The translations under genes and the position numbers were made by a program. Shown in pieces: positions 1 to 64,000 of a stretch of 64,000 nt of DNA; within the stretch, counting starts at the first letter, position 1, and every line of letters begins with the position of its first letter. The stretch lies in the NCBI GenBank assembly GCA_002155105.1, contig MUZD01000002.1, positions 186,001-250,000 on the forward strand. The letters run 5' to 3'. The notes beneath the pieces were generated by a model. It was not told the DNA's origin. It searched no databases and saw nothing but the letters and a program-made list of their open reading frames with translations. Source of the DNA: Sedimentibacter sp. SX930. Its GTDB lineage: Bacteria > Bacillota > Bacilli > Lactobacillales > Aerococcaceae.

Positions 1-2
1 TG

Positions 3-71
3 ACTACTGTCTACGCAGCTTTGCCAGCCCTATCAGCCCTATTAGAAGAAGGGGGGCATAAAGATGACTGA
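3..71 (+). CDS. C-terminal end of an upstream protein (partial)
   Basis: An open frame enters from the left edge and ends at TGA 69-71, giving a tail that includes AALPALSALLEEGG. It overlaps the start of the following kinase gene by 8 bases, which is typical of translational coupling. In staphylococci the gene before nreB is nreA (a nitrate-binding GAF protein), so this may be its end. Too little is present to identify the family. Confidence 0.4.
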   Translation, partial: TTVYAALPALSALLEEGGHKDD

Positions 72-1053
72 TTCAGCATCCATTCCCCAAATTTTGCCCC
101 AACCGACTTGGCTTATGGATACTGACTATACAGTAATCGACAAGAACGCGCAGGCAGAAAAATTCGAGAAAGATTATGTCATTTCAATCGAATATGCGGT
201 ACAGGTAGCCAAGGGCACTTGCTGCGCTTTCCGTGCGGATAAACAGACCTGCAAGAACTGTCCGCTCGAGAATAAATGGGCAGCTTCGGATGGTTTTCCG
301 ATCACTTTTATGGGCCGTGACGGAGTCTCCTATGAATTTTTCGGAAAACTAGTGAAAAAAGAACAAAACTGGATGCTGGAGATCCGCTATATCGATAAAC
401 CCTTTGAATCTGAAGGAAAAAGCATGCTGACCTACTTGAACGAAGCCCGCGAGAGCGAGCAGAAAAGGATTGCGCGTGAACTCCATGATGGGATTGCGCA
501 GAGCATCTACAGCTTGATGCTTGAAACGAGAGGGCTGAAGTGGACACCGGTTGAGGAGCATCAACAGAAGCTTCAGGCGATCGATCGACATTTTGCGGAC
601 GTACTTTTGGAAATCAAGAGTTTGGCTACCGAATTGCGGCCGAGCATTCTGGATGATGTCGGGCTTATCCCGGCGATAAATCAGTTTGTCGAACAGACAA
701 TGGAAATGACAGGATTTATCATCCATGTTATCGTAGACGGGGACAGTATTGATCTAAGTAGCCGTGGGAATGTCGTTATCTACCGCAGCATCCAGGAGGC
801 AATCTCGAATTCTCTGAAATATTCCGGAGAGAATGAAGCGTCCATCACCCTTGATTTTGGACAAAAGGAACTGCGCGTCACGATTGCGGACGAAGGCAAA
901 GGGTTCATCTATGATCCTTACCATCTCGGATTCGGCCTGCTGAATTTGCGGGAACGTACCCACTCTGTAGGCGGTAAAATGGAAGTCGAGACAGGTATAG
1001 AAAAAGGGACACGCATCATATTGATCGTGCCATATAAGGAGGGCTTGACATGA
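64..1053 (+). CDS. nreB: NreB-type oxygen-sensing histidine kinase
   Basis: This is a cytoplasmic sensor kinase of the HisKA_3 (NarL/NreB) class; I see no membrane segment. An N-terminal PAS-like part (about residues 10-110) carries four cysteines, C53, C54, C63 and C66, in a CC-x8-CxxCP pattern. Staphylococcal NreB uses four PAS cysteines to hold an oxygen-labile [4Fe-4S] cluster. The phosphoacceptor is H141 in ELHDGIAQS. The ATPase domain shows the N box (QEAISNSLKYS), DEGKGF and GFGLLNLRER. Start ATG follows a strong GAAGGGGGG site. It overlaps the regulator gene by ATGA, so kinase and regulator are co-translated. Likely role: activating nitrite-reduction genes under low oxygen. Confidence 0.85.
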   Translation: MTDSASIPQILPQPTWLMDTDYTVIDKNAQAEKFEKDYVISIEYAVQVAKGTCCAFRADKQTCKNCPLENKWAASDGFPITFMGRDGVSYEFFGKLVKKEQNWMLEIRYIDKPFESEGKSMLTYLNEARESEQKRIARELHDGIAQSIYSLMLETRGLKWTPVEEHQQKLQAIDRHFADVLLEIKSLATELRPSILDDVGLIPAINQFVEQTMEMTGFIIHVIVDGDSIDLSSRGNVVIYRSIQEAISNSLKYSGENEASITLDFGQKELRVTIADEGKGFIYDPYHLGFGLLNLRERTHSVGGKMEVETGIEKGTRIILIVPYKEGLT

Positions 1054-1682
1054 AAATCATAATTGCAGACGACCATGCGCTGGTTCGCAACGCGCTGACC
1101 TTCATGTTGAATGCGCAACCAGATATGGAGGTCGTCGGTGACGCCGCTGACGGCAACGAAGTTTTCATGAAGCTGGAAAATACGCAGGCGGATCTGGTGT
1201 TGATGGACATCAGCATGCCTCCAGGGGAAAACGGTTTGCATACGACGCGCCGGATCAAAGAAACGCATCCGGAGATCAAAGTGATCGTGTTGACGATGCA
1301 TGATGAAGAAAGCTACGTGAGGGAAGCGTTGAATGCAGGAGCAGATGGTTTCATCCTCAAAAGCACAACCGACGACATCTTGCTGGAAGGCATCCGGAAA
1401 GTCCATGCCAACCAACGTTATTACAGTGGTTATCCAACCGACAAGCTGGATGAGCTGGACACCTTTCAGGGCGACAGCCTCTATGCCAGTCTTTCGAAAC
1501 GGGAAAAAGAGGTCCTGCCGCTCGTCGCTTTGGGATACAACAACAGGGACATAGCCGAAAAACTGTTCATTTCCGTCAAAACGGTAGAAGTTCATAAAGC
1601 AAACATCAGAAAAAAACTGAAGGTCGACAGCTATGCTGATCTTTTGCGTTATAGTGTGAAAAATCATTTGGTCGATTTCTAG
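1050..1682 (+). CDS. nreC: NreC-type LuxR-family response regulator
   Basis: 210-residue NarL/LuxR-type regulator. The receiver domain has the acidic pocket IIADDH near residues 4-9 and phosphoacceptor D53 in LVLMDISMP. The C-terminal helix-turn-helix (about residues 145-205) begins LSKREKEVLPLVALG and contains ISVKTVEVHKANIRKKL. It is the partner of the overlapping kinase gene. A sequence close to the published staphylococcal NreC site lies upstream of nirB, about 1.4 kb downstream of this gene, which supports control of the nitrite reductase operon. Family assignment is firm; the exact regulon is inferred. Confidence 0.87.
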   Translation: MKIIIADDHALVRNALTFMLNAQPDMEVVGDAADGNEVFMKLENTQADLVLMDISMPPGENGLHTTRRIKETHPEIKVIVLTMHDEESYVREALNAGADGFILKSTTDDILLEGIRKVHANQRYYSGYPTDKLDELDTFQGDSLYASLSKREKEVLPLVALGYNNRDIAEKLFISVKTVEVHKANIRKKLKVDSYADLLRYSVKNHLVDF

Positions 1683-1689
1683 GAGGAAT

Positions 1690-2382
1690 ATGATGAAAAT
1701 CGGAATTATGTACGTGCTGCACGGCAGAAAGACAAGTATCCCGCAAAAACTTTATGATATCGTCAAAGATTTCAGTGACACCTTGGATTTGCCCCAAGCG
1801 ATCGGTATGCTGGAAGGGCAACAGCATACGTTGGAGGATGCTGTCAGGGAGCTGGAAAAACAAAAGGTGGACAAAATAATTGTCGTTCCAGTGCTGCTTT
1901 TCCCGGCCACGCACGCTCGGGAGGACATCCCGCAACGCATGCAGGCGTGCGCTGGGGTTCCGTTTGAAATCTGCGAGACACTGGGGACAACGAAAGCTGT
2001 ATACGACTGGCTGAAAGACCGGTTGCAGGAAGCTGCAGAGACACACCCGACGTTTCCGATCATGTTGGTCGCTCACGGAACGACCCATTATCCTGAACCT
2101 GGCGAACAACTGGAAAGGATTGCTGCTGCCTTGAGATCAGATTTGGGGAGGGATGTCTTCGCTACGAATCATCTGGGGGAACCGCATTATCAGGCGATTT
2201 CCGGAGAACTCCCCTACATCGTGCAACGGCTGTTCTTTACAGATGGTTACTTGGCAAAAAAAATAGGTTTTTGGTTCGAAAAAAACCGGCCTCAGGATGT
2301 GTTGCTGGAACAGTTGCTTGATGCAGAAGCCGTCCATAAAGCCCTTAAGGAACGGTTGGAGGATGCCGGATGTATCCGATGA
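1690..2382 (+). CDS. SirB/CbiX-like sirohydrochlorin ferrochelatase
   Basis: 230-residue protein of the CbiX/SirB chelatase type, which inserts Fe2+ into sirohydrochlorin to give siroheme. Each half has a characteristic histidine motif: YVLHGRKTS near the N-terminus and LVAHGTTH near residue 125, within two alpha/beta repeats; PVLLFPATHAREDIP fits the family. It starts 7 bases after nreC behind AGGAGG and overlaps the next siroheme gene by 13 bases. Similar genes (called nirR in staphylococci) accompany nirBD. Cobalt rather than iron as the natural metal cannot be excluded from sequence, but the siroheme context favours iron. Confidence 0.8.
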   Translation: MMKIGIMYVLHGRKTSIPQKLYDIVKDFSDTLDLPQAIGMLEGQQHTLEDAVRELEKQKVDKIIVVPVLLFPATHAREDIPQRMQACAGVPFEICETLGTTKAVYDWLKDRLQEAAETHPTFPIMLVAHGTTHYPEPGEQLERIAAALRSDLGRDVFATNHLGEPHYQAISGELPYIVQRLFFTDGYLAKKIGFWFEKNRPQDVLLEQLLDAEAVHKALKERLEDAGCIR

Positions 2383-2819
2383 TGGTCGACATCAGCAAAC
2401 GAAAAGTAGTGGTGGTCGGCGGCGGCAGGATCGCTACGCGGAAATTGCAGGAATTGATCCGTTGCGGTGCCCAGCCGACTGTCGTCGCGCCTGCCGTCAG
2501 TCCGGAAATTTTGGAGTGGGCTGAAAGCAGCAAAGTATTGCTGGACAGGCGGGCATACAAATCCGGCGATCTTGATGATGCAACCTTCATCTTCATCTGC
2601 ACGGATGATCCGGCTACAAATAAAGCAGTAAGGTCGGAAATCGGACCGAATCAGTTCCTGAACGACACGACCGACCGCAACAACAGTGACTTTATCAATC
2701 TTGCTACGCTGCGCCAGCATGACTACCTGGTGGCCGTCTCCACTTACGGGAACGATCCCCGGAAAGCCAAACAGATACTTCATGAAATAGCCGAAATAAT
2801 AAATCCGACTCAAGCCTAG
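2370..2819 (+). CDS. SirC-like precorrin-2 dehydrogenase
   Basis: 149-residue NAD-dependent dehydrogenase that would oxidise precorrin-2 to sirohydrochlorin, the step between CobA and the SirB-like chelatase. The Rossmann signature VVVVGGGRIATRKL sits at about residues 12-25, and the family stretch ICTDDPATNKAV follows near residue 75. It is shorter than the fused CysG/Met8 enzymes and lacks their methyltransferase or chelatase domains, which are separate genes here. The start overlaps the preceding gene. The stop codon lies inside the loop of an intrinsic terminator. Confidence 0.85.
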   Translation: MYPMMVDISKRKVVVVGGGRIATRKLQELIRCGAQPTVVAPAVSPEILEWAESSKVLLDRRAYKSGDLDDATFIFICTDDPATNKAVRSEIGPNQFLNDTTDRNNSDFINLATLRQHDYLVAVSTYGNDPRKAKQILHEIAEIINPTQA

Positions 2820-2835
2820 TGCTTGAGTTTTTTTG
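2808..2835 (+). terminator. Intrinsic terminator after the nreBC-sirBC unit
   Basis: Perfect 8-bp stem ACTCAAGC (2808-2815) / GCTTGAGT (2821-2828) followed by a run of T. The TAG stop of the SirC-like gene lies in the loop. Confidence 0.9.
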
Positions 2836-2903
2836 TTGCGGGGGAGTTGCGGAGCGTGGATGACCAAGGGGAAAACAGGTGGTTCGATACCGGCACTCCG
2901 ACG

Positions 2904-3045
2904 AGCGCCCGTTCGCCGGAGGTAACGGCGCTTATACGTGCTGTCCTCCGGCGAAGACAGCTTAATCGGAGCTGAGCATGGTGAACGCGACAGTACCTCC
3001 GGCCGGCTTGCCTTTGACCGGAGGTAGGCAGCTCTTACCGGAGCC
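2904..3045. repeat. Cluster of CCGGAGG palindromes in the sirC-nirB gap
   Basis: The 378-base gap holds three hairpins with CCGGAG/CTCCGG in loop or stem. H1 is AGCGCC-c-GTT (2904-2913) with AACGGCGCT (2924-2932). H2 is GCTGTC (2940-2945) with GACAGC (2956-2961). H3 is TACCTCCGG (2994-3002) with CCGGAGGTA (3018-3026). The H1 loop TTCGCCGGAGG (2912-2922) is the exact reverse complement of the H2 loop CCTCCGGCGAA (2945-2955), so loop-loop or alternative pairing is possible. A fifth CCGGAG lies near 3038. No open frame was found here. Confidence 0.75.
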
Positions 3046-3118
3046 GGATTCTCCTTTGCTTTCCACGTTGCACCCGCACTCAACATTCTTTGTCCAAATT
3101 ATGGCATTCTTTAAAACA

Positions 3119-3132
3119 TAGGCGTTTCCCTA
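3119..3132 (+). promoter_or_regulatory. Candidate NreC-binding site upstream of nirB
   Basis: TAGGC-GTTT-CCCTA matches the published staphylococcal NreC consensus TAGGG-N4-CCCTA at 9 of 10 defined bases. It lies about 50 bases upstream of a likely -10 (TATAAC, 3169-3174) that has no good -35, as expected for an activator-dependent promoter. Confidence 0.6.
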
Positions 3133-3142
3133 ATATTAAATG

Positions 3143-3166
3143 ATTCACAAATCCTTTATTGTGAAT
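3143..3166 (+). promoter_or_regulatory. Perfect inverted repeat at the nirB promoter
   Basis: ATTCACAA (3143-3150), an 8-base spacer, then TTGTGAAT (3159-3166), covering the -35 region of the nirB promoter. The half-sites resemble Rex or CRP/FNR half-sites but face outward, so the regulator is unknown. Confidence 0.5.
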
Positions 3167-3197
3167 TTTATAACAACGAATAGAAGAGGGTGCGCAA

Positions 3198-5621
3198 ATG
3201 AGAGAACATTTGGTCTTGATCGGAAACGGTATGGCAGGGGTTCGTTTGGTTGAAGAAATTCTGGAAAGGGATCCGGAACGCTATGATATCACGATCATCG
3301 GGAAGGAATGCTACCCGAATTACAATCGTATCATGCTGTCCAATGTGCTACAGAATAAAATGACAGTGGATGAAATCATCACCAATCCATATACATGGTA
3401 CGAAGAGAACAATATCACGTTGATCAATGAGGATCCGGCGGTCGGCGTCGATACAGCGAACAAAACCGTAACATGCGAAAAAGGGCTGAAGATCCTTTAC
3501 GATAAATTGGTTTTTGCCACAGGTTCCCATCCATTCATTTTGCCGATACCCGGTTCGCAGAAACACGGCGTAGTCGCTTTCCGCACTATCGATGATACGG
3601 CTGAAATGATGGAAGCTGCAGGCAAACACAAGAAAGCTGTCGTCATCGGCGGCGGTTTGCTTGGGCTGGAAGCCGCGAAAGGCCTTCAGCTGCAGGGAAT
3701 GGATGTCACCATAGTCCATTTGGCCAAATGGCTGATGGAAACGCAATTGGACGAAAGAGCAGGGAAATTGTTGCAGGGGGACCTGGAGGCACAGGGACTG
3801 AAATTCCTGCTGGAATACGCCACAACCGAAATATTGGGTGACGAGCGCGTCACCGGACTGCGCTTCAAGGACGGCACCACGATTGATACGGATCTTGTCG
3901 TCATGTCAATCGGAATCCGACCAGCTGCCGAATTGGCGCGCGAAGCCGGGCTGGAAGTAAACCGCGGGATTGTCGTGAATGACTTCATGGAAACCAATCT
4001 GCCGGAGATATACGCAATCGGTGAATGTGTCGAGCATGACGGAAAAACCTACGGATTGGTTGCCCCCTTGTTTGAACAAGGGAAAGTATTGGCCGACGTA
4101 TTGACCGGCATCGAAGCCAAACCATACCAAGGATCCAAGACGTTCACTTCCTTGAAAGTTTCCGGATGCGATCTGTATTCGGCAGGGAACATCATGGACA
4201 CCGAAGGGATGCAGAGCATCGAAGCATTCGATGGCGTCAACAGAAACTACAAAAAAGTGTTCATCAAGGACAACCGCATCGAGGGGATCGTCCTCTACGG
4301 CGAAACAGCGGACGGAAACCGATACTACAACATGATGAAAAAAGGCCAGGAAATCGCTGATCTGCAATCAATCGCGATCCTGCAGGCCGCAGGTGAAGAA
4401 GCAGGAAGCGACGATGTCGTTTCTTGGGATGATGACGAGACCGTCTGCGGCTGCAACGGCGTCACGAAAGGCGACATCATCAGAGGCATCCGCGACAAAG
4501 GCTTGACAAATGTAGCTGAAGTCGGAAAAGTCACCAAAGCCGGAACCAGTTGCGGAAAATGCAAGCCGCAAGTCCAGGCTTTGTTGGAACACGAGCTTGG
4601 CGAGGGCGTCACAGCTTCAACAGGCATCTGTTCCTGCACGGATTTGAACAGGGACCAAGTCATGACACAGATCTATGCGAAGCATCTGACGACAAGTTCG
4701 GATGTATTCAGGGAACTTCACTTTTCAAATCCTGAGGGCTGCGCGAAATGCAGACCGGCAGTCAATTTCTATTTGAATGTCGCCTTCCCGACTGAACACA
4801 AAGATGAGCGCCAATCACGCTATGTGAACGAGCGCATGCATGCCAATATCCAAAAGGACGGAACGTTCTCGGTCATTCCGAGAATGAGGGGAGGCCAAAC
4901 GAATCCACAACAATTGCTGCAGATTGCCAAAGTAGCCGAAAAATACAGCGTGCCATTAGTGAAAGTCACAGGCAGCCAACGGATCGGCCTTTACGGTGTC
5001 AAGAAGCAGGACCTTCCGGCCATCTGGAAAGAATTGGACATGGTTTCAGCACAGGCTTATGCGAAAGCTTTCCGCTCTGTCAAAACTTGCGTAGGGAAGA
5101 ACTTCTGCAGATTTGGTACCCAGGATTCGATGGGGCTTGGCATCAAGTTGGAAGAACGCTTTGAGTTCATCGACACACCGCACAAATTCAAAGTTGGCGT
5201 ATCGGCTTGTCCGCGCAGCTGCGTAGAATCCGGCGTGAAGGATTTCGGCATCATCTGTGTGGAGAACGGCTATCAGATCTATATCGGCGGAAATGGCGGT
5301 ACTGAAGTCAAGGAAGCGCAGTTGCTTACGACCGTGGAAACGGAAGAAGAAGTTATCGAATATTGTGGCGCTTTGCTGCAGTACTATCGCGAAACAGGCA
5401 TTTATGCCGAAAGGACTGCTCCATGGGTTGAACGTCTAGGATTTGAAGCAGTCAAGCATATCCTGAGCGATGCTGCAAAACGGAAAGACTTGATTGAAGC
5501 ATTGGATGTCGCAACAGCAGTGAAACGGAAAGATCCATGGCATGAAATTGTCGGCGACCGCGACATCCAAGAAAAATTGTATTCGATAGACAGAAGAGAA
5601 CTTGTGACGGTGGGTGATTAA
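3198..5621 (+). CDS. nirB: Nitrite reductase [NAD(P)H], large subunit
   Basis: 807-residue siroheme nitrite reductase that reduces nitrite to ammonium in the cytoplasm using NADH. In order it has an FAD domain (LIGNGMAG), an NAD domain (VVIGGGLLGLEAA), two BFD-like [2Fe-2S] domains (C417, C419, C452, C455 and C478, C480, C515, C518), and the ferredoxin-like/siroheme halves. The siroheme-[4Fe-4S] ligands are C631, C637 (CVGKNFC) and C671, C675 (CPRSC). Length matches the family. It heads the nirB-nirD-cobA-nirC unit. Regulation by the NreC-like site upstream is likely. Confidence 0.96.
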   Translation: MREHLVLIGNGMAGVRLVEEILERDPERYDITIIGKECYPNYNRIMLSNVLQNKMTVDEIITNPYTWYEENNITLINEDPAVGVDTANKTVTCEKGLKILYDKLVFATGSHPFILPIPGSQKHGVVAFRTIDDTAEMMEAAGKHKKAVVIGGGLLGLEAAKGLQLQGMDVTIVHLAKWLMETQLDERAGKLLQGDLEAQGLKFLLEYATTEILGDERVTGLRFKDGTTIDTDLVVMSIGIRPAAELAREAGLEVNRGIVVNDFMETNLPEIYAIGECVEHDGKTYGLVAPLFEQGKVLADVLTGIEAKPYQGSKTFTSLKVSGCDLYSAGNIMDTEGMQSIEAFDGVNRNYKKVFIKDNRIEGIVLYGETADGNRYYNMMKKGQEIADLQSIAILQAAGEEAGSDDVVSWDDDETVCGCNGVTKGDIIRGIRDKGLTNVAEVGKVTKAGTSCGKCKPQVQALLEHELGEGVTASTGICSCTDLNRDQVMTQIYAKHLTTSSDVFRELHFSNPEGCAKCRPAVNFYLNVAFPTEHKDERQSRYVNERMHANIQKDGTFSVIPRMRGGQTNPQQLLQIAKVAEKYSVPLVKVTGSQRIGLYGVKKQDLPAIWKELDMVSAQAYAKAFRSVKTCVGKNFCRFGTQDSMGLGIKLEERFEFIDTPHKFKVGVSACPRSCVESGVKDFGIICVENGYQIYIGGNGGTEVKEAQLLTTVETEEEVIEYCGALLQYYRETGIYAERTAPWVERLGFEAVKHILSDAAKRKDLIEALDVATAVKRKDPWHEIVGDRDIQEKLYSIDRRELVTVGD

Positions 5622-5622
5622 G

Positions 5623-5940
5623 ATGACAAAAAAAATATTTTTGACCACAGCAGATGCTTTGCTTCCGCAGATTGGACGATCCGTATCGATCGGGAACCAA
5701 AAGATTGCCCTTTTCCAACTATCAGACGGCCGCATCACGGCCATCGAAGATTATTGCCCATTGACTGGCGGACCTGTCCTGGAAGGGACCGTATCAGGTG
5801 AATACCTCTACGAACCGCTGCGGGATTATAAAATATCCTTGCTTGATGGACGCATCCAGGACCCCGACGAAGGCCAATTGAAGGTATATGCGCTGTTGCT
5901 TGAAGACGGGGACATTTACCTGAAGGGCGCTTCAATATGA
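5623..5940 (+). CDS. nirD: Nitrite reductase small subunit, Rieske-like
   Basis: 105-residue NirD. It has the Rieske fold sequence CPLTGGPVLEG...GEYLYEPLRDYKISL, but the Cys-His cluster ligands are absent, as usual for NirD. It supports electron transfer in the NirBD complex. ATG 5623 is preferred over the in-frame GTG 5614 because the GGTGGG ribosome site (5609-5614) is then properly spaced. The gene starts one base after nirB ends and overlaps cobA by ATGA. Confidence 0.9.
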   Translation: MTKKIFLTTADALLPQIGRSVSIGNQKIALFQLSDGRITAIEDYCPLTGGPVLEGTVSGEYLYEPLRDYKISLLDGRIQDPDEGQLKVYALLLEDGDIYLKGASI

Positions 5941-6908
5941 TCCATTTCGTAGGTGCCGGACCGGGTGATCCGGAATTGATGACTGCAAAAGGTGTGCGAC
6001 TGTTGCAGCACGCCGATGCGGTCATCTATGATCGGTTGGTAAATCCATTGCTGCTCTTTCATTGCAAGGAGGATTGCCTTTTCATCTATGTCGGCAAAAC
6101 ACCTGATCGGAAATCGATCAAGCAAACAGAAATCAATGCGAAACTGATCGAAACCGCCGCATCCCATGATTCTGTCGTACGTCTGAAAGGCGGCGATCCA
6201 GCCATCTTCGGGCGCATGACTGAAGAATTGGAGGCTTGCCAAGCGGCAGGGGTCAATTTCGACATCACGCCGGGAATCACTGCCGCCAGCGGAACAGCCA
6301 GCTACAGCGGGATTTCGCTGACTCAAAGAGGCATAGCCACTTCGGTGACTTTCACGACAGGCAGATTGATCGATAACGAGAAAAACACTTTCCAGCAATT
6401 ATTGAATGGCCAGACCGTATGCCTTTATATGGGTGTGGAGGCGCTCGATCGCTTCGTGGAGGCTGCCTTGGAACAAGGGCTGAAAGCGGAAATGCCCATC
6501 CTGATAACCCAATGGGGTACATACGGAAGACAGTCGAAAATACAAGGAACGCTTGCAGACATCAGGCAAAAAATCAGCGAAACCAAAATCGAGAATCCGG
6601 CCATGATCATCCTGGGTGAAGTCGTCCACGGCGGGGAACGCTTCGATTGGTTTTCTGACTTGCCTGAAAAAGGCGACTCTAAGCTGTACGTCTCAACCCG
6701 GAAACCAGTTATGGCAGCCTTGCTTGAACAGACGCAAAAGGGCGCGGATGTCTGGTGGATGCAAGTAGGCGAAGCGCGCGACCGTCGCTTTGATGCTGTA
6801 AACAGCCACTACTTGGCGGAACAGCATTTCGATACCATCATCTTTGATGATGCAGCAGCAAAAAATATATATGAAGCGGAAAAGGTGAAGCCATTATGGG
6901 AGCATTGA
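5937..6908 (+). CDS. cobA: Uroporphyrinogen-III C-methyltransferase
   Basis: 323-residue SUMT that methylates uroporphyrinogen III twice to precorrin-2, the first committed step toward siroheme. SAM-pocket motifs VGAGPGDPELMT (about residues 4-15) and RLKGGDPAIFGR (about residue 82) are intact. The methyltransferase domain ends near residue 245. About 75 further residues, with a TRKPVMAALLEQ-like strand, resemble a vestigial HemD-type half, but a separate full hemD is present downstream. It is translationally coupled to nirD (ATGA) and overlaps nirC by 13 bases. Confidence 0.92.
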   Translation: MIHFVGAGPGDPELMTAKGVRLLQHADAVIYDRLVNPLLLFHCKEDCLFIYVGKTPDRKSIKQTEINAKLIETAASHDSVVRLKGGDPAIFGRMTEELEACQAAGVNFDITPGITAASGTASYSGISLTQRGIATSVTFTTGRLIDNEKNTFQQLLNGQTVCLYMGVEALDRFVEAALEQGLKAEMPILITQWGTYGRQSKIQGTLADIRQKISETKIENPAMIILGEVVHGGERFDWFSDLPEKGDSKLYVSTRKPVMAALLEQTQKGADVWWMQVGEARDRRFDAVNSHYLAEQHFDTIIFDDAAAKNIYEAEKVKPLWEH

Positions 6909-7669
6909 GCCCGAAAGAATTATTAGAAGAAGCCATTCTAAGAGGCAAACATAAAGCCGATTACAGTATCATGACGATGGCTGCATTGGGTATCATGGCC
7001 GGTGTCTTCATCGGACTGGCGGGTGTTGCCATGATCCGCACGATGGGATCGATGCCGGCTGAGTGGGGCACGCTCGTCAACTTATTGGGGGCGATGGTTT
7101 TTCCGGTCGGACTCATCTGCCTGCTGTTGGTGGGCGGTGAATTGGTGACGGGGAATATGTTGTCCGTATCACTTGCGTTGTTCGCAAAAGAAATATCCGG
7201 AAAATCATGGTTGAAGAACATGGCGGTCATCACATTGTTCAACTTGATCGGAGCCCTTTTTGTAGCCTACTTCTTTGGCTATTTGTCCGGAACACTGCAA
7301 GGAGCGTTTATCGATAGAACGATTGCTGTCGCCAGGGGCCGTATCGACGTGGCACCCGTTCAATTGTTCTTCTCTTCGGTTGCCTGCAATATCCTGGTCT
7401 GCACGGGCGTTTACATGAACTATGCAGCCAAGGATTTCATCGGGAAAATCTTCGGCACTTTTCTGCCGATCATGGCTTTTGTGATTGCTGGTTATCAGCA
7501 TGTCGTCGCAAACATGTTCTTGATTCCGGCAGGGATTTTTGCCGGTGGGGCGACTTGGGCGGAATTTATGCTGAACATCAGCATCGTCTGGATCGGAAAC
7601 CTGGTAGGAGGCGGTTTCTTCATGGGCGGGCTTTATTTCATGGCATACAGAATCGGTATGCAGAAGTAA
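6896..7669 (+). CDS. nirC: Formate/nitrite-family transporter
   Basis: 257-residue membrane protein of the FNT family with six hydrophobic segments. Recognisable stretches are AGVFIGLAGVAMI in the first helix, LLLVGGELVTGNML in the third, and the conserved Asn-containing NMFLIPAGIF near residue 205. It would bring nitrite into the cell or expel it, beside NirBD. It is the last gene of the nirB operon and overlaps cobA, so it is clearly co-expressed with siroheme synthesis. Confidence 0.93.
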   Translation: MGALSPKELLEEAILRGKHKADYSIMTMAALGIMAGVFIGLAGVAMIRTMGSMPAEWGTLVNLLGAMVFPVGLICLLLVGGELVTGNMLSVSLALFAKEISGKSWLKNMAVITLFNLIGALFVAYFFGYLSGTLQGAFIDRTIAVARGRIDVAPVQLFFSSVACNILVCTGVYMNYAAKDFIGKIFGTFLPIMAFVIAGYQHVVANMFLIPAGIFAGGATWAEFMLNISIVWIGNLVGGGFFMGGLYFMAYRIGMQK

Positions 7670-7679
7670 AGATATCCGT

Positions 7680-7724
7680 TTGATTACAAGCGAAAGTCCT
7701 CTATAATAGTGAAAGAAGGGAGGT
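7680..7724 (+). promoter_or_regulatory. Promoter and ribosome site of hemCD
   Basis: TTGATT (7680-7685), 16-base spacer, TATAAT (7702-7707), and ribosome site GGGAGGT (7718-7724) six bases before ATG 7731. This gives hemCD its own promoter. Confidence 0.75.
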
Positions 7725-7730
7725 CGCTGC

Positions 7731-8615
7731 ATGAAGACACTAAGAGTAGGGACACGCAGCAGTGCGTTGGCCCTGAAACAAACCGAACTGGTCATTGAGG
7801 CTCTGAAAAGAGTGGATCCCGCGGTGAATGTCGAAGTGGTCGGCATCACCACAAAAGGGGACAGGCTGGTTCATGTGCCCTTGACGCAAATCGGCGGGAA
7901 AGGCGTATTCGTGAAGGAAGTTGAGGCCCAATTGTTGGACAAGACAATCGATTTTGCTGTGCACAGCCTCAAGGATGTGCCAGCCCGCTTACCGGAAGGA
8001 TTGACGATCGTCGCGACACCCAAGCGGGCGAATCCGCTCGATTGCTTGATCTGGAACGACGACAAACCCTTTTCAGGGACAACAGCGCCTTTGGTGATAG
8101 GCACGAGCAGTGTGCGCCGAATCAACCAATTGAAGACTGCATTTCCTAACATGTCGTTTGTGCCGATCCGCGGCAATATAGAGACTCGTCTTCGCAAGAT
8201 GAAGGAAGAAGGCTTGGACGGCATCGTCCTGGCAGCAGCCGGGCTTGAAAGGATGGACTATCTGAAGGGGCTGCATACGCTCATGCTTGAACCGGAAGTC
8301 TGTGTTCCGGCGATTGGACAAGGGATCATGGCTGTCCAATGCCGTGAGGAGGACAAGCAACTGATTGAACTGCTTAGTGGCATCAATGATGAAGCTGCTT
8401 CATTGGCTTGTCTAACGGAGCGTTCCTTCCTGCATCGCGCAAATGGCAATTGCGACTTGCCGATAGGCGGCTATGCGCATCGATTGGACGATGGGAAATG
8501 GGAATTTTTGGCGTTCTTGGCTGGTTCCATCGACGAACCTGGAGTCACGAAACGTTACATCGGAGAAGATCCGCTGAAACTGGCGGAAACGGCAGCTGAC
8601 GAATTGTTGCCATGA
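7731..8615 (+). CDS. hemC: Hydroxymethylbilane synthase (porphobilinogen deaminase)
   Basis: 294-residue enzyme that polymerises four porphobilinogens into hydroxymethylbilane. It begins with the classic RVGTRSSALALKQT, has HSLKDVPARLP and GTSSVRR, and carries the dipyrromethane-cofactor cysteine in NGNCDLPIGGYA. It has its own promoter and ends overlapping hemD by ATGA. With hemD, cobA and the SirC/SirB-like genes it makes a complete porphobilinogen-to-siroheme set. Genes for porphobilinogen synthesis (hemA, hemL, hemB) are not in this window. Confidence 0.96.
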   Translation: MKTLRVGTRSSALALKQTELVIEALKRVDPAVNVEVVGITTKGDRLVHVPLTQIGGKGVFVKEVEAQLLDKTIDFAVHSLKDVPARLPEGLTIVATPKRANPLDCLIWNDDKPFSGTTAPLVIGTSSVRRINQLKTAFPNMSFVPIRGNIETRLRKMKEEGLDGIVLAAAGLERMDYLKGLHTLMLEPEVCVPAIGQGIMAVQCREEDKQLIELLSGINDEAASLACLTERSFLHRANGNCDLPIGGYAHRLDDGKWEFLAFLAGSIDEPGVTKRYIGEDPLKLAETAADELLP

Positions 8616-9283
8616 CGAAAGCGATACTGTTGACAAGGCCGCTAGCCATGAATGGCGCAGATCAGATCCGGTTCCGGGCGCAAGGGTTCGGACGGTTTTA
8701 CGAGATTCCCTTATGTGAAATCAAACAATTGCCTATAACGGAAACCATCAAAAACAAGATCAACGCGGCCGAGTGGCTTTTCTTTACGAGTCAAGCGCCT
8801 GTAGCAAGTGTCTTGGCCGTCATCGAAAAGGGCCGGCGCCCGTTGATTGCCGTAATCGGCAAGAAAACCGGCGAAGTGGTCCGATCTTGCGGATTTGAAG
8901 TGGATTTCGTCAGCCCGCAGGAAACAAAAAAGCAGTTTGTTTCCGCTTGGCAGGAAAAATTTCCAATGGGAACATCGATTTTTTACCCGAAGAGCCAACT
9001 CGCCGATGGTTATATCGAAGAACTTTTGGGGAGCGAAAACGACGTATCCGGTTCGGTTCTTTACCACAATGTCTTCCTGGAGGAACGCAAAGCGGAATTG
9101 ACGGAGCTGCTCAAAATGGACGAACTGTCCGCTATTTACTTCGCCAGTCCATCGGCGTGGAAAAGATTTCTTTCGGTCTACAACAAAACCGAAAAATACC
9201 CACTCGTATTCTTTGCCATCGGCGATACGACAAAAAAAGCCATCAATGACAGCGGCTACGAGGCTGTTCTGTTCCGACCATAA
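8612..9283 (+). CDS. hemD: Uroporphyrinogen-III synthase
   Basis: 223-residue HemD that cyclises hydroxymethylbilane to uroporphyrinogen III. The family diverges strongly, but the pattern is clear: N-terminal LTRPLAMNGA, WLFFTSQAPV near residue 50, AVIGKKTGEVV, and C-terminal IYFASPSAWKRF with FAIGDTTKKAI. The start is coupled to hemC by ATGA. It is the last gene of the siroheme block before a terminator. Confidence 0.88.
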   Translation: MTKAILLTRPLAMNGADQIRFRAQGFGRFYEIPLCEIKQLPITETIKNKINAAEWLFFTSQAPVASVLAVIEKGRRPLIAVIGKKTGEVVRSCGFEVDFVSPQETKKQFVSAWQEKFPMGTSIFYPKSQLADGYIEELLGSENDVSGSVLYHNVFLEERKAELTELLKMDELSAIYFASPSAWKRFLSVYNKTEKYPLVFFAIGDTTKKAINDSGYEAVLFRP

Positions 9284-9327
9284 GCAAGCAGGCGCAAAGA
9301 TCATCCCGATCTCCGCGCTTGCTTTTT
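9282..9327 (+). terminator. Intrinsic terminator after hemD
   Basis: AAGCAAGC...GGCGC arm (9282-9295) pairs with GCGCTTGCTT (9315-9324), followed by TTTTTT. Confidence 0.8.
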
Positions 9328-9467
9328 TGTCGACTTAGCCCGATGTACGGATACCCTACCTTGAAAAAGTCCTTCATGCTATACGATGCGGTGAGGAAGT
9401 TGTAGAATGTATATAAAAGCTATGTTAAGCACCGTAGAGAATACGTTCTGCAGAAGGGAGAAACGAG

Positions 9468-10598
9468 ATGGGGAATCTGTACAAGGATAAATTAAGCGGC
9501 AGCCGGATCGGCATCGTTTTCGGAGCCTTCGCCCCTTGCCATATCGGACATTTGGAAGTCATCTTGGAGGCTAAGAAGGAGAATGACGGTTGCGTCGTGA
9601 TCGTTTGCGGCCAGGAGGGCGATTTCGGCGAGCCTTTCGGTCTGGATGTCTACAGAAGATTCCGCTATATGCGCGAATTATTTGCGGATGATAACCAGAT
9701 TTATGTCGTGATGGCAGCCGGCCAAGGCATCCCGCAAAAAGAAACCGACTGGGAGTCCTGGCTGCAAATCATCAACCTCAAGATAGCTGATTCGCTTCAG
9801 CACAGCGATGCGCAAAAAATATGGTATACCGGAAAAACAGCGCAGGCTGAGGCATTGGAAAACGAGTCCACCGATGAAGTCCATTTGGTGGACACCAGCT
9901 TGTACCCGGTCACCGGCCTGAATATCCGCAATGATGCTTTGCGCTATTTTAATGCCATCGCTTTGCCTTTCCGGCGCGCATTCACGAAAAAAGTGCTGGT
10001 TTTGGGCGCTCCGAGCGGGGGGAAAACGACGCTGGTCAAGGATTTGGCAAAACTGTATTCCTGTCCCTACAGTTTCGAATATTCACGCCAGTATCAAGAG
10101 GAATCGAATGTGAATGATTTCGAACTGGATGGCATGGATTACCAGAGGTTGGTCACCGGACAGTTCCAGCTGAATCGAGACACGATCGCGGATCCCGCCA
10201 GCCAAGGGATGGCAATATTAGACACGGATGTGATGGTCACAAAAGTCTACGCACGCCTTGGCGTTGAGGACGTGGATTATGCGATCACTCCGGAAGAATA
10301 TGCAATCGTGGAACAGTCAGCCAACGCCTTCATTGCGCGCCAGTTGTGGGATTTGATCCTGGTTGTGCCCCCGACTCTGAAATATGTCCACGACGGCTAC
10401 CGAAATATGGAATTTTCAGAGGATTCCTTTTTGACGACTATCCATGAGATGATGCTGGAGGAAATCGCAAGAAGCGGAAACCTGGATAAAGTCGTCATGT
10501 TGGATGCAAAAGGGATCGGCGAGAAGGACGAATTCAGTTATTATGCCCGTTACAAACAAGCAAAAGAAGCAATAGATGAACTGATGGGGCATAAATAA
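9468..10598 (+). CDS. nadR: NadR-type NMN adenylyltransferase / nicotinamide riboside kinase
   Basis: 376-residue bifunctional salvage enzyme that converts nicotinamide riboside to NMN and then NAD. The N-terminal nucleotidyltransferase domain has the GxFxPxHxGH signature as GAFAPCHIGH near residue 19. The C-terminal kinase domain has a P-loop GAPSGGKTT near residue 181. There is no N-terminal helix-turn-helix, so unlike the enterobacterial protein it is probably not a repressor. It stands alone between terminators. Confidence 0.9.
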   Translation: MGNLYKDKLSGSRIGIVFGAFAPCHIGHLEVILEAKKENDGCVVIVCGQEGDFGEPFGLDVYRRFRYMRELFADDNQIYVVMAAGQGIPQKETDWESWLQIINLKIADSLQHSDAQKIWYTGKTAQAEALENESTDEVHLVDTSLYPVTGLNIRNDALRYFNAIALPFRRAFTKKVLVLGAPSGGKTTLVKDLAKLYSCPYSFEYSRQYQEESNVNDFELDGMDYQRLVTGQFQLNRDTIADPASQGMAILDTDVMVTKVYARLGVEDVDYAITPEEYAIVEQSANAFIARQLWDLILVVPPTLKYVHDGYRNMEFSEDSFLTTIHEMMLEEIARSGNLDKVVMLDAKGIGEKDEFSYYARYKQAKEAIDELMGHK

Positions 10599-10619
10599 TA
10601 CAATAGCGATAATTGAATC

Positions 10620-10655
10620 CAAGGGGTGTTCGGCAAAACCGATCACCCTTGTTCG
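10620..10655 (+). terminator. Terminator-like hairpin after nadR
   Basis: AAGGGGTGTTCGG, CAAAA loop, CCGATCACCCTT, followed by a weak T-rich tract (GTTCGTTT). Confidence 0.65.
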
Positions 10656-10689
10656 TTTATGTCTGATTTTCACAGCTGTTTTCCCGTGT

Positions 10690-10740
10690 TATGCTACCCT
10701 TATCAACCATGGTCAGAGAAGGAACATCATTCTCTGATTT
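10690..10740 (+). promoter_or_regulatory. cysK promoter region with leader dyad
   Basis: A possible extended -10 (TG-t-TATGCT, -10 at 10690-10695) precedes a perfect dyad TCAGAGAA (10713-10720) / TTCTCTGA (10730-10737) followed by TTTT. The dyad could be an operator or a short attenuator. No T-box motif was found. Confidence 0.4.
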
Positions 10741-10784
10741 TGGCACATAAAATCGTACATAAGAAACTTAATGGGGGAATTAAC

Positions 10785-11708
10785 ATGGCTAAAATCGTAT
10801 CGTCAGTAGCAGAGTTGATCGGAGATACACCAATCATCAAATTAAGCAAAGTCGTTCCTGAAGGCTTCGCCGATGTCTATTTGAAATTGGAGGCTTTCAA
10901 TGTAGGCGGCAGCATAAAGGATCGCATCGCCTTGAATATGATCGCAACAGCTGAAACAGAGGGAATCTTGAAGCCTGGAGACACGATCGTTGAGCCGACC
11001 AGCGGCAACACAGGCGTAGGCTTGGCGATGTTGGCGGCAGCGAAAGGCTATAAAGCCGTCTTTGTGATGCCTGATACGATGAGCATCGAGCGACGTCTGT
11101 TGCTTTCGGCGTATGGTGCCGAACTCGTATTGACGCCCGGGGCTGAAGGGATGCCTACAGCTATCGCAAAAGCTAGAGAAATTGCAGCCCAACCTGGCCA
11201 TTTTCTGCCTCTGCAGTTTGAAAACCTAGCCAATCCAGCTATCCATGAAACGACAACCGGTCCGGAAATCATAGCGGCTTTCGACGGTGTCGGCCCTGAT
11301 GCCTTCTTATCGGCTGTAGGAACAGGCGGCACGATCACAGGGGTGGGCAGAGCTTTACGAAAAGCAAATCCGGCTGTCGGCATTTATGCCCTGGAACCTT
11401 CTGAATCCGCAGTGTTGAGCGGCGGCCAAAAGGGACCGCATAAGATCCAGGGAATCGGTACCGGCTTCATTCCGCAGGTATTGGACACAGCAGTATTCGA
11501 CGGGGTGTTCCAGGTTTCCAGTGAAGAAGCTTTCGAAATGACGCGCAGACTTGCCAAAGAGGAAGGCATTCTTGTGGGCATATCCAGCGGTGCGGCAGTG
11601 GCAGGAGCCATCGCCTTGGCAGGTCAACTTGGTGTGGGCAAGTCGGTAGTGACGATCGCACCGGATAACGGCGAGAGATACCTTTCCACACCCGTGTTTC
11701 AAAATTAA
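10785..11708 (+). CDS. cysK: Cysteine synthase A
   Basis: 307-residue PLP enzyme that makes cysteine from O-acetylserine and sulfide. The PLP lysine is K45 in NVGGSIKDR. The substrate loop TSGNTG and the glycine-rich phosphate site GTGGTITG are intact. ATG 10785 is chosen because GGGGGA lies six bases upstream and the protein then starts [13 protein letters not shown], as in the family; the open frame extends further upstream without conservation. A single-gene unit closed by a strong terminator. Confidence 0.95.
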
Positions 11709-11731
11709 GCAATATACAAAATAATGGCAGT

Positions 11732-11775
11732 GCCCCAACCACAGCAGGAGCGGTTCCTGTGGTTGGGGCTTTTAT
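11732..11775 (+). terminator. Strong intrinsic terminator after cysK
   Basis: 13-bp perfect stem GCCCCAACCACAG (11732-11744) / CTGTGGTTGGGGC (11757-11769), then TTTTATTTT. Confidence 0.92.
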
Positions 11776-11893
11776 TTTGCGTTCTGCTTTTTAATAGCCG
11801 GTATTGATTCAGTCGTTCACTCTAAATAGTGGCGCTTCCGGCCTTGGAGAACTATAATATAAGTAACGGATTCAGTGAGATGAGGTGTAGTGC

Positions 11894-12826
11894 ATGTTTA
11901 CGGATAAACGACTGACGGAGGCCTACGAAAAAGCCAGGGTCGAATACATCGACGAAACATCCAATTATGTTTTTTTGAGTGATTGCCACAGAGGCGATGG
12001 GAGCCTTTCTGATGAATTTGCAAGGAACAAAAACATTTTTTTGTACGCGTTGGAATACTATTATAAGAATGAGTTCATCTACGTTGAAAACGGGGACGGC
12101 GATGAACTTTGGGAACACCACGAGTTCAAGCACATCAAAAATGCCCATCCTGAGGTATTTGCTATCCTGAAACGTTTTTATGATGAAAAACGTCTGATTA
12201 TGATATACGGGAACCACAATATCTATTTGAAAAGCCAATGGTATGTGGAACAAAATTACTTCCGGAACTATGATGAATATACCGAGTTCTTTTACGATTT
12301 CCTCCCCGGGATCCGACCGATCGAAGCCTTGGTTTTGAAGGACCGGAAGACGAAACAGGAAATATTCGTCGTCCACGGCATGCAGGGCGATCTGCCCAAC
12401 GATCAACTGTGGTACCCGACGATGCTTTCCCTGAAGTACTTTTGGCGGTTCCTGCACGCTTTCGGTGTCAAGAGCCCGACAAGTCCCGTTAAGAATATGA
12501 ACAAACGGCATAAAATCGAAAAAAACTATGTGAAGTGGATCCAGAAGCATGAAAAAATGCTGATCTGCGGCCATACGCACCGCTTCAAATATCCGAAGAC
12601 CAAAGATTTGCCTTACTTCAATTCGGGTTGCTGCATCTATCCAACAAGCATCACGGCCATCGAGATTACCGGTGGTCAGATCCAATTGGTCAGATGGAAA
12701 ACACGGGTGAATGAGGATGGGATACTTCAGATCAAACGGGAAATCATGCGTGGGCCGGACCCGATCGGGAAATTCGATATCCGGGCGAGTGTCAAAAATG
12801 GTGCTGAAGCTGAAGAAATACTATGA
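11894..12826 (+). CDS. Calcineurin-like metallophosphoesterase
   Basis: 310-residue predicted metal-dependent phosphoesterase. All metal-site blocks are visible in order: SDCHRGD (about residue 30), NGDGDEL (about 60), GNHN (about 106), VVHG (about 160) and CGHTHR (about 222). The two-metal centre should therefore be functional. The layout resembles UDP-2,3-diacylglucosamine hydrolase-like proteins found in Gram-positives that make no lipid A, so the substrate is unknown. No signal peptide, so probably cytoplasmic. A TATAAT at 11853-11858 is the likely -10. Confidence 0.85.
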   Translation: MFTDKRLTEAYEKARVEYIDETSNYVFLSDCHRGDGSLSDEFARNKNIFLYALEYYYKNEFIYVENGDGDELWEHHEFKHIKNAHPEVFAILKRFYDEKRLIMIYGNHNIYLKSQWYVEQNYFRNYDEYTEFFYDFLPGIRPIEALVLKDRKTKQEIFVVHGMQGDLPNDQLWYPTMLSLKYFWRFLHAFGVKSPTSPVKNMNKRHKIEKNYVKWIQKHEKMLICGHTHRFKYPKTKDLPYFNSGCCIYPTSITAIEITGGQIQLVRWKTRVNEDGILQIKREIMRGPDPIGKFDIRASVKNGAEAEEIL

Positions 12827-12860
12827 GAAAATACATTTGAAAACTGGATAGGTTCAATCG

Positions 12861-12890
12861 ACTCTTCTTGCCTTACAGAAGAGTTTTTTG
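12861..12890 (+). terminator. Intrinsic terminator after the phosphoesterase gene
   Basis: ACTCTTCT (12861-12868) / AGAAGAGT (12877-12884) followed by TTTTT. Confidence 0.85.
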
Positions 12891-13040
12891 TTTCCAAACA
12901 AAAGGAATATGCTCGACAGTTGAAAGATATCGGTTTGCACTCCCGATGGTTGACTGATAGAATGAAGGAATGCTTTCATTGGATGAAACGATTTTCATCC
13001 AAATGGAACAATTTCTCAATTCTTTACTGTGGGGGACGAA

Positions 13041-13739
13041 ATGGCAAAAAGAAAAACTTCAGGGAAACACAAACTGTTGCGGCTGCTGTTGCTGCTTACA
13101 TGGTTTTGCATCCTGACGTGGATTGAGATACATGAAGGAGTCGATCCAACCTCAAACCAGGACGGCACAAGCAACACTTCGGTTATCCTTTCGGCGGATG
13201 ATGCGCCTCGATATACAGGTCCGGACTTTCTTGAAATAAACGGTGGTAAGAGCACCTTTGATTCTTCAGAATTGCACTTTGAAGGTGCAGGTTGGATCAG
13301 ATACGGCGATTTGGATGAGCTGAACCGAGTCACGACAATGGACGCCATGATCACCCCGGAAATGTACCAGTCGGGAACCGATGCAGACAGCAGCATCCTA
13401 CCGACTGGCTGGTCGAAAAGCAATCAAAATGAATCGAATCCCAAACAGCTTAACCGCGGCCATCTGCTGGCTGATGTGCTCGGCGGAAGCGGTGAGGACT
13501 GGCGCAATCTGGTGACGTTGTACCGCAACGCAAACTATCCGGCTATGTATTTCGCTTCGGAATTCATTGTCAGTGAAGCGATCCAAGCAGGTACTACGGT
13601 CCGTTATCGGGTAACGCCCCTCTTCAAAGACGATGAATTGATCTGCGAAGGGCTGCACATCATGGCAAAAAGCGTGGATGATGATTCAGTGGACCTAAAC
13701 GTCTATGTCTTCAATGAGCCCAAAGACGCTGTCGATTAG
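13041..13739 (+). CDS. Membrane-anchored DNA/RNA non-specific endonuclease
   Basis: 232-residue protein of the beta-beta-alpha metal (EndA/NUC) nuclease type. A single hydrophobic segment (about residues 12-27, LLRLLLLLTWFCILTWI) would anchor it outside the membrane. The catalytic motif is NRGHLLAD near residue 138, followed by the metal-site Asn context WRNLVTLYRNAN. Related surface nucleases degrade extracellular DNA, and in pneumococcus EndA serves DNA uptake. ATG 13041 is chosen over GTG 13029 because GGGGGA (13031-13036) is the ribosome site and overlaps the GTG. The start spacing is short. Confidence 0.85.
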   Translation: MAKRKTSGKHKLLRLLLLLTWFCILTWIEIHEGVDPTSNQDGTSNTSVILSADDAPRYTGPDFLEINGGKSTFDSSELHFEGAGWIRYGDLDELNRVTTMDAMITPEMYQSGTDADSSILPTGWSKSNQNESNPKQLNRGHLLADVLGGSGEDWRNLVTLYRNANYPAMYFASEFIVSEAIQAGTTVRYRVTPLFKDDELICEGLHIMAKSVDDDSVDLNVYVFNEPKDAVD

Positions 13740-13762
13740 CGCGGTGTCTTTGCATCCGCGCA

Positions 13763-13811
13763 AAAAAATAAACAGGTATCCGTCTATGCGATGGATGCCT
13801 GTTTATTTTTT
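13763..13811. terminator. Bidirectional terminator between nuclease and vanZ-like gene
   Basis: AAAAAATAAACAGGTATCC (13763-13781) pairs with GGATGCCTGTTTATTTTTT (13793-13811) with one mismatch. It serves the two convergent genes; the vanZ-like stop codon lies within it. Confidence 0.9.
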
Positions 13812-14261
13812 GCAGTAGATCGGAAGTATCCGCGCCAGCACTCGGTGTTTCCATTCATAAATAACGATGCCGGTCAGTCCCCCTGTGGTATCAATCAACA
13901 CATCGGCGAAAGCCGGACCTCTTCCCGGAATGAAGGATTGGTGGAACTCGTCTGAGCAGGCATACAGAAAAACGAACAGCAACGCAAATAAAGCTGATTT
14001 TCCCGATGACTCCCGTTCTTTCTGACTTCGCAAAAACAGGATAGCCAAAATCAAATATTCGGTGAAATGGCCTGCCTTGCGCACTAGGTAACTGAGTGCA
14101 CCCTGAACGGAACTGCCTGGGCCAATCCCCAATAATTCCAGCAATTCCAAAAGGATGCCGCTCGTTTCGGTTGAATCCTGACCATTTTGGTGCGACAGGA
14201 GAAAAATGACGCTCATCCAGAGGCATAAAGCTGTAAATTTAGTGTTAAGAGTTATACGCAT
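13803..14261 (-). CDS. VanZ-family membrane protein
   Basis: 152-residue protein with about four hydrophobic segments. It carries the VanZ signature RKAGHFTEY (about residue 61) and SDEFHQSFIPGR...FADVLIDTTGG (about residues 106-130). VanZ proteins are associated with teicoplanin resistance in enterococci, but most chromosomal homologues have no known activity. The start lies ten bases after GGAGGG on the minus strand. It is not in a van cluster, so no resistance role is claimed. Confidence 0.88.
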   Translation of the reverse strand: MRITLNTKFTALCLWMSVIFLLSHQNGQDSTETSGILLELLELLGIGPGSSVQGALSYLVRKAGHFTEYLILAILFLRSQKERESSGKSALFALLFVFLYACSDEFHQSFIPGRGPAFADVLIDTTGGLTGIVIYEWKHRVLARILPIYCKK

Positions 14262-14424
14262 GCCCTTGAATCCCTCCGTCCTATCTAATCAGTATAGCGC
14301 AGCAAGACCTGCCTGAAAAGTGGATAGTGATAATTTTTGCTTCATAATAACTAGTATAACTATCGAATAAGAAGGGATAAAATTCCACATCTCAGCAAAA
14401 TTGTTATACAATAGAACTGAAGAA

Positions 14425-14438
14425 TGATAGCGCTTACG
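14425..14438 (-). promoter_or_regulatory. Candidate cre (CcpA) site upstream of the Lon-like gene
   Basis: Read on the minus strand, CGTAAGCGCTATCA matches the cre consensus TGWAANCGNTNWCA at all defined positions but the first. It lies between a possible -10 (TATACA near 14405) and the gene, a position where CcpA would block transcription. Confidence 0.45.
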
Positions 14439-14504
14439 TTTTGCGTCCGGAGATAGTTTTTGCCGGCGCAACCCGCGCAATCCATCAGTAAAGGAGTCCT
14501 TTGC

Positions 14505-16952
14505 ATGTCACCTGAAGAAAAATACCGTATTCCGGTCGAGAAGCTGCGTTGGAGTTATCTGCATACCGGTGAACTGAATTTTTGCGAATCATCCAGGGAG
14601 GTCCCTCCCTTGCAGGGCATCATCGGTCAGGACCGGGCTGTGAAATCGATGGATTTCGGGCTGGGAATGGCGGTACCCGGCTACAATATTTTCGTTTCCG
14701 GACCACCTGGAACCGGAAAGAGCACCTACGTCCAAACGGTAGTATCCAGATTGGCCGAGCAAGGCAATACACCTGATGATTGGTGCTATATCTATAATTT
14801 TGCCGATCGGGATAAACCGATTGCGGTGTCTCTGCCTGCAGGGGAAGGAAAAGTATTCCGCAATGATATGACCGAATTCGTAGAGGACATGCGCAGCCTC
14901 ATTCCGAAAACGTTCGAGAGCAGTGATTATGACCAACAAAAAGGCACCATCATCCAAGTGGTCCAGGAAAAGGTAGATGCTATTTTCCGGAGCATCGAAC
15001 AGGAAGCTCTCAAAGCGGGATTCATCGTCAGACAAGCGCCTGGCCGCGTGGCTTTGATACCGATCAAGGACGGCAAGCAGCTTTCCCCGGAAGAATACAA
15101 ATCCCTTTCGGCGGAAGAACGCAAAATCATTGATGAAAATACCTACAAGCTTGAAAAAAGGCTGGATGAAATCATCCGCGGTTCCCGCGCACTCGAAAAA
15201 GAGGCCGACAAACAGCTCAAGGAATTGGACAGGCAGATCACCCAATTTGCGACGGAGCCTCCCATCGCCAGATTAAAAGAAAAGTACGCTTATTCAGAAA
15301 AGATCTTGGATTACCTCGACAAAGTACTGACGGACATCACTGAAAACAACCTTATTTTCCGGTTGGCTGATGCACCACAAGCGCAAAATCCTTTCCAGCT
15401 GCCGGAAAACGATGGTGACCCCTTCATAAAATACAAAGTCAATCTCTTTGTGAATAATGAAAACAGCAAAGGTGCCCCAGCGATCATCGAACCTTTTACA
15501 AACTATTACAATATCTTCGGGAAAATCGAATACAAAAACCAATTCATGTACACGACGACTGACTTCACAATGGTGAAAGCCGGCGCCATCCACCAGGCAA
15601 ACGGCGGGTATTTGGTGCTGCAGGCTAAAGATGTCCTGTTCGATCCGTTCATGTGGGATGCCCTGAAAAAAGTACTGAAACATCAACAAGCACTGATCGA
15701 AAACATCGGTGAACAATATCGCTACGTGCCGACCCTGACGCTTAAACCGGAAACCATCCCCTTGAACGTCAAAATCATTCTGATCGGGAGCCCGATATTC
15801 TACAAAGTATTGACCTATGATGAAGATTTCAGGAAGCTATTCAAAGTAAAAGTCGATTTCGATATCAGCATGGAACGCAATGCAGAGAACATCAGGAAAT
15901 ATGTCTCATTCATCAGTTCGATCTGCGAAGAATCGGGAATTCTCCATTTCGACCGCAGCGGCTTAGGGAAAGTAATTGAATACGGATCACGGCTTGCGGG
16001 CAACCAGACCAAATTGTCCACCCAATTCAACGAAATTACGGAGATTGTCCATGAATCCAGCGCCATCGCCAATTACGAAGGTGCACCGATCGTTTCCGAT
16101 ACTCACGTGAAAAAAGCGTTGGCTGACAGGAAATACAGGGCCAATATGATTGAAGAAAAATTCCAGGAAATGTTATTGAAGGACAAAATCATGATCGATA
16201 TTCAGGATTCGGTCGTGGGCCAAGTGAACGGCCTATCGGTCATTCAGACAGAGGAATACGCTTTTGGTCATCCGACGCGGATCACAGCCCGTACCTATAT
16301 TGGTTCCAATGGTGTGACAAACATTGAGCGCGAAACCAAAATGAGCGGGAGCAGCCATTCAAAAGGGGTATTGACGTTGGCTGGCTATTTGGGGGGACAG
16401 TTTGCACAGGAAAAACCGTTGGCAGTAAGCGCCCAATTGACTTTTGAACAGAATTACGGCGGTGTCGATGGTGACAGTGCCTCCAGTGCAGAACTGTACG
16501 CGCTCCTATCAAGCCTTGCTGATGTGCCGCTGAAGCAAAATTTCGCTGTCACTGGTTCCATTAATCAGAAGGGTGAAATCCAGCCGATCGGCGGAGCCAC
16601 CGAAAAAATCGAAAGCTTTTTTGATCTTTGTGAGGCTAAGGGCTTGAGCGGAGAACAGGGGGTCATCATTCCGGAACAGAATGTGGACGACCTCATGCTT
16701 AAGGAAGAAATCATCGCGGCTGTGAAGGAAGCTAAATTCCATATCTATTCCGTCAAAACAGTTGCGGATGGGATCGAGATATTGACCGGATTGAGTTGCG
16801 GAAACCGTGAGCCAGACGGAAATTACACGGAAGGCAGTGTCTTCCGTAAAGTCCAGCAGAAGTTGGAAAAATACAACAAGAGCTTCGAAGCTGCACAAAA
16901 TGCCAATGACCCTCACAGTAGGTACAGCAGTGACGACTACGATCCAGAATGA
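14505..16952 (+). CDS. Lon-like ATP-dependent protease (AAA_32/S16)
   Basis: 815-residue cytoplasmic protease. The ATPase part has Walker A GPPGTGKS at residues 66-73, a long insertion (about 100-330) rich in charged helices, and a second ATPase half. The C-terminal Lon protease domain has the Ser-Lys dyad: S658 in GDSASSAE and K701 in GGATEKIE, exactly 43 residues apart as in E. coli Lon. Domain order differs from LonA (no N-terminal LAN domain) and fits the YcbZ/LonB-like group. ATG 14505 follows AAGGAG with an 8-base gap; the frame opens earlier without a ribosome site. A cre-like site lies upstream. Confidence 0.9.
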   Translation: MSPEEKYRIPVEKLRWSYLHTGELNFCESSREVPPLQGIIGQDRAVKSMDFGLGMAVPGYNIFVSGPPGTGKSTYVQTVVSRLAEQGNTPDDWCYIYNFADRDKPIAVSLPAGEGKVFRNDMTEFVEDMRSLIPKTFESSDYDQQKGTIIQVVQEKVDAIFRSIEQEALKAGFIVRQAPGRVALIPIKDGKQLSPEEYKSLSAEERKIIDENTYKLEKRLDEIIRGSRALEKEADKQLKELDRQITQFATEPPIARLKEKYAYSEKILDYLDKVLTDITENNLIFRLADAPQAQNPFQLPENDGDPFIKYKVNLFVNNENSKGAPAIIEPFTNYYNIFGKIEYKNQFMYTTTDFTMVKAGAIHQANGGYLVLQAKDVLFDPFMWDALKKVLKHQQALIENIGEQYRYVPTLTLKPETIPLNVKIILIGSPIFYKVLTYDEDFRKLFKVKVDFDISMERNAENIRKYVSFISSICEESGILHFDRSGLGKVIEYGSRLAGNQTKLSTQFNEITEIVHESSAIANYEGAPIVSDTHVKKALADRKYRANMIEEKFQEMLLKDKIMIDIQDSVVGQVNGLSVIQTEEYAFGHPTRITARTYIGSNGVTNIERETKMSGSSHSKGVLTLAGYLGGQFAQEKPLAVSAQLTFEQNYGGVDGDSASSAELYALLSSLADVPLKQNFAVTGSINQKGEIQPIGGATEKIESFFDLCEAKGLSGEQGVIIPEQNVDDLMLKEEIIAAVKEAKFHIYSVKTVADGIEILTGLSCGNREPDGNYTEGSVFRKVQQKLEKYNKSFEAAQNANDPHSRYSSDDYDPE

Positions 16953-16995
16953 TGCAGCCCTGCCAAAATGTACGCAACTACCTTAAAGGAAAGGA

Positions 16996-17038
16996 AGAGT
17001 TGAGCAGGGACCCAAGCGGTTTCAGCTCGGCTCTTTTT
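16996..17038 (+). terminator. Intrinsic terminator after the Lon-like gene
   Basis: AGAGTTGAGC (16996-17005) pairs with GCTCGGCTCT (17025-17034), including two G-T pairs, followed by TTTT. Confidence 0.7.
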
Positions 17039-17087
17039 GCCAATGGACCAATTTTCAAACATACGAAATAAATTAAAATAAAATATA

Positions 17088-17115
17088 TTGATTATATAAA
17101 ATATATTGATATAAT
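17088..17115 (+). promoter_or_regulatory. Promoter of the GW/L,D-transpeptidase gene
   Basis: TTGATT (17088-17093), 16-base spacer, TATAAT (17110-17115), in a very AT-rich tract. A 13-base direct repeat AAAATATATTGAT overlaps both elements. Confidence 0.65.
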
Positions 17116-17211
17116 GAAAATATGAAGTGGGTACACGAGTCACTTTCATCACATACTTTGCATAATAACTAAGAGAACCTGATAATAATCGAACAGATTG
17201 GTGGGTTAGTC

Positions 17212-19617
17212 ATGAAAAAAATGCGTAAAGTCAAATCTCAATGGTGTGCTGTTATGGTATGCGGTCTGTCCACAGCCGCGCTAATGATGGCACCGGCACC
17301 CTCAGTTTTTGCGGAAACTGCTGCAGAGAATGAAAGCAGCACCATCGGGAGAGAGTCGTCCCAAACAGAAACACCGGATATGCATGAGCAATCATCCATC
17401 CTCTATGAGGATACAGACAAAGCAGCGGATGTTCCGCCAGAGGAGGCAGTGACTGGAACACCGGACCTTTCAGAGATTGCGCCTTCGGAAACCTCATTGG
17501 AAGAACCTGAAGCAGTGGTGCCTGCAAGCAACGAGGGTATCCCTCCGGTGACCGGATCGATACCAGCTGTCACCGAAGCCGAACCTCAACCAAGCACTGC
17601 CAATCCGCTTGATTCTGCCCCCGCAGTGGAAATTACTGCAGCGGATGTTACAACACTACCCGAAGTGAAGGAAAGCTCTTCGGATGTTGCCGTTTCCTAC
17701 AAAGCTGTCATTGCCAAAGGAGACTTTACGCTCGACAGTCTGCCTTGGGGCTATACCGGCTATGCTTTCCGCTACATGACGAACGATTTTGTGGGTCAAA
17801 AAATCGAGGTGATCAGAGAATCGCAGAACGGTCTTTACGCATTGGCAGTGCTGAACGGAGAAAAGTTGGGTTGGGTAGACAAGCGCGCCTTATCCGACAT
17901 TGTCATCATACCTAAGGTACAAGACCTTGCTTCAGCGATTGCGGTTGATTACACTGCACGCATCAGCGGGACAGATTTTTCGATCGATACTCTTCCTTGG
18001 GGGTACGCTGGCTACATGTATATGGGAACGAGCACAGCTTATTTGGATCAGAAAATAAAGGCTGAAAAAGAAACCGCAAATGGTCAGTACGTGCTGATTT
18101 CCCTCAATGGAGAAAAGTTGGGTTGGATCGACAAGCGTGCTCTGTCGGACATTTACAGTCAACCCAAAGTGCAAGATATTACCTCAGCGTTGACGGTGGA
18201 CTATGCTGCCCGAATCGGCGCAGCCGGCTTTTCCATAGACAGTTTACCTTGGGGCTATGCCGGATATGCTCAAATGACAACAAGTTCGGCTTACTTGAAT
18301 CAAAGCGTACAAGCAGTCAAGGAGACCGCCAACGGCCTCTTTGCGCTGATCACACAGAACGGCAACAGATTGGGCTGGATCGATAAACGGGCACTGACCG
18401 ACATCTATGTCGAACCCAAAGTACAGGAGCTGGCAACGGGTATACCAGTGGATTATAAAGCAACTATCGCAGCAGCTGGCTTTTCTATCGATAGCTTGCC
18501 TTGGGGATATTCCGGATACGGGCAAATCGACACGACCAGCAACCATACTGGAGAGCGCATCCAAGCTGTCCAAGAATCGCCGAACGGCCTTTATGTTTTG
18601 ATTTCTTCAAACGGGGCCCGATTGGGATGGGTTGATAAACGGGCACTTACCGATATCGTGGTTCCGGCAAAAATCCAGGATGTAGCCTCTGCGGTCGTAG
18701 TTGCATACACGGCAGCCGTCACTTCACCGGGCTATTCGATAGACAGTCTGCCATGGGGTTACGCCGGCTATCAACTGATGGCCACTTCAACCGACTACCT
18801 GGGGCAGCGAGTTGAGGCTGTGAAAGAGACAGCAAACGGAGCGTATGTGCTGCTTTCGCTGAACGGAAAAAAATTGGGTTGGATCGATAAAAAGGCATTG
18901 GGGGATTTCAATAACCGATCCCAGGCACAGAATATTTCCGGTGGAACCGTCGTGAACTATTCACCGACAATCGCGAAAGCCGGTTTTTCGGTCGACACGT
19001 TGCCTTGGGGCTATGCCGGTTACCAGTGGCGGACAAGCACGGACAGTTATGTCGGACAAAAGGTCGATGCCATCAAGGAATCAGCGGATGGTCATTATGT
19101 CCTCATTTCCCTGAACGGCACCTACATCGGATGGGTGGACAAAGCCGCACTATCGGGATTGCCGACTTATGCTAAAGGTCCGGATTGGACAGTGATCAAC
19201 GGGTATTTCCGCAGCAACTCGGGAGTCACTTACTACATCGGCAACAGCTACATCATCGTCAGCTTGAGCCACCAAAGCGTCTGGGCCTATAAAGGTGAGA
19301 CGATGCTCGTTTCTGCTCCAGTCATCACTGGCAAACCATCGGCGAATAACGCCACACCGCGAGGTTTGTTCTACATCCAGCCATTTAAACAATCCCCATC
19401 TGTTCTGATCGGTGAGGACTATGCTTCGCCCGTAAGCTTCTGGATACCGTTTGTTGGCAACATGGTCGGCTTGCACGATTCGCCTTGGCAGACGCATGGC
19501 TATGGTGGCGATATCTACCTCTACTACGGTTCGCACGGTTGCGTCAACACACCGTATGAAGCGGTCCGGACCTTGTATTACAGTTATCCAGTCGGCACTC
19601 CGGTTGTAGTCTATTAA
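17212..19617 (+). CDS. Secreted L,D-transpeptidase with six GW/SH3-like repeats
   Basis: 801-residue exported protein. A signal peptide (about residues 1-34, ending SVFA) is followed by an acidic Ser/Thr/Pro/Glu-rich linker to about residue 155. Six tandem repeats of about 84 residues come next, each with a SLPWGY-type motif and ending LGW(V/I)DK. These fit GW/SH3 cell-wall-binding modules. The C-terminus is a YkuD transpeptidase domain with catalytic H775 and C777 in GSHGCVNTP. It would cross-link peptidoglycan (3-3 links) or attach proteins while bound to wall polymers. It has its own promoter and terminator. Confidence 0.9.
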   Translation: MKKMRKVKSQWCAVMVCGLSTAALMMAPAPSVFAETAAENESSTIGRESSQTETPDMHEQSSILYEDTDKAADVPPEEAVTGTPDLSEIAPSETSLEEPEAVVPASNEGIPPVTGSIPAVTEAEPQPSTANPLDSAPAVEITAADVTTLPEVKESSSDVAVSYKAVIAKGDFTLDSLPWGYTGYAFRYMTNDFVGQKIEVIRESQNGLYALAVLNGEKLGWVDKRALSDIVIIPKVQDLASAIAVDYTARISGTDFSIDTLPWGYAGYMYMGTSTAYLDQKIKAEKETANGQYVLISLNGEKLGWIDKRALSDIYSQPKVQDITSALTVDYAARIGAAGFSIDSLPWGYAGYAQMTTSSAYLNQSVQAVKETANGLFALITQNGNRLGWIDKRALTDIYVEPKVQELATGIPVDYKATIAAAGFSIDSLPWGYSGYGQIDTTSNHTGERIQAVQESPNGLYVLISSNGARLGWVDKRALTDIVVPAKIQDVASAVVVAYTAAVTSPGYSIDSLPWGYAGYQLMATSTDYLGQRVEAVKETANGAYVLLSLNGKKLGWIDKKALGDFNNRSQAQNISGGTVVNYSPTIAKAGFSVDTLPWGYAGYQWRTSTDSYVGQKVDAIKESADGHYVLISLNGTYIGWVDKAALSGLPTYAKGPDWTVINGYFRSNSGVTYYIGNSYIIVSLSHQSVWAYKGETMLVSAPVITGKPSANNATPRGLFYIQPFKQSPSVLIGEDYASPVSFWIPFVGNMVGLHDSPWQTHGYGGDIYLYYGSHGCVNTPYEAVRTLYYSYPVGTPVVVY
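17692..19160 (+). repeat. Six tandem 252-bp coding repeats
   Basis: The encoded (S/T)LPWGY motif recurs near 17732, 17987, 18238, 18490, 18742 and 18994, a period of about 252 bp (84 codons). The copies are diverged at DNA level, so the array is old rather than freshly expanded. Confidence 0.85.
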
Positions 19618-19625
19618 AATTGAGA

Positions 19626-19662
19626 AGCAGGGACGGCCACACTCAGGCGTCCCTGCTTTTTG
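19626..19662 (+). terminator. Intrinsic terminator after the transpeptidase gene
   Basis: AGCAGGGACG (19626-19635) / CGTCCCTGCT (19648-19657) then TTTT. Confidence 0.9.
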
Positions 19663-19717
19663 TGACACTTAGGCAGTAAAACGTTATACTGATAAAAACG
19701 AATAGGAAGGTGATGGG

Positions 19718-20512
19718 ATGAAAATAGCCTTGCTTCAGATGATGGTCACAGCGGATAAGGAAGCGAATCTAAAACGGGCAGAGGAATTGGTCAAGAGAGC
19801 GGCACATGGTGGAGCGGATCTGGCGGTGCTCCCGGAAATGTTCAATTGTCCTTATGATAACGCCTATTTCAGAGAATACGCTGAGCCGAAAGGCGGGGAA
19901 ACCTACAGAAGGCTCTCGGAGATGGCGAAAGAAAATGCCATCTATATGGTCGGCGGATCGATTCCCCAGATCAAGGAAAATAAAATATACAATACAAGCT
20001 ATACGTTCGATCGCCAAGGAAAAGAGATCCATGAATACAGCAAAACCCATTTATTCGATATCCAAGTCGACGGCGGACAAGCGTTCAGAGAATCAGATAC
20101 GCTGACGCCAGGGGACGGAATGGGCGTGTTTCAGACCGAATTCGGCATCTTCGGCTTGGGCATCTGCTTTGACGTCCGATTCCAAAGCGACTGGGAGCTG
20201 CTTCAAAAACAAGGAGCCCTCGTCTGCATTGTGCCTGGTGCGTTCAATATGACGACCGGACCTGCGCATTGGGAATTGCTGTTCCGAGGGCGAGCAGTCG
20301 ACAACCAACTCTTCATGGTGGGGGTAAGTCCTGCCCGCAATCTCGCTTTCAGTTACCATGCTTACGGCCATTCTCTTGTTGCGGATCCATGGGGAAGCGT
20401 CCTGGCCCAACTTGGTTTTGAGGAAGAAGTGGCGATCGTGACAGTGGATCTCGATCGTGTCGCCACCGTCAGAAGGCAAATTCCTATCCTCACTCCGCCA
20501 GTTACGGAGTGA
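19718..20512 (+). CDS. Nitrilase-family carbon-nitrogen hydrolase (omega-amidase-like)
   Basis: 264-residue cytoplasmic hydrolase. The nitrilase triad is visible: E40 (VLPEMF), K109 (EYSKTHLF) and C150 (GICFDVRF). The sequence context, especially YSKTHLFDI and GICFDVRFQ, resembles omega-amidase/Nit2, which hydrolyses 2-oxoglutaramate or 2-oxosuccinamate; a role in repairing deaminated glutathione (Nit1) is the alternative. Substrate cannot be settled from sequence. Start ATG follows GGAAGGTGATGGG. It stands as a single gene. Confidence 0.85.
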   Translation: MKIALLQMMVTADKEANLKRAEELVKRAAHGGADLAVLPEMFNCPYDNAYFREYAEPKGGETYRRLSEMAKENAIYMVGGSIPQIKENKIYNTSYTFDRQGKEIHEYSKTHLFDIQVDGGQAFRESDTLTPGDGMGVFQTEFGIFGLGICFDVRFQSDWELLQKQGALVCIVPGAFNMTTGPAHWELLFRGRAVDNQLFMVGVSPARNLAFSYHAYGHSLVADPWGSVLAQLGFEEEVAIVTVDLDRVATVRRQIPILTPPVTE

Positions 20513-20626
20513 AATGTTTTTTGCGACTATTCAAAATGAAATGGCTAATCAAAGCATTAAGAACTTTTAAGCTTTTGGAAAGTCAGGAATAAACACCTTT
20601 CTTTGTGTACCGGAGCACTTACTTTT

Positions 20627-20636
20627 TTGCTATAAT
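20627..20636 (+). promoter_or_regulatory. Extended -10 promoter of nifJ
   Basis: TG-c-TATAAT (TATAAT at 20631-20636) is an extended -10 about 110 bases before the start codon. No good -35 is present at 17 bases. Confidence 0.6.
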
Positions 20637-20746
20637 GAAATCACACAAATGCATCAGCTCGTCATTTTCTGCGACTCTTGGTCGAAAAACATCAGGAAAA
20701 TAACCCGCTGTATGTGAACTATACGATTTGAGAGAAGGAATCCTTT

Positions 20747-23700
20747 ATGTCCAACGAGAAAATGTATATGACTGTAGATGGCAATACGGCCGCAGCCTAT
20801 ACATCTTACGCTTTTACAGAAATTTCAGGTATTTATCCCATTACACCCTCTTCACCAATGGCAGATGCTGTCGATCATTGGGCGCAGGAGGGCCGCAAGA
20901 ACATCTTTGGCCAAACCGTGAAAGTGACCCAGATGCAATCCGAGGCTGGAGCAGCAGGAACTGTTCACGGCGCGCTGCAAGCTGGCGCTTTGGCGTGTTC
21001 CTACACATCATCGCAGGGATTGTTGCTGATGATACCCGACCTATACAAAATGGCCGGGCAACTGTTGCCATCCGTCATCCATGTTGCCGCACGTGCGGTG
21101 GGGGGCCACGCGCTTTCCATCTTCGGCGACCACTCCGACGTGATGGCCTGCAGGCAAACGGGCTATGCTATGTTGGCATCCTCCAGCGTACAGGAAACGA
21201 CCGACTTGGCAGCTGTTGCCCATTTGGCGGCAATCAAGGGACGCGTGCCGTTCTTGCATTTCTTCGACGGCTTCCGGACTTCGCATGAAATCCAAAAAAT
21301 CGAGGTCCAAGCGTATGACGACCTCGCGGAAATGCTGGACCAGGATGCTTTGAAAGCTTTCCGTGACCGCAGCCTCAGCCCGAACCACCCGACATTGCGG
21401 GGAACGGCTCAGAATCCCGACGTATTTTTCCAGACCAAGGAAGCCGCGAACAGATATTACGATGCTGTTCCGGAAATTGTCGAAGGCTATATGGAAAAAA
21501 TGAACCAGTTGACCGGCCGGGATTACCGCCTGTTCAATTATTACGGTGATGCGGATGCCGAGCGGGTCATCATCTGCATGGGCTCCGTGTATGAAACAGC
21601 CTGCGAGACGGCGGATTACCTGAATCGTTTAGGGGAAAAAGTAGGTGTCCTTAATGTGCATCTTTATCGTCCATTCAGCGTCAGTCACTTTTTGAAGGCT
21701 TTACCGGACTCCGTAAAACGGATCGCGGTACTTGACCGCACGAAAGAAGCCGGCTCCATCGGCGAACCGCTCTTTTTGGATGTCGTGGCTGCCTTCAACA
21801 ATCGCCTTGACCGTCCGATGATCATCGGCGGCCGTTATGGCTTGGGTTCGAAGGACACAACACCGGAGCAACTGTTTGCAGTTTATAAAAACCTGAAAAA
21901 AGAGGAACCGAAACATCCCTTCACGATCGGCATCAATGATGACGTCACTCACCTTTCGCTTGCGATCGATGAACAGATCGACGTCCGTCAGGTAGGCACG
22001 TTTGAGGCACAATTCTGGGGATTCGGTTCTGACGGGACAGTCGGAGCCAACAAAAATTCGATCAAAATCATCGGAGATCACACCGATATGCACGTACAGG
22101 CTTATTTTTCCTACGATTCGAAAAAATCGGGCGGGGTCACCATTTCCGACCTGCGCTTCGGCAAAGAGCCGATCCATGAGCCATATCTGATCGAAAAGGC
22201 TGATTTCGTGGCTTGCCACAACCATGCCTACGTCAAAAAATACGACATGCTGAAGAACCTGAAGCCAGGCGGCGCTTTCCTGCTGAACACCAATTGGCGG
22301 GCCGAGGATCTCGAAATGCGTTTGCCCGCCAAAATGAAACGGTACATCGCCCAAAACGAAATCGCCTTCTATACGATCGACGCCATCAACCTCGCCAAGG
22401 AAATCGGGCTGGGCGGGCGGATCAACACGATCTGTCAAGCGGCCTTCTTCAAAATTCTGCCGGTCATACCCGCTGAAGAGGCGATGCAGTATATGAAGGA
22501 AGCGGCCCGCAAATCATACGGGCATAAAGGCGAAGCGATCATTTCCATGAACGAGAAAGCAATCGATGCCGGTATGGAAGCTGTCCAAAAAATCAGCATC
22601 CCGGATAGGTGGAAGGATGCGCAGGATGAGCCGGAAGTATTGAATGACCAACCGGATTTTGTCCGGAACATCGCCAGCATGATGGAGCGGATGGAAGGCA
22701 ACCAATTGCCTGTCAGCGCCTTTTTGGACCGGGCTGACGGTACTTTCCCGCAAGGGACGACGCAATACGAGAAACGCGAAATCGCCGTCCAGATCCCGAT
22801 CTGGAATCCTGAGGAATGCATCCAGTGCAATCAATGCTCATTCGTTTGTCCGCATGCCGCCATCCGACCATTCCTGGCCACCGAGGACGAGGCAGCCAAT
22901 GCCCCTGAAGGTGTGGAATTCCTGGATGGGATGCGCCCATACAAAGACTACAAATACCGGATCCAAGTGTCCGCTGCCGACTGCACAGGCTGCGGCATCT
23001 GCGTCTTGACCTGTCCGGCGCGCAAAAAAGCGATCGAGATGAAAAACCGCGAGGACCATCTCGAGGAAAATAATAACTGGGATTACATGATCCGTCTGCC
23101 GCACAAGGAAAATCCTGTCGGCATCAACACGGTGAAAGGCAGCCAATTCGAAAAACCGTTGTTCGAATTTTCAGGTGCCTGCGCCGGCTGCGGCGAAACA
23201 CCATACATCAAATTGGTCACCCAAGTGGTTGGCGATCGCATGCAGATCGCGAATGCGACAGGCTGCTCATCCATCTATGGCGGCTCGGCACCTTCCACAC
23301 CGTATACGACAAATGAAGCAGGCTGCGGACCATCATGGGCAAATTCCTTATTGGAGGATAATGCGGAATTCGGCCTGGGGATGCACCACGCGACGAAACA
23401 ACTGCGTCAACGGACACTGGAATTGACAGGAGAACTCTTGAACCTGCAGATCGACGATTCGCTCAGATCGGCCGCTACAGCCTGGACTGAGGGATTCAAC
23501 GACAAAAACAGCGCCCGCAAATTAGCCGAAGCGTACATCCAGGCTTTGGAAACTGCGGACACAACGGATCAGAAAACCCAACAGCTGATCAACGATTTGG
23601 TCGGCTATAAAGACTATCTGATGAAGCGATCCACTTGGATGATCGGCGGAGATGGCTGGGCATATGACATCGGCTTCGGCGGTATCGACCATGTTCTCGC

Positions 23701-24286
23701 AAGCGGGGAAGATGTGAATATCCTCGTGCTTGATACGGAAGTCTATTCCAATACAGGCGGACAGGTTTCGAAATCATCCAACCTAGGCGCCATCGCCGAG
23801 TTCGCTTCCGGCGGCAAACCAGTCCGCAAGAAAGACTTGGGCATGATGATGATGAACTATGGCTACGTCTATGTCGCCCAGATTGCGATGGGCGCGAATC
23901 CGCGCCATACCCTGAAAGTCATCTCCGAGGCGGAAGCCTACGATGGTCCTTCGATCGTCATCGCCTACTCGCCATGCATCAGCCACGGCATCAAGTGCGG
24001 GTTGACCGTATCGCAGGAACACGAAAAAGATGCTGTGGATGTCGGTTATTGGCATCTTTACCGCTTCCACCCGGAAAACAAACTGAAAGGGAAAAACCCA
24101 TTCAAGTTGGATTCTAAGGAACCGCAATTTGAACGTTTCCAGGATTTCCTGATGGAAGAGGTCCGCTATTCTTCACTGTATAACCAGTATGATGCTGAGC
24201 ATGTACAGGCGATTTTTGACGAAAGCCTCCTTGCTGCAAAAGACCGTTATCAGTCCTATGCACGCTTGGAATCGTATACTGACTAG
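20747..24286 (+). CDS. nifJ: Pyruvate:ferredoxin (flavodoxin) oxidoreductase
   Basis: 1179-residue single-chain enzyme that oxidises pyruvate to acetyl-CoA and CO2 while reducing ferredoxin or flavodoxin, an anaerobic route. Domains in order: the pyrimidine-binding half (ISGIYPITPSSPMAD), a gamma-like domain, a two-[4Fe-4S] ferredoxin domain (CIQCNQCSFVCPH and CTGCGICVLTCP), and the TPP domain with the third cluster (CAGCGE) and IGGDGWAYDIGFGG. Full length for the family. Start ATG follows AGAAGGAA. Reduced ferredoxin made here may feed other redox enzymes in the cell. Confidence 0.97.
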   Translation: MSNEKMYMTVDGNTAAAYTSYAFTEISGIYPITPSSPMADAVDHWAQEGRKNIFGQTVKVTQMQSEAGAAGTVHGALQAGALACSYTSSQGLLLMIPDLYKMAGQLLPSVIHVAARAVGGHALSIFGDHSDVMACRQTGYAMLASSSVQETTDLAAVAHLAAIKGRVPFLHFFDGFRTSHEIQKIEVQAYDDLAEMLDQDALKAFRDRSLSPNHPTLRGTAQNPDVFFQTKEAANRYYDAVPEIVEGYMEKMNQLTGRDYRLFNYYGDADAERVIICMGSVYETACETADYLNRLGEKVGVLNVHLYRPFSVSHFLKALPDSVKRIAVLDRTKEAGSIGEPLFLDVVAAFNNRLDRPMIIGGRYGLGSKDTTPEQLFAVYKNLKKEEPKHPFTIGINDDVTHLSLAIDEQIDVRQVGTFEAQFWGFGSDGTVGANKNSIKIIGDHTDMHVQAYFSYDSKKSGGVTISDLRFGKEPIHEPYLIEKADFVACHNHAYVKKYDMLKNLKPGGAFLLNTNWRAEDLEMRLPAKMKRYIAQNEIAFYTIDAINLAKEIGLGGRINTICQAAFFKILPVIPAEEAMQYMKEAARKSYGHKGEAIISMNEKAIDAGMEAVQKISIPDRWKDAQDEPEVLNDQPDFVRNIASMMERMEGNQLPVSAFLDRADGTFPQGTTQYEKREIAVQIPIWNPEECIQCNQCSFVCPHAAIRPFLATEDEAANAPEGVEFLDGMRPYKDYKYRIQVSAADCTGCGICVLTCPARKKAIEMKNREDHLEENNNWDYMIRLPHKENPVGINTVKGSQFEKPLFEFSGACAGCGETPYIKLVTQVVGDRMQIANATGCSSIYGGSAPSTPYTTNEAGCGPSWANSLLEDNAEFGLGMHHATKQLRQRTLELTGELLNLQIDDSLRSAATAWTEGFNDKNSARKLAEAYIQALETADTTDQKTQQLINDLVGYKDYLMKRSTWMIGGDGWAYDIGFGGIDHVLASGEDVNILVLDTEVYSNTGGQVSKSSNLGAIAEFASGGKPVRKKDLGMMMMNYGYVYVAQIAMGANPRHTLKVISEAEAYDGPSIVIAYSPCISHGIKCGLTVSQEHEKDAVDVGYWHLYRFHPENKLKGKNPFKLDSKEPQFERFQDFLMEEVRYSSLYNQYDAEHVQAIFDESLLAAKDRYQSYARLESYTD

Positions 24287-24298
24287 CTTTAAATCCGG

Positions 24299-24336
24299 AC
24301 CAGTCGCCGTCTAATCGTGGTGACTGGTTTTTTTTG
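24299..24336 (+). terminator. Intrinsic terminator after nifJ
   Basis: ACCAGTCGCC (24299-24308) / GGTGACTGGT (24319-24328) with one mismatch, followed by eight T. Confidence 0.9.
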
Positions 24337-24464
24337 TTGCGTTCAGGCAGCATCCAAAGTTACTACCGCATCCTAATGTTTTGAGAAAAGGCATGGGGAA
24401 GGCTATAATGAAGGAAAGAAAGCGCTTTTGGGGAATGGGCTTGTAAAGAAAGCGAGGAACCGTT

Positions 24465-25721
24465 ATGACGGCAGAAGTAGGGATATTGAACGCGAACGGA
24501 GTGGTGCTTGCAGCTGATTCCGCTCTGACGATGGGGAACAGCGAACAAATGAAAATATTCAATTCCGGAAATAAGATTTTTTCGCTGGGGCCGAGCCATT
24601 CGGTGGCCATCATGATGTTCGGGAATGTACAATTCATGGGGATTCCATGGGAGATTATCGTTACAGGGTTCCATCAGAAAATAGGGGCCAGACCGTTGGA
24701 TACGGTCTCGGATTACTGCACCGAATTCTTCAATTATCTTGAGAGTGTGGATGAAATCTACTCCTCAATCTACACCGAAGTGCTCATCATCGGCTATGCG
24801 GAGAATGTCTGCAATATTTTGGAAAATACGACTTATATACCGTCTCCCGGTGCTTTCACTCTGGCGGATTACCAAAAAGCTGTCGAGGAAAAAATTCCCG
24901 CTTTGCTGAAAGAAAGCGAAAAGATGAAGAGCATCACCAAAAAGGCGCCGATCAAAGTTTTCACCGATCGTTACGGGGAGAAGCTGGATGAGGTTTTTAA
25001 GGAGCTATTCGATACGGTGTTCTTGGGCTTAAACCTCTACGATAAATTCAAGGCGGATCTATACAAGATTGTCAGGAATTACGTATACAGCGACAGTTAC
25101 TATCCCGACACCTACTCCGGCCTGGTTATCGCTGGCTTCGGCTTCGATGAGCTGTTCCCCAGCATCTACCAGTACGACATATCCGGCGTCGTCGACAGGG
25201 TGATCAAAAAACGGCTGACTGTGCGCCAAATCGTAATGAATGATTTTGCCGAAGACAGATGTTCCTCGGCCATTGTCCCATTTGCGCAGCAGGATATGGT
25301 CCATACTGTCATAAACGGCATAGCGCCGGATCTGGAGGCCGACCTCGGGGAACTGCTCCGCGCCACACTGGAAAAATTTGTTTCGGAACTGACCGAGAAA
25401 AAGTTGCTGAAGGAAAGTGATGCCCCGGAAATCAACAAAGTGAAGGCAACGCTGGTCGAATCGGGCCTGAATGCCTTCGAAAACATGAAGCAAGAGAGGC
25501 ATTTGACCCCCGTACTGATGACGATTGATTCGATGCCGAAAGAGGAACTCGCTTTGATAGCTGAAACTTTGGTCAACATCACCTCCTTCAAAGGGAAAAT
25601 TTCCTTTTCGATGGAAACGGTCGGCGGACCGATCGATGTGCTCCTGATCACGAAAAGCGACGGTCCTGTCTGGGTCAAGCGGAAGAACTACTTCAATCCC
25701 GATATCAATCGCCTGCGCTGA
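24465..25721 (+). CDS. Proteasome-beta-like Ntn-hydrolase candidate, unknown function
   Basis: 418-residue protein I do not know by name. Its N-terminus lines up with proteasome beta/HslV subunits. T2 follows Met1 directly, then GVVLAADSALTMGN places D18 where the proteasome has Asp17. K37 in NKIF sits where Lys33 is expected, with a three-residue insertion. The stretch after it (VAIMMFGNVQFMG) also fits the beta-strand ending in a Gly turn. If Met1 is removed, T2 would be the nucleophile. The remaining 300 residues are helical, charged and unlike proteasome. No signal peptide. Single-gene unit behind GAGGAA. Catalysis is inference. Confidence 0.6.
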   Translation: MTAEVGILNANGVVLAADSALTMGNSEQMKIFNSGNKIFSLGPSHSVAIMMFGNVQFMGIPWEIIVTGFHQKIGARPLDTVSDYCTEFFNYLESVDEIYSSIYTEVLIIGYAENVCNILENTTYIPSPGAFTLADYQKAVEEKIPALLKESEKMKSITKKAPIKVFTDRYGEKLDEVFKELFDTVFLGLNLYDKFKADLYKIVRNYVYSDSYYPDTYSGLVIAGFGFDELFPSIYQYDISGVVDRVIKKRLTVRQIVMNDFAEDRCSSAIVPFAQQDMVHTVINGIAPDLEADLGELLRATLEKFVSELTEKKLLKESDAPEINKVKATLVESGLNAFENMKQERHLTPVLMTIDSMPKEELALIAETLVNITSFKGKISFSMETVGGPIDVLLITKSDGPVWVKRKNYFNPDINRLR

Positions 25722-25797
25722 TGGGACAGAAAATTTCGCCCGAATTTTCCAGATTTGGTGTAAAATGAATGAAATGAGTTTTATGAAGGGTGTTATT

Positions 25798-26028
25798 ATG
25801 TATTTGAATATTCAGGAAACGGCCGACTATCTGGAAGTTCCGGTCAGCGAAATCCATCGTTTGATCCGCGAGCGCCAAATCCGCACGATCAGAGTGGATG
25901 ATGACATATTGCTGAACCGCGATCAGTTCAATTTTTTCATTGAACAAAGGGAAAAGTACAAACACGAATTGGAGGCCTATATGAACACGCCTCTGCCGGA
26001 AGATCCTGACATTAAGGATGAGGATTAA
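25798..26028 (+). CDS. Small MerR/excisionase-type DNA-binding protein
   Basis: 76-residue protein with a helix-turn-helix of the excisionase (HTH_17) type: LNIQETADYLEVPVSEIHRL at about residues 3-22, followed by the recognition pattern RERQIRTIRVDDDILLNRDQF. An acidic tail follows (PEDPDIKDED). ATG 25798 is chosen because AAGGGTG lies seven bases upstream; earlier in-frame ATGs lack a ribosome site. TAAAAT at 25771-25776 may be the -10. No integrase or phage gene is adjacent, so it is probably a chromosomal regulator. Confidence 0.75.
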   Translation: MYLNIQETADYLEVPVSEIHRLIRERQIRTIRVDDDILLNRDQFNFFIEQREKYKHELEAYMNTPLPEDPDIKDED

Positions 26029-26067
26029 AAAAACAGCGCTCTCTTATGATGAGAGACCGCTGTTTTT
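26029..26067. terminator. Terminator between the HTH gene and the membrane-protein gene
   Basis: AAAAACAGCG (26029-26038) / CGCTGTTTTT (26058-26067) with an inner TCTC/GAGA pair. It can serve both convergent genes. Confidence 0.85.
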
Positions 26068-26097
26068 GTCGTTTTGGAAGGTAATGATTTGCGCTGT

Positions 26098-27066
26098 TTA
26101 CCTGTTTTGTTTGCGTCTGTATTCAGACCGCGAGAGGCCGTTTGCTTCCGCGTTTTCGACGGCTGGCTGTTCCGGTGTGAAGACAGGTTTCGTTTGTTTG
26201 GTCGACTTTACAGAAGAGCGCTTCTTGCTTTTGAATTTGCCCGATTTGAACAGATCCAACGCCAAGAAGACTGCTGCTGCGATGAAGAGACTGGACGAGA
26301 GGGCGCCCATCCAACCGGAAACACCCAACAGGTCATCCAGTGTTGTCCGGAGATGGATATATCTTAATAATGCCCCCAAACCCGCGCACAGGATTGCCCG
26401 TTTGGTATTTCCGCTGGCCACTTTCAAGCGTTTGTTGCCCTCCATAAGAATGCTGAAGACGGAAATTCCATAGCTGGCAAGTGAGGCGTACTGAAGCAGG
26501 TTGTTCTGCCCGGTTATGTTCGCCAAAAAATCGCCGGCCACCGTTTGCCTGTCCAGGAAAAGGAAAACGGTGCCGAACAGGGCACCGAGCACACCGTTTC
26601 TGAAATGTGTGCCTTGCTTCTTCAGCAGCTTATTCAAGTTGGCCGAAAAGGACAGAAATGCCAGGGCGTAGCAACCGATAGCCACGTAGAGCGTCAAATC
26701 GGAAATGCCTGTTCTGCCAGCTATCAGTTGATCGGTGGCTGTTCGGGTGTGGAGATAGAGGAACCCGGTCCCCATGATCAAGCCGGATACGCCGCTGCGG
26801 AATCGGGCATTCGATTCGCGTTTCTGCTTGCTTTTTCCAAGCAGGACCTGCAACGTTGCGATACTGAAAAATCCCAATGAAATGTATAGGCCGAGATCCG
26901 GAATGCCGATGATGCTGCCGATAGCAGTAGCCTGATGCAGGTAGCCGAAAAGCATGCCGAGAATCACTGATGTGAACGGAAATCTGGATTCCTTGCCGTT
27001 GCGTTTTTTCATGATATGGATAAACGTCAGGATAAGAAGAAAAACGATGATGATCGGGTAGGTCAT
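26098..27066 (-). CDS. Four-repeat integral membrane protein of unknown function
   Basis: 322-residue polytopic membrane protein; I do not recognise a named family. Four internal repeats of roughly 65 residues each carry a pattern like (F/L)x(Y/F)(L/I)(H/D)xxTxxxx(L/I), seen as FGYLHQATAIG, FLYLHTRTATDQL, FLFLDRQTVAGDF and LRYIHLRTTLDDL, followed by a longer hydrophobic segment. That suggests fourfold duplication of a two-helix unit. The C-terminal 45 residues are basic then mixed-charge and likely cytoplasmic. The start is set by GGGGG eight bases before ATG; the frame is open upstream without a ribosome site. Confidence 0.7.
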   Translation of the reverse strand: MTYPIIIVFLLILTFIHIMKKRNGKESRFPFTSVILGMLFGYLHQATAIGSIIGIPDLGLYISLGFFSIATLQVLLGKSKQKRESNARFRSGVSGLIMGTGFLYLHTRTATDQLIAGRTGISDLTLYVAIGCYALAFLSFSANLNKLLKKQGTHFRNGVLGALFGTVFLFLDRQTVAGDFLANITGQNNLLQYASLASYGISVFSILMEGNKRLKVASGNTKRAILCAGLGALLRYIHLRTTLDDLLGVSGWMGALSSSLFIAAAVFLALDLFKSGKFKSKKRSSVKSTKQTKPVFTPEQPAVENAEANGLSRSEYRRKQNR

Positions 27067-27284
27067 ACCAAAGCCCCCTTGTATGTCAATTTGCTCTGAA
27101 CAACAGAAGCACCAAAACTGTTTCCGCTGTTCAGGAACATTCAAGGGACATCATAACACAGATTTATGATGCATTTGTTTCGGAATGACGATTATTTTGT
27201 TAAGAAAGTATGACCTGGGCCACCATATGACAAAAAACCTGAGCCGAAGCAACCAACAGTGAGGGTGCTATGTCAGGATGCACC

Positions 27285-27317
27285 AAAAAAGCATACCGCT
27301 AAATGAGCGGTATGCTT
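27285..27317 (-). terminator. Terminator of the pRiA4b-like gene
   Basis: AAGCATACCGCT / AGCGGTATGCTT perfect 12-bp stem (27289-27300 / 27306-27317). On the minus strand it is followed by TTTTTT. Confidence 0.9.
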
Positions 27318-27335
27318 CGTAATTTGAAGGATGAA

Positions 27336-28055
27336 TCAGAAATTTGGCGGCGAATCTTCCGTCTCATCAGGCAACGCATCATCCCAGCTTGTATCGATTG
27401 CATATTCTGATCCAAAGTCTTCATATTCCGTGTCGAAAATATCCGAGTCGCCCAACTGGGATAATGCAAAGTTGATCAAACGGATCAACTCTTTTGTGTC
27501 CGTCAGTTTCAATTTATCCCGATTCTGCAGAATCGTGGTGCGGTCCTCCATTTCATCAGGACTGGCATTTTCCGCGGCTACGCAAATCGGATAGCTACAA
27601 TCTTCTCGCGGCACAACCATCTCCGTGAGGTGGATATCCACTTCAATGACGGCATCCGTGAAATAGATGTAGGTCGCCGCATCATCGATATCTGTGAAAA
27701 ATTTTTGCAGCGTTTGGTCTTCATTTTCCGCGCTGTCGTCTTCATCGTAATAGTCGTAGTCATTTTCTTCGATTTCATCCACATCTTCACGTTCCTCATC
27801 GGAATATTCCCTGAGGTCGCTCTCGTCCGTATAATCTTCCAAGGTGTCCAATGGTGTCTCCTCGATGATGATGGGAAGGAGGTCTGTCCCCCCGGAGCGC
27901 GTAATTTCAAAACGGTGTTCGAAAAAACCGCTCCAACTGAATGCTGCTTGGATGATGCTGTTGAAGTCGTAGAAAGTCTCATCGCTGTTCACCTGGATAT
28001 CCCGCCATATAGGCACGCCGATGTCTCGGACAGCAATCCTGAATTCATAAATCAT
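27336..28055 (-). CDS. pRiA4b ORF-3-like protein
   Basis: 239-residue protein with the PRiA4_ORF3 domain at the N-terminus (FRIAVRDIGVPIWRDIQV...FYDFNSIIQAAFSWSG, about residues 4-45). A very acidic insertion rich in Asp, Glu and Tyr follows (about residues 70-120). The family also appears as an IS1096 passenger protein, but there is no transposase here, and chromosomal copies are common with unknown function. ATG 28055 is used because GGGGTGG is six bases upstream; the in-frame GTG nine bases earlier overlaps that site. Confidence 0.8.
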   Translation of the reverse strand: MIYEFRIAVRDIGVPIWRDIQVNSDETFYDFNSIIQAAFSWSGFFEHRFEITRSGGTDLLPIIIEETPLDTLEDYTDESDLREYSDEEREDVDEIEENDYDYYDEDDSAENEDQTLQKFFTDIDDAATYIYFTDAVIEVDIHLTEMVVPREDCSYPICVAAENASPDEMEDRTTILQNRDKLKLTDTKELIRLINFALSQLGDSDIFDTEYEDFGSEYAIDTSWDDALPDETEDSPPNF

Positions 28056-28276
28056 CTTGACCACCCCTGTTCTCTGCTTTACTCAAGTATAACGCTTTAT
28101 TGAGGGTACGAGCAAAGAATAACGCATAGACTATGAATCGAAAGTCCAAAGGTCGAGTAATCAATATTCCATCATTAGAAATCTATGGTACACTGATATT
28201 GTCGTTTGAATCAGCCTTGATTTAATCAAATAACTAAATCATCATTAATTTTACTTTCAGAAACGGAGAGGATCAG

Positions 28277-29215
28277 TTGGAGAATTTTTCCATTGCAGTG
28301 AATGCAGTAATGCCTTTATTGTTGTATATGTTGATCGGGCAGGGGTTATTGTGGGCCAAACTTTTGGATGGCACGACTTATCAAAAATTGAATAATGCCA
28401 TTTTTCGGTTCTTTTTGCCGATCAATCTCCTTATGAACGTTTACGAAGCGGATGTCAGAAGCACCTTCAGAGTGGATGTGCTCTTTTTCGCTGTCGGACT
28501 TACTTTAAGTTTCTTCTTGCTTTTTGCTTTATTCATTCCGCGTATCGAAAAGGACAATGCCAAACGCGGGGTGATGCTGCAAGGGACATTCCGTTCCAAT
28601 TTTGTCCTGTTCGGCTTGCCGATTGCCACTTCATTGTTGTCGGAAAGCCAATTGGGGATGACATCGATACTGATTGCAGTGATCGTTCCTTTGAATAATG
28701 TCCTGTCCGTCGTGGCGCTTTCCATCTATTCGGATCATAAAATCCAACCTGGTCGCATCCTCTTGGATATCCTGAAGAATCCGATGTTCATCGGTACGAT
28801 GGTAGGGATCCTGATCGGCCTTTCCGGATTGAAATTCCCTCTATTCCTCGACGATACGCTGAGGGGCATCAAAGGGCTGGTCACACCGTTAGCACTGATT
28901 GTCATGGGCGGTACTTTCCGCTTTGATGCCTTGAATAATGCGCGGATCCAACTGGCAATGACTGTATTCTTCAAATTAGTTTTGATCCCGATAATCGGCC
29001 TGACGCTGGCTGTCCTCTACGGATTGACGGGAGAAAATTTGGTGCCGATGATGACGATGCTGGGCGGTCCAACAGCCGTATCCAGCTACACGATGGCCCA
29101 ACAGATGGGCGGGGACCCGGATTTGGCAAGCCAAATCGTCGTTTTCACTACCATCTTGTCAATGTTCAGTTTGGTTGTGTTCATAACGGTCCTCAAATCA
29201 TTATTTTTGATTTGA
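28277..29215 (+). CDS. AEC-family (auxin efflux carrier-like) transporter
   Basis: 312-residue membrane protein with about ten hydrophobic segments in two fivefold halves. Family marks are the first helix (AVMPLLLYMLIGQGLLW), LPINLLMNVY in helix two, and TAVSSYTMAQQMGGDPDLAS near residue 275. AEC carriers in lactic acid bacteria move malate, citrate or other small acids; the substrate here is unknown. The start codon is TTG, fixed by GGAGAGG five bases upstream. Divergent from the pRiA4b-like gene. Confidence 0.87.
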   Translation: MENFSIAVNAVMPLLLYMLIGQGLLWAKLLDGTTYQKLNNAIFRFFLPINLLMNVYEADVRSTFRVDVLFFAVGLTLSFFLLFALFIPRIEKDNAKRGVMLQGTFRSNFVLFGLPIATSLLSESQLGMTSILIAVIVPLNNVLSVVALSIYSDHKIQPGRILLDILKNPMFIGTMVGILIGLSGLKFPLFLDDTLRGIKGLVTPLALIVMGGTFRFDALNNARIQLAMTVFFKLVLIPIIGLTLAVLYGLTGENLVPMMTMLGGPTAVSSYTMAQQMGGDPDLASQIVVFTTILSMFSLVVFITVLKSLFLI

Positions 29216-29227
29216 ATCCTATATACG

Positions 29228-29271
29228 GAAACAAGAATCTGCCGCTGAAGCAGATTCTTGTTTCCTTTTTT
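29228..29271 (+). terminator. Intrinsic terminator after the AEC transporter gene
   Basis: GAAACAAGAATCTGC (29228-29242) / GCAGATTCTTGTTTC (29250-29264), 15 bp perfect, then CTTTTTTTG. Confidence 0.92.
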
Positions 29272-29357
29272 GTCTGTTCGCGTTCGCCTAAGCCCCTGTG
29301 AAAGCTTATAATGGGTGTAGAAGGACCACAACCATCTTATGACAGGGGACGATAAAG

Positions 29358-29975
29358 ATGATCATCATCGGGATTACCGGAGGATCGGGAGCCGGCAAAA
29401 CAACCGTAGCAAAAACAATCGCGAAAAGACTGGGCAAGGGCAATGTCGTCTATGTATCGCAGGATTGGTACTACAAAGATCAAACGCATCTGAGCGCAAT
29501 TGAACGCGAAAACCTGAATCTCGATCACCCAAATGCCTTCGATAACGAACTGTTGATAGCTGATTTGGCAAAACTCCGTTCCGGACAAGACATCGAGGCG
29601 CCAATCTACGATTTCGGTCTGCAGGCGCGTTCGAAAAAGACGACCCCGATCGAGTCGAAGCCGGTCGTCATCCTGGAAGGGATCCTGATTTTGGCCATAC
29701 CCAAATTGGTTTCCATGATCGACATCAAAATATTTGTCGATGCGGAACCGGATATCCGCCTGATCAGAAGAATCGAGAGGGATATCCGCGAAAGAAACAG
29801 CACGTATGAGAGTACGATCGCCCGCTATCTGACGACCGTCAAACCGATGCACGATGCCTTCATCGAGCCGTCCAAAATCCAAGCCGACATCATCGTACCG
29901 CGCGGGGGCCAGAACGACATCGCCACCGATATGCTCGGGGACTTGGTTGAGCACTACAGCCATCACCATGTTTAA
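29358..29975 (+). CDS. udk: Uridine/cytidine kinase
   Basis: 205-residue nucleoside kinase that phosphorylates uridine and cytidine for pyrimidine salvage. P-loop GGSGAGKTT sits at about residues 8-16. The family stretches VVYVSQDWYYKD, NLDHPNAFD, and EGILILAIPKL are present, as is the lid-like RIERDIRERN. Normal family length. It complements the de novo pyrimidine genes further along the window. The start follows ACAGGGGACG. Confidence 0.92.
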   Translation: MIIIGITGGSGAGKTTVAKTIAKRLGKGNVVYVSQDWYYKDQTHLSAIERENLNLDHPNAFDNELLIADLAKLRSGQDIEAPIYDFGLQARSKKTTPIESKPVVILEGILILAIPKLVSMIDIKIFVDAEPDIRLIRRIERDIRERNSTYESTIARYLTTVKPMHDAFIEPSKIQADIIVPRGGQNDIATDMLGDLVEHYSHHHV

Positions 29976-30130
29976 AAAGTTGTATGTTTCAAGCAAATAA
30001 ATTCAAAAAAATATTACATGAAAAAAGCATTAGAAATAGACAAGAAAACGGAAATAGTATATAGTGTTCCTATGCAGTAATACTACTGTCAAAAAAGCAG
30101 AACACGCATTGAAATGAGAGGATCTATTCA

Positions 30131-30835
30131 GTGGATAACACAGAATTGTTGACGCGATTTAACCTGACCAGGCACGAAGCGACCATCTACCTGACCTTGC
30201 TTTCGGACGGGGACCTGAATGGCTATGAAGTATCGAAGATAACCGGTATTTCACGTTCGAACGCCTATGCATCATTGGCCTCGTTGGTTGAAAAAGGAGC
30301 GGCCTTCATCATCGAAGGGGAGACGACCCGTTATACCCCGGTACCTGTAGAGGAATTCTGCGGGAACAAAATTCGATCCCTACAGGAATCCAAGCAGGAA
30401 TTGATCAAGAATATCCCCCAAAGAAGAGAAGATGCGGAGGGGTATATAACCATCACAGGCGAACACCGCATAATGGACAAAATGCGCAATATGATTTCAG
30501 AATCGAAGTCTCGCGTCTACTTGTCCGTGTCCGGGAATATCCTGCCGGAACTTTTGACGGAAATGCAAGCAGCACATCAGCGCGGCATTAAAATGGTCGT
30601 CATAACCGATACGCCTTTCCCTCAGGAAGGCATGACTGTTCATGTTTTGGAGAAGCCGAAGAAGCAAGTACGAATCATCGTGGATTCCACGACCGTTCTG
30701 ACTGGTGATATCGATGAGGGAGAGTTTTCCACTTGTCTGTATTCCGGGAAGAAAAATGTAGTTGATTTATTGAAAGAATCGTTGCAGAACGAAATCAAAG
30801 TAGTCGAAATGATGAGAGGATTTGAAGCGAAATGA
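30131..30835 (+). CDS. TrmB-family transcriptional regulator
   Basis: 234-residue regulator. An N-terminal winged helix (LTRHEATIYLTLLSDGDLNGYEVSKITGISRSNAYASL, about residues 10-50) is followed by a coiled linker and a C-terminal effector-like domain. TrmB proteins in archaea sense sugars; in Firmicutes the ligand is often unknown. The gene starts with GTG behind GAGAGGA and overlaps lysA by ATGA, so it is likely a local regulator of lysine synthesis or linked to it in expression. Confidence 0.83.
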   Translation: MDNTELLTRFNLTRHEATIYLTLLSDGDLNGYEVSKITGISRSNAYASLASLVEKGAAFIIEGETTRYTPVPVEEFCGNKIRSLQESKQELIKNIPQRREDAEGYITITGEHRIMDKMRNMISESKSRVYLSVSGNILPELLTEMQAAHQRGIKMVVITDTPFPQEGMTVHVLEKPKKQVRIIVDSTTVLTGDIDEGEFSTCLYSGKKNVVDLLKESLQNEIKVVEMMRGFEAK

Positions 30836-32097
30836 CAAAAAAAGTATTTGTTGAAAAAGAGCAATTGGAAGAAATCGTACAACAGTATCCGACTCCCTTC
30901 CATTTATATGATGAAAAAGGTATCCGTGAGAATGCGCGCAAATTGAATGCGGCTTTCTCCTGGAACAAAGGCTTCAAAGAATACTTTGCTGTGAAGGCAA
31001 CACCGACACCGGCCATTCTGCAGATTCTGAAGGAAGAAGGCTGCGGCGTGGACTGTTCGACCTACACAGAGTTGATGATGGCCGATGCGCTCGGATTCAA
31101 AGGCGATGAAATCATGTTCTCTTCGAACGTGACACCTAAGGAAGACTTCCAATTCGCCCGCAAACTGAATGCGACCATCAATTTGGATGACATTACCCAC
31201 ATCGATTTCCTGGAAGAAGCAGCCGGATTGCCGGAAACGGTCAGCTGCCGATTCAATCCAGGCGGCGAGTTCACGATCAACAATGAAATCATGGACAAAC
31301 CCGAAGACGCAAAATACGGCTTCACACGTCCACAATTGACTGAAGGTTTCAAAAAGTTGATGGCAAAAGGCGTGAAACACTTCGGCCTGCATTCGTTCCT
31401 AGCCAGCAATAACGTTGCGGATGAGTACTATCCGATCCTTGCGGGCATCCTGTTCCAGACTGCCGTCGAACTGAAGGAGGAAACAGGCGCAGATATCACT
31501 TTCATCAACCTTTCAGGCGGAATCGGCATCCCTTACCTGCCGGAACAAAAAGCTGCGGATGTAGCGAAAATCGGCGAAGGTGTCCGCAAGGCGTTCGAAG
31601 AAATATTGGTTCCTGCCGGCTTGGGTGATGTTGCGATCTATACGGAGCTAGGCAGATACATGCTTGGGCCATACGGTTGCTTGGTGGCAACGGCCATCCA
31701 CGAAAAGCGCATCTACAAAGATTACATCGGTCTGGATGCCAGCGCAGTCAATTTGTTGCGTCCGGCAATGTACGGTGCTTATCACCACATCACTGTGATG
31801 GGTAAAGAAGATCAGCCAGCGGATCACCTGTATGATGTGACCGGCGGATTATGCGAAAATAACGACAAATTCGCCATCAACCGCATGCTGCCTAAAATCG
31901 ACATCGGCGACTTGGTCGTGATCCATGACACAGGAGCGCACGGCTTCTCGATGGGTTACAACTACAACGGAAAATTGCGTTCGGCTGAAATCCTGTTGAA
32001 GGAAGACGGCGGCACGGAAATGATCCGTCGCCCGGAAAAACCAGCGGATTACTTCGCAACTTTCGACTTTACGGGCCTTTTCAAAGACGTGAAATAA
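30832..32097 (+). CDS. lysA: Diaminopimelate decarboxylase
   Basis: 421-residue PLP enzyme (group IV decarboxylase) that turns meso-diaminopimelate into lysine. The PLP lysine is K55 in YFAVKATPTP. The glycine-rich phosphate site is NLSGGIGIPY, and the later active-site segment is GGLCENNDKF. Some motifs differ from the B. subtilis type (HSFLASNN instead of HIGSQ), which places it in a divergent LysA branch; a related carboxylate decarboxylase is the alternative. It is translationally coupled to the TrmB-type gene and closed by a terminator. Confidence 0.85.
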   Translation: MTKKVFVEKEQLEEIVQQYPTPFHLYDEKGIRENARKLNAAFSWNKGFKEYFAVKATPTPAILQILKEEGCGVDCSTYTELMMADALGFKGDEIMFSSNVTPKEDFQFARKLNATINLDDITHIDFLEEAAGLPETVSCRFNPGGEFTINNEIMDKPEDAKYGFTRPQLTEGFKKLMAKGVKHFGLHSFLASNNVADEYYPILAGILFQTAVELKEETGADITFINLSGGIGIPYLPEQKAADVAKIGEGVRKAFEEILVPAGLGDVAIYTELGRYMLGPYGCLVATAIHEKRIYKDYIGLDASAVNLLRPAMYGAYHHITVMGKEDQPADHLYDVTGGLCENNDKFAINRMLPKIDIGDLVVIHDTGAHGFSMGYNYNGKLRSAEILLKEDGGTEMIRRPEKPADYFATFDFTGLFKDVK

Positions 32098-32111
32098 ACG
32101 GAATCAAATAA

Positions 32112-32157
32112 GAGGGGCCAACGAGCACATAAACTGTTCGATGGCCCCTCTTTTTTT
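32112..32157 (+). terminator. Intrinsic terminator after lysA
   Basis: GAGGGGCCA (32112-32120) / TGGCCCCTC (32142-32150) with seven T following. Confidence 0.92.
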
Positions 32158-32229
32158 GTTTCGCTTCAAGAAATTGATCTGACTGCATGATATAATGTTC
32201 CCTGGACGAACAAGCGAGGAGTGAAAGAT

Positions 32230-32610
32230 ATGTTCCAAAAAGAAACAATCAAGGAAAGTGTTTCGGCGCTTCAGTTGAAGTCAGGTGACTATTGCGTCAT
32301 CACCGGGACGGCACTGGTTATGCATGGGATAAAAGAGGAAACAAAGGATATCGACATCAGCTGCACCAGGGAAGCGTTCCGAGCTTTAGTTGCTCAGGGA
32401 TACCCGATCAAACAAGGCGCTTTCGCCCGCAAGGTGATCTACAGCGATGATGTGGAAATTTTCGAGGATTGGCATAGAGGGGATATCACGATGATCGAGG
32501 GGGTTCCGGTCGCGAGCCTGGAATCAGTCATCGTTATGAAGAAGCAGCTGGGCCGGGAAAAAGATTTGATGGACATTGCCAAAATTGAAGCACATCTGGC
32601 CAAACGATAA
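32230..32610 (+). CDS. Small nucleotidyltransferase-fold protein
   Basis: 126-residue protein resembling minimal nucleotidyltransferases of the DUF6036/AbiEii-related type. The core is YCVITGTALVMHGIKEETKDIDISCT, giving a G(T/S)ALxxHG...DIDI arrangement in which the two Asp could bind metal. A second acid lies in VEIFEDWH. ATG 32230 is nine bases after GAGGAG; the in-frame GTG at 32221 abuts that site. No partner toxin or antitoxin gene is adjacent, so function is open. Confidence 0.6.
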   Translation: MFQKETIKESVSALQLKSGDYCVITGTALVMHGIKEETKDIDISCTREAFRALVAQGYPIKQGAFARKVIYSDDVEIFEDWHRGDITMIEGVPVASLESVIVMKKQLGREKDLMDIAKIEAHLAKR

Positions 32611-32619
32611 AACCAGCAA

Positions 32620-32665
32620 AAAAAGCTGAAGAAATGCCATTATAGAGGCGTTTCTTCAGCTTTTT
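32620..32665. terminator. Bidirectional terminator
   Basis: AAAAAGCTGAAGAAATGCC (32620-32638) pairs with GGCGTTTCTTCAGCTTTTT (32647-32665) with one mismatch, between two convergent genes. Confidence 0.9.
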
Positions 32666-32677
32666 GGATTATCTGAT

Positions 32678-33394
32678 TCAAACCAACAGTAGTTGCAGCC
32701 AAGAGGGGGCGAAATAGGCTCCGCCCATTGCAATGAGAAAGAGAACTTTCCAAATGACGCTAGGGATATACGTCTTTGTCGCCAAGGCCGATCCGTCCCA
32801 ATGACTGTCATTTTTCAAAAGCAAAACAATGAAAAATTGATGGGCCAAACCAAGCATATACCAGACGACGAAACCGATTGTGATGACGTCCACTGACTGA
32901 TAAATCCTCATCAGAACGCTGGAGTCGTTCCGGTAAATCAGAATCGAACTACCCATCGCAATCAGAATGATCAGGTTCTGCCAAAAGCTCTTTTCCCGCG
33001 CTAATAAATTGGTAAGCAAATAGACGCCCAAGAAAAGCGGAATGATCCAAAGCAGCAGTCCCTGTAAATAGAGATAGGACATTACCACAAAGAACAACGC
33101 CTGTGATACATAACCGCCGAGCAGGCTAAAGAACATACCCAACCCGCTGCGGTTTCCGATTTCGGCCAAACCGAGGATGCCGCCGCTTTTGACGATTGAG
33201 GGAAGGACATTGAATTTTATCGACTGGATGCTTCCGCCCCATAAGCGCGCCGTAAGAGCATGGCCGCACTCATGGATGATGACGTTGGGAAGATCCAGAT
33301 AAATGCCGAACGTATACGCCAGCATGCCGCGGCTGGAAAAGGTGAAATAGGCCACCGCAAAAAAGAAAGCAATCAAAACCGGAAGGTCCATCAT
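32678..33394 (-). CDS. M50-like membrane metalloprotease
   Basis: 238-residue membrane protein with six or seven hydrophobic segments. The zinc motif HECGH (H41, E42, H45) lies at the start of a segment (LPNVIIHECGHALTARLWGG), as in the M50B group of intramembrane-type proteases. A GGYVSQALFF stretch follows. I did not find a clear third-ligand NPDG motif, so activity is plausible but not shown. The start has AAAGGAGG nine bases upstream. Monocistronic, convergent with the preceding gene. Confidence 0.72.
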   Translation of the reverse strand: MMDLPVLIAFFFAVAYFTFSSRGMLAYTFGIYLDLPNVIIHECGHALTARLWGGSIQSIKFNVLPSIVKSGGILGLAEIGNRSGLGMFFSLLGGYVSQALFFVVMSYLYLQGLLLWIIPLFLGVYLLTNLLAREKSFWQNLIILIAMGSSILIYRNDSSVLMRIYQSVDVITIGFVVWYMLGLAHQFFIVLLLKNDSHWDGSALATKTYIPSVIWKVLFLIAMGGAYFAPSWLQLLLV

Positions 33395-33518
33395 ACGGGT
33401 ATCCTCCTTTCAATAAATGCATCAGTACTCATTCAAGAGGATAACATGCAAATTTAATTTTTTTGTGAAGACGATAGGGAATTATCATGATTGATTCCAA
33501 TTGAATCCCTAGATAGCA

Positions 33519-33558
33519 AGAAGCCTTCCTTTCGACGGATACAGAAAGGAAGGCTTCT
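33519..33558 (-). terminator. Terminator of the DUF1002 gene
   Basis: 15-bp hairpin AGAAGCCTTCCTTTC-type arm (33519-33533) with GAAAGGAAGGCTTCT (33544-33558), just downstream of the minus-strand stop. Confidence 0.75.
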
Positions 33559-33584
33559 TCATTATGTTGCTAGCGATGCTTCGG

Positions 33585-34553
33585 TTATTCGGTTTCAGTC
33601 GTAGTGCTGTCGTTGCCGCCGAAAAGGTTCGTGAAGAATTGGACGATGGATTCCCAGATTCCCATGCTGTCTTCCTTCAGTTGTTCCTGATCAACATTGC
33701 TCCAGGCAGTTTTTGCCTGCTCGAACAATTCTCCGCCGGTTGCCTGCAGTTCCTCACCGAAAGCGGCAATCTGTTCTTTCTGCGCTGCAGTAAGATTGAT
33801 GTCGCCGAAATTGATCATGAGGTTCTGGATGTTCGTGATGTTGTCCGAAGACAGGATGGTGTCAAGGTTGTAGTTCTTCAGCACGTCCTCGACGATTTGA
33901 CGGATGTCGTCAGCGCTGATGTTACCGTTGTTCGCATCCTTGGCTTCTTGGATGTCCTGTTTCATTTCCACGATCGCAGCGTTCATCAATTCATCCGAAT
34001 AGCCGCTGTCGGCTTGGTTTTCCTCGGTTACTGCAGAAGTGACAGCCAGTTCTTCCTGGGCGACTTCCACGGCCGCTGCATCCAGTGTGTTTCCTGAATC
34101 AGCAAAAGCTTTGTAGACACCGGCCAATGCGCCGGATCCGTCAACCTTGACAGCAGACGCTACCTTGATGTCCACATCCACTGCTCCGGCTGTGATGGCA
34201 GCATTTTTATACTGCGCTTCCGTGATGGCAGTGATGGTTTCAGGAGTCAGGATTTCCACCGAAACAGCACCATCGCTGTCGGCAGGCGTGATGTACGTGC
34301 TCGAATAGACTTGGCTATAAGGATAATCATCCTGAAGCAAGCCGTTCAATTCATTGACGGCCACGACCAGCTCGTTCGTTCCCTCGGCTACTCCCAGCGT
34401 TTCTCTGGTTTCCTCCAGTTGGGCGGCGTTCAGACTCTCGCCGTAAGTGAATATCGGTTCGATTGCGACTTTATCGGCAAACGCTGCCGGAGCGGTAATT
34501 CCCAATAAGGTCAACGAAGCCAGACCTACTGTCATCATTTTTTTCAGTTTCAT
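33585..34553 (-). CDS. Secreted DUF1002-family protein
   Basis: 322-residue exported protein with a signal peptide cleaved after about residue 26 (TAPAAFA). The body matches DUF1002/YpuA-like proteins: IFTYGESLNAAQLEETRETLGV near the N-terminus, ITPADSDGAVSVEILTPETIT in the middle, then alternating helices and an aromatic C-terminal stretch (SIVQFFTNLFGG). It is very acidic. The function of the family is unknown. The gene is monocistronic and closed by a hairpin. Confidence 0.82.
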   Translation of the reverse strand: MKLKKMMTVGLASLTLLGITAPAAFADKVAIEPIFTYGESLNAAQLEETRETLGVAEGTNELVVAVNELNGLLQDDYPYSQVYSSTYITPADSDGAVSVEILTPETITAITEAQYKNAAITAGAVDVDIKVASAVKVDGSGALAGVYKAFADSGNTLDAAAVEVAQEELAVTSAVTEENQADSGYSDELMNAAIVEMKQDIQEAKDANNGNISADDIRQIVEDVLKNYNLDTILSSDNITNIQNLMINFGDINLTAAQKEQIAAFGEELQATGGELFEQAKTAWSNVDQEQLKEDSMGIWESIVQFFTNLFGGNDSTTTETE

Positions 34554-34919
34554 GGTTTAACCTTCTTTCTTTCGTAGCATGCTTGTATTGTATCAAAGAT
34601 AAACAACGAAATGTATTATCATTTCTTTAAATAATTATGAAGCTTCTGCGACGCAAAGTCAAAGTATTCCCCAAAAGAGCCTGTCGTGTCGTTTCGCGCA
34701 TAGTTGGCCATAACCATGCGCGAAATCGTCTCAAAAGTCGTTTCTGCAGCCTGTCAAAAGTTGGGAATGAGACACCAAAAGGGGGAACACATGTATAATT
34801 GTGTTCCTCATAAAACGTTGATTTATCAATGCCAAAATGGTATGCTTTTTTTATCGAAATCAACCGAAAAACCCCGGATATCGGAGGGCATAAAATAAAG
34901 GAAACAAGAGGATATTTCA
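34554..34919. other. Regulatory gap between DUF1002 and recombinase genes
   Basis: No gene seen. It contains a 34-base dyad with TTTCGCGCAT (34692-34701) and ATGCGCGAAA (34716-34725), extended inward by GTT/AAC. It also has a near-inverted pair of ATTCCC/GGGAAT motifs flanking it, and the promoter palindrome listed separately. Confidence 0.6.
34784..34807 (+). promoter_or_regulatory. Palindrome centred on an extended -10, upstream of the recombinase
   Basis: GGAACACA (34784-34791), TGTATAAT (34792-34799), TGTGTTCC (34800-34807). The arms are a perfect 8-bp inverted repeat and the 8-base spacer is itself an extended -10. A repressor dimer bound here would occlude the promoter. Confidence 0.6.
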
Positions 34920-35471
34920 GTGAATACCACCCATGCAATCAAAGACATCAGCCAAATTCAAACATTGATGGACGTTTATCCGCCATATTCGAAAAATCGC
35001 CTGCTGCTGGAGTATGCTATCCGGACAGGTCTGCGCATCAGCGACATCCTGAACGTGAAGGTGGGGCAAGTGCTAGGAAAAGAGTCGTATCAGATCGTCG
35101 AGATGAAAACGGGCAAGAAGAAAGAGTTGGCCATCCATGACCGCTTGAAGCAATCCATTTCGGATTATGTTAAAAGGGAAGGGCTGGATGCGACAGATTA
35201 TTTGTTCTATTCCAACGCCGACAAGAACAGCCATATCAAGCGTACGCAAGCACACCGCATCATCGCGCATGCCGGGGATATGATCGGCATCACCTTGAGC
35301 GCCCATTCGCTGCGGAAGAGCTTCGGCTATCATTCCTATAAGCAGGGCGTCGATATTTCCCTGCTCCAAACAATCTTTCAGCACTCTTCGCAAGCGGTCA
35401 CGCTCCGTTATATCGACATCACCCAGGAGAACATCAACAACGTATACAAACGGGTCGATTTCGGATTTTAA
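34920..35471 (+). CDS. Tyrosine recombinase, catalytic domain only
   Basis: 183-residue site-specific recombinase of the XerC/phage-integrase superfamily. The residues needed for catalysis are in place: R in TGLRISD, K in TGKKKE, the HxxR of AHSLRKSFGYH, the second His in FQHSSQAVTLRY, and nucleophile Y in LRYID. The N-terminal SAM-like core-binding domain is missing; only about 20 residues precede the catalytic fold. GTG start, seven bases after AGAGGA. No phage or transposon genes adjoin it, so it may invert or resolve a local site. Confidence 0.85.
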   Translation: MNTTHAIKDISQIQTLMDVYPPYSKNRLLLEYAIRTGLRISDILNVKVGQVLGKESYQIVEMKTGKKKELAIHDRLKQSISDYVKREGLDATDYLFYSNADKNSHIKRTQAHRIIAHAGDMIGITLSAHSLRKSFGYHSYKQGVDISLLQTIFQHSSQAVTLRYIDITQENINNVYKRVDFGF

Positions 35472-35569
35472 CACCCATAAAAAAATAACGTGTTTTGAGA
35501 GAGTTTCGTGATGGTGGGTACACATTCCCGATTGAAATCGCCTCAAAATGCGTTTCCGCAAAAACAGCA

Positions 35570-35611
35570 AAAAGTGCACCTTGCCATCCAAAGTCGGCAG
35601 GGTGCACTTTT
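35570..35611. terminator. Bidirectional terminator between recombinase and pspA
   Basis: AAAAGTGCACCTTGCC (35570-35585) / GGCAGGGTGCACTTTT (35596-35611), one mismatch, serving two convergent genes. Confidence 0.92.
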
Positions 35612-35627
35612 TTAATTTGATGGTGAT

Positions 35628-36305
35628 TTATAATCCCATATCTTTTTTCATTTTCTCAAGCTCATCTTCGACAGATGCCGAGCCTTGACTTGCGTATTTT
35701 TCTTCCAGCGCCTTCGCTTCGTCGATCGGCGTCATGTTTAACTCGGACATCGCATTCGCTTCATCCAACATTTTGTCGGCTTTTTCTTCCATGCGTTCGA
35801 AGGAGCTCATAGCACCTTTCGTACTCGCGATGGAATCCGTCGCCTTGTTCAGGGTTTCCTGGGTTTTGGCGACCGCCATTTTGGATTTGATCATTTCGCG
35901 GCGGGATTTGAGCGTTTCGATGTCGGTTGCCAATTTATCATGCATCTGGCGCATCTTGACGGCATTTTCATGAGCCGAGGCGTATGAAGTAGCCAATCCT
36001 GCACCGACATTTTCCAATTCCTGCTTTTTGGTCAGGAAAATGCGGGCATCGTTCTCATTGCCGGCTTCCAAGGCTTTTTTGGCATAATCGGTGTATTTGA
36101 TGACTTCCGCCTGGTTTTCATCGACTAAACGCTTGGTCCGGGTCTCTTCCGCCATGACGCCGGCTGTGCTTCTTTTGACTTCAGCCAAATCTTCCATCAT
36201 ATCTCGCAGGTATTGGTCGATCATTTTTGCCGGATTTTCCATTTTGTCGATCAAAGCATTGATGTTCGCACTGATGATATCCGAGAATCTCTCCAGTATT
36301 GCCAT
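35628..36305 (-). CDS. pspA: PspA/IM30-family membrane-stress protein
   Basis: 225-residue peripheral membrane protein of the PspA/Vipp1/LiaH family. The N-terminal MAILERFSDIISANINALIDKMENP is the amphipathic and first helix; the rest is almost entirely coiled coil (about residues 25-200). Such proteins polymerise on damaged membranes. ATG 36305 has AAGGAGG eight bases upstream; the frame opens earlier inside the TPM gene. It is the second gene of an operon with the Gly-rich TPM protein, 13 bases after its stop. Confidence 0.92.
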   Translation of the reverse strand: MAILERFSDIISANINALIDKMENPAKMIDQYLRDMMEDLAEVKRSTAGVMAEETRTKRLVDENQAEVIKYTDYAKKALEAGNENDARIFLTKKQELENVGAGLATSYASAHENAVKMRQMHDKLATDIETLKSRREMIKSKMAVAKTQETLNKATDSIASTKGAMSSFERMEEKADKMLDEANAMSELNMTPIDEAKALEEKYASQGSASVEDELEKMKKDMGL

Positions 36306-36318
36306 TTCTGTTTCCTCC

Positions 36319-37467
36319 TTATGGGTTCGTGTCTTCCTTGGTTGCGTCTTCTGCCTGCGGGGTAGGGCTGGTATCGACTTGCTGCGGGACATCGGCATCA
36401 TATTTTTTCGTAAGCTCCTCCGCCTCGGTATTACCGAACGTATCCAACGGCGTCTTCAGAATGTCTTCGGTTTGTTGCGCTTCCAGGTTCTTTTGTTTTT
36501 TTGCATGCCGCCACCAGAAGAACAGCAGGGCGAGCAGGATAATGACGCCGAACACGATCAGAACAGCGATCCACGGGGAACGCGTCACTTCCATGATGCG
36601 ATCTGCTGAATCCTGGAAAGCATCGCTGAAAAACTCTTCGTCCGTTCTGTTGTCATCATAGTAATAGGAATCGATGTAATCAAGCAGGACATCACCGGCC
36701 TCTGTATCGATTACAGTGGCCGCCTGGGTACCGACTACATAATAATCCATGTACATGCTGGACTGATATTCGAAAAATACCAACAGCAGATGGGCCTCGT
36801 CCGCAAATAGTTCGTCATATTTTTCGTTCGCGAAGCTTTCCAAATCCTCCATCGAGGGATTCGTCGAACCGTTGATGTCATCCGTCAAGTAAAGATAGGG
36901 TTGCACGCCGGTTTTCTCGTAGAAATGCTTCATCCCCGAGGTCAATTCAGAACGGTTTCCGATCCAACCAATCGTGTCTGTGTAATAATCCGTTTCCGTG
37001 ACCGAACCATCCGGAAGGGGCTCCCGTTCCGCTGTAGAAAGGGTTACTTCGTTGTTCCCGCCCGAACCGGAAAGAGAAGATCCCGTATTGAAGGAGAAAA
37101 TCAAACCGAAAACAATAGCCAAAATAATCACGACCAACGCGATCGTACCGCAGCCTAAACCGCAGCCCGGAGCACCTCTAGGGCTACCACCAGAATAATT
37201 GGGACCGCCGGAAGATGGGCCTCTGATAATGGGGCCACTCCGGAAAATAGGACCGCTTGAACCGGAAGAACGGGGGATATTAAACCCGCCGCCTCCAAAA
37301 GATCCACTACTTCCTTTGCTACCGCCACCACGACCGCTTTTGCTGCTGCCGAAGGATCCGCCTCCAAAAGAACTGCCGCGACCACCGCTGCTGCGGCCTC
37401 CGCCACCACGGCTGCCGCCGAAAGAACCACCACCTCCCCGTGATCCGCCACCGCCTCCTCTTGCCAT
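36319..37467 (-). CDS. Gly-rich TPM-domain membrane protein
   Basis: 382-residue protein. Residues 2-100 are low-complexity Gly/Ser/Arg (ARGGGGGSRGGGG and similar). A membrane helix (about 105-128, TIALVVIILAIVFGLIF) follows, then a TPM domain outside (about 150-280: MKHFYEKTGVQPYLYLTDDI and ADEAHLLLVFFEY), a second helix (about 283-305) and a charged cytoplasmic tail. TPM proteins are linked to membrane or photosystem maintenance. ATG 37467 follows AGGAGGTG. It is co-transcribed with pspA, so an envelope-stress role is likely. Confidence 0.85.
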   Translation of the reverse strand: MARGGGGGSRGGGGSFGGSRGGGGRSSGGRGSSFGGGSFGSSKSGRGGGSKGSSGSFGGGGFNIPRSSGSSGPIFRSGPIIRGPSSGGPNYSGGSPRGAPGCGLGCGTIALVVIILAIVFGLIFSFNTGSSLSGSGGNNEVTLSTAEREPLPDGSVTETDYYTDTIGWIGNRSELTSGMKHFYEKTGVQPYLYLTDDINGSTNPSMEDLESFANEKYDELFADEAHLLLVFFEYQSSMYMDYYVVGTQAATVIDTEAGDVLLDYIDSYYYDDNRTDEEFFSDAFQDSADRIMEVTRSPWIAVLIVFGVIILLALLFFWWRHAKKQKNLEAQQTEDILKTPLDTFGNTEAEELTKKYDADVPQQVDTSPTPQAEDATKEDTNP

Positions 37468-37507
37468 ACATACACCTCCTTGAGAACTTGTTTTCCTCAT
37501 CAAAGTC

Positions 37508-37536
37508 AATCTATCACAGTGCGTAAGCGCTGTCAA
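37508..37536 (-). promoter_or_regulatory. TPM-pspA promoter overlapped by a cre-like site
   Basis: On the minus strand, -35 TTGACA (37531-37536) and -10 TAGATT (37508-37513) are 17 bases apart. On the plus strand, CGTAAGCGCTGTCA (37522-37535) matches the cre consensus except at the first base and covers the -35. Confidence 0.5.
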
Positions 37537-37743
37537 TTTAAAGCCATTGGATAAATATGACAACACTTATAGCCCTAAGAAAATCGCATGTCAGATTTTC
37601 TGACGATTAATGTAACAATGTCATCGACAAAATCAGAAAGAACCGGTAAGATATTCTTACATGGAGTAAACAAATTGTGTTAATTGAACGCTAACTGCAT
37701 CAAAAACAAACTGTTGCGGGAAAATGCGGAAGGGGTGGGCCAA

Positions 37744-38298
37744 GTGAAGTTGACCGAAGGAACAGAAATAGAAGATTTTTTATTTTTGACGAAGAATGGG
37801 AATTGTGAAAGTTTCCGATCTCAGCTGAAACGCGATTTCACTGCGGTGATTTTCCTGAGACATCTGGGGTGCGGCTTGAGTCAGCTGGATATGCTGAAAT
37901 ACCGCGATGCCTATCAATTCCTCAAAGACCAGGGGATCGAAATCATGATGGTGATACAAGGGACGGAAGCTGCTGTTGCCGAAAGAACGACGAAAATGAA
38001 AATTCCATTTACCGTCATAGCGGATCCAGAGCAATCCTTGTATGAACACTTTGATATCCCTTCATCTGACTCCATGCGCGATCTTGTTTACGGTGTTTCC
38101 GAAGAAAAACTGCTGGAATTTGAATACTACGGGATCGAATGTCAACGTTTTGAGGGGAATGAACTGCAACTGCAAGCGACAATCGTCGTCGACAGAAAAG
38201 GGCAAGTTGTTTTGAGCCATTACTCAGCAAACATAAGCGATGTGCCATCTCCATCAGAATTGTACCAAATGCTGCAGGCTGTGCCTGTAAGAAGCTGA
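37744..38298 (+). CDS. Peroxiredoxin-like (AhpC/TSA type 2) protein
   Basis: 184-residue thioredoxin-fold protein resembling the AhpC-TSA_2 (peroxiredoxin-like 2) group. The usual FLRHFGCxxC active-site segment appears as IFLRHLGCGLSQLDML, so only the first cysteine (about residue 45) remains. Downstream the fold is normal: YQFLKDQGIEIMMVIQG, FTVIADPEQSLYEHF, and TIVVDRKGQVVLSHY near the C-terminus. GTG 37744 is chosen because AAGGGGTGGG is properly spaced before it. Single-cysteine members may act as peroxidases or be structural only. Confidence 0.75.
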   Translation: MKLTEGTEIEDFLFLTKNGNCESFRSQLKRDFTAVIFLRHLGCGLSQLDMLKYRDAYQFLKDQGIEIMMVIQGTEAAVAERTTKMKIPFTVIADPEQSLYEHFDIPSSDSMRDLVYGVSEEKLLEFEYYGIECQRFEGNELQLQATIVVDRKGQVVLSHYSANISDVPSPSELYQMLQAVPVRS

Positions 38299-38303
38299 AA
38301 ATA

Positions 38304-38364
38304 GAAAAAAGTAGCGAATGCGACCATTTTCCTTGAGAAGGAAAGGGCACATCCGCTTTTTTGT
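38304..38364 (+). terminator. Terminator-like imperfect hairpin
   Basis: AAAAAGTAGCGAATG...TTTTCCTT pairs imperfectly with AAGGAAAGGG...CATCCGCTTTTTT. Confidence 0.65.
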
Positions 38365-38470
38365 TGTCTATCCTCCAAACGCTATCATTCGTCCAATCAG
38401 CTCCCAAGGTGGTAATATATAGGTGTAAACGACACTGGTAGCCAGTCTGGAGCGAGGAGTGAATGGTACG

Positions 38471-38854
38471 ATGAAAAACGTAACAGTCAACAGATTGAAA
38501 TTGGAGCAGTTTCTGCTGATTCTGAAAGAAAGGGTGGCTCCGGAATACAAGAGTCAGACGGAACAAGATCTCCTCACCTTCATGGAAGAAATCGTAACCG
38601 AACAAAGAAAAAACGTGAATTATGATGATTTGATCAGGAAGGTTCAGTCCTGTTCAGGTTGTAATCGTGCTTATCTGGAAGCTGGGCTCGACATCCGTAT
38701 GAATAAATTTCCCCATGGCTCTTTAGCCGAACTGGTCGTCAACAGCGTGGATACGGATGATTATCTCACATTGCTGGAAATCGAAAATCCTGTTGCATCA
38801 GATTTGGAATTTCTTGAGGAAGTCAAAGAAAAGCTTTTTGCGTATTTCGACTGA
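38471..38854 (+). CDS. Hypothetical protein with a CxxC motif
   Basis: 127-residue acidic, mostly helical protein of no family I know. The only distinctive site is CSGC near residue 62, inside KVQSCSGCNRAYLEAGL, which could bind metal or be redox-active. No signal peptide or membrane segment. ATG 38471 lies 11 bases after GAGGAG, a slightly long spacing; the in-frame GTG at 38459 overlaps that site. Followed by a clear terminator. Confidence 0.65.
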   Translation: MKNVTVNRLKLEQFLLILKERVAPEYKSQTEQDLLTFMEEIVTEQRKNVNYDDLIRKVQSCSGCNRAYLEAGLDIRMNKFPHGSLAELVVNSVDTDDYLTLLEIENPVASDLEFLEEVKEKLFAYFD

Positions 38855-38873
38855 TGATTATAATGTCTGATCA

Positions 38874-38938
38874 GGCTTATCTGTGATTCGGGCAGGATTT
38901 TATCCAGCTCATTCAGCTCAGATAAGCCGATTTTTATT
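38874..38938 (+). terminator. Terminator after the CxxC-protein gene
   Basis: GGCTTATCTG (38874-38883) / CAGATAAGCC (38919-38928), perfect 10 bp, followed by GATTTTTATTT. Confidence 0.85.
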
Positions 38939-39137
38939 TCAGTACAATACGAGGCCTGTTTATATGAAAAATTTCGTTAGTCGCGTCAAATGACCCAACT
39001 ACCAATGCAAACCTTCCTGTACCTTAAGATTCCTTCAATCGCAGCTCAATAACTTTAATCAGCTGACCGTTCAACGACAATCATCTGCTGCGGCCTGATT
39101 ATGTTCATGTCAATCTAATCCATAAATGCTTGTAATG

Positions 39138-39180
39138 GCCGGCAATCCAACTAATTATTTTGTTGGATTGCCGGCTTTTA
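39138..39180 (+). terminator. Orphan intrinsic terminator
   Basis: GCCGGCAATCCAAC (39138-39151) / GTTGGATTGCCGGC (39162-39175), perfect 14 bp, followed by TTTTAT. No identified plus-strand gene ends here. Confidence 0.8.
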
Positions 39181-39438
39181 TGGTTTGATTGGCCCTGAAG
39201 CAACGAATCCAACGGATGAACATGAAAAATAATGCCTTTGTTGCCAATAATTGTCAGTAGATAACCTGAGGCGATTTTGGACCTGCAAAAACCTGAAAAA
39301 CGGGGGATTAAGGCCGCATCAAATCGGATCTGCAAAAATTCTATATTCTAGTTTACATAATATATATTATACAAAGTTAAATGTAAAAGTGATAAGAACA
39401 AGCAATAATCAAATTCATCCTGACCGCACCGCATAAAA

Positions 39439-39482
39439 ATAGCAAAATTGCGAAATAATCAGAATTATCGCAATTTTGCTAT
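39439..39482 (-). terminator. Terminator of the coaBC unit
   Basis: ATAGCAAAATTGCG (39439-39452) / CGCAATTTTGCTAT (39469-39482), perfect; on the minus strand TTTTTATGC follows. Confidence 0.9.
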
Positions 39483-39509
39483 ATTATGTTATTTATTCGT
39501 CATTTTAAC

Positions 39510-40730
39510 TTATTCCGCGCCAACTTCATTATGCATCGAATCGATCGCTGCATACAAGATTTCTTCAGCGATCAAATCTTTTGACCGCACCGAAATTTGG
39601 ATCGGTTCTTTATCCGCTTGGTAAATGATTACTTCGTTTGTATCTTTGTTGAATCCTGCATATTCTTTTGAAACGTCATTCGCTACGATCATGTCCGCAT
39701 TTTTGCGTTTCAGCTTGTCCAGCGCATAATGTTCGACTTCATGCGTTTCAGCCGCAAAACCGATCAAAAATTGACCTGTTTTTCTTTTCCCGAGTTCAGC
39801 CAGGATATCCATCGTTTTCTCCAAAACCAACGTCAAATCCTCGTTCGTTTTCTTGATTTTTACTGACGCTTGCGCTTTGGGCCTGTAATCTGATACAGCC
39901 GCTGCCATGATGACCATATCGAGATTGTGAAATTTATCTAAAACTGCCGTTGCCATTTCTTCGGACGATTGGACGGATATTAGTTCGACCCCATAAGGAA
40001 TCGGCAACAGATTTGTTGCGGTTACCAAAGTCACTTCAGCGCCTAAGTCACGAGCAGCTTTCGCCAAACTGTAGCCCATTTTGCCGGAAGAATCATTGGT
40101 GATGAATCTGACCGGATCTATGCGCTCTTTCGTTCCGCCTGCCGTGATGAGCACCTTTTTGCCTTTCAAAGGCAGTTCTTTGGCATTATTCAGAACGACC
40201 AACTGCGCTGCCTCAACAATTTTATCCGGTTCAGGCATGCGCCCTTTGCCTTCGTAGCCTTCAGCCAAAAAGCCTGTGTCAGGTTCCATGATTTCATAGC
40301 CGTAACTTTTCAGAGCTTCCATATTCCGTACTGTAGCCGGATTCTCCAGCATATGCTGGTTCATGGCAGGCACAATCAGCCGTGGAGCCGTCGTCGCCAA
40401 TAGCGCAGTCGACACAAAATCATCGGCAATGCCATTCGCCATCTTGGCGATGATGTTTGCTGTTGCAGGCGCAACGACGGCAAGCTCAGTCCAGTCGGCC
40501 AAATGAATATGGCTGACGAACTGTGCATCTTTTTCATCGAAGGTGTCTGTGTAGACGTCGTGCTTGCTCAATACCTGGAATGTCAACGGCGTGACGAATT
40601 CCTGGGCTGAAGCGGTCATCGCGACTTTAACTTCCGCGCCAGCTTTGATGAATTTTCTGACGAGATCGGCTGCTTTATAGACTGCGATGCCGCCCGTTAC
40701 ATAGATGGTTACTTTCTTGTTTGTTAACAA
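39510..40730 (-). CDS. coaBC: Bifunctional CoaBC (PPC synthetase/decarboxylase)
   Basis: 406-residue coenzyme A enzyme. The N-terminal flavin decarboxylase domain (CoaC, about 1-180) has TGGIAVYKAADLVR, the catalytic His in SHIHLADW and PAMNQHM. The C-terminal ligase (CoaB) has VLITAGGTKERIDPVRFITN, GKMGYSLAKAA and AAAVSDYRP. One oddity: the active-site segment usually written LACGxxGxGRM reads FLAEGYEGKGRMPEP, so the conserved Cys is Glu. The gene lies 33 bases after the PPK2 gene and ends in a terminator. Confidence 0.92.
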   Translation of the reverse strand: MLTNKKVTIYVTGGIAVYKAADLVRKFIKAGAEVKVAMTASAQEFVTPLTFQVLSKHDVYTDTFDEKDAQFVSHIHLADWTELAVVAPATANIIAKMANGIADDFVSTALLATTAPRLIVPAMNQHMLENPATVRNMEALKSYGYEIMEPDTGFLAEGYEGKGRMPEPDKIVEAAQLVVLNNAKELPLKGKKVLITAGGTKERIDPVRFITNDSSGKMGYSLAKAARDLGAEVTLVTATNLLPIPYGVELISVQSSEEMATAVLDKFHNLDMVIMAAAVSDYRPKAQASVKIKKTNEDLTLVLEKTMDILAELGKRKTGQFLIGFAAETHEVEHYALDKLKRKNADMIVANDVSKEYAGFNKDTNEVIIYQADKEPIQISVRSKDLIAEEILYAAIDSMHNEVGAE

Positions 40731-40763
40731 ATTATACGCCCCGCTTACATTCGACTATTTTGC

Positions 40764-42233
40764 TTACTTTTTGCCCTCATGACTAGCGATGAAGGCTCTT
40801 GCCCGGCTGATGAATTCTTTCAACACTTTGATCCGGGCATATTCTTTTTGGGTCCCTGCGACTATGATCCACGGAGCATCTTTCGTGTCCGTTCTGACGA
40901 CCATTTCGTTCATTGCTTCTTCGTATTGCTCAAATTTTTCGTGGTTTCGCCAATCTTCGTCGGTCAGTTTGTAATTCTTCTCCGGATCGTTTTCCCGGTC
41001 TTTGAAGCGTTGTTTTTGCTCTTCTTTGTCTATCACAATCAGGAATTTAATGATCAACAAGCCATCGTGAACCAAGTTGTGTTCCAGTTCGTTGATTTCT
41101 TCATAGGCAGCGGCCCAGCGGTGCTCTGGCGCGAAGCCTTCAACCCGTTCCACCAATACGCGGCCGTACCAGCTTCTGTCATAGATGGTCATTTTTCCTT
41201 TTACCGGGAAAGTCTGATAGAAACGCCAAAGATAGTTATAGCGGCTCTCGTTTTCCGTAGGCGCCGCTGTCGTGGCGACATCATAGCTGCGGGGATCGAT
41301 CAGCCTTGTCAATCGGCTGATTGCACCGCCCTTGCCTGCTGCATCTGTCCCTTCGAATACAAGGACACACGGAATCTTTTTCAGCCACATTTCGTAGACC
41401 AATTCCCCCGCTTCTTCCTGCAGTTTCTCCAGCTGTGCTTCATACTCTTCTTCAGTTATGGTAGCTTTCAAATCGACTTTGGCCAGTGGCTTTTCCTTCA
41501 GGCCGGAACGGATCGGCACCGGTGGTTTCTTTTCAGTTTGCTCGAGGTGGCTCTTCAAAGTGCTGCTGGCGATACTTATCGCTTCTCTGGAAGCATCTTT
41601 CAAATCCTCCGAAGAAATCACGTGCCACGGAGATGAATCGAAATTTGTCATTGCCAATATTTTGTCGAAGTGTTTCAAATATTTAGTGTACTTTTTGAGT
41701 TGTTTTTCATCGTCTTTCGTGATGAGGAACTCTCTGTACGGATCGTTTTTCAGTTTCTCAATCCGTTTTTCCATCGTGTTTTGCGAGTGGTGAAGAAATA
41801 ATTTCAGGACAATTGTATTGTCGGCAACCAGCATCCGCTCCAGAAAACTGATATAGCCAAGGTGATGTTCCAGTCGTTCATCCTTCACTTTCAGATCGTT
41901 CATGAGTTCAGAATAGAAACTCCGATCAAAAAAAGCGATCCGGCCTTTACCGGGCAAATCCCGTGCGAAGCGCCACAAAAAGGGACGCTCTGCGTAATCG
42001 TCCAAGGCATCATCGAAGACACTTACTTCGAAATAACGCGGGTCCAATTCCCTCGTCAGATCCTTCAAAATATGCCCTTTGCCTGAGGATTCCCAGCCAT
42101 CGACGATTATCAGCATGGATGAAGCGCTGTTGACCAGTTTTCTTTGCAAAGCGGCCAATTCACTGCCGAGTTCGGATCTTTTTGTGCCGGATAATGTCGT
42201 GTCTTTTTTGTCAAAATCGAAATCTTTTAACAT
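40764..42233 (-). CDS. pap: Two-domain PPK2, polyphosphate:AMP phosphotransferase
   Basis: 489-residue protein made of two PPK2 domains, the arrangement of polyphosphate:AMP phosphotransferase, which makes ADP from AMP and polyphosphate. Domain 1 has a P-loop-like DGWESSGKGH near residue 45 and FFDRSFYSE. Domain 2 has the fuller Walker A EGTDAAGKGG near residue 300, and IYDRSWYGRVLVERVEG. The second domain is the catalytic one in studied members. Transcribed toward coaBC and possibly with it. Suggests polyphosphate storage in the organism. Confidence 0.88.
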   Translation of the reverse strand: MLKDFDFDKKDTTLSGTKRSELGSELAALQRKLVNSASSMLIIVDGWESSGKGHILKDLTRELDPRYFEVSVFDDALDDYAERPFLWRFARDLPGKGRIAFFDRSFYSELMNDLKVKDERLEHHLGYISFLERMLVADNTIVLKLFLHHSQNTMEKRIEKLKNDPYREFLITKDDEKQLKKYTKYLKHFDKILAMTNFDSSPWHVISSEDLKDASREAISIASSTLKSHLEQTEKKPPVPIRSGLKEKPLAKVDLKATITEEEYEAQLEKLQEEAGELVYEMWLKKIPCVLVFEGTDAAGKGGAISRLTRLIDPRSYDVATTAAPTENESRYNYLWRFYQTFPVKGKMTIYDRSWYGRVLVERVEGFAPEHRWAAAYEEINELEHNLVHDGLLIIKFLIVIDKEEQKQRFKDRENDPEKNYKLTDEDWRNHEKFEQYEEAMNEMVVRTDTKDAPWIIVAGTQKEYARIKVLKEFISRARAFIASHEGKK

Positions 42234-42334
42234 ACGCTACGCCACCTTTTCTGCTTTTCACTATTTTATCACAAAACAGACTGTTGCAAAGTGATACGGA
42301 TTAGCTGTTAATTGAAGCAGCCGATTTGAAGCTG

Positions 42335-42751
42335 TTATTCCGCGTACGGGACAACTTCCAGAGTGACGTGATTGTAGTCGCCGATGATTTTTGAAACAGG
42401 ACAGCGTTTGTGGGCGGATTGCGCAAGTTTCTCGACGTCCGCCAACTCCATACCTTCAACTGAAATGAATGCCTTCAGATCGAAATAAAAGCCTTTTCCG
42501 TCTTCTTCCCTGCAGAAATCAACATGGACTTCCGCTTTGCTTCTCGCCTCGGCTTTCCTCGCTTTAAGCAAAGCCTCAATTGTAGCATTCAAGCAAGTCG
42601 CCCATGACAAGCCAAATAACTGTTCAGGATTGAAGCCGGCTAAATCCTTCAGTGGATCTGAAGTTTGCAAGGATTCCCCATCCGAAACAGATACGGTCCC
42701 GTTCAATCCCTCATCATTGATGATTTCCGTATGATATAAAGATTTTGTCAT
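42335..42751 (-). CDS. Ohr/OsmC-family organic hydroperoxide reductase
   Basis: 138-residue thiol peroxidase that detoxifies organic hydroperoxides. The reactive cysteine is C53 in SWATCLNA and the resolving one is C117 in HKRCPVSK, the Ohr spacing. NPEQLFGLSWATC and the dimer-forming N-terminal beta sheet are typical. The ribosome site AAGGGG lies before ATG. No OhrR regulator gene is adjacent. Confidence 0.9.
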   Translation of the reverse strand: MTKSLYHTEIINDEGLNGTVSVSDGESLQTSDPLKDLAGFNPEQLFGLSWATCLNATIEALLKARKAEARSKAEVHVDFCREEDGKGFYFDLKAFISVEGMELADVEKLAQSAHKRCPVSKIIGDYNHVTLEVVPYAE

Positions 42752-42828
42752 TTTAATTAATCCCCTTTCTTACCGCAGTAATTGTAGTTTCTTTCCTCTA
42801 TCTTAACATGATTTACAACATTTGGCTG

Positions 42829-42866
42829 AAAAAAACAGCACCGGATATCCCCTGAAGGGAAATCTG
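42829..42866 (-). terminator. Terminator of the NrdH-like gene
   Basis: ACAGCACCGGATATCCC pairs with GGGAAATCTGGTGCTGT around a CTGAA loop; on the minus strand TTTTTTT follows. Confidence 0.88.
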
Positions 42867-42887
42867 GTGCTGTCGGATGTTGCACGA

Positions 42888-43127
42888 TTAAGCTGTGATC
42901 AACTGTTCAAGCAGATCAGGTCTGAAGCCGAAAAATGGCTCCACGCCATCAAAGACGACTACAGGCAAAGATTGGAAACCCAACTCTTTGACTTCCGCCA
43001 GGGCCACTTCGGATTCCTGGATATCTTTGATTTCATAACGGATGCTGTTATCATCCAAAAATTTCTTTGTAAAATTGCACTGCATGCAATTCGGTTTCGT
43101 GTATACTGTGACATTCTTGTTCGACAT
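42888..43127 (-). CDS. NrdH-type glutaredoxin-like protein
   Basis: 79-residue redoxin. The CxxC site is CMQC in YTKPNCMQCNFTKKFLD (about residues 12-16). The tail matches NrdH redoxins (FQSLPVVVFDGVEPFFGFRPD), which use thioredoxin reductase rather than glutathione and reduce class Ib ribonucleotide reductase. The nrdEF genes are not next to it in this window. ATG 43127 has GGAGGGAA a few bases upstream. Confidence 0.87.
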   Translation of the reverse strand: MSNKNVTVYTKPNCMQCNFTKKFLDDNSIRYEIKDIQESEVALAEVKELGFQSLPVVVFDGVEPFFGFRPDLLEQLITA

Positions 43128-43247
43128 GATGGTTCCCTCCATTGATTATCCGATAAATATCCCCTTTTCGGATAAAGCTTATGGATACATCATACAGTAT
43201 TATTAATCAAAAAACAAACCATATGTAGTGTTTTTATGCGGGATGAA

Positions 43248-43901
43248 TCAGTCAAGATCGATTGAAAGCCCCTGCGCGGCGGCTGAAGATCTGATTTTTT
43301 CATAGACAAAATTCATGCTCGGCGGGAAGAGAAGCATGCTGATGATGGTACCTTCCCTTACCGTGATGGTAGTTTCCGTCGAGAAAGTGATCAACAAAGC
43401 GGCTGCGATCAACAACACATCGACTATTTGGCGCACTTTCCCGAAGTTGAAGCCGAATCGGTTACTGAAGGCCATACAAGCGCCCTCTAAAGGCATATTG
43501 ATGTAATTCAAAGCCATCATCGATCCGACCCCGATTGAGGCTATGATGCCCCCTAAAATGACCATTGCGATTTTCACCCAGTACTGGTCGATCGTCAAAC
43601 CGGAAAATACCGTATAAAGCATCAGGTTCATCACTTGACCAAGGATCAATGTGACAGGAATTTGAAACAATTGTCTGAGTGGAAAATCTTTTTTCATCAA
43701 AAGCCATTGTATCGCTACACATATGATATTCAATATGATCGCCAGCGTTCCGATTTTGATGCCGGAAAGTTGGTTGATGCTCATGTTAAGGGCTTCGTAT
43801 GCACCCACGCCGACGTTGGCTTTCACCGTGAAGCTCGCCCCGATAGCGGTTATTGTGACCGCAACGATGACCAATAACATGTTCTTTAAATGTTTCGTCA
43901 T
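43248..43901 (-). CDS. YczE/YitT-family membrane protein
   Basis: 217-residue protein with about five hydrophobic segments. The family marks are VKANVGVGAYEALNMSINQLSGIKIGT near the N-terminus and GMPLEGAC-like NMPLEGACMAFSNRFGFNFGKVRQIVD. YczE/YyaS/YitT proteins are widespread, and their transport or regulatory role is not known. ATG 43901 begins MTKHLKNMLL; the frame is open upstream, with another Met 12 residues earlier, so the start is uncertain. Confidence 0.78.
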   Translation of the reverse strand: MTKHLKNMLLVIVAVTITAIGASFTVKANVGVGAYEALNMSINQLSGIKIGTLAIILNIICVAIQWLLMKKDFPLRQLFQIPVTLILGQVMNLMLYTVFSGLTIDQYWVKIAMVILGGIIASIGVGSMMALNYINMPLEGACMAFSNRFGFNFGKVRQIVDVLLIAAALLITFSTETTITVREGTIISMLLFPPSMNFVYEKIRSSAAAQGLSIDLD

Positions 43902-43940
43902 TTTTTCACCTATCCATTCATAATTCTGCCTAGTCATTAT

Positions 43941-43975
43941 AAAGAAATAAGCAACGAATTGCAATTCGCTGCTTA
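43941..43975 (-). terminator. Terminator of pyrBC
   Basis: TAAGCA-a-CGAAT, TGCA loop, ATTCG-c-TGCTTA; on the minus strand TTTCTTT follows. Confidence 0.75.
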
Positions 43976-43990
43976 CTCCGGGTCTTGCAT

Positions 43991-45268
43991 TTATTTTGTG
44001 TAGACGACCTTGCCATCCACTAATGTATAAAGTGTTTCGCCTTTGACTTTCCAGCCGGTGAAAGGTGTATTTGTAGCTTTAGAAAGGAAATCTTCGCTGC
44101 GGATTTCGTATTCATTCTCCAGATCGAAGATGGCGATATCCGCTTGAGCGCCGATATCCAGAGTCCCGGATTCCATGCCGAACAACGCTGCAGGCTTGAC
44201 GGTCATCCAATCGACCAGTTGTTTTAAGGTGAAGACCCCACCCAAAACGAAGTTGGAATACATCAATTGGAAAGCTGTCTCGATGCCGACGATGCCGAAC
44301 GGAGCGCCGACCATGCTGCCTTGCTTTTCTTCTTCGCCATGCGGAGCGTGATCGGTTGCGATGCAGTCGATCGTGCCGTCCAACAAACCTTCGATCAAAG
44401 CTGCACGATCTTCAGCACCGCGTAATGGCGGGTTCATTTTGTAGATGGCAGTGTCCGTTGGGATCGACCCATCTATCAGAATCAAGTGATGCGGAGCGAC
44501 TTCGGCAGTGACGTGGATCCCTGCACGTTTGGCATCCCGGATGACGCGTACGCTTTCTTTCGTGGAAACATGGCAGACATGGTAATGACAGCCTGTCGCT
44601 TCCGCCAAAAGCACATCGCGGGCGATTTGCGTCGATTCCGTCACGCTCAAGATGCCGGGCAGATCCAATTCGTCGGAACGGGTCCCTTTATGCATCACGC
44701 CTCCGAACAACAGGGAGTCGTCTTCGGTATGTGCAACAAGAGCGACGTTATTCTTTGCGGCTTCCTTCATTGCCAAATACATCGTTCCGGCAGTTTGGAC
44801 ACCGACACCGTCGTTAGTGAAGGCGAAAGCGCCGGCTTCCAACAATTGCTTCTGATCGGTCAGCACGTCGCTGCGCAAATTCTCGGTGATGGGCGCGTAC
44901 TGTTTGACTTTAATGATGGCAGTATCTTTGATCAGCTGTTGGATATCAGCGAATTTATCTGCCGTATCCGGAACTGGATTCAGGTTTGGCATCGCGCAGA
45001 CAGTAGTGAAGCCTCCGCGAGCGGCTGCCTGTGTTCCTGTTTCGATTGTCTCTTTATAGGTGAAGCCCGGTTCACGCAAGTGTACATGCACGTCGATCAA
45101 TCCTGGAGTTACCAGACCGCCCTTGGCATCGATGACTGTCGCATCCTCAGCCGTTCCTTGCAGATCCTGGCCGATTGCGGCAATTTTATCGTCTTTCACA
45201 TATATCTCAACAGGAATAAGTTCCTCTTTTTGACCCAACATTTTCGCATTTTTTATCCAAACTGACAT
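43991..45268 (-). CDS. pyrC: Dihydroorotase
   Basis: 425-residue zinc amidohydrolase that closes carbamoyl aspartate to dihydroorotate, the third de novo pyrimidine step. The metal motif DVHVHLREPG is at about residue 58. Further ligands lie in VAHTEDD, YHVCHVST, and CIATDHAPH near residue 303. It is the class I (PyrC/AllB-like) type, as in Bacillus. ATG 45268 is fixed by GGAGGGA; upstream residues in the same frame are not conserved. It follows pyrB by 29 bases. Confidence 0.95.
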   Translation of the reverse strand: MSVWIKNAKMLGQKEELIPVEIYVKDDKIAAIGQDLQGTAEDATVIDAKGGLVTPGLIDVHVHLREPGFTYKETIETGTQAAARGGFTTVCAMPNLNPVPDTADKFADIQQLIKDTAIIKVKQYAPITENLRSDVLTDQKQLLEAGAFAFTNDGVGVQTAGTMYLAMKEAAKNNVALVAHTEDDSLLFGGVMHKGTRSDELDLPGILSVTESTQIARDVLLAEATGCHYHVCHVSTKESVRVIRDAKRAGIHVTAEVAPHHLILIDGSIPTDTAIYKMNPPLRGAEDRAALIEGLLDGTIDCIATDHAPHGEEEKQGSMVGAPFGIVGIETAFQLMYSNFVLGGVFTLKQLVDWMTVKPAALFGMESGTLDIGAQADIAIFDLENEYEIRSEDFLSKATNTPFTGWKVKGETLYTLVDGKVVYTK

Positions 45269-45297
45269 GTTATCCCTCCACTGGTGAATTGTTATTG

Positions 45298-46239
45298 TTA
45301 TACGTTTGTCGTTCTTCCGTTTGCGATGGCTTCCAATATGGCCATTCTGGCAAAGACGCCATTTTTCATTTGCGTCACGATCCGTGAGCGGCGGCATTCC
45401 ACTAGGCTGTCCGCCAATTCCACATCTCGGTTTACCGGAGCGGGATGCATGATGATTGCTGTTTCCTTCATGCGGGCTTCGCGAGCGACGGTCAAGCCGA
45501 ATTGATCTAGATACTCGGCTTTAGTGTAGCGCATCGCTTTGCCGCCATGGCGTTCTGTTTGGACGCGGAGCAGCATCATGACATCGACTTCTCCGATGAT
45601 GTCATCGATTTCCTTGTGCGTTCCGTATTGATCGAAAGTAGAATCGTACCACTCTTCCGGACCCGTGAAATAAATGGTCGCTCCGAGGCGCTGCAGCATC
45701 TGCATGTTTGTTTTCGCTACACGTGAGTGAGACAAGTCGCCGCATATGGCTACCTTAACTCCGCTGAAAGTATGGAATTCTTCGTAGATCGTCAATAGGT
45801 CCAACAAGCACTGGCTCGGATGCTGGCCGGCGCCATCTCCGCCGTTCACGATTGACGCGGTGATACCTGGGCTTTCGATCAATTCTTTGTAGTAGGCTTC
45901 CGCACTGTGGCGGATAACGACCACATCCACGCCGATCGCCGATAAGGTCAAAACCGTGTCATAAAGCGTCTCGCCTTTGCTGACGCTGCTGGTCGAAGTG
46001 TCAAAGCTGATGACTTTCATCCCCAACTTGTGTTCCGCCATTTCGAAACTTTTGTGTGTGCGTGTGCTGTTCTCGAAAAACAAGTTCGAAGCGTAGATGC
46101 CCTCAGTCAAATCCCGATCTGGTTGGACGCCGTTTTTGAATTCGGATGCCCGCAGGATCAGCGACATGATTTCCAGATTCGTGAGTTCCTCGACACTTAC
46201 AAAGTTTTTTAATGCGATCTGATTTGTTGTCTGCATCAT
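45298..46239 (-). CDS. pyrB: Aspartate carbamoyltransferase catalytic chain
   Basis: 313-residue enzyme joining carbamoyl phosphate and aspartate. The carbamoyl-phosphate loop [12 protein letters not shown] is at about residue 52, the second is [11 protein letters not shown], and [12 protein letters not shown] and [10 protein letters not shown] follow, as in bacterial ATCases. No regulatory pyrI is present. The start is placed at the first of two adjacent ATGs, seven bases after GGAGGG. Expression is governed by two PyrR attenuators in the 300-base leader. Confidence 0.96.
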
Positions 46240-46276
46240 TTTAAAGCCCTCCAATTAGTTTTTTGTGAATGGAGGC

Positions 46277-46381
46277 AAAAAGAACCCGAAGAATTTGTAA
46301 GTTCTTCAGGTTCTAGGCCAGCCGCTCCCATATTTGGATACAGAGCGGCCATCTAGTGACCTTGCGGGCCTCACAGGACCC
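46277..46381 (-). promoter_or_regulatory. PyrR attenuator proximal to pyrB
   Basis: On the minus strand, the PyrR-binding loop GGGTCCTGTGAGGCCC (46366-46381) is followed by a GCCGCTC/GAGCGGC helix and by terminator arms AGAACCTGAAGAA (46302-46314) and TTCTTCGGGTTCT (46281-46293), then T-rich DNA. Layout matches Bacillus pyr attenuators. Confidence 0.8.
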
Positions 46382-46431
46382 CCTTAAAGTCTCACATTCG
46401 CTATTAAATTGTGCGATAGGATAAATCTCCA

Positions 46432-46523
46432 GAAAAAAAGCCCATGGTCAAAGAGACAATGGGCATAAAGTCATGATGAAGGCGCAGTACGCCTGATATG
46501 CTCCTTAGTAGTCTCTCTGGACT
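46432..46523 (-). promoter_or_regulatory. PyrR attenuator distal to pyrB
   Basis: On the minus strand, AGTCCAGAGAGACT (46510-46523) is a near-ideal PyrR-binding loop. It is followed by terminator GCCCATTGTC...GACCATGGGC (46440-46464) and TTTTTTT. Confidence 0.87.
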
Positions 46524-46554
46524 CTCGTTAAAGGAAATTCATTCTGTTGCTAAA

Positions 46555-46583
46555 ATAATAACGCGCATAGACACTTTTGTCAA
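46555..46583 (-). promoter_or_regulatory. pyrBC promoter
   Basis: On the minus strand, TTGACA (46578-46583), 17-base spacer, TATTAT (46555-46560). Transcription would start near 46548, just ahead of the distal attenuator. Confidence 0.85.
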
Positions 46584-46636
46584 TGATGACTAAACGGATG
46601 TTGTGTTTTTTCTCGATCAAGCAAGATACAGTCCCC

Positions 46637-47491
46637 TCAGCCGATGCGGAGCGGCTTGGAATGGTCATCATGTCCGATGAAGGCCGTTTCCCACACCGGG
46701 AACCCGTACCGCGAAGCGTAGTTGCGGCACACAGCCAGAAAAGCGGCCTTTTTTCCATCCAACTCGATTTGCGTGAATTGCCCGATGAGCATACCATTGA
46801 TTTTTTCGAACGCGCCCAATTGTTCCAGTTGCGCCAACCCGCTGCACATCGCTTCGTACCTGCCGCCTGCCGATTCGAGGACCAACACTTTGTTTTCCAA
46901 TTCCGGCCAATAAGGGGTCCCTGCCAGCTTCAGGAAACAACGCAGATTCCCGCCTGCAAAAACTACCGAAGATTGCTCAGAGGCACTGTTTCCGCCTATT
47001 CCGAACGTGCTGGTCCAGTCTGCATCGTTACCGCTGGATAAATCACGGAGGGCTTGTGTTTGGAATGCTTCCTCCTGGCTCACGAGCACTTTTGGGTTAT
47101 AGAGGATATTCTGGATGCCGGTCTTGACTTGGATCGCATTCACGATCACAGAATTATCGCTGTAGCCGAAGTAGGGTTTCGGATTCTTTTTGATGATCCC
47201 GAAATCGAGATAAGGCAATATTTCATTGGCTAAATCCCCGCCGGATAAGTCAAATATCGCTTTTACGCTCGCATCGGAATAAAGGGACAATAAAGCCCCT
47301 GCACGGGATGCAGGGGCCTCGGTTTGCTGTGTCTCTTTATCCAGGAAAAGTACGTCACTCATTACGGTCTCAAGGCCAAAATCATGCTTGAGTTTCCGGC
47401 TGAGCGACGAAACCATTTCCAGCGAGCGGTCATTATTCGTCAATCCGTTCGAGCAGCTGATGAAGCCGATCGCATCTCCCGGATGCCACAT
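46637..47491 (-). CDS. Peptidase S66 (LD-carboxypeptidase/MccF-type)
   Basis: 284-residue serine peptidase of family S66. The nucleophile Ser lies in GYSDNS (about residue 104), the Glu in LVLESAGG, and the His near the end in IGHDDHSKPLRIG. LD-carboxypeptidases trim tetrapeptides of recycled peptidoglycan, whereas MccF relatives cleave toxic peptide-nucleotides; the choice is open. ATG 47491 begins MWHPGDAIGFISCS. It starts 19 bases after the ABC ATPase gene and so appears to be the fourth gene of the importer operon. Confidence 0.82.
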   Translation of the reverse strand: MWHPGDAIGFISCSNGLTNNDRSLEMVSSLSRKLKHDFGLETVMSDVLFLDKETQQTEAPASRAGALLSLYSDASVKAIFDLSGGDLANEILPYLDFGIIKKNPKPYFGYSDNSVIVNAIQVKTGIQNILYNPKVLVSQEEAFQTQALRDLSSGNDADWTSTFGIGGNSASEQSSVVFAGGNLRCFLKLAGTPYWPELENKVLVLESAGGRYEAMCSGLAQLEQLGAFEKINGMLIGQFTQIELDGKKAAFLAVCRNYASRYGFPVWETAFIGHDDHSKPLRIG

Positions 47492-47510
47492 AAAGATCAC
47501 TACCTTTCTG

Positions 47511-48305
47511 TCAGACCAAGATGTCTTGGATGGATAATTCCTGAAGTTCAGCAAATACTTTTTCGGGCGTCAATGTTTTCTTCGTTTCAGCGTCGTAATC
47601 GTTCATGATTTGACCGTGATGCAGCACCAGCATGCGGTTTCCGTACTGGATCGCGTCCTGAAGGTTGTGGGTGATCATGATGCTGGTAAGGTTGTTGTCG
47701 ACCACTTGTTGATTCGTCAATTCCAAAACCAATTTGGCCGTTTTCGGATCCAACGCTGCCGTATGTTCGTCAAGCAGAAGGATATCCGGTCTTTTCATCG
47801 TTGCCATCAGCAGCGCGATGGCTTGTCTTTGGCCGCCCGACAAGAGCCCGATATCAGAGCCCATACGGTTTTCCAGGCCTAAGCCCAATTTTTTCAGTTC
47901 CTCTTTGAAGAATGCTTTTTCTTCGTGTGAAGTCCCGAAGCGCAGCGTCCGTTTTTGGCCTCTGCGGTATGCCAAGGATAAGTTTTCCTGCACCGTCATC
48001 CGTGGAGCGGTCCCCATTTTTGGATCCTGGAAGACCCGACTGATGTATGGCGCGCGCTTATCTTCTTTCAGGAATGTAACATTTTGTCCGTTTACGATGA
48101 TATCGCCTGTATCAGGCAGGAAGTTCCCGGAAATGGCATTCAACAGGGTTGATTTGCCTGCTCCGTTGCCTCCGACCAAGGTGATGAAATCGCCTTGTCT
48201 GACCGTCAGATTGACGTCCTGCAGGGCGTTGACCTGATTGGGTGAACCAGGGTAGAACGTTTTGGAGACATGTGACATCGTCAACATCGCTTCATGATTA
48301 GTCAT
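47511..48305 (-). CDS. ABC importer ATP-binding protein (TrpZ-like)
   Basis: 264-residue ABC ATPase. Walker A GGNGAGKST (about residue 43), signature LLSGGQRQAIALLMA (about 150), Walker B ILLLDEHTAALD (about 170) and the H-loop ITHNLQ are all intact. It overlaps the permease gene by 8 bases and pairs with a PF04392-type binding protein, the composition of the TrpXYZ/YtrF-like amino-acid importers. Confidence 0.9.
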   Translation of the reverse strand: MTNHEAMLTMSHVSKTFYPGSPNQVNALQDVNLTVRQGDFITLVGGNGAGKSTLLNAISGNFLPDTGDIIVNGQNVTFLKEDKRAPYISRVFQDPKMGTAPRMTVQENLSLAYRRGQKRTLRFGTSHEEKAFFKEELKKLGLGLENRMGSDIGLLSGGQRQAIALLMATMKRPDILLLDEHTAALDPKTAKLVLELTNQQVVDNNLTSIMITHNLQDAIQYGNRMLVLHHGQIMNDYDAETKKTLTPEKVFAELQELSIQDILV

Positions 48306-49194
48306 TTCGCTTCACCTTCTTTCGCAATGAGTACATGTAGTAGGTTTCCTTGATTTTCGGCAACGCCAAGAAGAAGGTCAACAATACGGCTGAAATCAAC
48401 TTGAAGTCATTCGGATTCATGCCGGCTTCCAATACCATCACCATGATCAAGCGGTACAGGACCGAACCGAGCATCAGGCAAACCAAACGCATTTTGAAAG
48501 AGACATTCGTGAACAATACTTCGCCGATGATGATCGAAGCCAGACCGATGACGATTGTTCCGATACCCATGCTGATGTCGGCGTAGCCATTGTCCTGGGC
48601 GATGATGGACCCGGCCAATGCGACGATGCCGTTCGAAATCATCAGGCCGACGATTTTCATCGTGTTTGTGGAAATACCCAATGAGCGGGCCATCGCTTCG
48701 TTGTCACCTGTTGCGATGACAGCTTGGCCGAATTCCGTTTTGAAAAAGATGACATAGAGTCCGATGATCAGGATGACAACCAACAAGCCTAACGCAATCG
48801 TGTCAAAATGTCTGGGAAGATTCATATTTTGGAAAACTGTGAAAATTGTATTTTTTCCCAACAGACTGATGTTTGCTCTCCCCATCACGCGCAGGTTGAT
48901 GGAATAGAGGCCGGTCATCGTCAAAATACCTGCCAAAAGGCTGGGAATCTGCAGTTTTGTGATCAAAAACCCAGTGATCAGTCCGGCTGAACTACCGGCA
49001 ATGATGGCAAATATAATCGCAATATAAGGATTGGCCCCTAAAGTGATGGCTTGAACAGCCACAGCCGCACCGAGAGGAAACGCACCCTCGGTAGTCATGT
49101 CGGCTAAATCTAAAATGCGGAAACTTACAAATAAACCAAGTGCCAGAATACTCCAAAGCAACCCTTGGGAGACGGCGGAAATAATCATGTTCAT
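48298..49194 (-). CDS. ABC importer permease (TrpY-like)
   Basis: 298-residue permease with about nine hydrophobic segments, of the branched-chain/sugar (BPD_transp_2) type. The stretch TTEGAFPLGAAVAVQAI near residue 35 and GINLR-like YSINLRVMGRANISLLG are typical for partners of PF04392 binding proteins. EAMARSLGISTNTMKIVGLMISNGIVAL marks the loop that would contact the ATPase. It starts five bases after the binding-protein stop. Confidence 0.9.
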   Translation of the reverse strand: MNMIISAVSQGLLWSILALGLFVSFRILDLADMTTEGAFPLGAAVAVQAITLGANPYIAIIFAIIAGSSAGLITGFLITKLQIPSLLAGILTMTGLYSINLRVMGRANISLLGKNTIFTVFQNMNLPRHFDTIALGLLVVILIIGLYVIFFKTEFGQAVIATGDNEAMARSLGISTNTMKIVGLMISNGIVALAGSIIAQDNGYADISMGIGTIVIGLASIIIGEVLFTNVSFKMRLVCLMLGSVLYRLIMVMVLEAGMNPNDFKLISAVLLTFFLALPKIKETYYMYSLRKKVKRND

Positions 49195-49199
49195 TAAAT

Positions 49200-50243
49200 C
49201 TACTCTCCTTCTCCTACAAAGATGGCATTTTGTGCGACATCATCGGGAATCGTGATGCCCAATTGGTCGGCTTTCGCTTGATTGACTACCAGTTGAATGC
49301 CTGTCGCGTACTGTACGGGATAAGTTGCGGGATCGGCCCCTGCCAGGATATCAGCCGCCACAGCTCCGGTTTGGGTACCCAACGCATATTGATTCAAACC
49401 AATCGTCGCCAACCCGCCTTCTTCAACCATCGTATCCACAGCAGGGAATACCGGGATGTTGTAAGAATCCGCAACCGGGATCAATGTCGCTAAGCCGCTT
49501 GCGATAGTGTTGTCTGTCGGCACGTAGATTGCATCCACTTCAGAAGCAAGGCTTTCAGCTACTTGGGCGATGTCGTTCGTCGAAGTGACTGTTTTTGTGA
49601 TTGTCTTCAAGCCTAATGAAGCAGCAATTTCTTCAGCCTCTTTAGCGGAGCTGATTGAATTGTCCTCTGCGGATGAGTAAAGGATACCGATTGTTTTGGC
49701 ATCAGGAAGCAATTGTTGAATCAAAACAAACTGGTCGCGGGTCGGAGTCTTGTCGCTGACGCCGGTGATGTTGCCTCCCGGTTTTTCCATTGAATCCACA
49801 AGACTGGCCGCCACAGGATCCGTGATGGCTCCCAAAATGATTGGAATATCGGTGGATGCGTTCGCCAACGCTTGTGCTGCAGGGGTAGCGATGCCGATCA
49901 TGATATCCGCATCATTCGAAACGAACCGCTCCGCTATCGATTGCATATTTGACTGATCGCCCTGTGCATTCTGGAAATCGATTGTTGCAGTTTCTCCGTC
50001 CACATAGCCGGCCTCTTCCAATTGGTCGATGATGCCTTCTCCGATCTGATCGAGTGCCGGGTGGGTCGTCAATTGCATGATGCCGATATAAGGCAAATCC
50101 GGATTGATGCTGTCGGTGGAGCTTGCAGCGGAACCGTCCGAAGAGGTGTCCGAATTATTGGCATCCGAATTGCCGCATGCCATCAATACTGTCGCTGCCA
50201 TTAGGGTCAAAATGCTTGCGCGTGCTCTGAATAATTTTTTCAT
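49200..50243 (-). CDS. ABC importer substrate-binding lipoprotein (TrpX-like)
   Basis: 347-residue lipoprotein. The signal peptide ends in a lipobox LMAC with C23. The body matches the ABC_sub_bind (PF04392) family: YIGIMQLTTHPALDQIGEGIIDQLEEAGY, then IATPAAQALANA, GAITDPVAASLVDS and GLNQYALG. In streptococci this family takes up tryptophan or tyrosine. The long leader upstream encodes a peptide with Tyr, Phe-Phe and Trp, which supports an aromatic substrate. The start has TCCTCC complement (GGAGGA) seven bases upstream. Confidence 0.88.
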   Translation of the reverse strand: MKKLFRARASILTLMAATVLMACGNSDANNSDTSSDGSAASSTDSINPDLPYIGIMQLTTHPALDQIGEGIIDQLEEAGYVDGETATIDFQNAQGDQSNMQSIAERFVSNDADIMIGIATPAAQALANASTDIPIILGAITDPVAASLVDSMEKPGGNITGVSDKTPTRDQFVLIQQLLPDAKTIGILYSSAEDNSISSAKEAEEIAASLGLKTITKTVTSTNDIAQVAESLASEVDAIYVPTDNTIASGLATLIPVADSYNIPVFPAVDTMVEEGGLATIGLNQYALGTQTGAVAADILAGADPATYPVQYATGIQLVVNQAKADQLGITIPDDVAQNAIFVGEGE

Positions 50244-50290
50244 TTCTGATTCCTCCAATTTTTCTGCTTCTTATTCTGTAAAAAGGTGAT

Positions 50291-50415
50291 AAAAAAGCCG
50301 CCATCTGAACCAAGTATGGCGGCTGAATACAGAAAACGCCACACAGACCGATATTGTCTATGTGGCGGCTTAAATATCTTTAGTAATCCACATAGATACT
50401 GTTCAGATGTTTCAT
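50291..50415 (-). promoter_or_regulatory. Candidate attenuator with competing hairpins ahead of the ABC operon
   Basis: On the minus strand: GTAGATAC...GTATCTAT helix; then TCTATGTGG (50388-50396), which can pair with CCACATAGA (50357-50365); then that same arm in hairpin H1 with GTCTGTGTGGC (50338-50348); then terminator GCCGCCAT (50316-50323) / ATGGCGGC (50297-50304) with TTTTTT. The H1 3-prime arm can pair with the terminator 5-prime arm. No T-box sequence is present. Confidence 0.65.
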
Positions 50416-50459
50416 CTGAGGCTGTATCTACGGACAATCAATACGTCACAAAGAACAAC

Positions 50460-50522
50460 CTACTCCACGTGGCTTTGCCAATCGAAAAAATTCAATTTGG
50501 AAACGCGAGTATATGCAGACAT
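50460..50522 (-). CDS. Leader peptide of the aromatic-type ABC operon
   Basis: A 20-residue open frame starting MSAYTRVSK and containing FFDW near its end. AAGGAG lies nine bases upstream of ATG, and the promoter below sits just before it. It ends about 45 bases before the competing hairpins. This is the layout of a ribosome-stalling leader for an aromatic amino-acid operon. Translation is inferred from the ribosome site, not shown. Confidence 0.6.
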   Translation of the reverse strand: MSAYTRVSKLNFFDWQSHVE

Positions 50523-50553
50523 GCTTGATTGCTCCTTTTTGATTGATAATTTA

Positions 50554-50582
50554 ATAGTAACCAATGGGAAAAACAAAGTCAA
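50554..50582 (-). promoter_or_regulatory. Promoter of the ABC importer operon
   Basis: On the minus strand, TTGACT (50577-50582), 17-base spacer, TACTAT (50554-50559), giving a leader of about 300 bases. Confidence 0.7.
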
Positions 50583-50644
50583 GAGTAGGATTAGAAAAAG
50601 ATGAGGTATTCTCATATTACTTACCGTTTCCATTCCGCAAAACA

Positions 50645-50690
50645 AAAAGCATGATCAAGGAACCACCCTGTGATCATGCTTTTTTCCTTT
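50645..50690. terminator. Bidirectional terminator in the gene-poor stretch
   Basis: AAAAAGCATGATCA and TGATCATGCTTTTTT arms around AGGAACCACCCTG. It may close a decayed minus-strand gene. Confidence 0.8.
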
Positions 50691-51960
50691 GATTGACCCA
50701 AAAAACTTCGGGGGAAGTCCACATTGGCTTTCAAAATGATTACACCTATTCTGCGTATACGTGTAATCGAAGGGTGCTGAATAAAGGATGGATATGCATT
50801 GAATAATGGCAGTATAAGTTTGCTGATTTAGCTTATGAAAAAATGAGCAAAACACCATACCCTGCAACCTTGTTGATTCATCCATTACGTACTCCATCCC
50901 CCCAAGGTTATCCTCATCACCATGCCCAGCAATGAGATTTTTAATAAGCGACAAGCCCCAAGTTCAGTTGTCGCGATGGATTCAGTTTGGATATCGCAAT
51001 CCTTTTCTTCTGCAACACCGCATGAAGTAAAGTTGATGACTTTCTGTTAGTGCTCATGAAGGAACAGCAGGCCCCCATTATGATGGGCTCCAATCACAGT
51101 GGTGCTGACATTCAATAACACACGATGACAAGCAAGTTGCAACCGCTTCCATGTTTCGATTACTTTCTTAGTATAAGTCACCTTCGTTTTAAAAGCAACA
51201 TTTTTATGTAAAATTGTTATCATATTTATCTTCGAGTGCAATGATCCATGTAATCCCCGAGATAATATAATTTCCAGTCGTGTAAATTGATGGAATGAAC
51301 TTCCCGGATCATTCACTAAGTAGTCCAGGATAACATGCTAAGAATACCTATGTATAAGCATTTAATCATGCTATCTTTACACTCTGTTCACGAGGACTTT
51401 ACATTTTTCGAATGAGATATCCGACACAACTTGCATTGTTGTTTATTAAAAATCGGCAAACTCTGAAAATCAAATATAATATCACTATGTTGATTATCCG
51501 TTTGGGAAACTAACAGTATTTTGTTTTCATCCACCCCTTCTTGAATTTTGAATGTCCAAAAAAAAGAATAACTCCACTTGTCTTTCAGGGCATCGGAACG
51601 TCTGCATGGTGCTCCGAAAGAAACTCGAAATATAGTTGTCGCATTTTTTAGCAACCACCCATTCGGAACATGTGTTTATTTATAAAGCTTCTTTTTATAG
51701 GAAATTAAAAGTAAAAACCCGATTTCTTTCGCATATCTCTTCCTGATTTTGATATTATCCAATTTTCCGAAACTTGTGTTTATACTATTTTTCGTTTTTA
51801 GGGCTGTACATTGCCTTTTCGCATGCCATTTTGGATATCTGTCATTCGTTGCATGATAATATAGGCATTTACCAAGTGCGCCTTCCCTTATGGTTTGCAC
51901 CAAAATATGTCACAATGAAGAAACACGCCAGACGCCGGTGATGATATGATATAATGAAAG
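50691..51960. other. AT-rich, gene-poor and probably decayed stretch
   Basis: About 1.3 kb, visibly richer in A and T than its neighbours. Several minus-strand open frames of 75-100 codons lie in three different frames and match no family I can name with confidence. A hairpin GCGACAA/TTGTCGC sits at 50948-50974. I take it as gene remnants or a foreign segment; the TAA-interrupted frame is listed separately. Confidence 0.5.
51388..51903 (-). pseudogene. TAA-interrupted open frame, possibly a ComK-like remnant
   Basis: Two open stretches (51676-51903 and 51388-51654) share one frame and are separated only by a TAA at 51676-51678 and seven sense codons, giving about 171 codons in all. Two such runs in AT-rich DNA are unlikely by chance. 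The second half (WLLKNATTIFRVSFGAPCRR, then KILLVSQTDNQHSD and LPIFNKQQ) loosely recalls the middle and end of ComK competence regulators. That similarity is weak and by eye only. Confidence 0.3.
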
Positions 51961-51992
51961 GCGTATATTGACATGTACTAGGAGGTGTTCTC

Positions 51993-53696
51993 ATGTCTTT
52001 TGATGGTGTATTTACACGTGCCATGGTCAAGGAATTGAACCGCGATCTGGAAAACGGCAGGATCAGTAAGGTCTATCAGCCGTTTCAGCACGAAATTATT
52101 CTTACCATACGAGCCAATCGGAAAAACAAACGGGTATTGCTGTCAGCTCACCCGTCCTACGCTCGGATACAAGTAATCAATGATAACTTATCCAACCCCG
52201 ATTCAGCGCCCAATTTCTGTATGGTGCTGCGCAAAAATCTGGAGGGTGCCTACATCGAAGACATCCAACAATTGGGCAACGACCGAATCATCATTTTCTC
52301 GTTCCGGAATTTCGATGAACTTGGCGACCAGCGCCAGATGGAATTGATCATCGAATTGATGGGTCGCCACAGCAACATCTTTCTGATCGATAAGCAAACC
52401 AGGATGATTATCGATTGCCTGAAGCATGTGCCGTTTTACCAAAACAGTTTCCGGCCGCTGCATCCAGGCGTCGCCTATCAGTTGCCGCCCCACCAGGACA
52501 AAGCGAATCCTTTTGAGATGGAAAAAGAGGAACTGGCATCTGTCTCAGCCACATTCAACGATGAATTACCGCTGTTCAAATCCTTGCAGGGAGCTTTTCA
52601 GGGCTTGGGCAGCGATTCCGCAATGGAAATCAGCTACTATATGGAGCAGGATGGATTGTCTGCAGCGGATGCGATTCTCGCATTTAAACAACAACTGGAC
52701 ACAGCTATCCCGACATTGACCGAGGAATCCGCAAAGAAACAACATTTTACCCCCTTCCCGTTCCGGAGTCTTCCGGGAGAAAAAAGGCATTACGACAGCC
52801 TCAGTGAATTGTTGGACGCCTACTATGATGAAAAAGCATCCCGGGACCGCATCAACCAAGTGGCTTCCGAGCTGCTCCATATCGTCAACACGGAACGCAA
52901 GAAGAATCAGCTGAAGCTGAAGAAGCTGGACCAGACGCTGTTGGAGACGGAAAAAGCTGATGTCTACCGGATCAAGGGAGAGATCTTGACGGCCTATCTG
53001 CATCAAATGAAAAAAGGCGATATGGAAGTGACGCTCAACAACTTCTACGATGATGAGAATCCGATCACGATTGCTTTGAATCCAGCACTGACCCCTTCCC
53101 AGAATGCCCAAAAATACTTTTCCAAATATCAGAAGCTCACCACTGCCGTCGCATACGTGAATGAGCAGGTCGAACATACCCATGCGGAGAACGAATATCT
53201 GGAATCCATCGAAACGCTGATCCAACTCTCCGACCCGCAGGACTTGGAGGACATAAAGGACGAGCTGCGCGAATCCGGATATTTGAAGAAAAAGTACAAA
53301 GGTAAACAGAAAAAGCACAAAACCAGCAAGCCCCACAAATTCCTGTCATCGGACGGCACGACCATCCTGATCGGAAAGAACAATGTGCAGAACGACCAGC
53401 TGACGCTGAAGACGGCAAAAAAATCGGATATTTGGCTGCATACGAAAAACATACCCGGTTCGCATGTCATCATCGAAAGCAATCACCCTTCCCAGGAGAC
53501 GCTCTTTGAAGCGGCGACCTTGGCCGCCTATTATTCCAAGTTCCAGAATTCTTCGAACGTCCCTGTCGACTACGTTGCGGTCAAGAACATCCGCAAACCA
53601 AACGGCGCGAAACCCGGCTTCGTCATCTACGAAGGGCAAAAAACCCTTTATGTAACGCCGGATAAGGAACTGGTCCGGACGCTGAAGGCCGATTGA
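51993..53696 (+). CDS. rqcH: RqcH (NFACT family, ribosome quality control)
   Basis: 567-residue protein of the RqcH/Rqc2/FbpA family. It binds stalled 50S-peptidyl-tRNA and adds alanine tails. N-terminal NFACT-N: MSFDGVFTRAMVKELNRDL and RKNLEGAYIEDIQQLGNDRI. A helix-hairpin-helix and long coiled coil occupy about residues 170-420. C-terminal NFACT-R has HTKNIPGSHVII and VDYVAVKNIRKPNGAKPGFVIY. AGGAGGTG precedes ATG. Older annotations call it fibronectin-binding protein. Confidence 0.95.
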   Translation: MSFDGVFTRAMVKELNRDLENGRISKVYQPFQHEIILTIRANRKNKRVLLSAHPSYARIQVINDNLSNPDSAPNFCMVLRKNLEGAYIEDIQQLGNDRIIIFSFRNFDELGDQRQMELIIELMGRHSNIFLIDKQTRMIIDCLKHVPFYQNSFRPLHPGVAYQLPPHQDKANPFEMEKEELASVSATFNDELPLFKSLQGAFQGLGSDSAMEISYYMEQDGLSAADAILAFKQQLDTAIPTLTEESAKKQHFTPFPFRSLPGEKRHYDSLSELLDAYYDEKASRDRINQVASELLHIVNTERKKNQLKLKKLDQTLLETEKADVYRIKGEILTAYLHQMKKGDMEVTLNNFYDDENPITIALNPALTPSQNAQKYFSKYQKLTTAVAYVNEQVEHTHAENEYLESIETLIQLSDPQDLEDIKDELRESGYLKKKYKGKQKKHKTSKPHKFLSSDGTTILIGKNNVQNDQLTLKTAKKSDIWLHTKNIPGSHVIIESNHPSQETLFEAATLAAYYSKFQNSSNVPVDYVAVKNIRKPNGAKPGFVIYEGQKTLYVTPDKELVRTLKAD

Positions 53697-53764
53697 GAGC
53701 AGGTTACCGTTGCATCGCAAGATCGATAATACAAAGTCCGCTTCTCCTAAAGCGTGCAAAGAGG

Positions 53765-54074
53765 AGGCTGTCTCGAAATGAGACAGCTTCTTCTCTGTGG
53801 TTTGTTGGTATGGTTGTCTAGTCCCCGGTCAAGGGTCCGTGCTCCTGATTGTGAGTGAGATTCACCGCCAAAATGGATTTGACGGGGAATCTCGTGTTTT
53901 CCGCGGACATTTTTCACCGCCAAGGTGGTTTTGGCGGGTTCTGTGACCGTGATTTGAACTGTTTTTCCCCGCCTAACCGCTTTTTGCGGGTTTTTTCTGA
54001 GCATAAATTCAATTCCAAAATAGAAGGGGCTGTATAAAACCAGAAAGTACTTTTCTGATTTTATACAGCCCCTT
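53765..54074. repeat. Palindromic intergenic element, copy A
   Basis: It begins with hairpin AGGCTGTCTC (53765-53774) / GAGACAGCTT (53780-53789), contains several CCGCCAA/TTGGCGG pairs, and ends in a nearly perfect 51-base palindrome with arms AAGGGGCTGTATAAAA (54024-54039) and TTTTATACAGCCCCTT (54059-54074). A related copy lies at the right end of the window. It terminates rqcH and separates it from convergent rpoN; no gene is seen inside. Confidence 0.8.
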
Positions 54075-54090
54075 TTTCGTTGGCGAGATA

Positions 54091-54135
54091 ATAAAAAAAC
54101 GAAAACCGTAATGATTTCGCATCCGGTTTCCGTTC
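54091..54135 (-). terminator. Terminator of rpoN
   Basis: CGAAAACCG / CGGTTTCCG arms; on the minus strand TTTTTTTATT follows. Confidence 0.7.
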
Positions 54136-54164
54136 AGGGTGTGCTGACTCACCCATCGACATAA

Positions 54165-55490
54165 TTATGTCCTTTTTCTTTTCGAACTGGAGGGTATTCC
54201 CAAGCCCATGCGGTATTTTGCCACCGTTCTGCGGGAGATGTCGATTCCTTGCGCGATGAAATGATCGGCAATCATCTGGTCGGAAACCGGTTTTACCTTT
54301 TCTTCGCGGCCGATTATTTCCTTTATTTCGGTTTCGATGACGATGGATGAGATGGCTACCTGATCCCCATCATCCTCTTTCATAAAACCGCTCCGGAAGA
54401 AAAAGCGCAATTCGAAGATGCCTTTCGGGGTCGCCATATATTTGTCGTTCACGACCCTGCTAACCGTCGAAATGCTTAAGTCCGTTATTTTGGCGATGTT
54501 TTTCATCGCCATAGGTTTCATCGATGAGGCTTTTTCCAAGAAATAATCCGCCTGCAGCTGCAGGATGGCTTCCGTTATTTTGATGACGTTCTGCGTCCGT
54601 TGGAGAACACACTGCTGGATCCAGGAAATTTCTTTCTTTTTTTCTTCCAGATAACGTTTCATATCTTTATCCGCCAACGCAAGCAATTCGCTGTAATAGT
54701 CTTCGTTGAACGCAACCGATGGCAGGCCGCTTTGATTGAACGAGACGTCTAGTGTGTTGTCCTCGGCTATGGCTACATAGATGTCCGGTTCGACGAAGAC
54801 CGTTTCCTCGAATGTGGTCTCCCACTGCAGTTTCGTCTTCAGCTTGCTCATGTAGGTTATGATTTCGATCAGTTCGTCATGGTCGATCTCCTCGACGTCC
54901 CTAATCGACTCTAAGCGATAGGTAGACAGCTCCTTGAAATAATTTTCCAGTATGTAGTAGGCCAGCGGGGGCGATTGTTCGTCCCTTTCGGTCTGCAGCA
55001 TCAGAAACTCCTGCAGGTCGCGGGCACCGACACCGGGAGGATCCAACTGTTGCAGGAGCGTCAAGGCATCCAACACTTCCGTTTCTTGGGCCGCAGTCGC
55101 CTCCGCAACCTCTTCCAGCTTGATATCCAAATAGCCGTCATCCGTCACGTAGCGGATGAGGAACAGGACCAGCTGCCTGAGCGGCGTGTTTTTCATATTC
55201 AGATAGATCTGTTCATGCAGAAAGTCATAGAGCGACTGATTTTTGCTTTCCATGCGTTCATACCAAGGCGTCTGATTATCCGCTGTGTATACATTAGAGA
55301 CGGCCACCGCGCCCGTGTCCGACGCACGCTTTTTGATGTCCATCAACGGATTCCCCAATGCCTTGTCCTCTATGTAGGCGGAAAGTTCCGACATAGGCAT
55401 CTGCAAAATGTGCAATGCCTGTCGCATCTGTTGCGTCATCCGGATCGATTGTTGCTGCGTTTGTTTCAGTTGAAATTCCTGCATTGCCAT
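54165..55490 (-). CDS. rpoN: RNA polymerase sigma-54 factor
   Basis: 441-residue sigma-54. N-terminal Gln-rich activator-binding region (QLKQTQQQSIRMTQQMRQALHILQM-type start), core-binding region in the middle, helix-turn-helix ITDLSISTVSRVVNDKY near residue 325, and the RpoN box ISRRTVAKYRMGLG at about residue 420. In Lactobacillales it usually drives sugar phosphotransferase operons with LevR-type activators; none is in this window. The start has GGAGG ten bases upstream. A partial cre-like sequence (AGTAAGCGCTCTAA) lies upstream near 55550. Confidence 0.94.
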   Translation of the reverse strand: MAMQEFQLKQTQQQSIRMTQQMRQALHILQMPMSELSAYIEDKALGNPLMDIKKRASDTGAVAVSNVYTADNQTPWYERMESKNQSLYDFLHEQIYLNMKNTPLRQLVLFLIRYVTDDGYLDIKLEEVAEATAAQETEVLDALTLLQQLDPPGVGARDLQEFLMLQTERDEQSPPLAYYILENYFKELSTYRLESIRDVEEIDHDELIEIITYMSKLKTKLQWETTFEETVFVEPDIYVAIAEDNTLDVSFNQSGLPSVAFNEDYYSELLALADKDMKRYLEEKKKEISWIQQCVLQRTQNVIKITEAILQLQADYFLEKASSMKPMAMKNIAKITDLSISTVSRVVNDKYMATPKGIFELRFFFRSGFMKEDDGDQVAISSIVIETEIKEIIGREEKVKPVSDQMIADHFIAQGIDISRRTVAKYRMGLGIPSSSKRKRT

Positions 55491-55580
55491 TGTCTGCTTA
55501 CCTCCAAACGTTATCCTCTATATAAATCAATACAAGTAGTATACCATCTTTAGAGCGCTTACTTGTAAAAAATAAAGAGA

Positions 55581-55621
55581 AAACCCGGCAAACAAGATTC
55601 CAGATCTTGTTTGCCGGGTTT
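55581..55621 (-). terminator. Terminator of the pyrRKDFE operon
   Basis: AAACCCGGCAAACAAGAT (55581-55598) / ATCTTGTTTGCCGGGTTT (55604-55621), perfect 18 bp; T-rich on the minus strand beyond. Confidence 0.92.
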
Positions 55622-55647
55622 AACATGATAACTATTCGGAAGTGGGA

Positions 55648-56280
55648 TTAGCCCTTGAACCAGTTTTCAGGGTCTTTACTCCAGTCTTTCAATAACTCCA
55701 ACTCTTCTTCGGAGATGTAATTCGTTTCGTGGGCAACTTCCAGCAATATGCTGTAGTTGGACAATGTGTCGATCGCAAGGCCGGCATCGGCGAAATTTTT
55801 CGTTCCTTTAGCCAATTCATAAGTGAAGATGGCGACGCAACCCAATACGTTTGCGCCTTCCAGTTCGGCTGCTTTTGACGCTTCGATGACGCTGCCGCCT
55901 GTTGAAATCAGATCTTCGACTACGACCATTTTTTGGCCTTCGGTGATTTTGCCTTCGATTTTGCGGCCTGTTCCATGGTCTTTCGCTTTGCTGCGGATGT
56001 AGACCATCGGCAAGTCCAAAATGTCAGCGATCCAAGCTGCGTGCGGAATGCCTGCAGTCGCAGTTCCAGCAATCACTTCTGCATCCGGGTATTTTTCTTT
56101 GATCAGATCAGCCAAGCCTTGCGCAATCTGTTTGCGCACAGCCGGGTAGCTCATGGTGACGCGGTTATCGCAATAGATAGGGCTTCTGATGCCTGATGCC
56201 CAAGTAAAAGGGTCCTGAGGGCTTAAGCTCACTGCTTTGATGTCCAATAATGATTTTGCTACTTCTTTTGCTATCGTCAT
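55648..56280 (-). CDS. pyrE: Orotate phosphoribosyltransferase
   Basis: 210-residue enzyme that adds ribose phosphate to orotate. The PRPP motif is [17 protein letters not shown] near residue 122, and the family start region SPFTWASG-like [18 protein letters not shown] is present. ATG 56280 lies one base from the end of pyrF, with a GGAG site inside the pyrF tail. Last gene of the operon. Confidence 0.95.
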
Positions 56281-56281
56281 T

Positions 56282-58687
<2,406 letters not shown>

Positions 58688-58767
58688 AATTATTTTCCTC
58701 CTTAATTTTGACAAAATAAGGTGATCTAAAAAAATGCGATGGAGCAAGCTTCAAAGCAAATTCTTCT

Positions 58768-58783
58768 GTGTCTCTCGGGACAC
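58768..58783 (-). promoter_or_regulatory. PyrR-type site in the pyrR-pyrK gap
   Basis: On the minus strand GTGTCCCGAGAGACAC forms the loop-bearing helix typical of PyrR binding, extended by CTG/CAG and ATTCTT/AGAAT pairs. A T-run follows at about 58728-58734, but I could not find a strong terminator stem before it. Confidence 0.65.
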
Positions 58784-58809
58784 AGTTAAAGAATCACCGA
58801 CCTATTTTT

Positions 58810-59464
<655 letters not shown>

Positions 59465-59493
59465 ATTTTAAAGGTTCCTTCAATATTACTGTA

Positions 59494-59522
59494 ATGATAA
59501 CCAATAGCGCCGTTGCTGTCAA
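59494..59522 (-). promoter_or_regulatory. Promoter of the pyrRKDFE operon
   Basis: On the minus strand, TTGACA (59517-59522), 17-base spacer, TATCAT (59494-59499), immediately after the rluD-like stop codon. Confidence 0.83.
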
Positions 59523-60428
59523 TCAGTTTTTGCGCAGTTCCGCCAATTTCTCGCTGTAGAAATCAGGCAAAGGTGCTTCGAAGCGCATTTCCTTGCCCGT
59601 CGTCGGGTGGATGAAGCCTAAAGTCGCCGCATGCAAATATTGTCCATGGCCGCTGAGCGTTTCAGCCGGTCCGTACATAGGGTCTCCGGCAACTGGATGG
59701 CCGATGTATTTCATATGGACACGGATTTGGTGCGTACGGCCGGTTTCAAGGTGCAATTTCAGCAAAGTGAAGTCACGGAAACGCTCGATGACATCAAAAT
59801 GCGTCACTGCCTTTTTGCCGCCGTCAGCAACTGTGCGTTTTTTGCGGTCGATCATCATCCGGGCGATCGGCGCATCGATAGTGCCATCATCATGCGGAAT
59901 CACACCATGGACCAAAGCAAGATAGGCACGCTCCATCGTGTGGTTCTCCAACTGCTCCGCCAATTTCTGGTGGGCTTCGTTCGTCTTAGCGACGACCAAT
60001 AAACCGGATGTATCCATATCGATGCGGTGAACGATTCCCGGACGGATATTAGCCGTGCCATCGGACAGAGAGTTTACGTGAAACAACAAGCCGTTGACCA
60101 GGGTGCCGGAAAGATGCCCTTTGGATGGATGCACAACCATACCTGACGGCTTATTGACGACCAATAGCGCCTCGTCTTCGTAGATGACATCCAATGCAAT
60201 ATCCTCTGGCGTGACGTTGATCTGTTCCGGTTCCGGAATCGTCAATTCCAGAAGATCCCCTTCTTGGACCTTATAATTCGATTTGACGGGTTTGTCGTTC
60301 ACCATCAGATTGCCGTCTTTGACCCATGCCTGAATCTGCGAGCGGCTTGTGCCGGTCATGAAATCCGCCAAGATCTTATCGATCCTACCGGTTTGACCAT
60401 CAATATTAAAAACGATTTTTTCTGTCAT
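59523..60428 (-). CDS. RluD-family 23S rRNA pseudouridine synthase
   Basis: 301-residue pseudouridine synthase. An S4 RNA-binding domain occupies about residues 15-75 (RIDKILADFMTGTSRSQIQAWVKDG), and the catalytic Asp is in HRIDMDTSGLLVVAKT near residue 137. HLETGRTHQIRVHM is also conserved. The gene order lspA-rluD-pyrR is the same as in Bacillus, where this gene is ylyB. Confidence 0.93.
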   Translation of the reverse strand: MTEKIVFNIDGQTGRIDKILADFMTGTSRSQIQAWVKDGNLMVNDKPVKSNYKVQEGDLLELTIPEPEQINVTPEDIALDVIYEDEALLVVNKPSGMVVHPSKGHLSGTLVNGLLFHVNSLSDGTANIRPGIVHRIDMDTSGLLVVAKTNEAHQKLAEQLENHTMERAYLALVHGVIPHDDGTIDAPIARMMIDRKKRTVADGGKKAVTHFDVIERFRDFTLLKLHLETGRTHQIRVHMKYIGHPVAGDPMYGPAETLSGHGQYLHAATLGFIHPTTGKEMRFEAPLPDFYSEKLAELRKN

Positions 60429-60440
60429 TTGAATCCCACT

Positions 60441-60920
60441 TTACTTTAGCTTATTTTTTGAACTTATTTTTTCTTCTTCCTCTTCCATGAAAAGGATATA
60501 GATCGTCATCAGGATGACGCCTATCGTCAAACAGACATCCGCCACATTAAAAATCGGAAAATCAATGAAGTCCAGGCGGAACATATCCACCACGTATCCC
60601 AAACGCATCCGATCGATGAAATTGCCGAGAGCACCGCTCAAAAGGAAAGCGTAACTGATGCCCACGATTTTTTTGTCGAAGCCTTGCTTGTGTGCATTAT
60701 AGACCATCGCGCCCACAACAACTACGGTAATGATGAAGAAAAAGAACATTCTTCCTTCAAAAATCCCCCAGGCAGCGCCCTCGTTCTGAATGTAGAACAG
60801 GGACAAAATGCCCGGCAGCACTTCCTTTACTTCGTGCAATGCAAAATTATTTACGATGGCCAGTTTGCTCCACTGGTCCAGGACCAACAGCAAGATGGCC
60901 AATATATAATAGATAATCAT
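60441..60920 (-). CDS. lspA: Lipoprotein signal peptidase
   Basis: 159-residue membrane aspartyl protease that removes lipoprotein signal peptides. Four hydrophobic segments. Catalytic Asp residues lie in GALGNFIDRMRLGYVVDM and FNVADVCLTIG; LDQWSKLAI near residue 15 is also conserved. It would process the two lipoproteins encoded nearby. It precedes the rluD-like gene by 12 bases. Confidence 0.95.
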   Translation of the reverse strand: MIIYYILAILLLVLDQWSKLAIVNNFALHEVKEVLPGILSLFYIQNEGAAWGIFEGRMFFFFIITVVVVGAMVYNAHKQGFDKKIVGISYAFLLSGALGNFIDRMRLGYVVDMFRLDFIDFPIFNVADVCLTIGVILMTIYILFMEEEEEKISSKNKLK

Positions 60921-61117
60921 CCGATAGCCTCACTTATTCTGAAATTAACGTTTTTCCGTATCTTTTGCCTCTATCTATTGTAAACTAATTTTCAAAATTG
61001 TATAGTCATTGATTCCGGCATTTCCGCTTGAAGCCTTATTTGCCTTACACATCAGGTAAGTTGTGACTATCATTTTAATGTATCTTTAACAATTTTCTGC
61101 ATATAGCGCAATCGACC

Positions 61118-61147
61118 TTGATAAAGAATCCTCATTTTCGGTATAAT
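61118..61147 (+). promoter_or_regulatory. Promoter of the YkyA-NodB lipoprotein gene
   Basis: TTGATA (61118-61123), 18-base spacer, TATAAT (61142-61147); AAAGGAG (61177-61183) precedes ATG 61191. Confidence 0.75.
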
Positions 61148-61190
61148 GAAGATTGTATTGTTATATATCACGTAATAAAGGAGCTTGTTT

Positions 61191-62570
61191 ATGTTGAGAG
61201 GTAAGAAGATTGCATTAGTTTTTACCAGTGCACTGGTATTGTCAGCCTGCGCAGATCAAGTGAAAGAAACGACAGAAACAATCACCCAGATCAGAACCGA
61301 AGAAACCGAAATTGTTGCCCAATTGAATGAGCTGCAACAATTGGAGACCGCATTACAGAAAACATTTGACGAATCGCTGGCCAGCGATGAAGAATTGAAG
61401 ACTTTCAAAGACGGATCGGCAGCCGTGTTCAGCAACCTGGAAGAACGCCGCACTTTAGCCGATTCGATTGAAAGCGCTTTGGAGGGATTGGCCGAAACGA
61501 AAGCCGACTTTGTTGCCTTCGACGAAGAGACCTTGCCGCTGGATCAGATGCAGGCAATCGGTGAAACGTTGGATTTGTTCAGCGAAAATTCGTTGACTTA
61601 CTTGGCTGCCTATAGAGACAGCTTGGACAAGGAAGAAGAACTGTTGACCGGCTTCGGAGCAGATGATGCCACTTTTGATACGTTCTTTGCAGGCATCGAA
61701 GCGATCAATCTTAGCGCCGAAACAAACCAAGCCAACCTCGCTCCAGTCGCTGAGAATTTGACGACATTGGATGCGCAATTGGTTGAATTGGAAGCAGCCA
61801 TCGCCGCAATCGGTACGGAAGGAAGTGCAGAAGCCGATTCTTCTGCCGGCGCTGCGGAATCCTCTGAGGCTGCCGCTGCAGAAACGCCAGCAAAAAAAGC
61901 TGAGCCCGTCAGCTACGAATACCGCATCAATCCAGAGATTTCCACTGTCCAACCGATTGATGAGGACGGCAACACGCAGGTCGCTTTGTTGACTTTTGAT
62001 GATGCGCCGCAGCAACCGAACAGCTACACCGTGGAAATTGCCGAAACCGTCAAATCGAAGGATGCCAATGCCATCTTCTTCGTAATGGGACAATTCCTCA
62101 CGAACGAGCAAGCGCGAGAAGACATCAAGACCGTCTATGACATGGGCTTCGAAATCGGGAACCATTCCTATTCGCATCCCGATTTCCAAACTTTGACCTA
62201 TGACGAACAACTGGAGGAAATCAAATCAACGAACGACCTGATCGAAGAAATCACCGGCGAGCGTCCACGCTTCCTGCGTGCCCCATACGGACAGTATAAT
62301 GAGGACACCATCGCGATCGCCGCAGCGGAAGGCATGACAATCATGAACTGGACCTACGGCTATGACTGGGTCGAAGAATTCATGGAAGGCACTGCTTTAG
62401 CCGATGTCATGGTCAATTCAAAATACTTGGGTGACGGCGCGAACTTGCTGATGCATGATCGTCCCTGGACAAACGACGCGATTGGCGCCATCATCGATGG
62501 CCTGCGCGCGAAAGATATCACCATCGTGGATCCGAATGTGATCGAATCGCCTGAACGGGAGGAAATGTAA
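61191..62570 (+). CDS. Lipoprotein with YkyA-like and polysaccharide deacetylase domains
   Basis: 459-residue lipoprotein. Lipobox LSAC with C20. Residues 21-205 are helical and coiled, like YkyA cell-wall-binding lipoproteins, followed by an Ala/Glu/Ser linker. Residues about 265-455 form a NodB deacetylase: LTFDDAPQQP (metal Asp; usual TFDDGP), NHSYSHPDF (metal His pair), RFLRAPYGQY and LLMHDRPW. It would remove acetyl groups from peptidoglycan or a wall polymer. ATG 61191 is used rather than the TTG six bases earlier. Coupled to the next gene by TAATG. Confidence 0.85.
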   Translation: MLRGKKIALVFTSALVLSACADQVKETTETITQIRTEETEIVAQLNELQQLETALQKTFDESLASDEELKTFKDGSAAVFSNLEERRTLADSIESALEGLAETKADFVAFDEETLPLDQMQAIGETLDLFSENSLTYLAAYRDSLDKEEELLTGFGADDATFDTFFAGIEAINLSAETNQANLAPVAENLTTLDAQLVELEAAIAAIGTEGSAEADSSAGAAESSEAAAAETPAKKAEPVSYEYRINPEISTVQPIDEDGNTQVALLTFDDAPQQPNSYTVEIAETVKSKDANAIFFVMGQFLTNEQAREDIKTVYDMGFEIGNHSYSHPDFQTLTYDEQLEEIKSTNDLIEEITGERPRFLRAPYGQYNEDTIAIAAAEGMTIMNWTYGYDWVEEFMEGTALADVMVNSKYLGDGANLLMHDRPWTNDAIGAIIDGLRAKDITIVDPNVIESPEREEM

Positions 62571-63790
62571 TGATGACTTATTTTAAACAGACACTCGCTG
62601 CCGCTAGTTTATTGTTTTTCCTATCCAGCACGACGGTTGCATCGGCCAGCGAAACCGAAAGCTCTGCTGAAACGACAGCAGCCACTAGCACGCTGACGCT
62701 GCGCCAAGGTGCCCTTTTGAAGACACCTACCGCCAAGGAACTACCGAAGAAATTCTTCTACGACAGTGGTGTCGAAATCGCCTATCCGACTGACGGCGTA
62801 AAAGGGATCTACGTGACGGCCTACTCGGTCGGCTATGAAGAAAAATTCAACAAACTAGTCGATTACGTCGATTCAAACGATCTGAACGCGATGGTCATCG
62901 ACATCAAGGATGACATGGGCGTCGTGACTGCAGACTTCAACTCCGACGATACCCACATCCAGGAAAATACGGAAGAGTATATCCCGGATATCAAAGAGCT
63001 GATGGACGTGATGGAAGAGAAACAGATTTATCCGATTGCCCGCATCGTGACCTTCAAGGATACGCTATTGGCCAACGAACAACCGGAGATGTCCTTCACC
63101 GAAAGCGATGGCTCCGTCTGGGTCGCTTCCAACGGCGAATCGTTCATCAACCCGTTCCTGAAGCAGACTTGGGATTACGCAGTCAATGTCGGGATCGAAG
63201 CCGCCAAAGTCGGATTCAAGGAAGTCCAGTTCGACTATGTCCGCTTCCCGGAAGGCTTCGAAGTCTGGGGCGATGACTTGAATTACGACATGGGCGAATA
63301 CGCTGACTTGGAAATGACCGACGACGAAAAACGCGTGCAAGCCATCACAGACTTTACCGCTTATGCGAAAGAAAAATTGATGCCCTACGGCGTGGACGTA
63401 TCCGTTGATATCTTCGGCTATACCGCTTCTGTCGTCGAAGCATCCGGCATCGGCCAGAACTTCCCACAGATTTCCGAGAATGTCGATGTCATCTCCTCGA
63501 TGATCTACCCGAGCCACTGGGGCACCGATTACTTCGGCATCTACAAACCGGATCTTTATCCCTATGAACTGGTATCCGAATATATGATCGTCGAAAACGA
63601 GTTGCTTGCAACTTTGGAAACACCGCCTATCAGCCGACCGTGGCTACAGGATTTCACCGCTTCCTATCTGGGTTCCGGTTTCTACCAAACCTACGGCAAA
63701 GAACAAGTCGATGCCCAAGTGCAGGCACTGTACGATGCCGGCGTCAATGAGTTCCTTTTGTGGAACGCACTGAATAACTACACTTACTAA
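62570..63790 (+). CDS. Secreted DUF4015 glycoside hydrolase-like protein
   Basis: 406-residue protein with a signal peptide or N-terminal anchor (residues 1-26, ending ASA) and a short Ser/Thr linker. The body is a TIM-barrel of the DUF4015 (putative GH13-like) family: KGIYVTAYSVG, LNAMVIDIKDDMG, YPIARIVTFKD, and the likely catalytic strand KEVQFDYVRFPEG, then VSVDIFGYTA and ISSMIYPSHW. Its substrate is unknown. The overlapping start with the deacetylase gene suggests both act on the same wall polysaccharide. Confidence 0.85.
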   Translation: MMTYFKQTLAAASLLFFLSSTTVASASETESSAETTAATSTLTLRQGALLKTPTAKELPKKFFYDSGVEIAYPTDGVKGIYVTAYSVGYEEKFNKLVDYVDSNDLNAMVIDIKDDMGVVTADFNSDDTHIQENTEEYIPDIKELMDVMEEKQIYPIARIVTFKDTLLANEQPEMSFTESDGSVWVASNGESFINPFLKQTWDYAVNVGIEAAKVGFKEVQFDYVRFPEGFEVWGDDLNYDMGEYADLEMTDDEKRVQAITDFTAYAKEKLMPYGVDVSVDIFGYTASVVEASGIGQNFPQISENVDVISSMIYPSHWGTDYFGIYKPDLYPYELVSEYMIVENELLATLETPPISRPWLQDFTASYLGSGFYQTYGKEQVDAQVQALYDAGVNEFLLWNALNNYTY

Positions 63791-63801
63791 AAATGCCTAA
63801 C

Positions 63802-63968
63802 GAAGGGGCTGTCTCGATGATGAGGCAGCCCCTTCTTTGCGGTTTGGCGGTGGGATTCCCCGCCAAATGGGTTTTGGAAGGGAATCTCTGCGCATAAAGG
63901 GGTAAGCCCATACAAAAGAGGCTGCATCAAAGCCAGAAAATCCTGTTCTGGTTCTGATACAGTCTCTT
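63802..63968. repeat. Palindromic intergenic element, copy B
   Basis: It begins with GAAGGGGCTGTCTC (63802-63815) / GAGGCAGCCCCTTC (63822-63835) and has an inner GGCGG...CCGCC hairpin. It ends with imperfect palindrome arms AGAGGCTGCATCAAAG and CTGATACAGTCTCTTTT around CAGAA/TTCTG (63916-63968). It shares order and motifs with copy A but is shorter. It acts as terminator for the glycosidase-like gene. Confidence 0.8.
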
Positions 63969-64000
63969 TTTTGCCTTTGACAGGGTCCTACACAATTCGC

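Follow-up and report, generated by a model that had tools for sequence, protein, structure and literature searches.

The stretch of DNA analysed here (64,000 nt, hereafter the window) carries on its minus strand, at positions 50582-50291, a leader with a promoter, a 20-codon frame, several possible helices and two terminators, all of it lying 5′ of trpX, and the question it raises is which signal this leader reads and by which means. A sequence-only reading had proposed a leader-peptide attenuator for an importer of aromatic type, and this gained strong support from comparison with relatives, namely from the upstream open reading frame (uORF), its in-frame Trp codon, the RNA pairings and natural codon swaps. 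On the evidence of sequence comparison, it is very probable that the leader controls a Trp importer by ribosome-mediated transcription attenuation, in which charged tRNA-Trp would be sensed via one UGG in a 20-codon leader ORF. Mechanisms of this kind are already known, and the individual steps of the chain proposed below are held with less certainty than the attenuator itself.

The leader and the operon that follows it

The promoter, TTGACT-17-TACTAT (50554-50582, minus strand, as are all features below), scored 9/12 in a consensus scan and is conserved across the genus, being kept in the congeners, in agreement with the good promoter noticed by the sequence-only reading. By sequence, the leader has its own ribosome-binding site, with the Shine-Dalgarno (SD) motif AAGGAG at 50532-50537, and a translatable leader ORF of 20 codons (MSAYTRVSKLNFFDWQSHVE, then stop; 50460-50522), delimited from the sequence and by comparison with relatives; both elements were part of the earlier reading. 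The sensor Trp codon UGG (50478-50480) is the sixth codon ahead of the stop, a conserved position. Downstream of it lie the segments that could pair with one another: segment A (CCACGTGG, 50465-50472), made up of His-Val-Glu codons and a partner of B if ribosome-free; segment X5 (AGGTTG, 50456-50461), which spans and trails the stop codon and whose partner is X3; segment P (50419-50433), formed by the 5′ strand of the P1 hairpin of RF04312 (CCGTAGATAC) and X3 (CAGCCT), and an alternative partner of B and X5; and segment B (GTATCTATGTGG, 50388-50399), the antiterminator strand, with P, A or C as partners. The roles of A and X5 are supported by the swap tests described below.

The first terminator (50337-50367), which had not been singled out earlier, consists of C (CGCCACATAGAC, 50367-50356) and D (GTCTGTGTGGCG, 50348-50337) followed by TTTT, and was identified from a hairpin search, from the terminator of RF04312 and from the B:C swap test. 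The second terminator (50291-50323), with the arms E (GCCGCCAT) and F (ATGGCGGC) and a run of six T, was present as previously read; it was also found in one congener (L011), and altered versions occur in three other loci (L013, L039 and L224). Moreover, the fold of the leader (307 nt) was more stable than those of all 100 shuffled sequences (z = −4.6).

The gene after the leader, trpX (49200-50243), matched the model of the tryptophan ABC transporter substrate-binding protein (NF041285) with 422 bits against a cut-off of 390 (E = 1.2e−126), and is followed by genes for an ABC permease (48298-49194, PF02653) and an ABC ATPase (47511-48305, PF00005). A gene similar to those for LD-carboxypeptidases (Peptidase_S66, 46637-47554) probably belongs to the operon as well, because it overlaps the end of the ABC ATPase gene.

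No T-box (RF00230) was found in the 64-kb window or in the locus L001, in agreement with the sequence-only reading, which saw none in this leader. However, the accompanying expectation that trpX operons of relatives would usually be under T-box control did not hold, since T-box control was the exception: a T-box above the cut-off was present in just one (L025) of the 19 trpX relatives scanned. In the genome of the window, a T-box (116.3 bits; L263:5164-5406, G000) precedes the trp biosynthesis genes, and this one genome thus appears to use a T-box for Trp synthesis and leader peptides for uptake. T-box control of an importer of the same kind was established by experiment for trpXYZ of Streptococcus suis (PMC9382623). 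Both that T-box and, as proposed, the window leader respond to the charging of Trp-tRNA, but the T-box reads the tRNA directly and without translation.

Two further features were detected elsewhere in the window on the same strand, these being a PyrR binding-site RNA (RF00515, 59377-59478, 56.9 bits, above the cut-off) and a strong inverted repeat of 20 pairs with a T-rich tail (54026-54072), the latter downstream of an ORF that was named rpoN-like by eye (54165-55490).

Conservation of the leader peptide and relation to RF04312

A sensitive Rfam scan of a 411-nt stretch matched the window leader to RF04312 with 42.5 bits (E = 9.5e−5), which is below the cut-off of 59, while homologous trpX leaders from other families of the order passed that cut-off. 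The window leader would therefore be a divergent relative of RF04312 that falls below curated membership. RF04312 corresponds to the trpB ncRNA motif (SRC-39-1) of Narunsky et al. 2024 (PMC11109978), whose accessible text counts more than 900 representatives, assigns no ligand, uses the term ‘strong riboswitch candidate’, names Fusobacteria and leaves a classic attenuator open. Both RF04312 and the window leader have a P1 hairpin whose right shoulder contains the antiterminator strand, an intrinsic terminator and a downstream amino-acid ABC transporter or trpB gene; in the window it is the 3′ strand of P1 that is able to antiterminate, and the gene is that of the transporter. In contrast, neither a uORF nor upstream partner helices are described for the motif in the accessible text of PMC11109978, and the window leader has them. 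That paper was the only one found to name the trpB motif in the literature searched, which excluded subscription papers, and no report of its uORF was found there, so the assignment of a uORF to RF04312 and of a Phe/Tyr version to RF02863 (see below) was not found in that literature.

A search for RF04312 across 395 genomes of the order gave a match in 210 of them. The same type of leader precedes trpX in most relatives examined, and the idea of an independent solution in this organism was accordingly dropped. From this search and earlier ones, 142 RF04312 leaders were oriented, and every one of them (142/142) had an SD-led short ORF ending near the start of the motif, the criteria being an ATG, an SD match of at least 4/6 and a frame of 9-35 codons. 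Trp was present in 138 of these ORFs and accounted for 219 of the 2,578 residues over 134 distinct leader peptides. With a stricter SD threshold, a Trp-containing uORF was found in 60 of 70 representative leaders, compared with 0.8% of resampled upstream sequences; in the representative leaders, TGG made up 8.1% of the in-frame codons and only 0.8% and 0.3% of those in the other two frames. Furthermore, when TGGCAA, picked irrespective of frame, was used as the anchor, the best combination of SD and ATG was in frame with it in all 24 leaders of <70% identity having both, and in 111/111 overall. The genes following the motif were TrpX-like in 130 of 139 cases, and six of the remaining nine resembled TrpB, one of these being confirmed. 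The matches L072, L076, L077 and L078 were set aside for having no fitting uORF and unrelated genes, and so was L234 as a likely false match. In another locus (L126, G083:C1), an RF04312 leader with the uORF MSYQTLQLNHSWQSR is followed by an ORF that by eye resembles a group II intron reverse transcriptase, perhaps an insertion.

A Trp-containing uORF is thus kept across relatives, and the lack of peptide conservation that the sequence-only reading had named as a refutation was not observed, while the N-terminal halves of the peptides vary freely. The commonest peptide ends in WQNWRR before the stop, and other endings are WQSWRR, WQSR, WQSH, WQVD and, in the window, WQSHVE. The sensor Trp is followed in most leaders by CAA for Gln (50475-50477 in the window), and in others by a codon for Arg, His, Asn, Lys or Trp. 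For the tail of the window peptide, a near-exact search returned mainly the genus itself and the locus L039, most other matches being chance-like. When 85k species genomes were scanned for the tail, 47 matches were obtained, of which about 39 were in Enterococcus, Vagococcus, Ruoffia and one Lactobacillales bin, and the rest approximated the estimated chance expectation of seven or eight.

The sequence-only reading had pointed to the Tyr, Phe-Phe and Trp content of the peptide and to a possibly conserved FFDW-type motif. Only its Trp part stood, being widely kept; outside the genus FFDW is replaced by NRFDW, NGISW, NFYW or a form ending in NW, and Tyr and Phe-Phe are not kept. Sensing of aromatic amino acids in general was rejected on these grounds, and the signal should be Trp, because outside the genus Trp alone is retained.

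Pairings, ribosome states and the proposed chain

The pairings were assessed by a swap test, in which the best ungapped complementarity of two segments within their own leader was compared with that after exchanging one of the segments between leaders. Own pairs exceeded swapped ones for X5:P (z = 17.9), A:B (z = 9.4) and B:C (z = 6.0) over all leaders, as well as for P:B (z = 14.2), a value that is partly circular given that B was found by its complementarity to P, whereas A:B and B:C were not chosen in that way. For 31 leaders of <70% identity, the values were 8.3 (X5:P), 6.9 (A:B), 9.7 (P:B) and 4.2 (B:C). The control pairs A:C, X5:B, X5:C and P:C showed no own-pair advantage, either in the full set or in these 31 leaders. 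Mutually exclusive helices, which the earlier reading had also described, are present in P:B, B:C and A:B, which coevolve in the swap tests, together with the terminator C:D and its T-run.

Mutually exclusive helices set by the position of a ribosome on a short leader ORF with Trp codons are known from the trp leader of Escherichia coli (trpL), and leaders of this type usually have tandem Trp codons. The window leader would share the ribosome-position logic and the Trp codon in a short ORF. However, it has a single Trp codon, and RF04312 leaders usually carry either a single sensor Trp or two in a spaced W-Q-x-W. Moreover, its chain would be longer than that of trpL, as X5, masked by the terminating ribosome, would control P, and P would control B.

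Comparison supports the uORF, the position of the sensor codon, the codon swaps and the pairings; ribosome stalling, the sequence of the steps and their effect on transcription are inferred. In the scheme proposed, the competing partners in the chain A, X5, P, B, C and D would exclude one another. When Trp is short, the ribosome would halt at UGG, masking A and leaving X5 free, so that X5:P would form, B would be free for C, the terminator C:D would be blocked and the operon would be transcribed. When Trp is sufficient, the ribosome at UAG would mask X5, P would pair with B, and C:D would form and end transcription. In an untranslated leader, A:B and X5:P would nest, leaving B occupied, and formation of C:D would again lead to termination. 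As for the second terminator, D can pair with its 5′ arm E (8 bp, −13.2 kcal/mol, in one duplex calculation on the window leader), which suggests that the tandem terminators of the window may be coupled via D:E, so that read-through of the first by antitermination could also release the second.

These states were modelled by folding transcripts ending before D, with an assumed ribosome footprint of 28 nt, in a thermodynamic model without pseudoknots. Averaged over the leaders, about 4 B:C pairs were expected with the ribosome at Trp, 1.5 with it at the stop and 2.5 without a ribosome. In 124 of 139 leaders, the predicted B:C pairing was higher with the ribosome at the first Trp than with it at the stop, and four loci (L063, L069, L245 and L230) followed the scheme closely. 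In the same model, the window leader gave equal B:C pairing in every ribosome state, and B:C was wholly absent in L070 and L068.

Exchanged sensor codons, rival explanations and significance

In L068 (also L152; G333:C19), the leader MIANNFVQVYFQFHHHHRFKGL, with the run HHHH, precedes hisZ and hisG, and its P1 and terminator layout matches RF04312 at 54.5 bits. It is a case of an already known kind, because a histidine leader peptide had been reported in bacilli before hisZ and a hisS paralogue (Naville and Gautheret 2010, PMC2965389); L068 resembles that hisZ leader, which differs from the window leader in the amino acid. In L069 and L245, the peptides YYFSYFR and FYFSYFRYSL precede TrpX-family proteins, of which the 300-residue pieces scanned fell below the TrpX cut-off. 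Furthermore, five congeners have a third TrpX paralogue behind a leader of the same layout with FDFSYFR or FDFSFFR, the leaders of paralogues 1 and 2 being of the Trp type.

In the genome of the window, the middle of the third-paralogue leader appears to be deleted, and the corresponding locus (L151, G000:C1:434400-437400) shows the short frame MQPQTKVPQSHHQ and a terminator ahead of the third TrpX paralogue. A His sensor in that frame was considered and rejected, given that the congeners carry an intact FDFSYFR leader at that place, and its HH frame seems to be what a deletion left of such a leader.

Of 385 genomes from the order, 122 contained the FSYFR tail pattern with up to two mismatches, compared with about 10 matches for the reversed control pattern. 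Among 30 of these loci (L265-L294), 24 had a TrpX-like protein downstream and most an SD-led uORF. Ten Phe/Tyr leaders were scanned and all matched RF02863 (Enterococcus sRNA 2410), three of them above its cut-off. This family has the same X5, P and B layout as the Trp leaders, but it is catalogued as an sRNA gene and its sensor codons are Phe/Tyr, not Trp; no text on sRNA 2410 was found in two Enterococcus papers. In the swap test on 23 representative Phe/Tyr leaders, the z values were 4.4 for X5:P, 4.4 for A:B, 5.1 for P:B and 2.5 for B:C, with X5:P being partly circular for P:B, since P was located from X5, and the control P:C weakly positive (z = 2.0). Overall, the sensor codons follow the downstream gene, with Trp accompanying trpX or trpB, His accompanying hisZ-hisG and Phe/Tyr accompanying the TrpX paralogues.

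Against this background, a metabolite riboswitch of the sort envisaged by the authors of the trpB motif, with tryptophan or a similar compound as the direct ligand of P1, is very unlikely. P1 is well conserved, and PMC11109978, in its accessible text, classes the motif as a strong riboswitch candidate while keeping a classic attenuator possible; however, alternative pairing with partners within and just behind the uORF largely explains the conserved P1 nucleotides, and a uORF whose sensor codon matches was universal in the sample. An arrest peptide similar to TnaC, where free tryptophan would bind the ribosome carrying the nascent leader peptide and stall it near the stop codon, is just as improbable. 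It would fit the conserved C-terminal tail (W-Q-x-W-R-R-stop) and its Gln, of which the pairing scheme gives no account, but the same RNA architecture occurs with FSYFR in place of that tail in the paralogues and with HHHH in a his operon, several Trp leaders end in WQSR, WQSH or WQVD, and an importer induced at high Trp would make little sense.

That the peptide reports the general translation rate instead of Trp has even less in its favour: under this scheme the antiterminator would form whatever the cause of a stall over segment A, but the sensor codons switch with the downstream gene. Least probable of all is a chance ORF ahead of an unregulated terminator, in effect refuted by comparison, as the frame, the codon, its position and the pairing are conserved across the order.

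The attenuator reading may extend, with somewhat better than even confidence, to RF04312 and RF02863 being two branches of one leader-peptide attenuator superfamily in Lactobacillales, serving paralogous aromatic amino-acid importers with exchanged sensor codons (Trp and Phe/Tyr), in which X5:P, at and just after the stop, would detect the terminating ribosome and, in the genus of the window, D:E would relay the decision to a second tandem terminator. If true, an orphan strong riboswitch candidate, of which more than 900 representatives have been reported, would leave the ligand search as a translated leader reading the charging of Trp-tRNA, and the ‘sRNA’ family RF02863 of Rfam would be reinterpreted as its Phe/Tyr counterpart. 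Leader-peptide attenuation was long considered rare in Firmicutes; if the reading is true, it would be a main mode of control of aromatic amino-acid uptake in the order, and the sensor codon would offer a cheap prediction of the cargo of uncharacterised TrpX-like importers.
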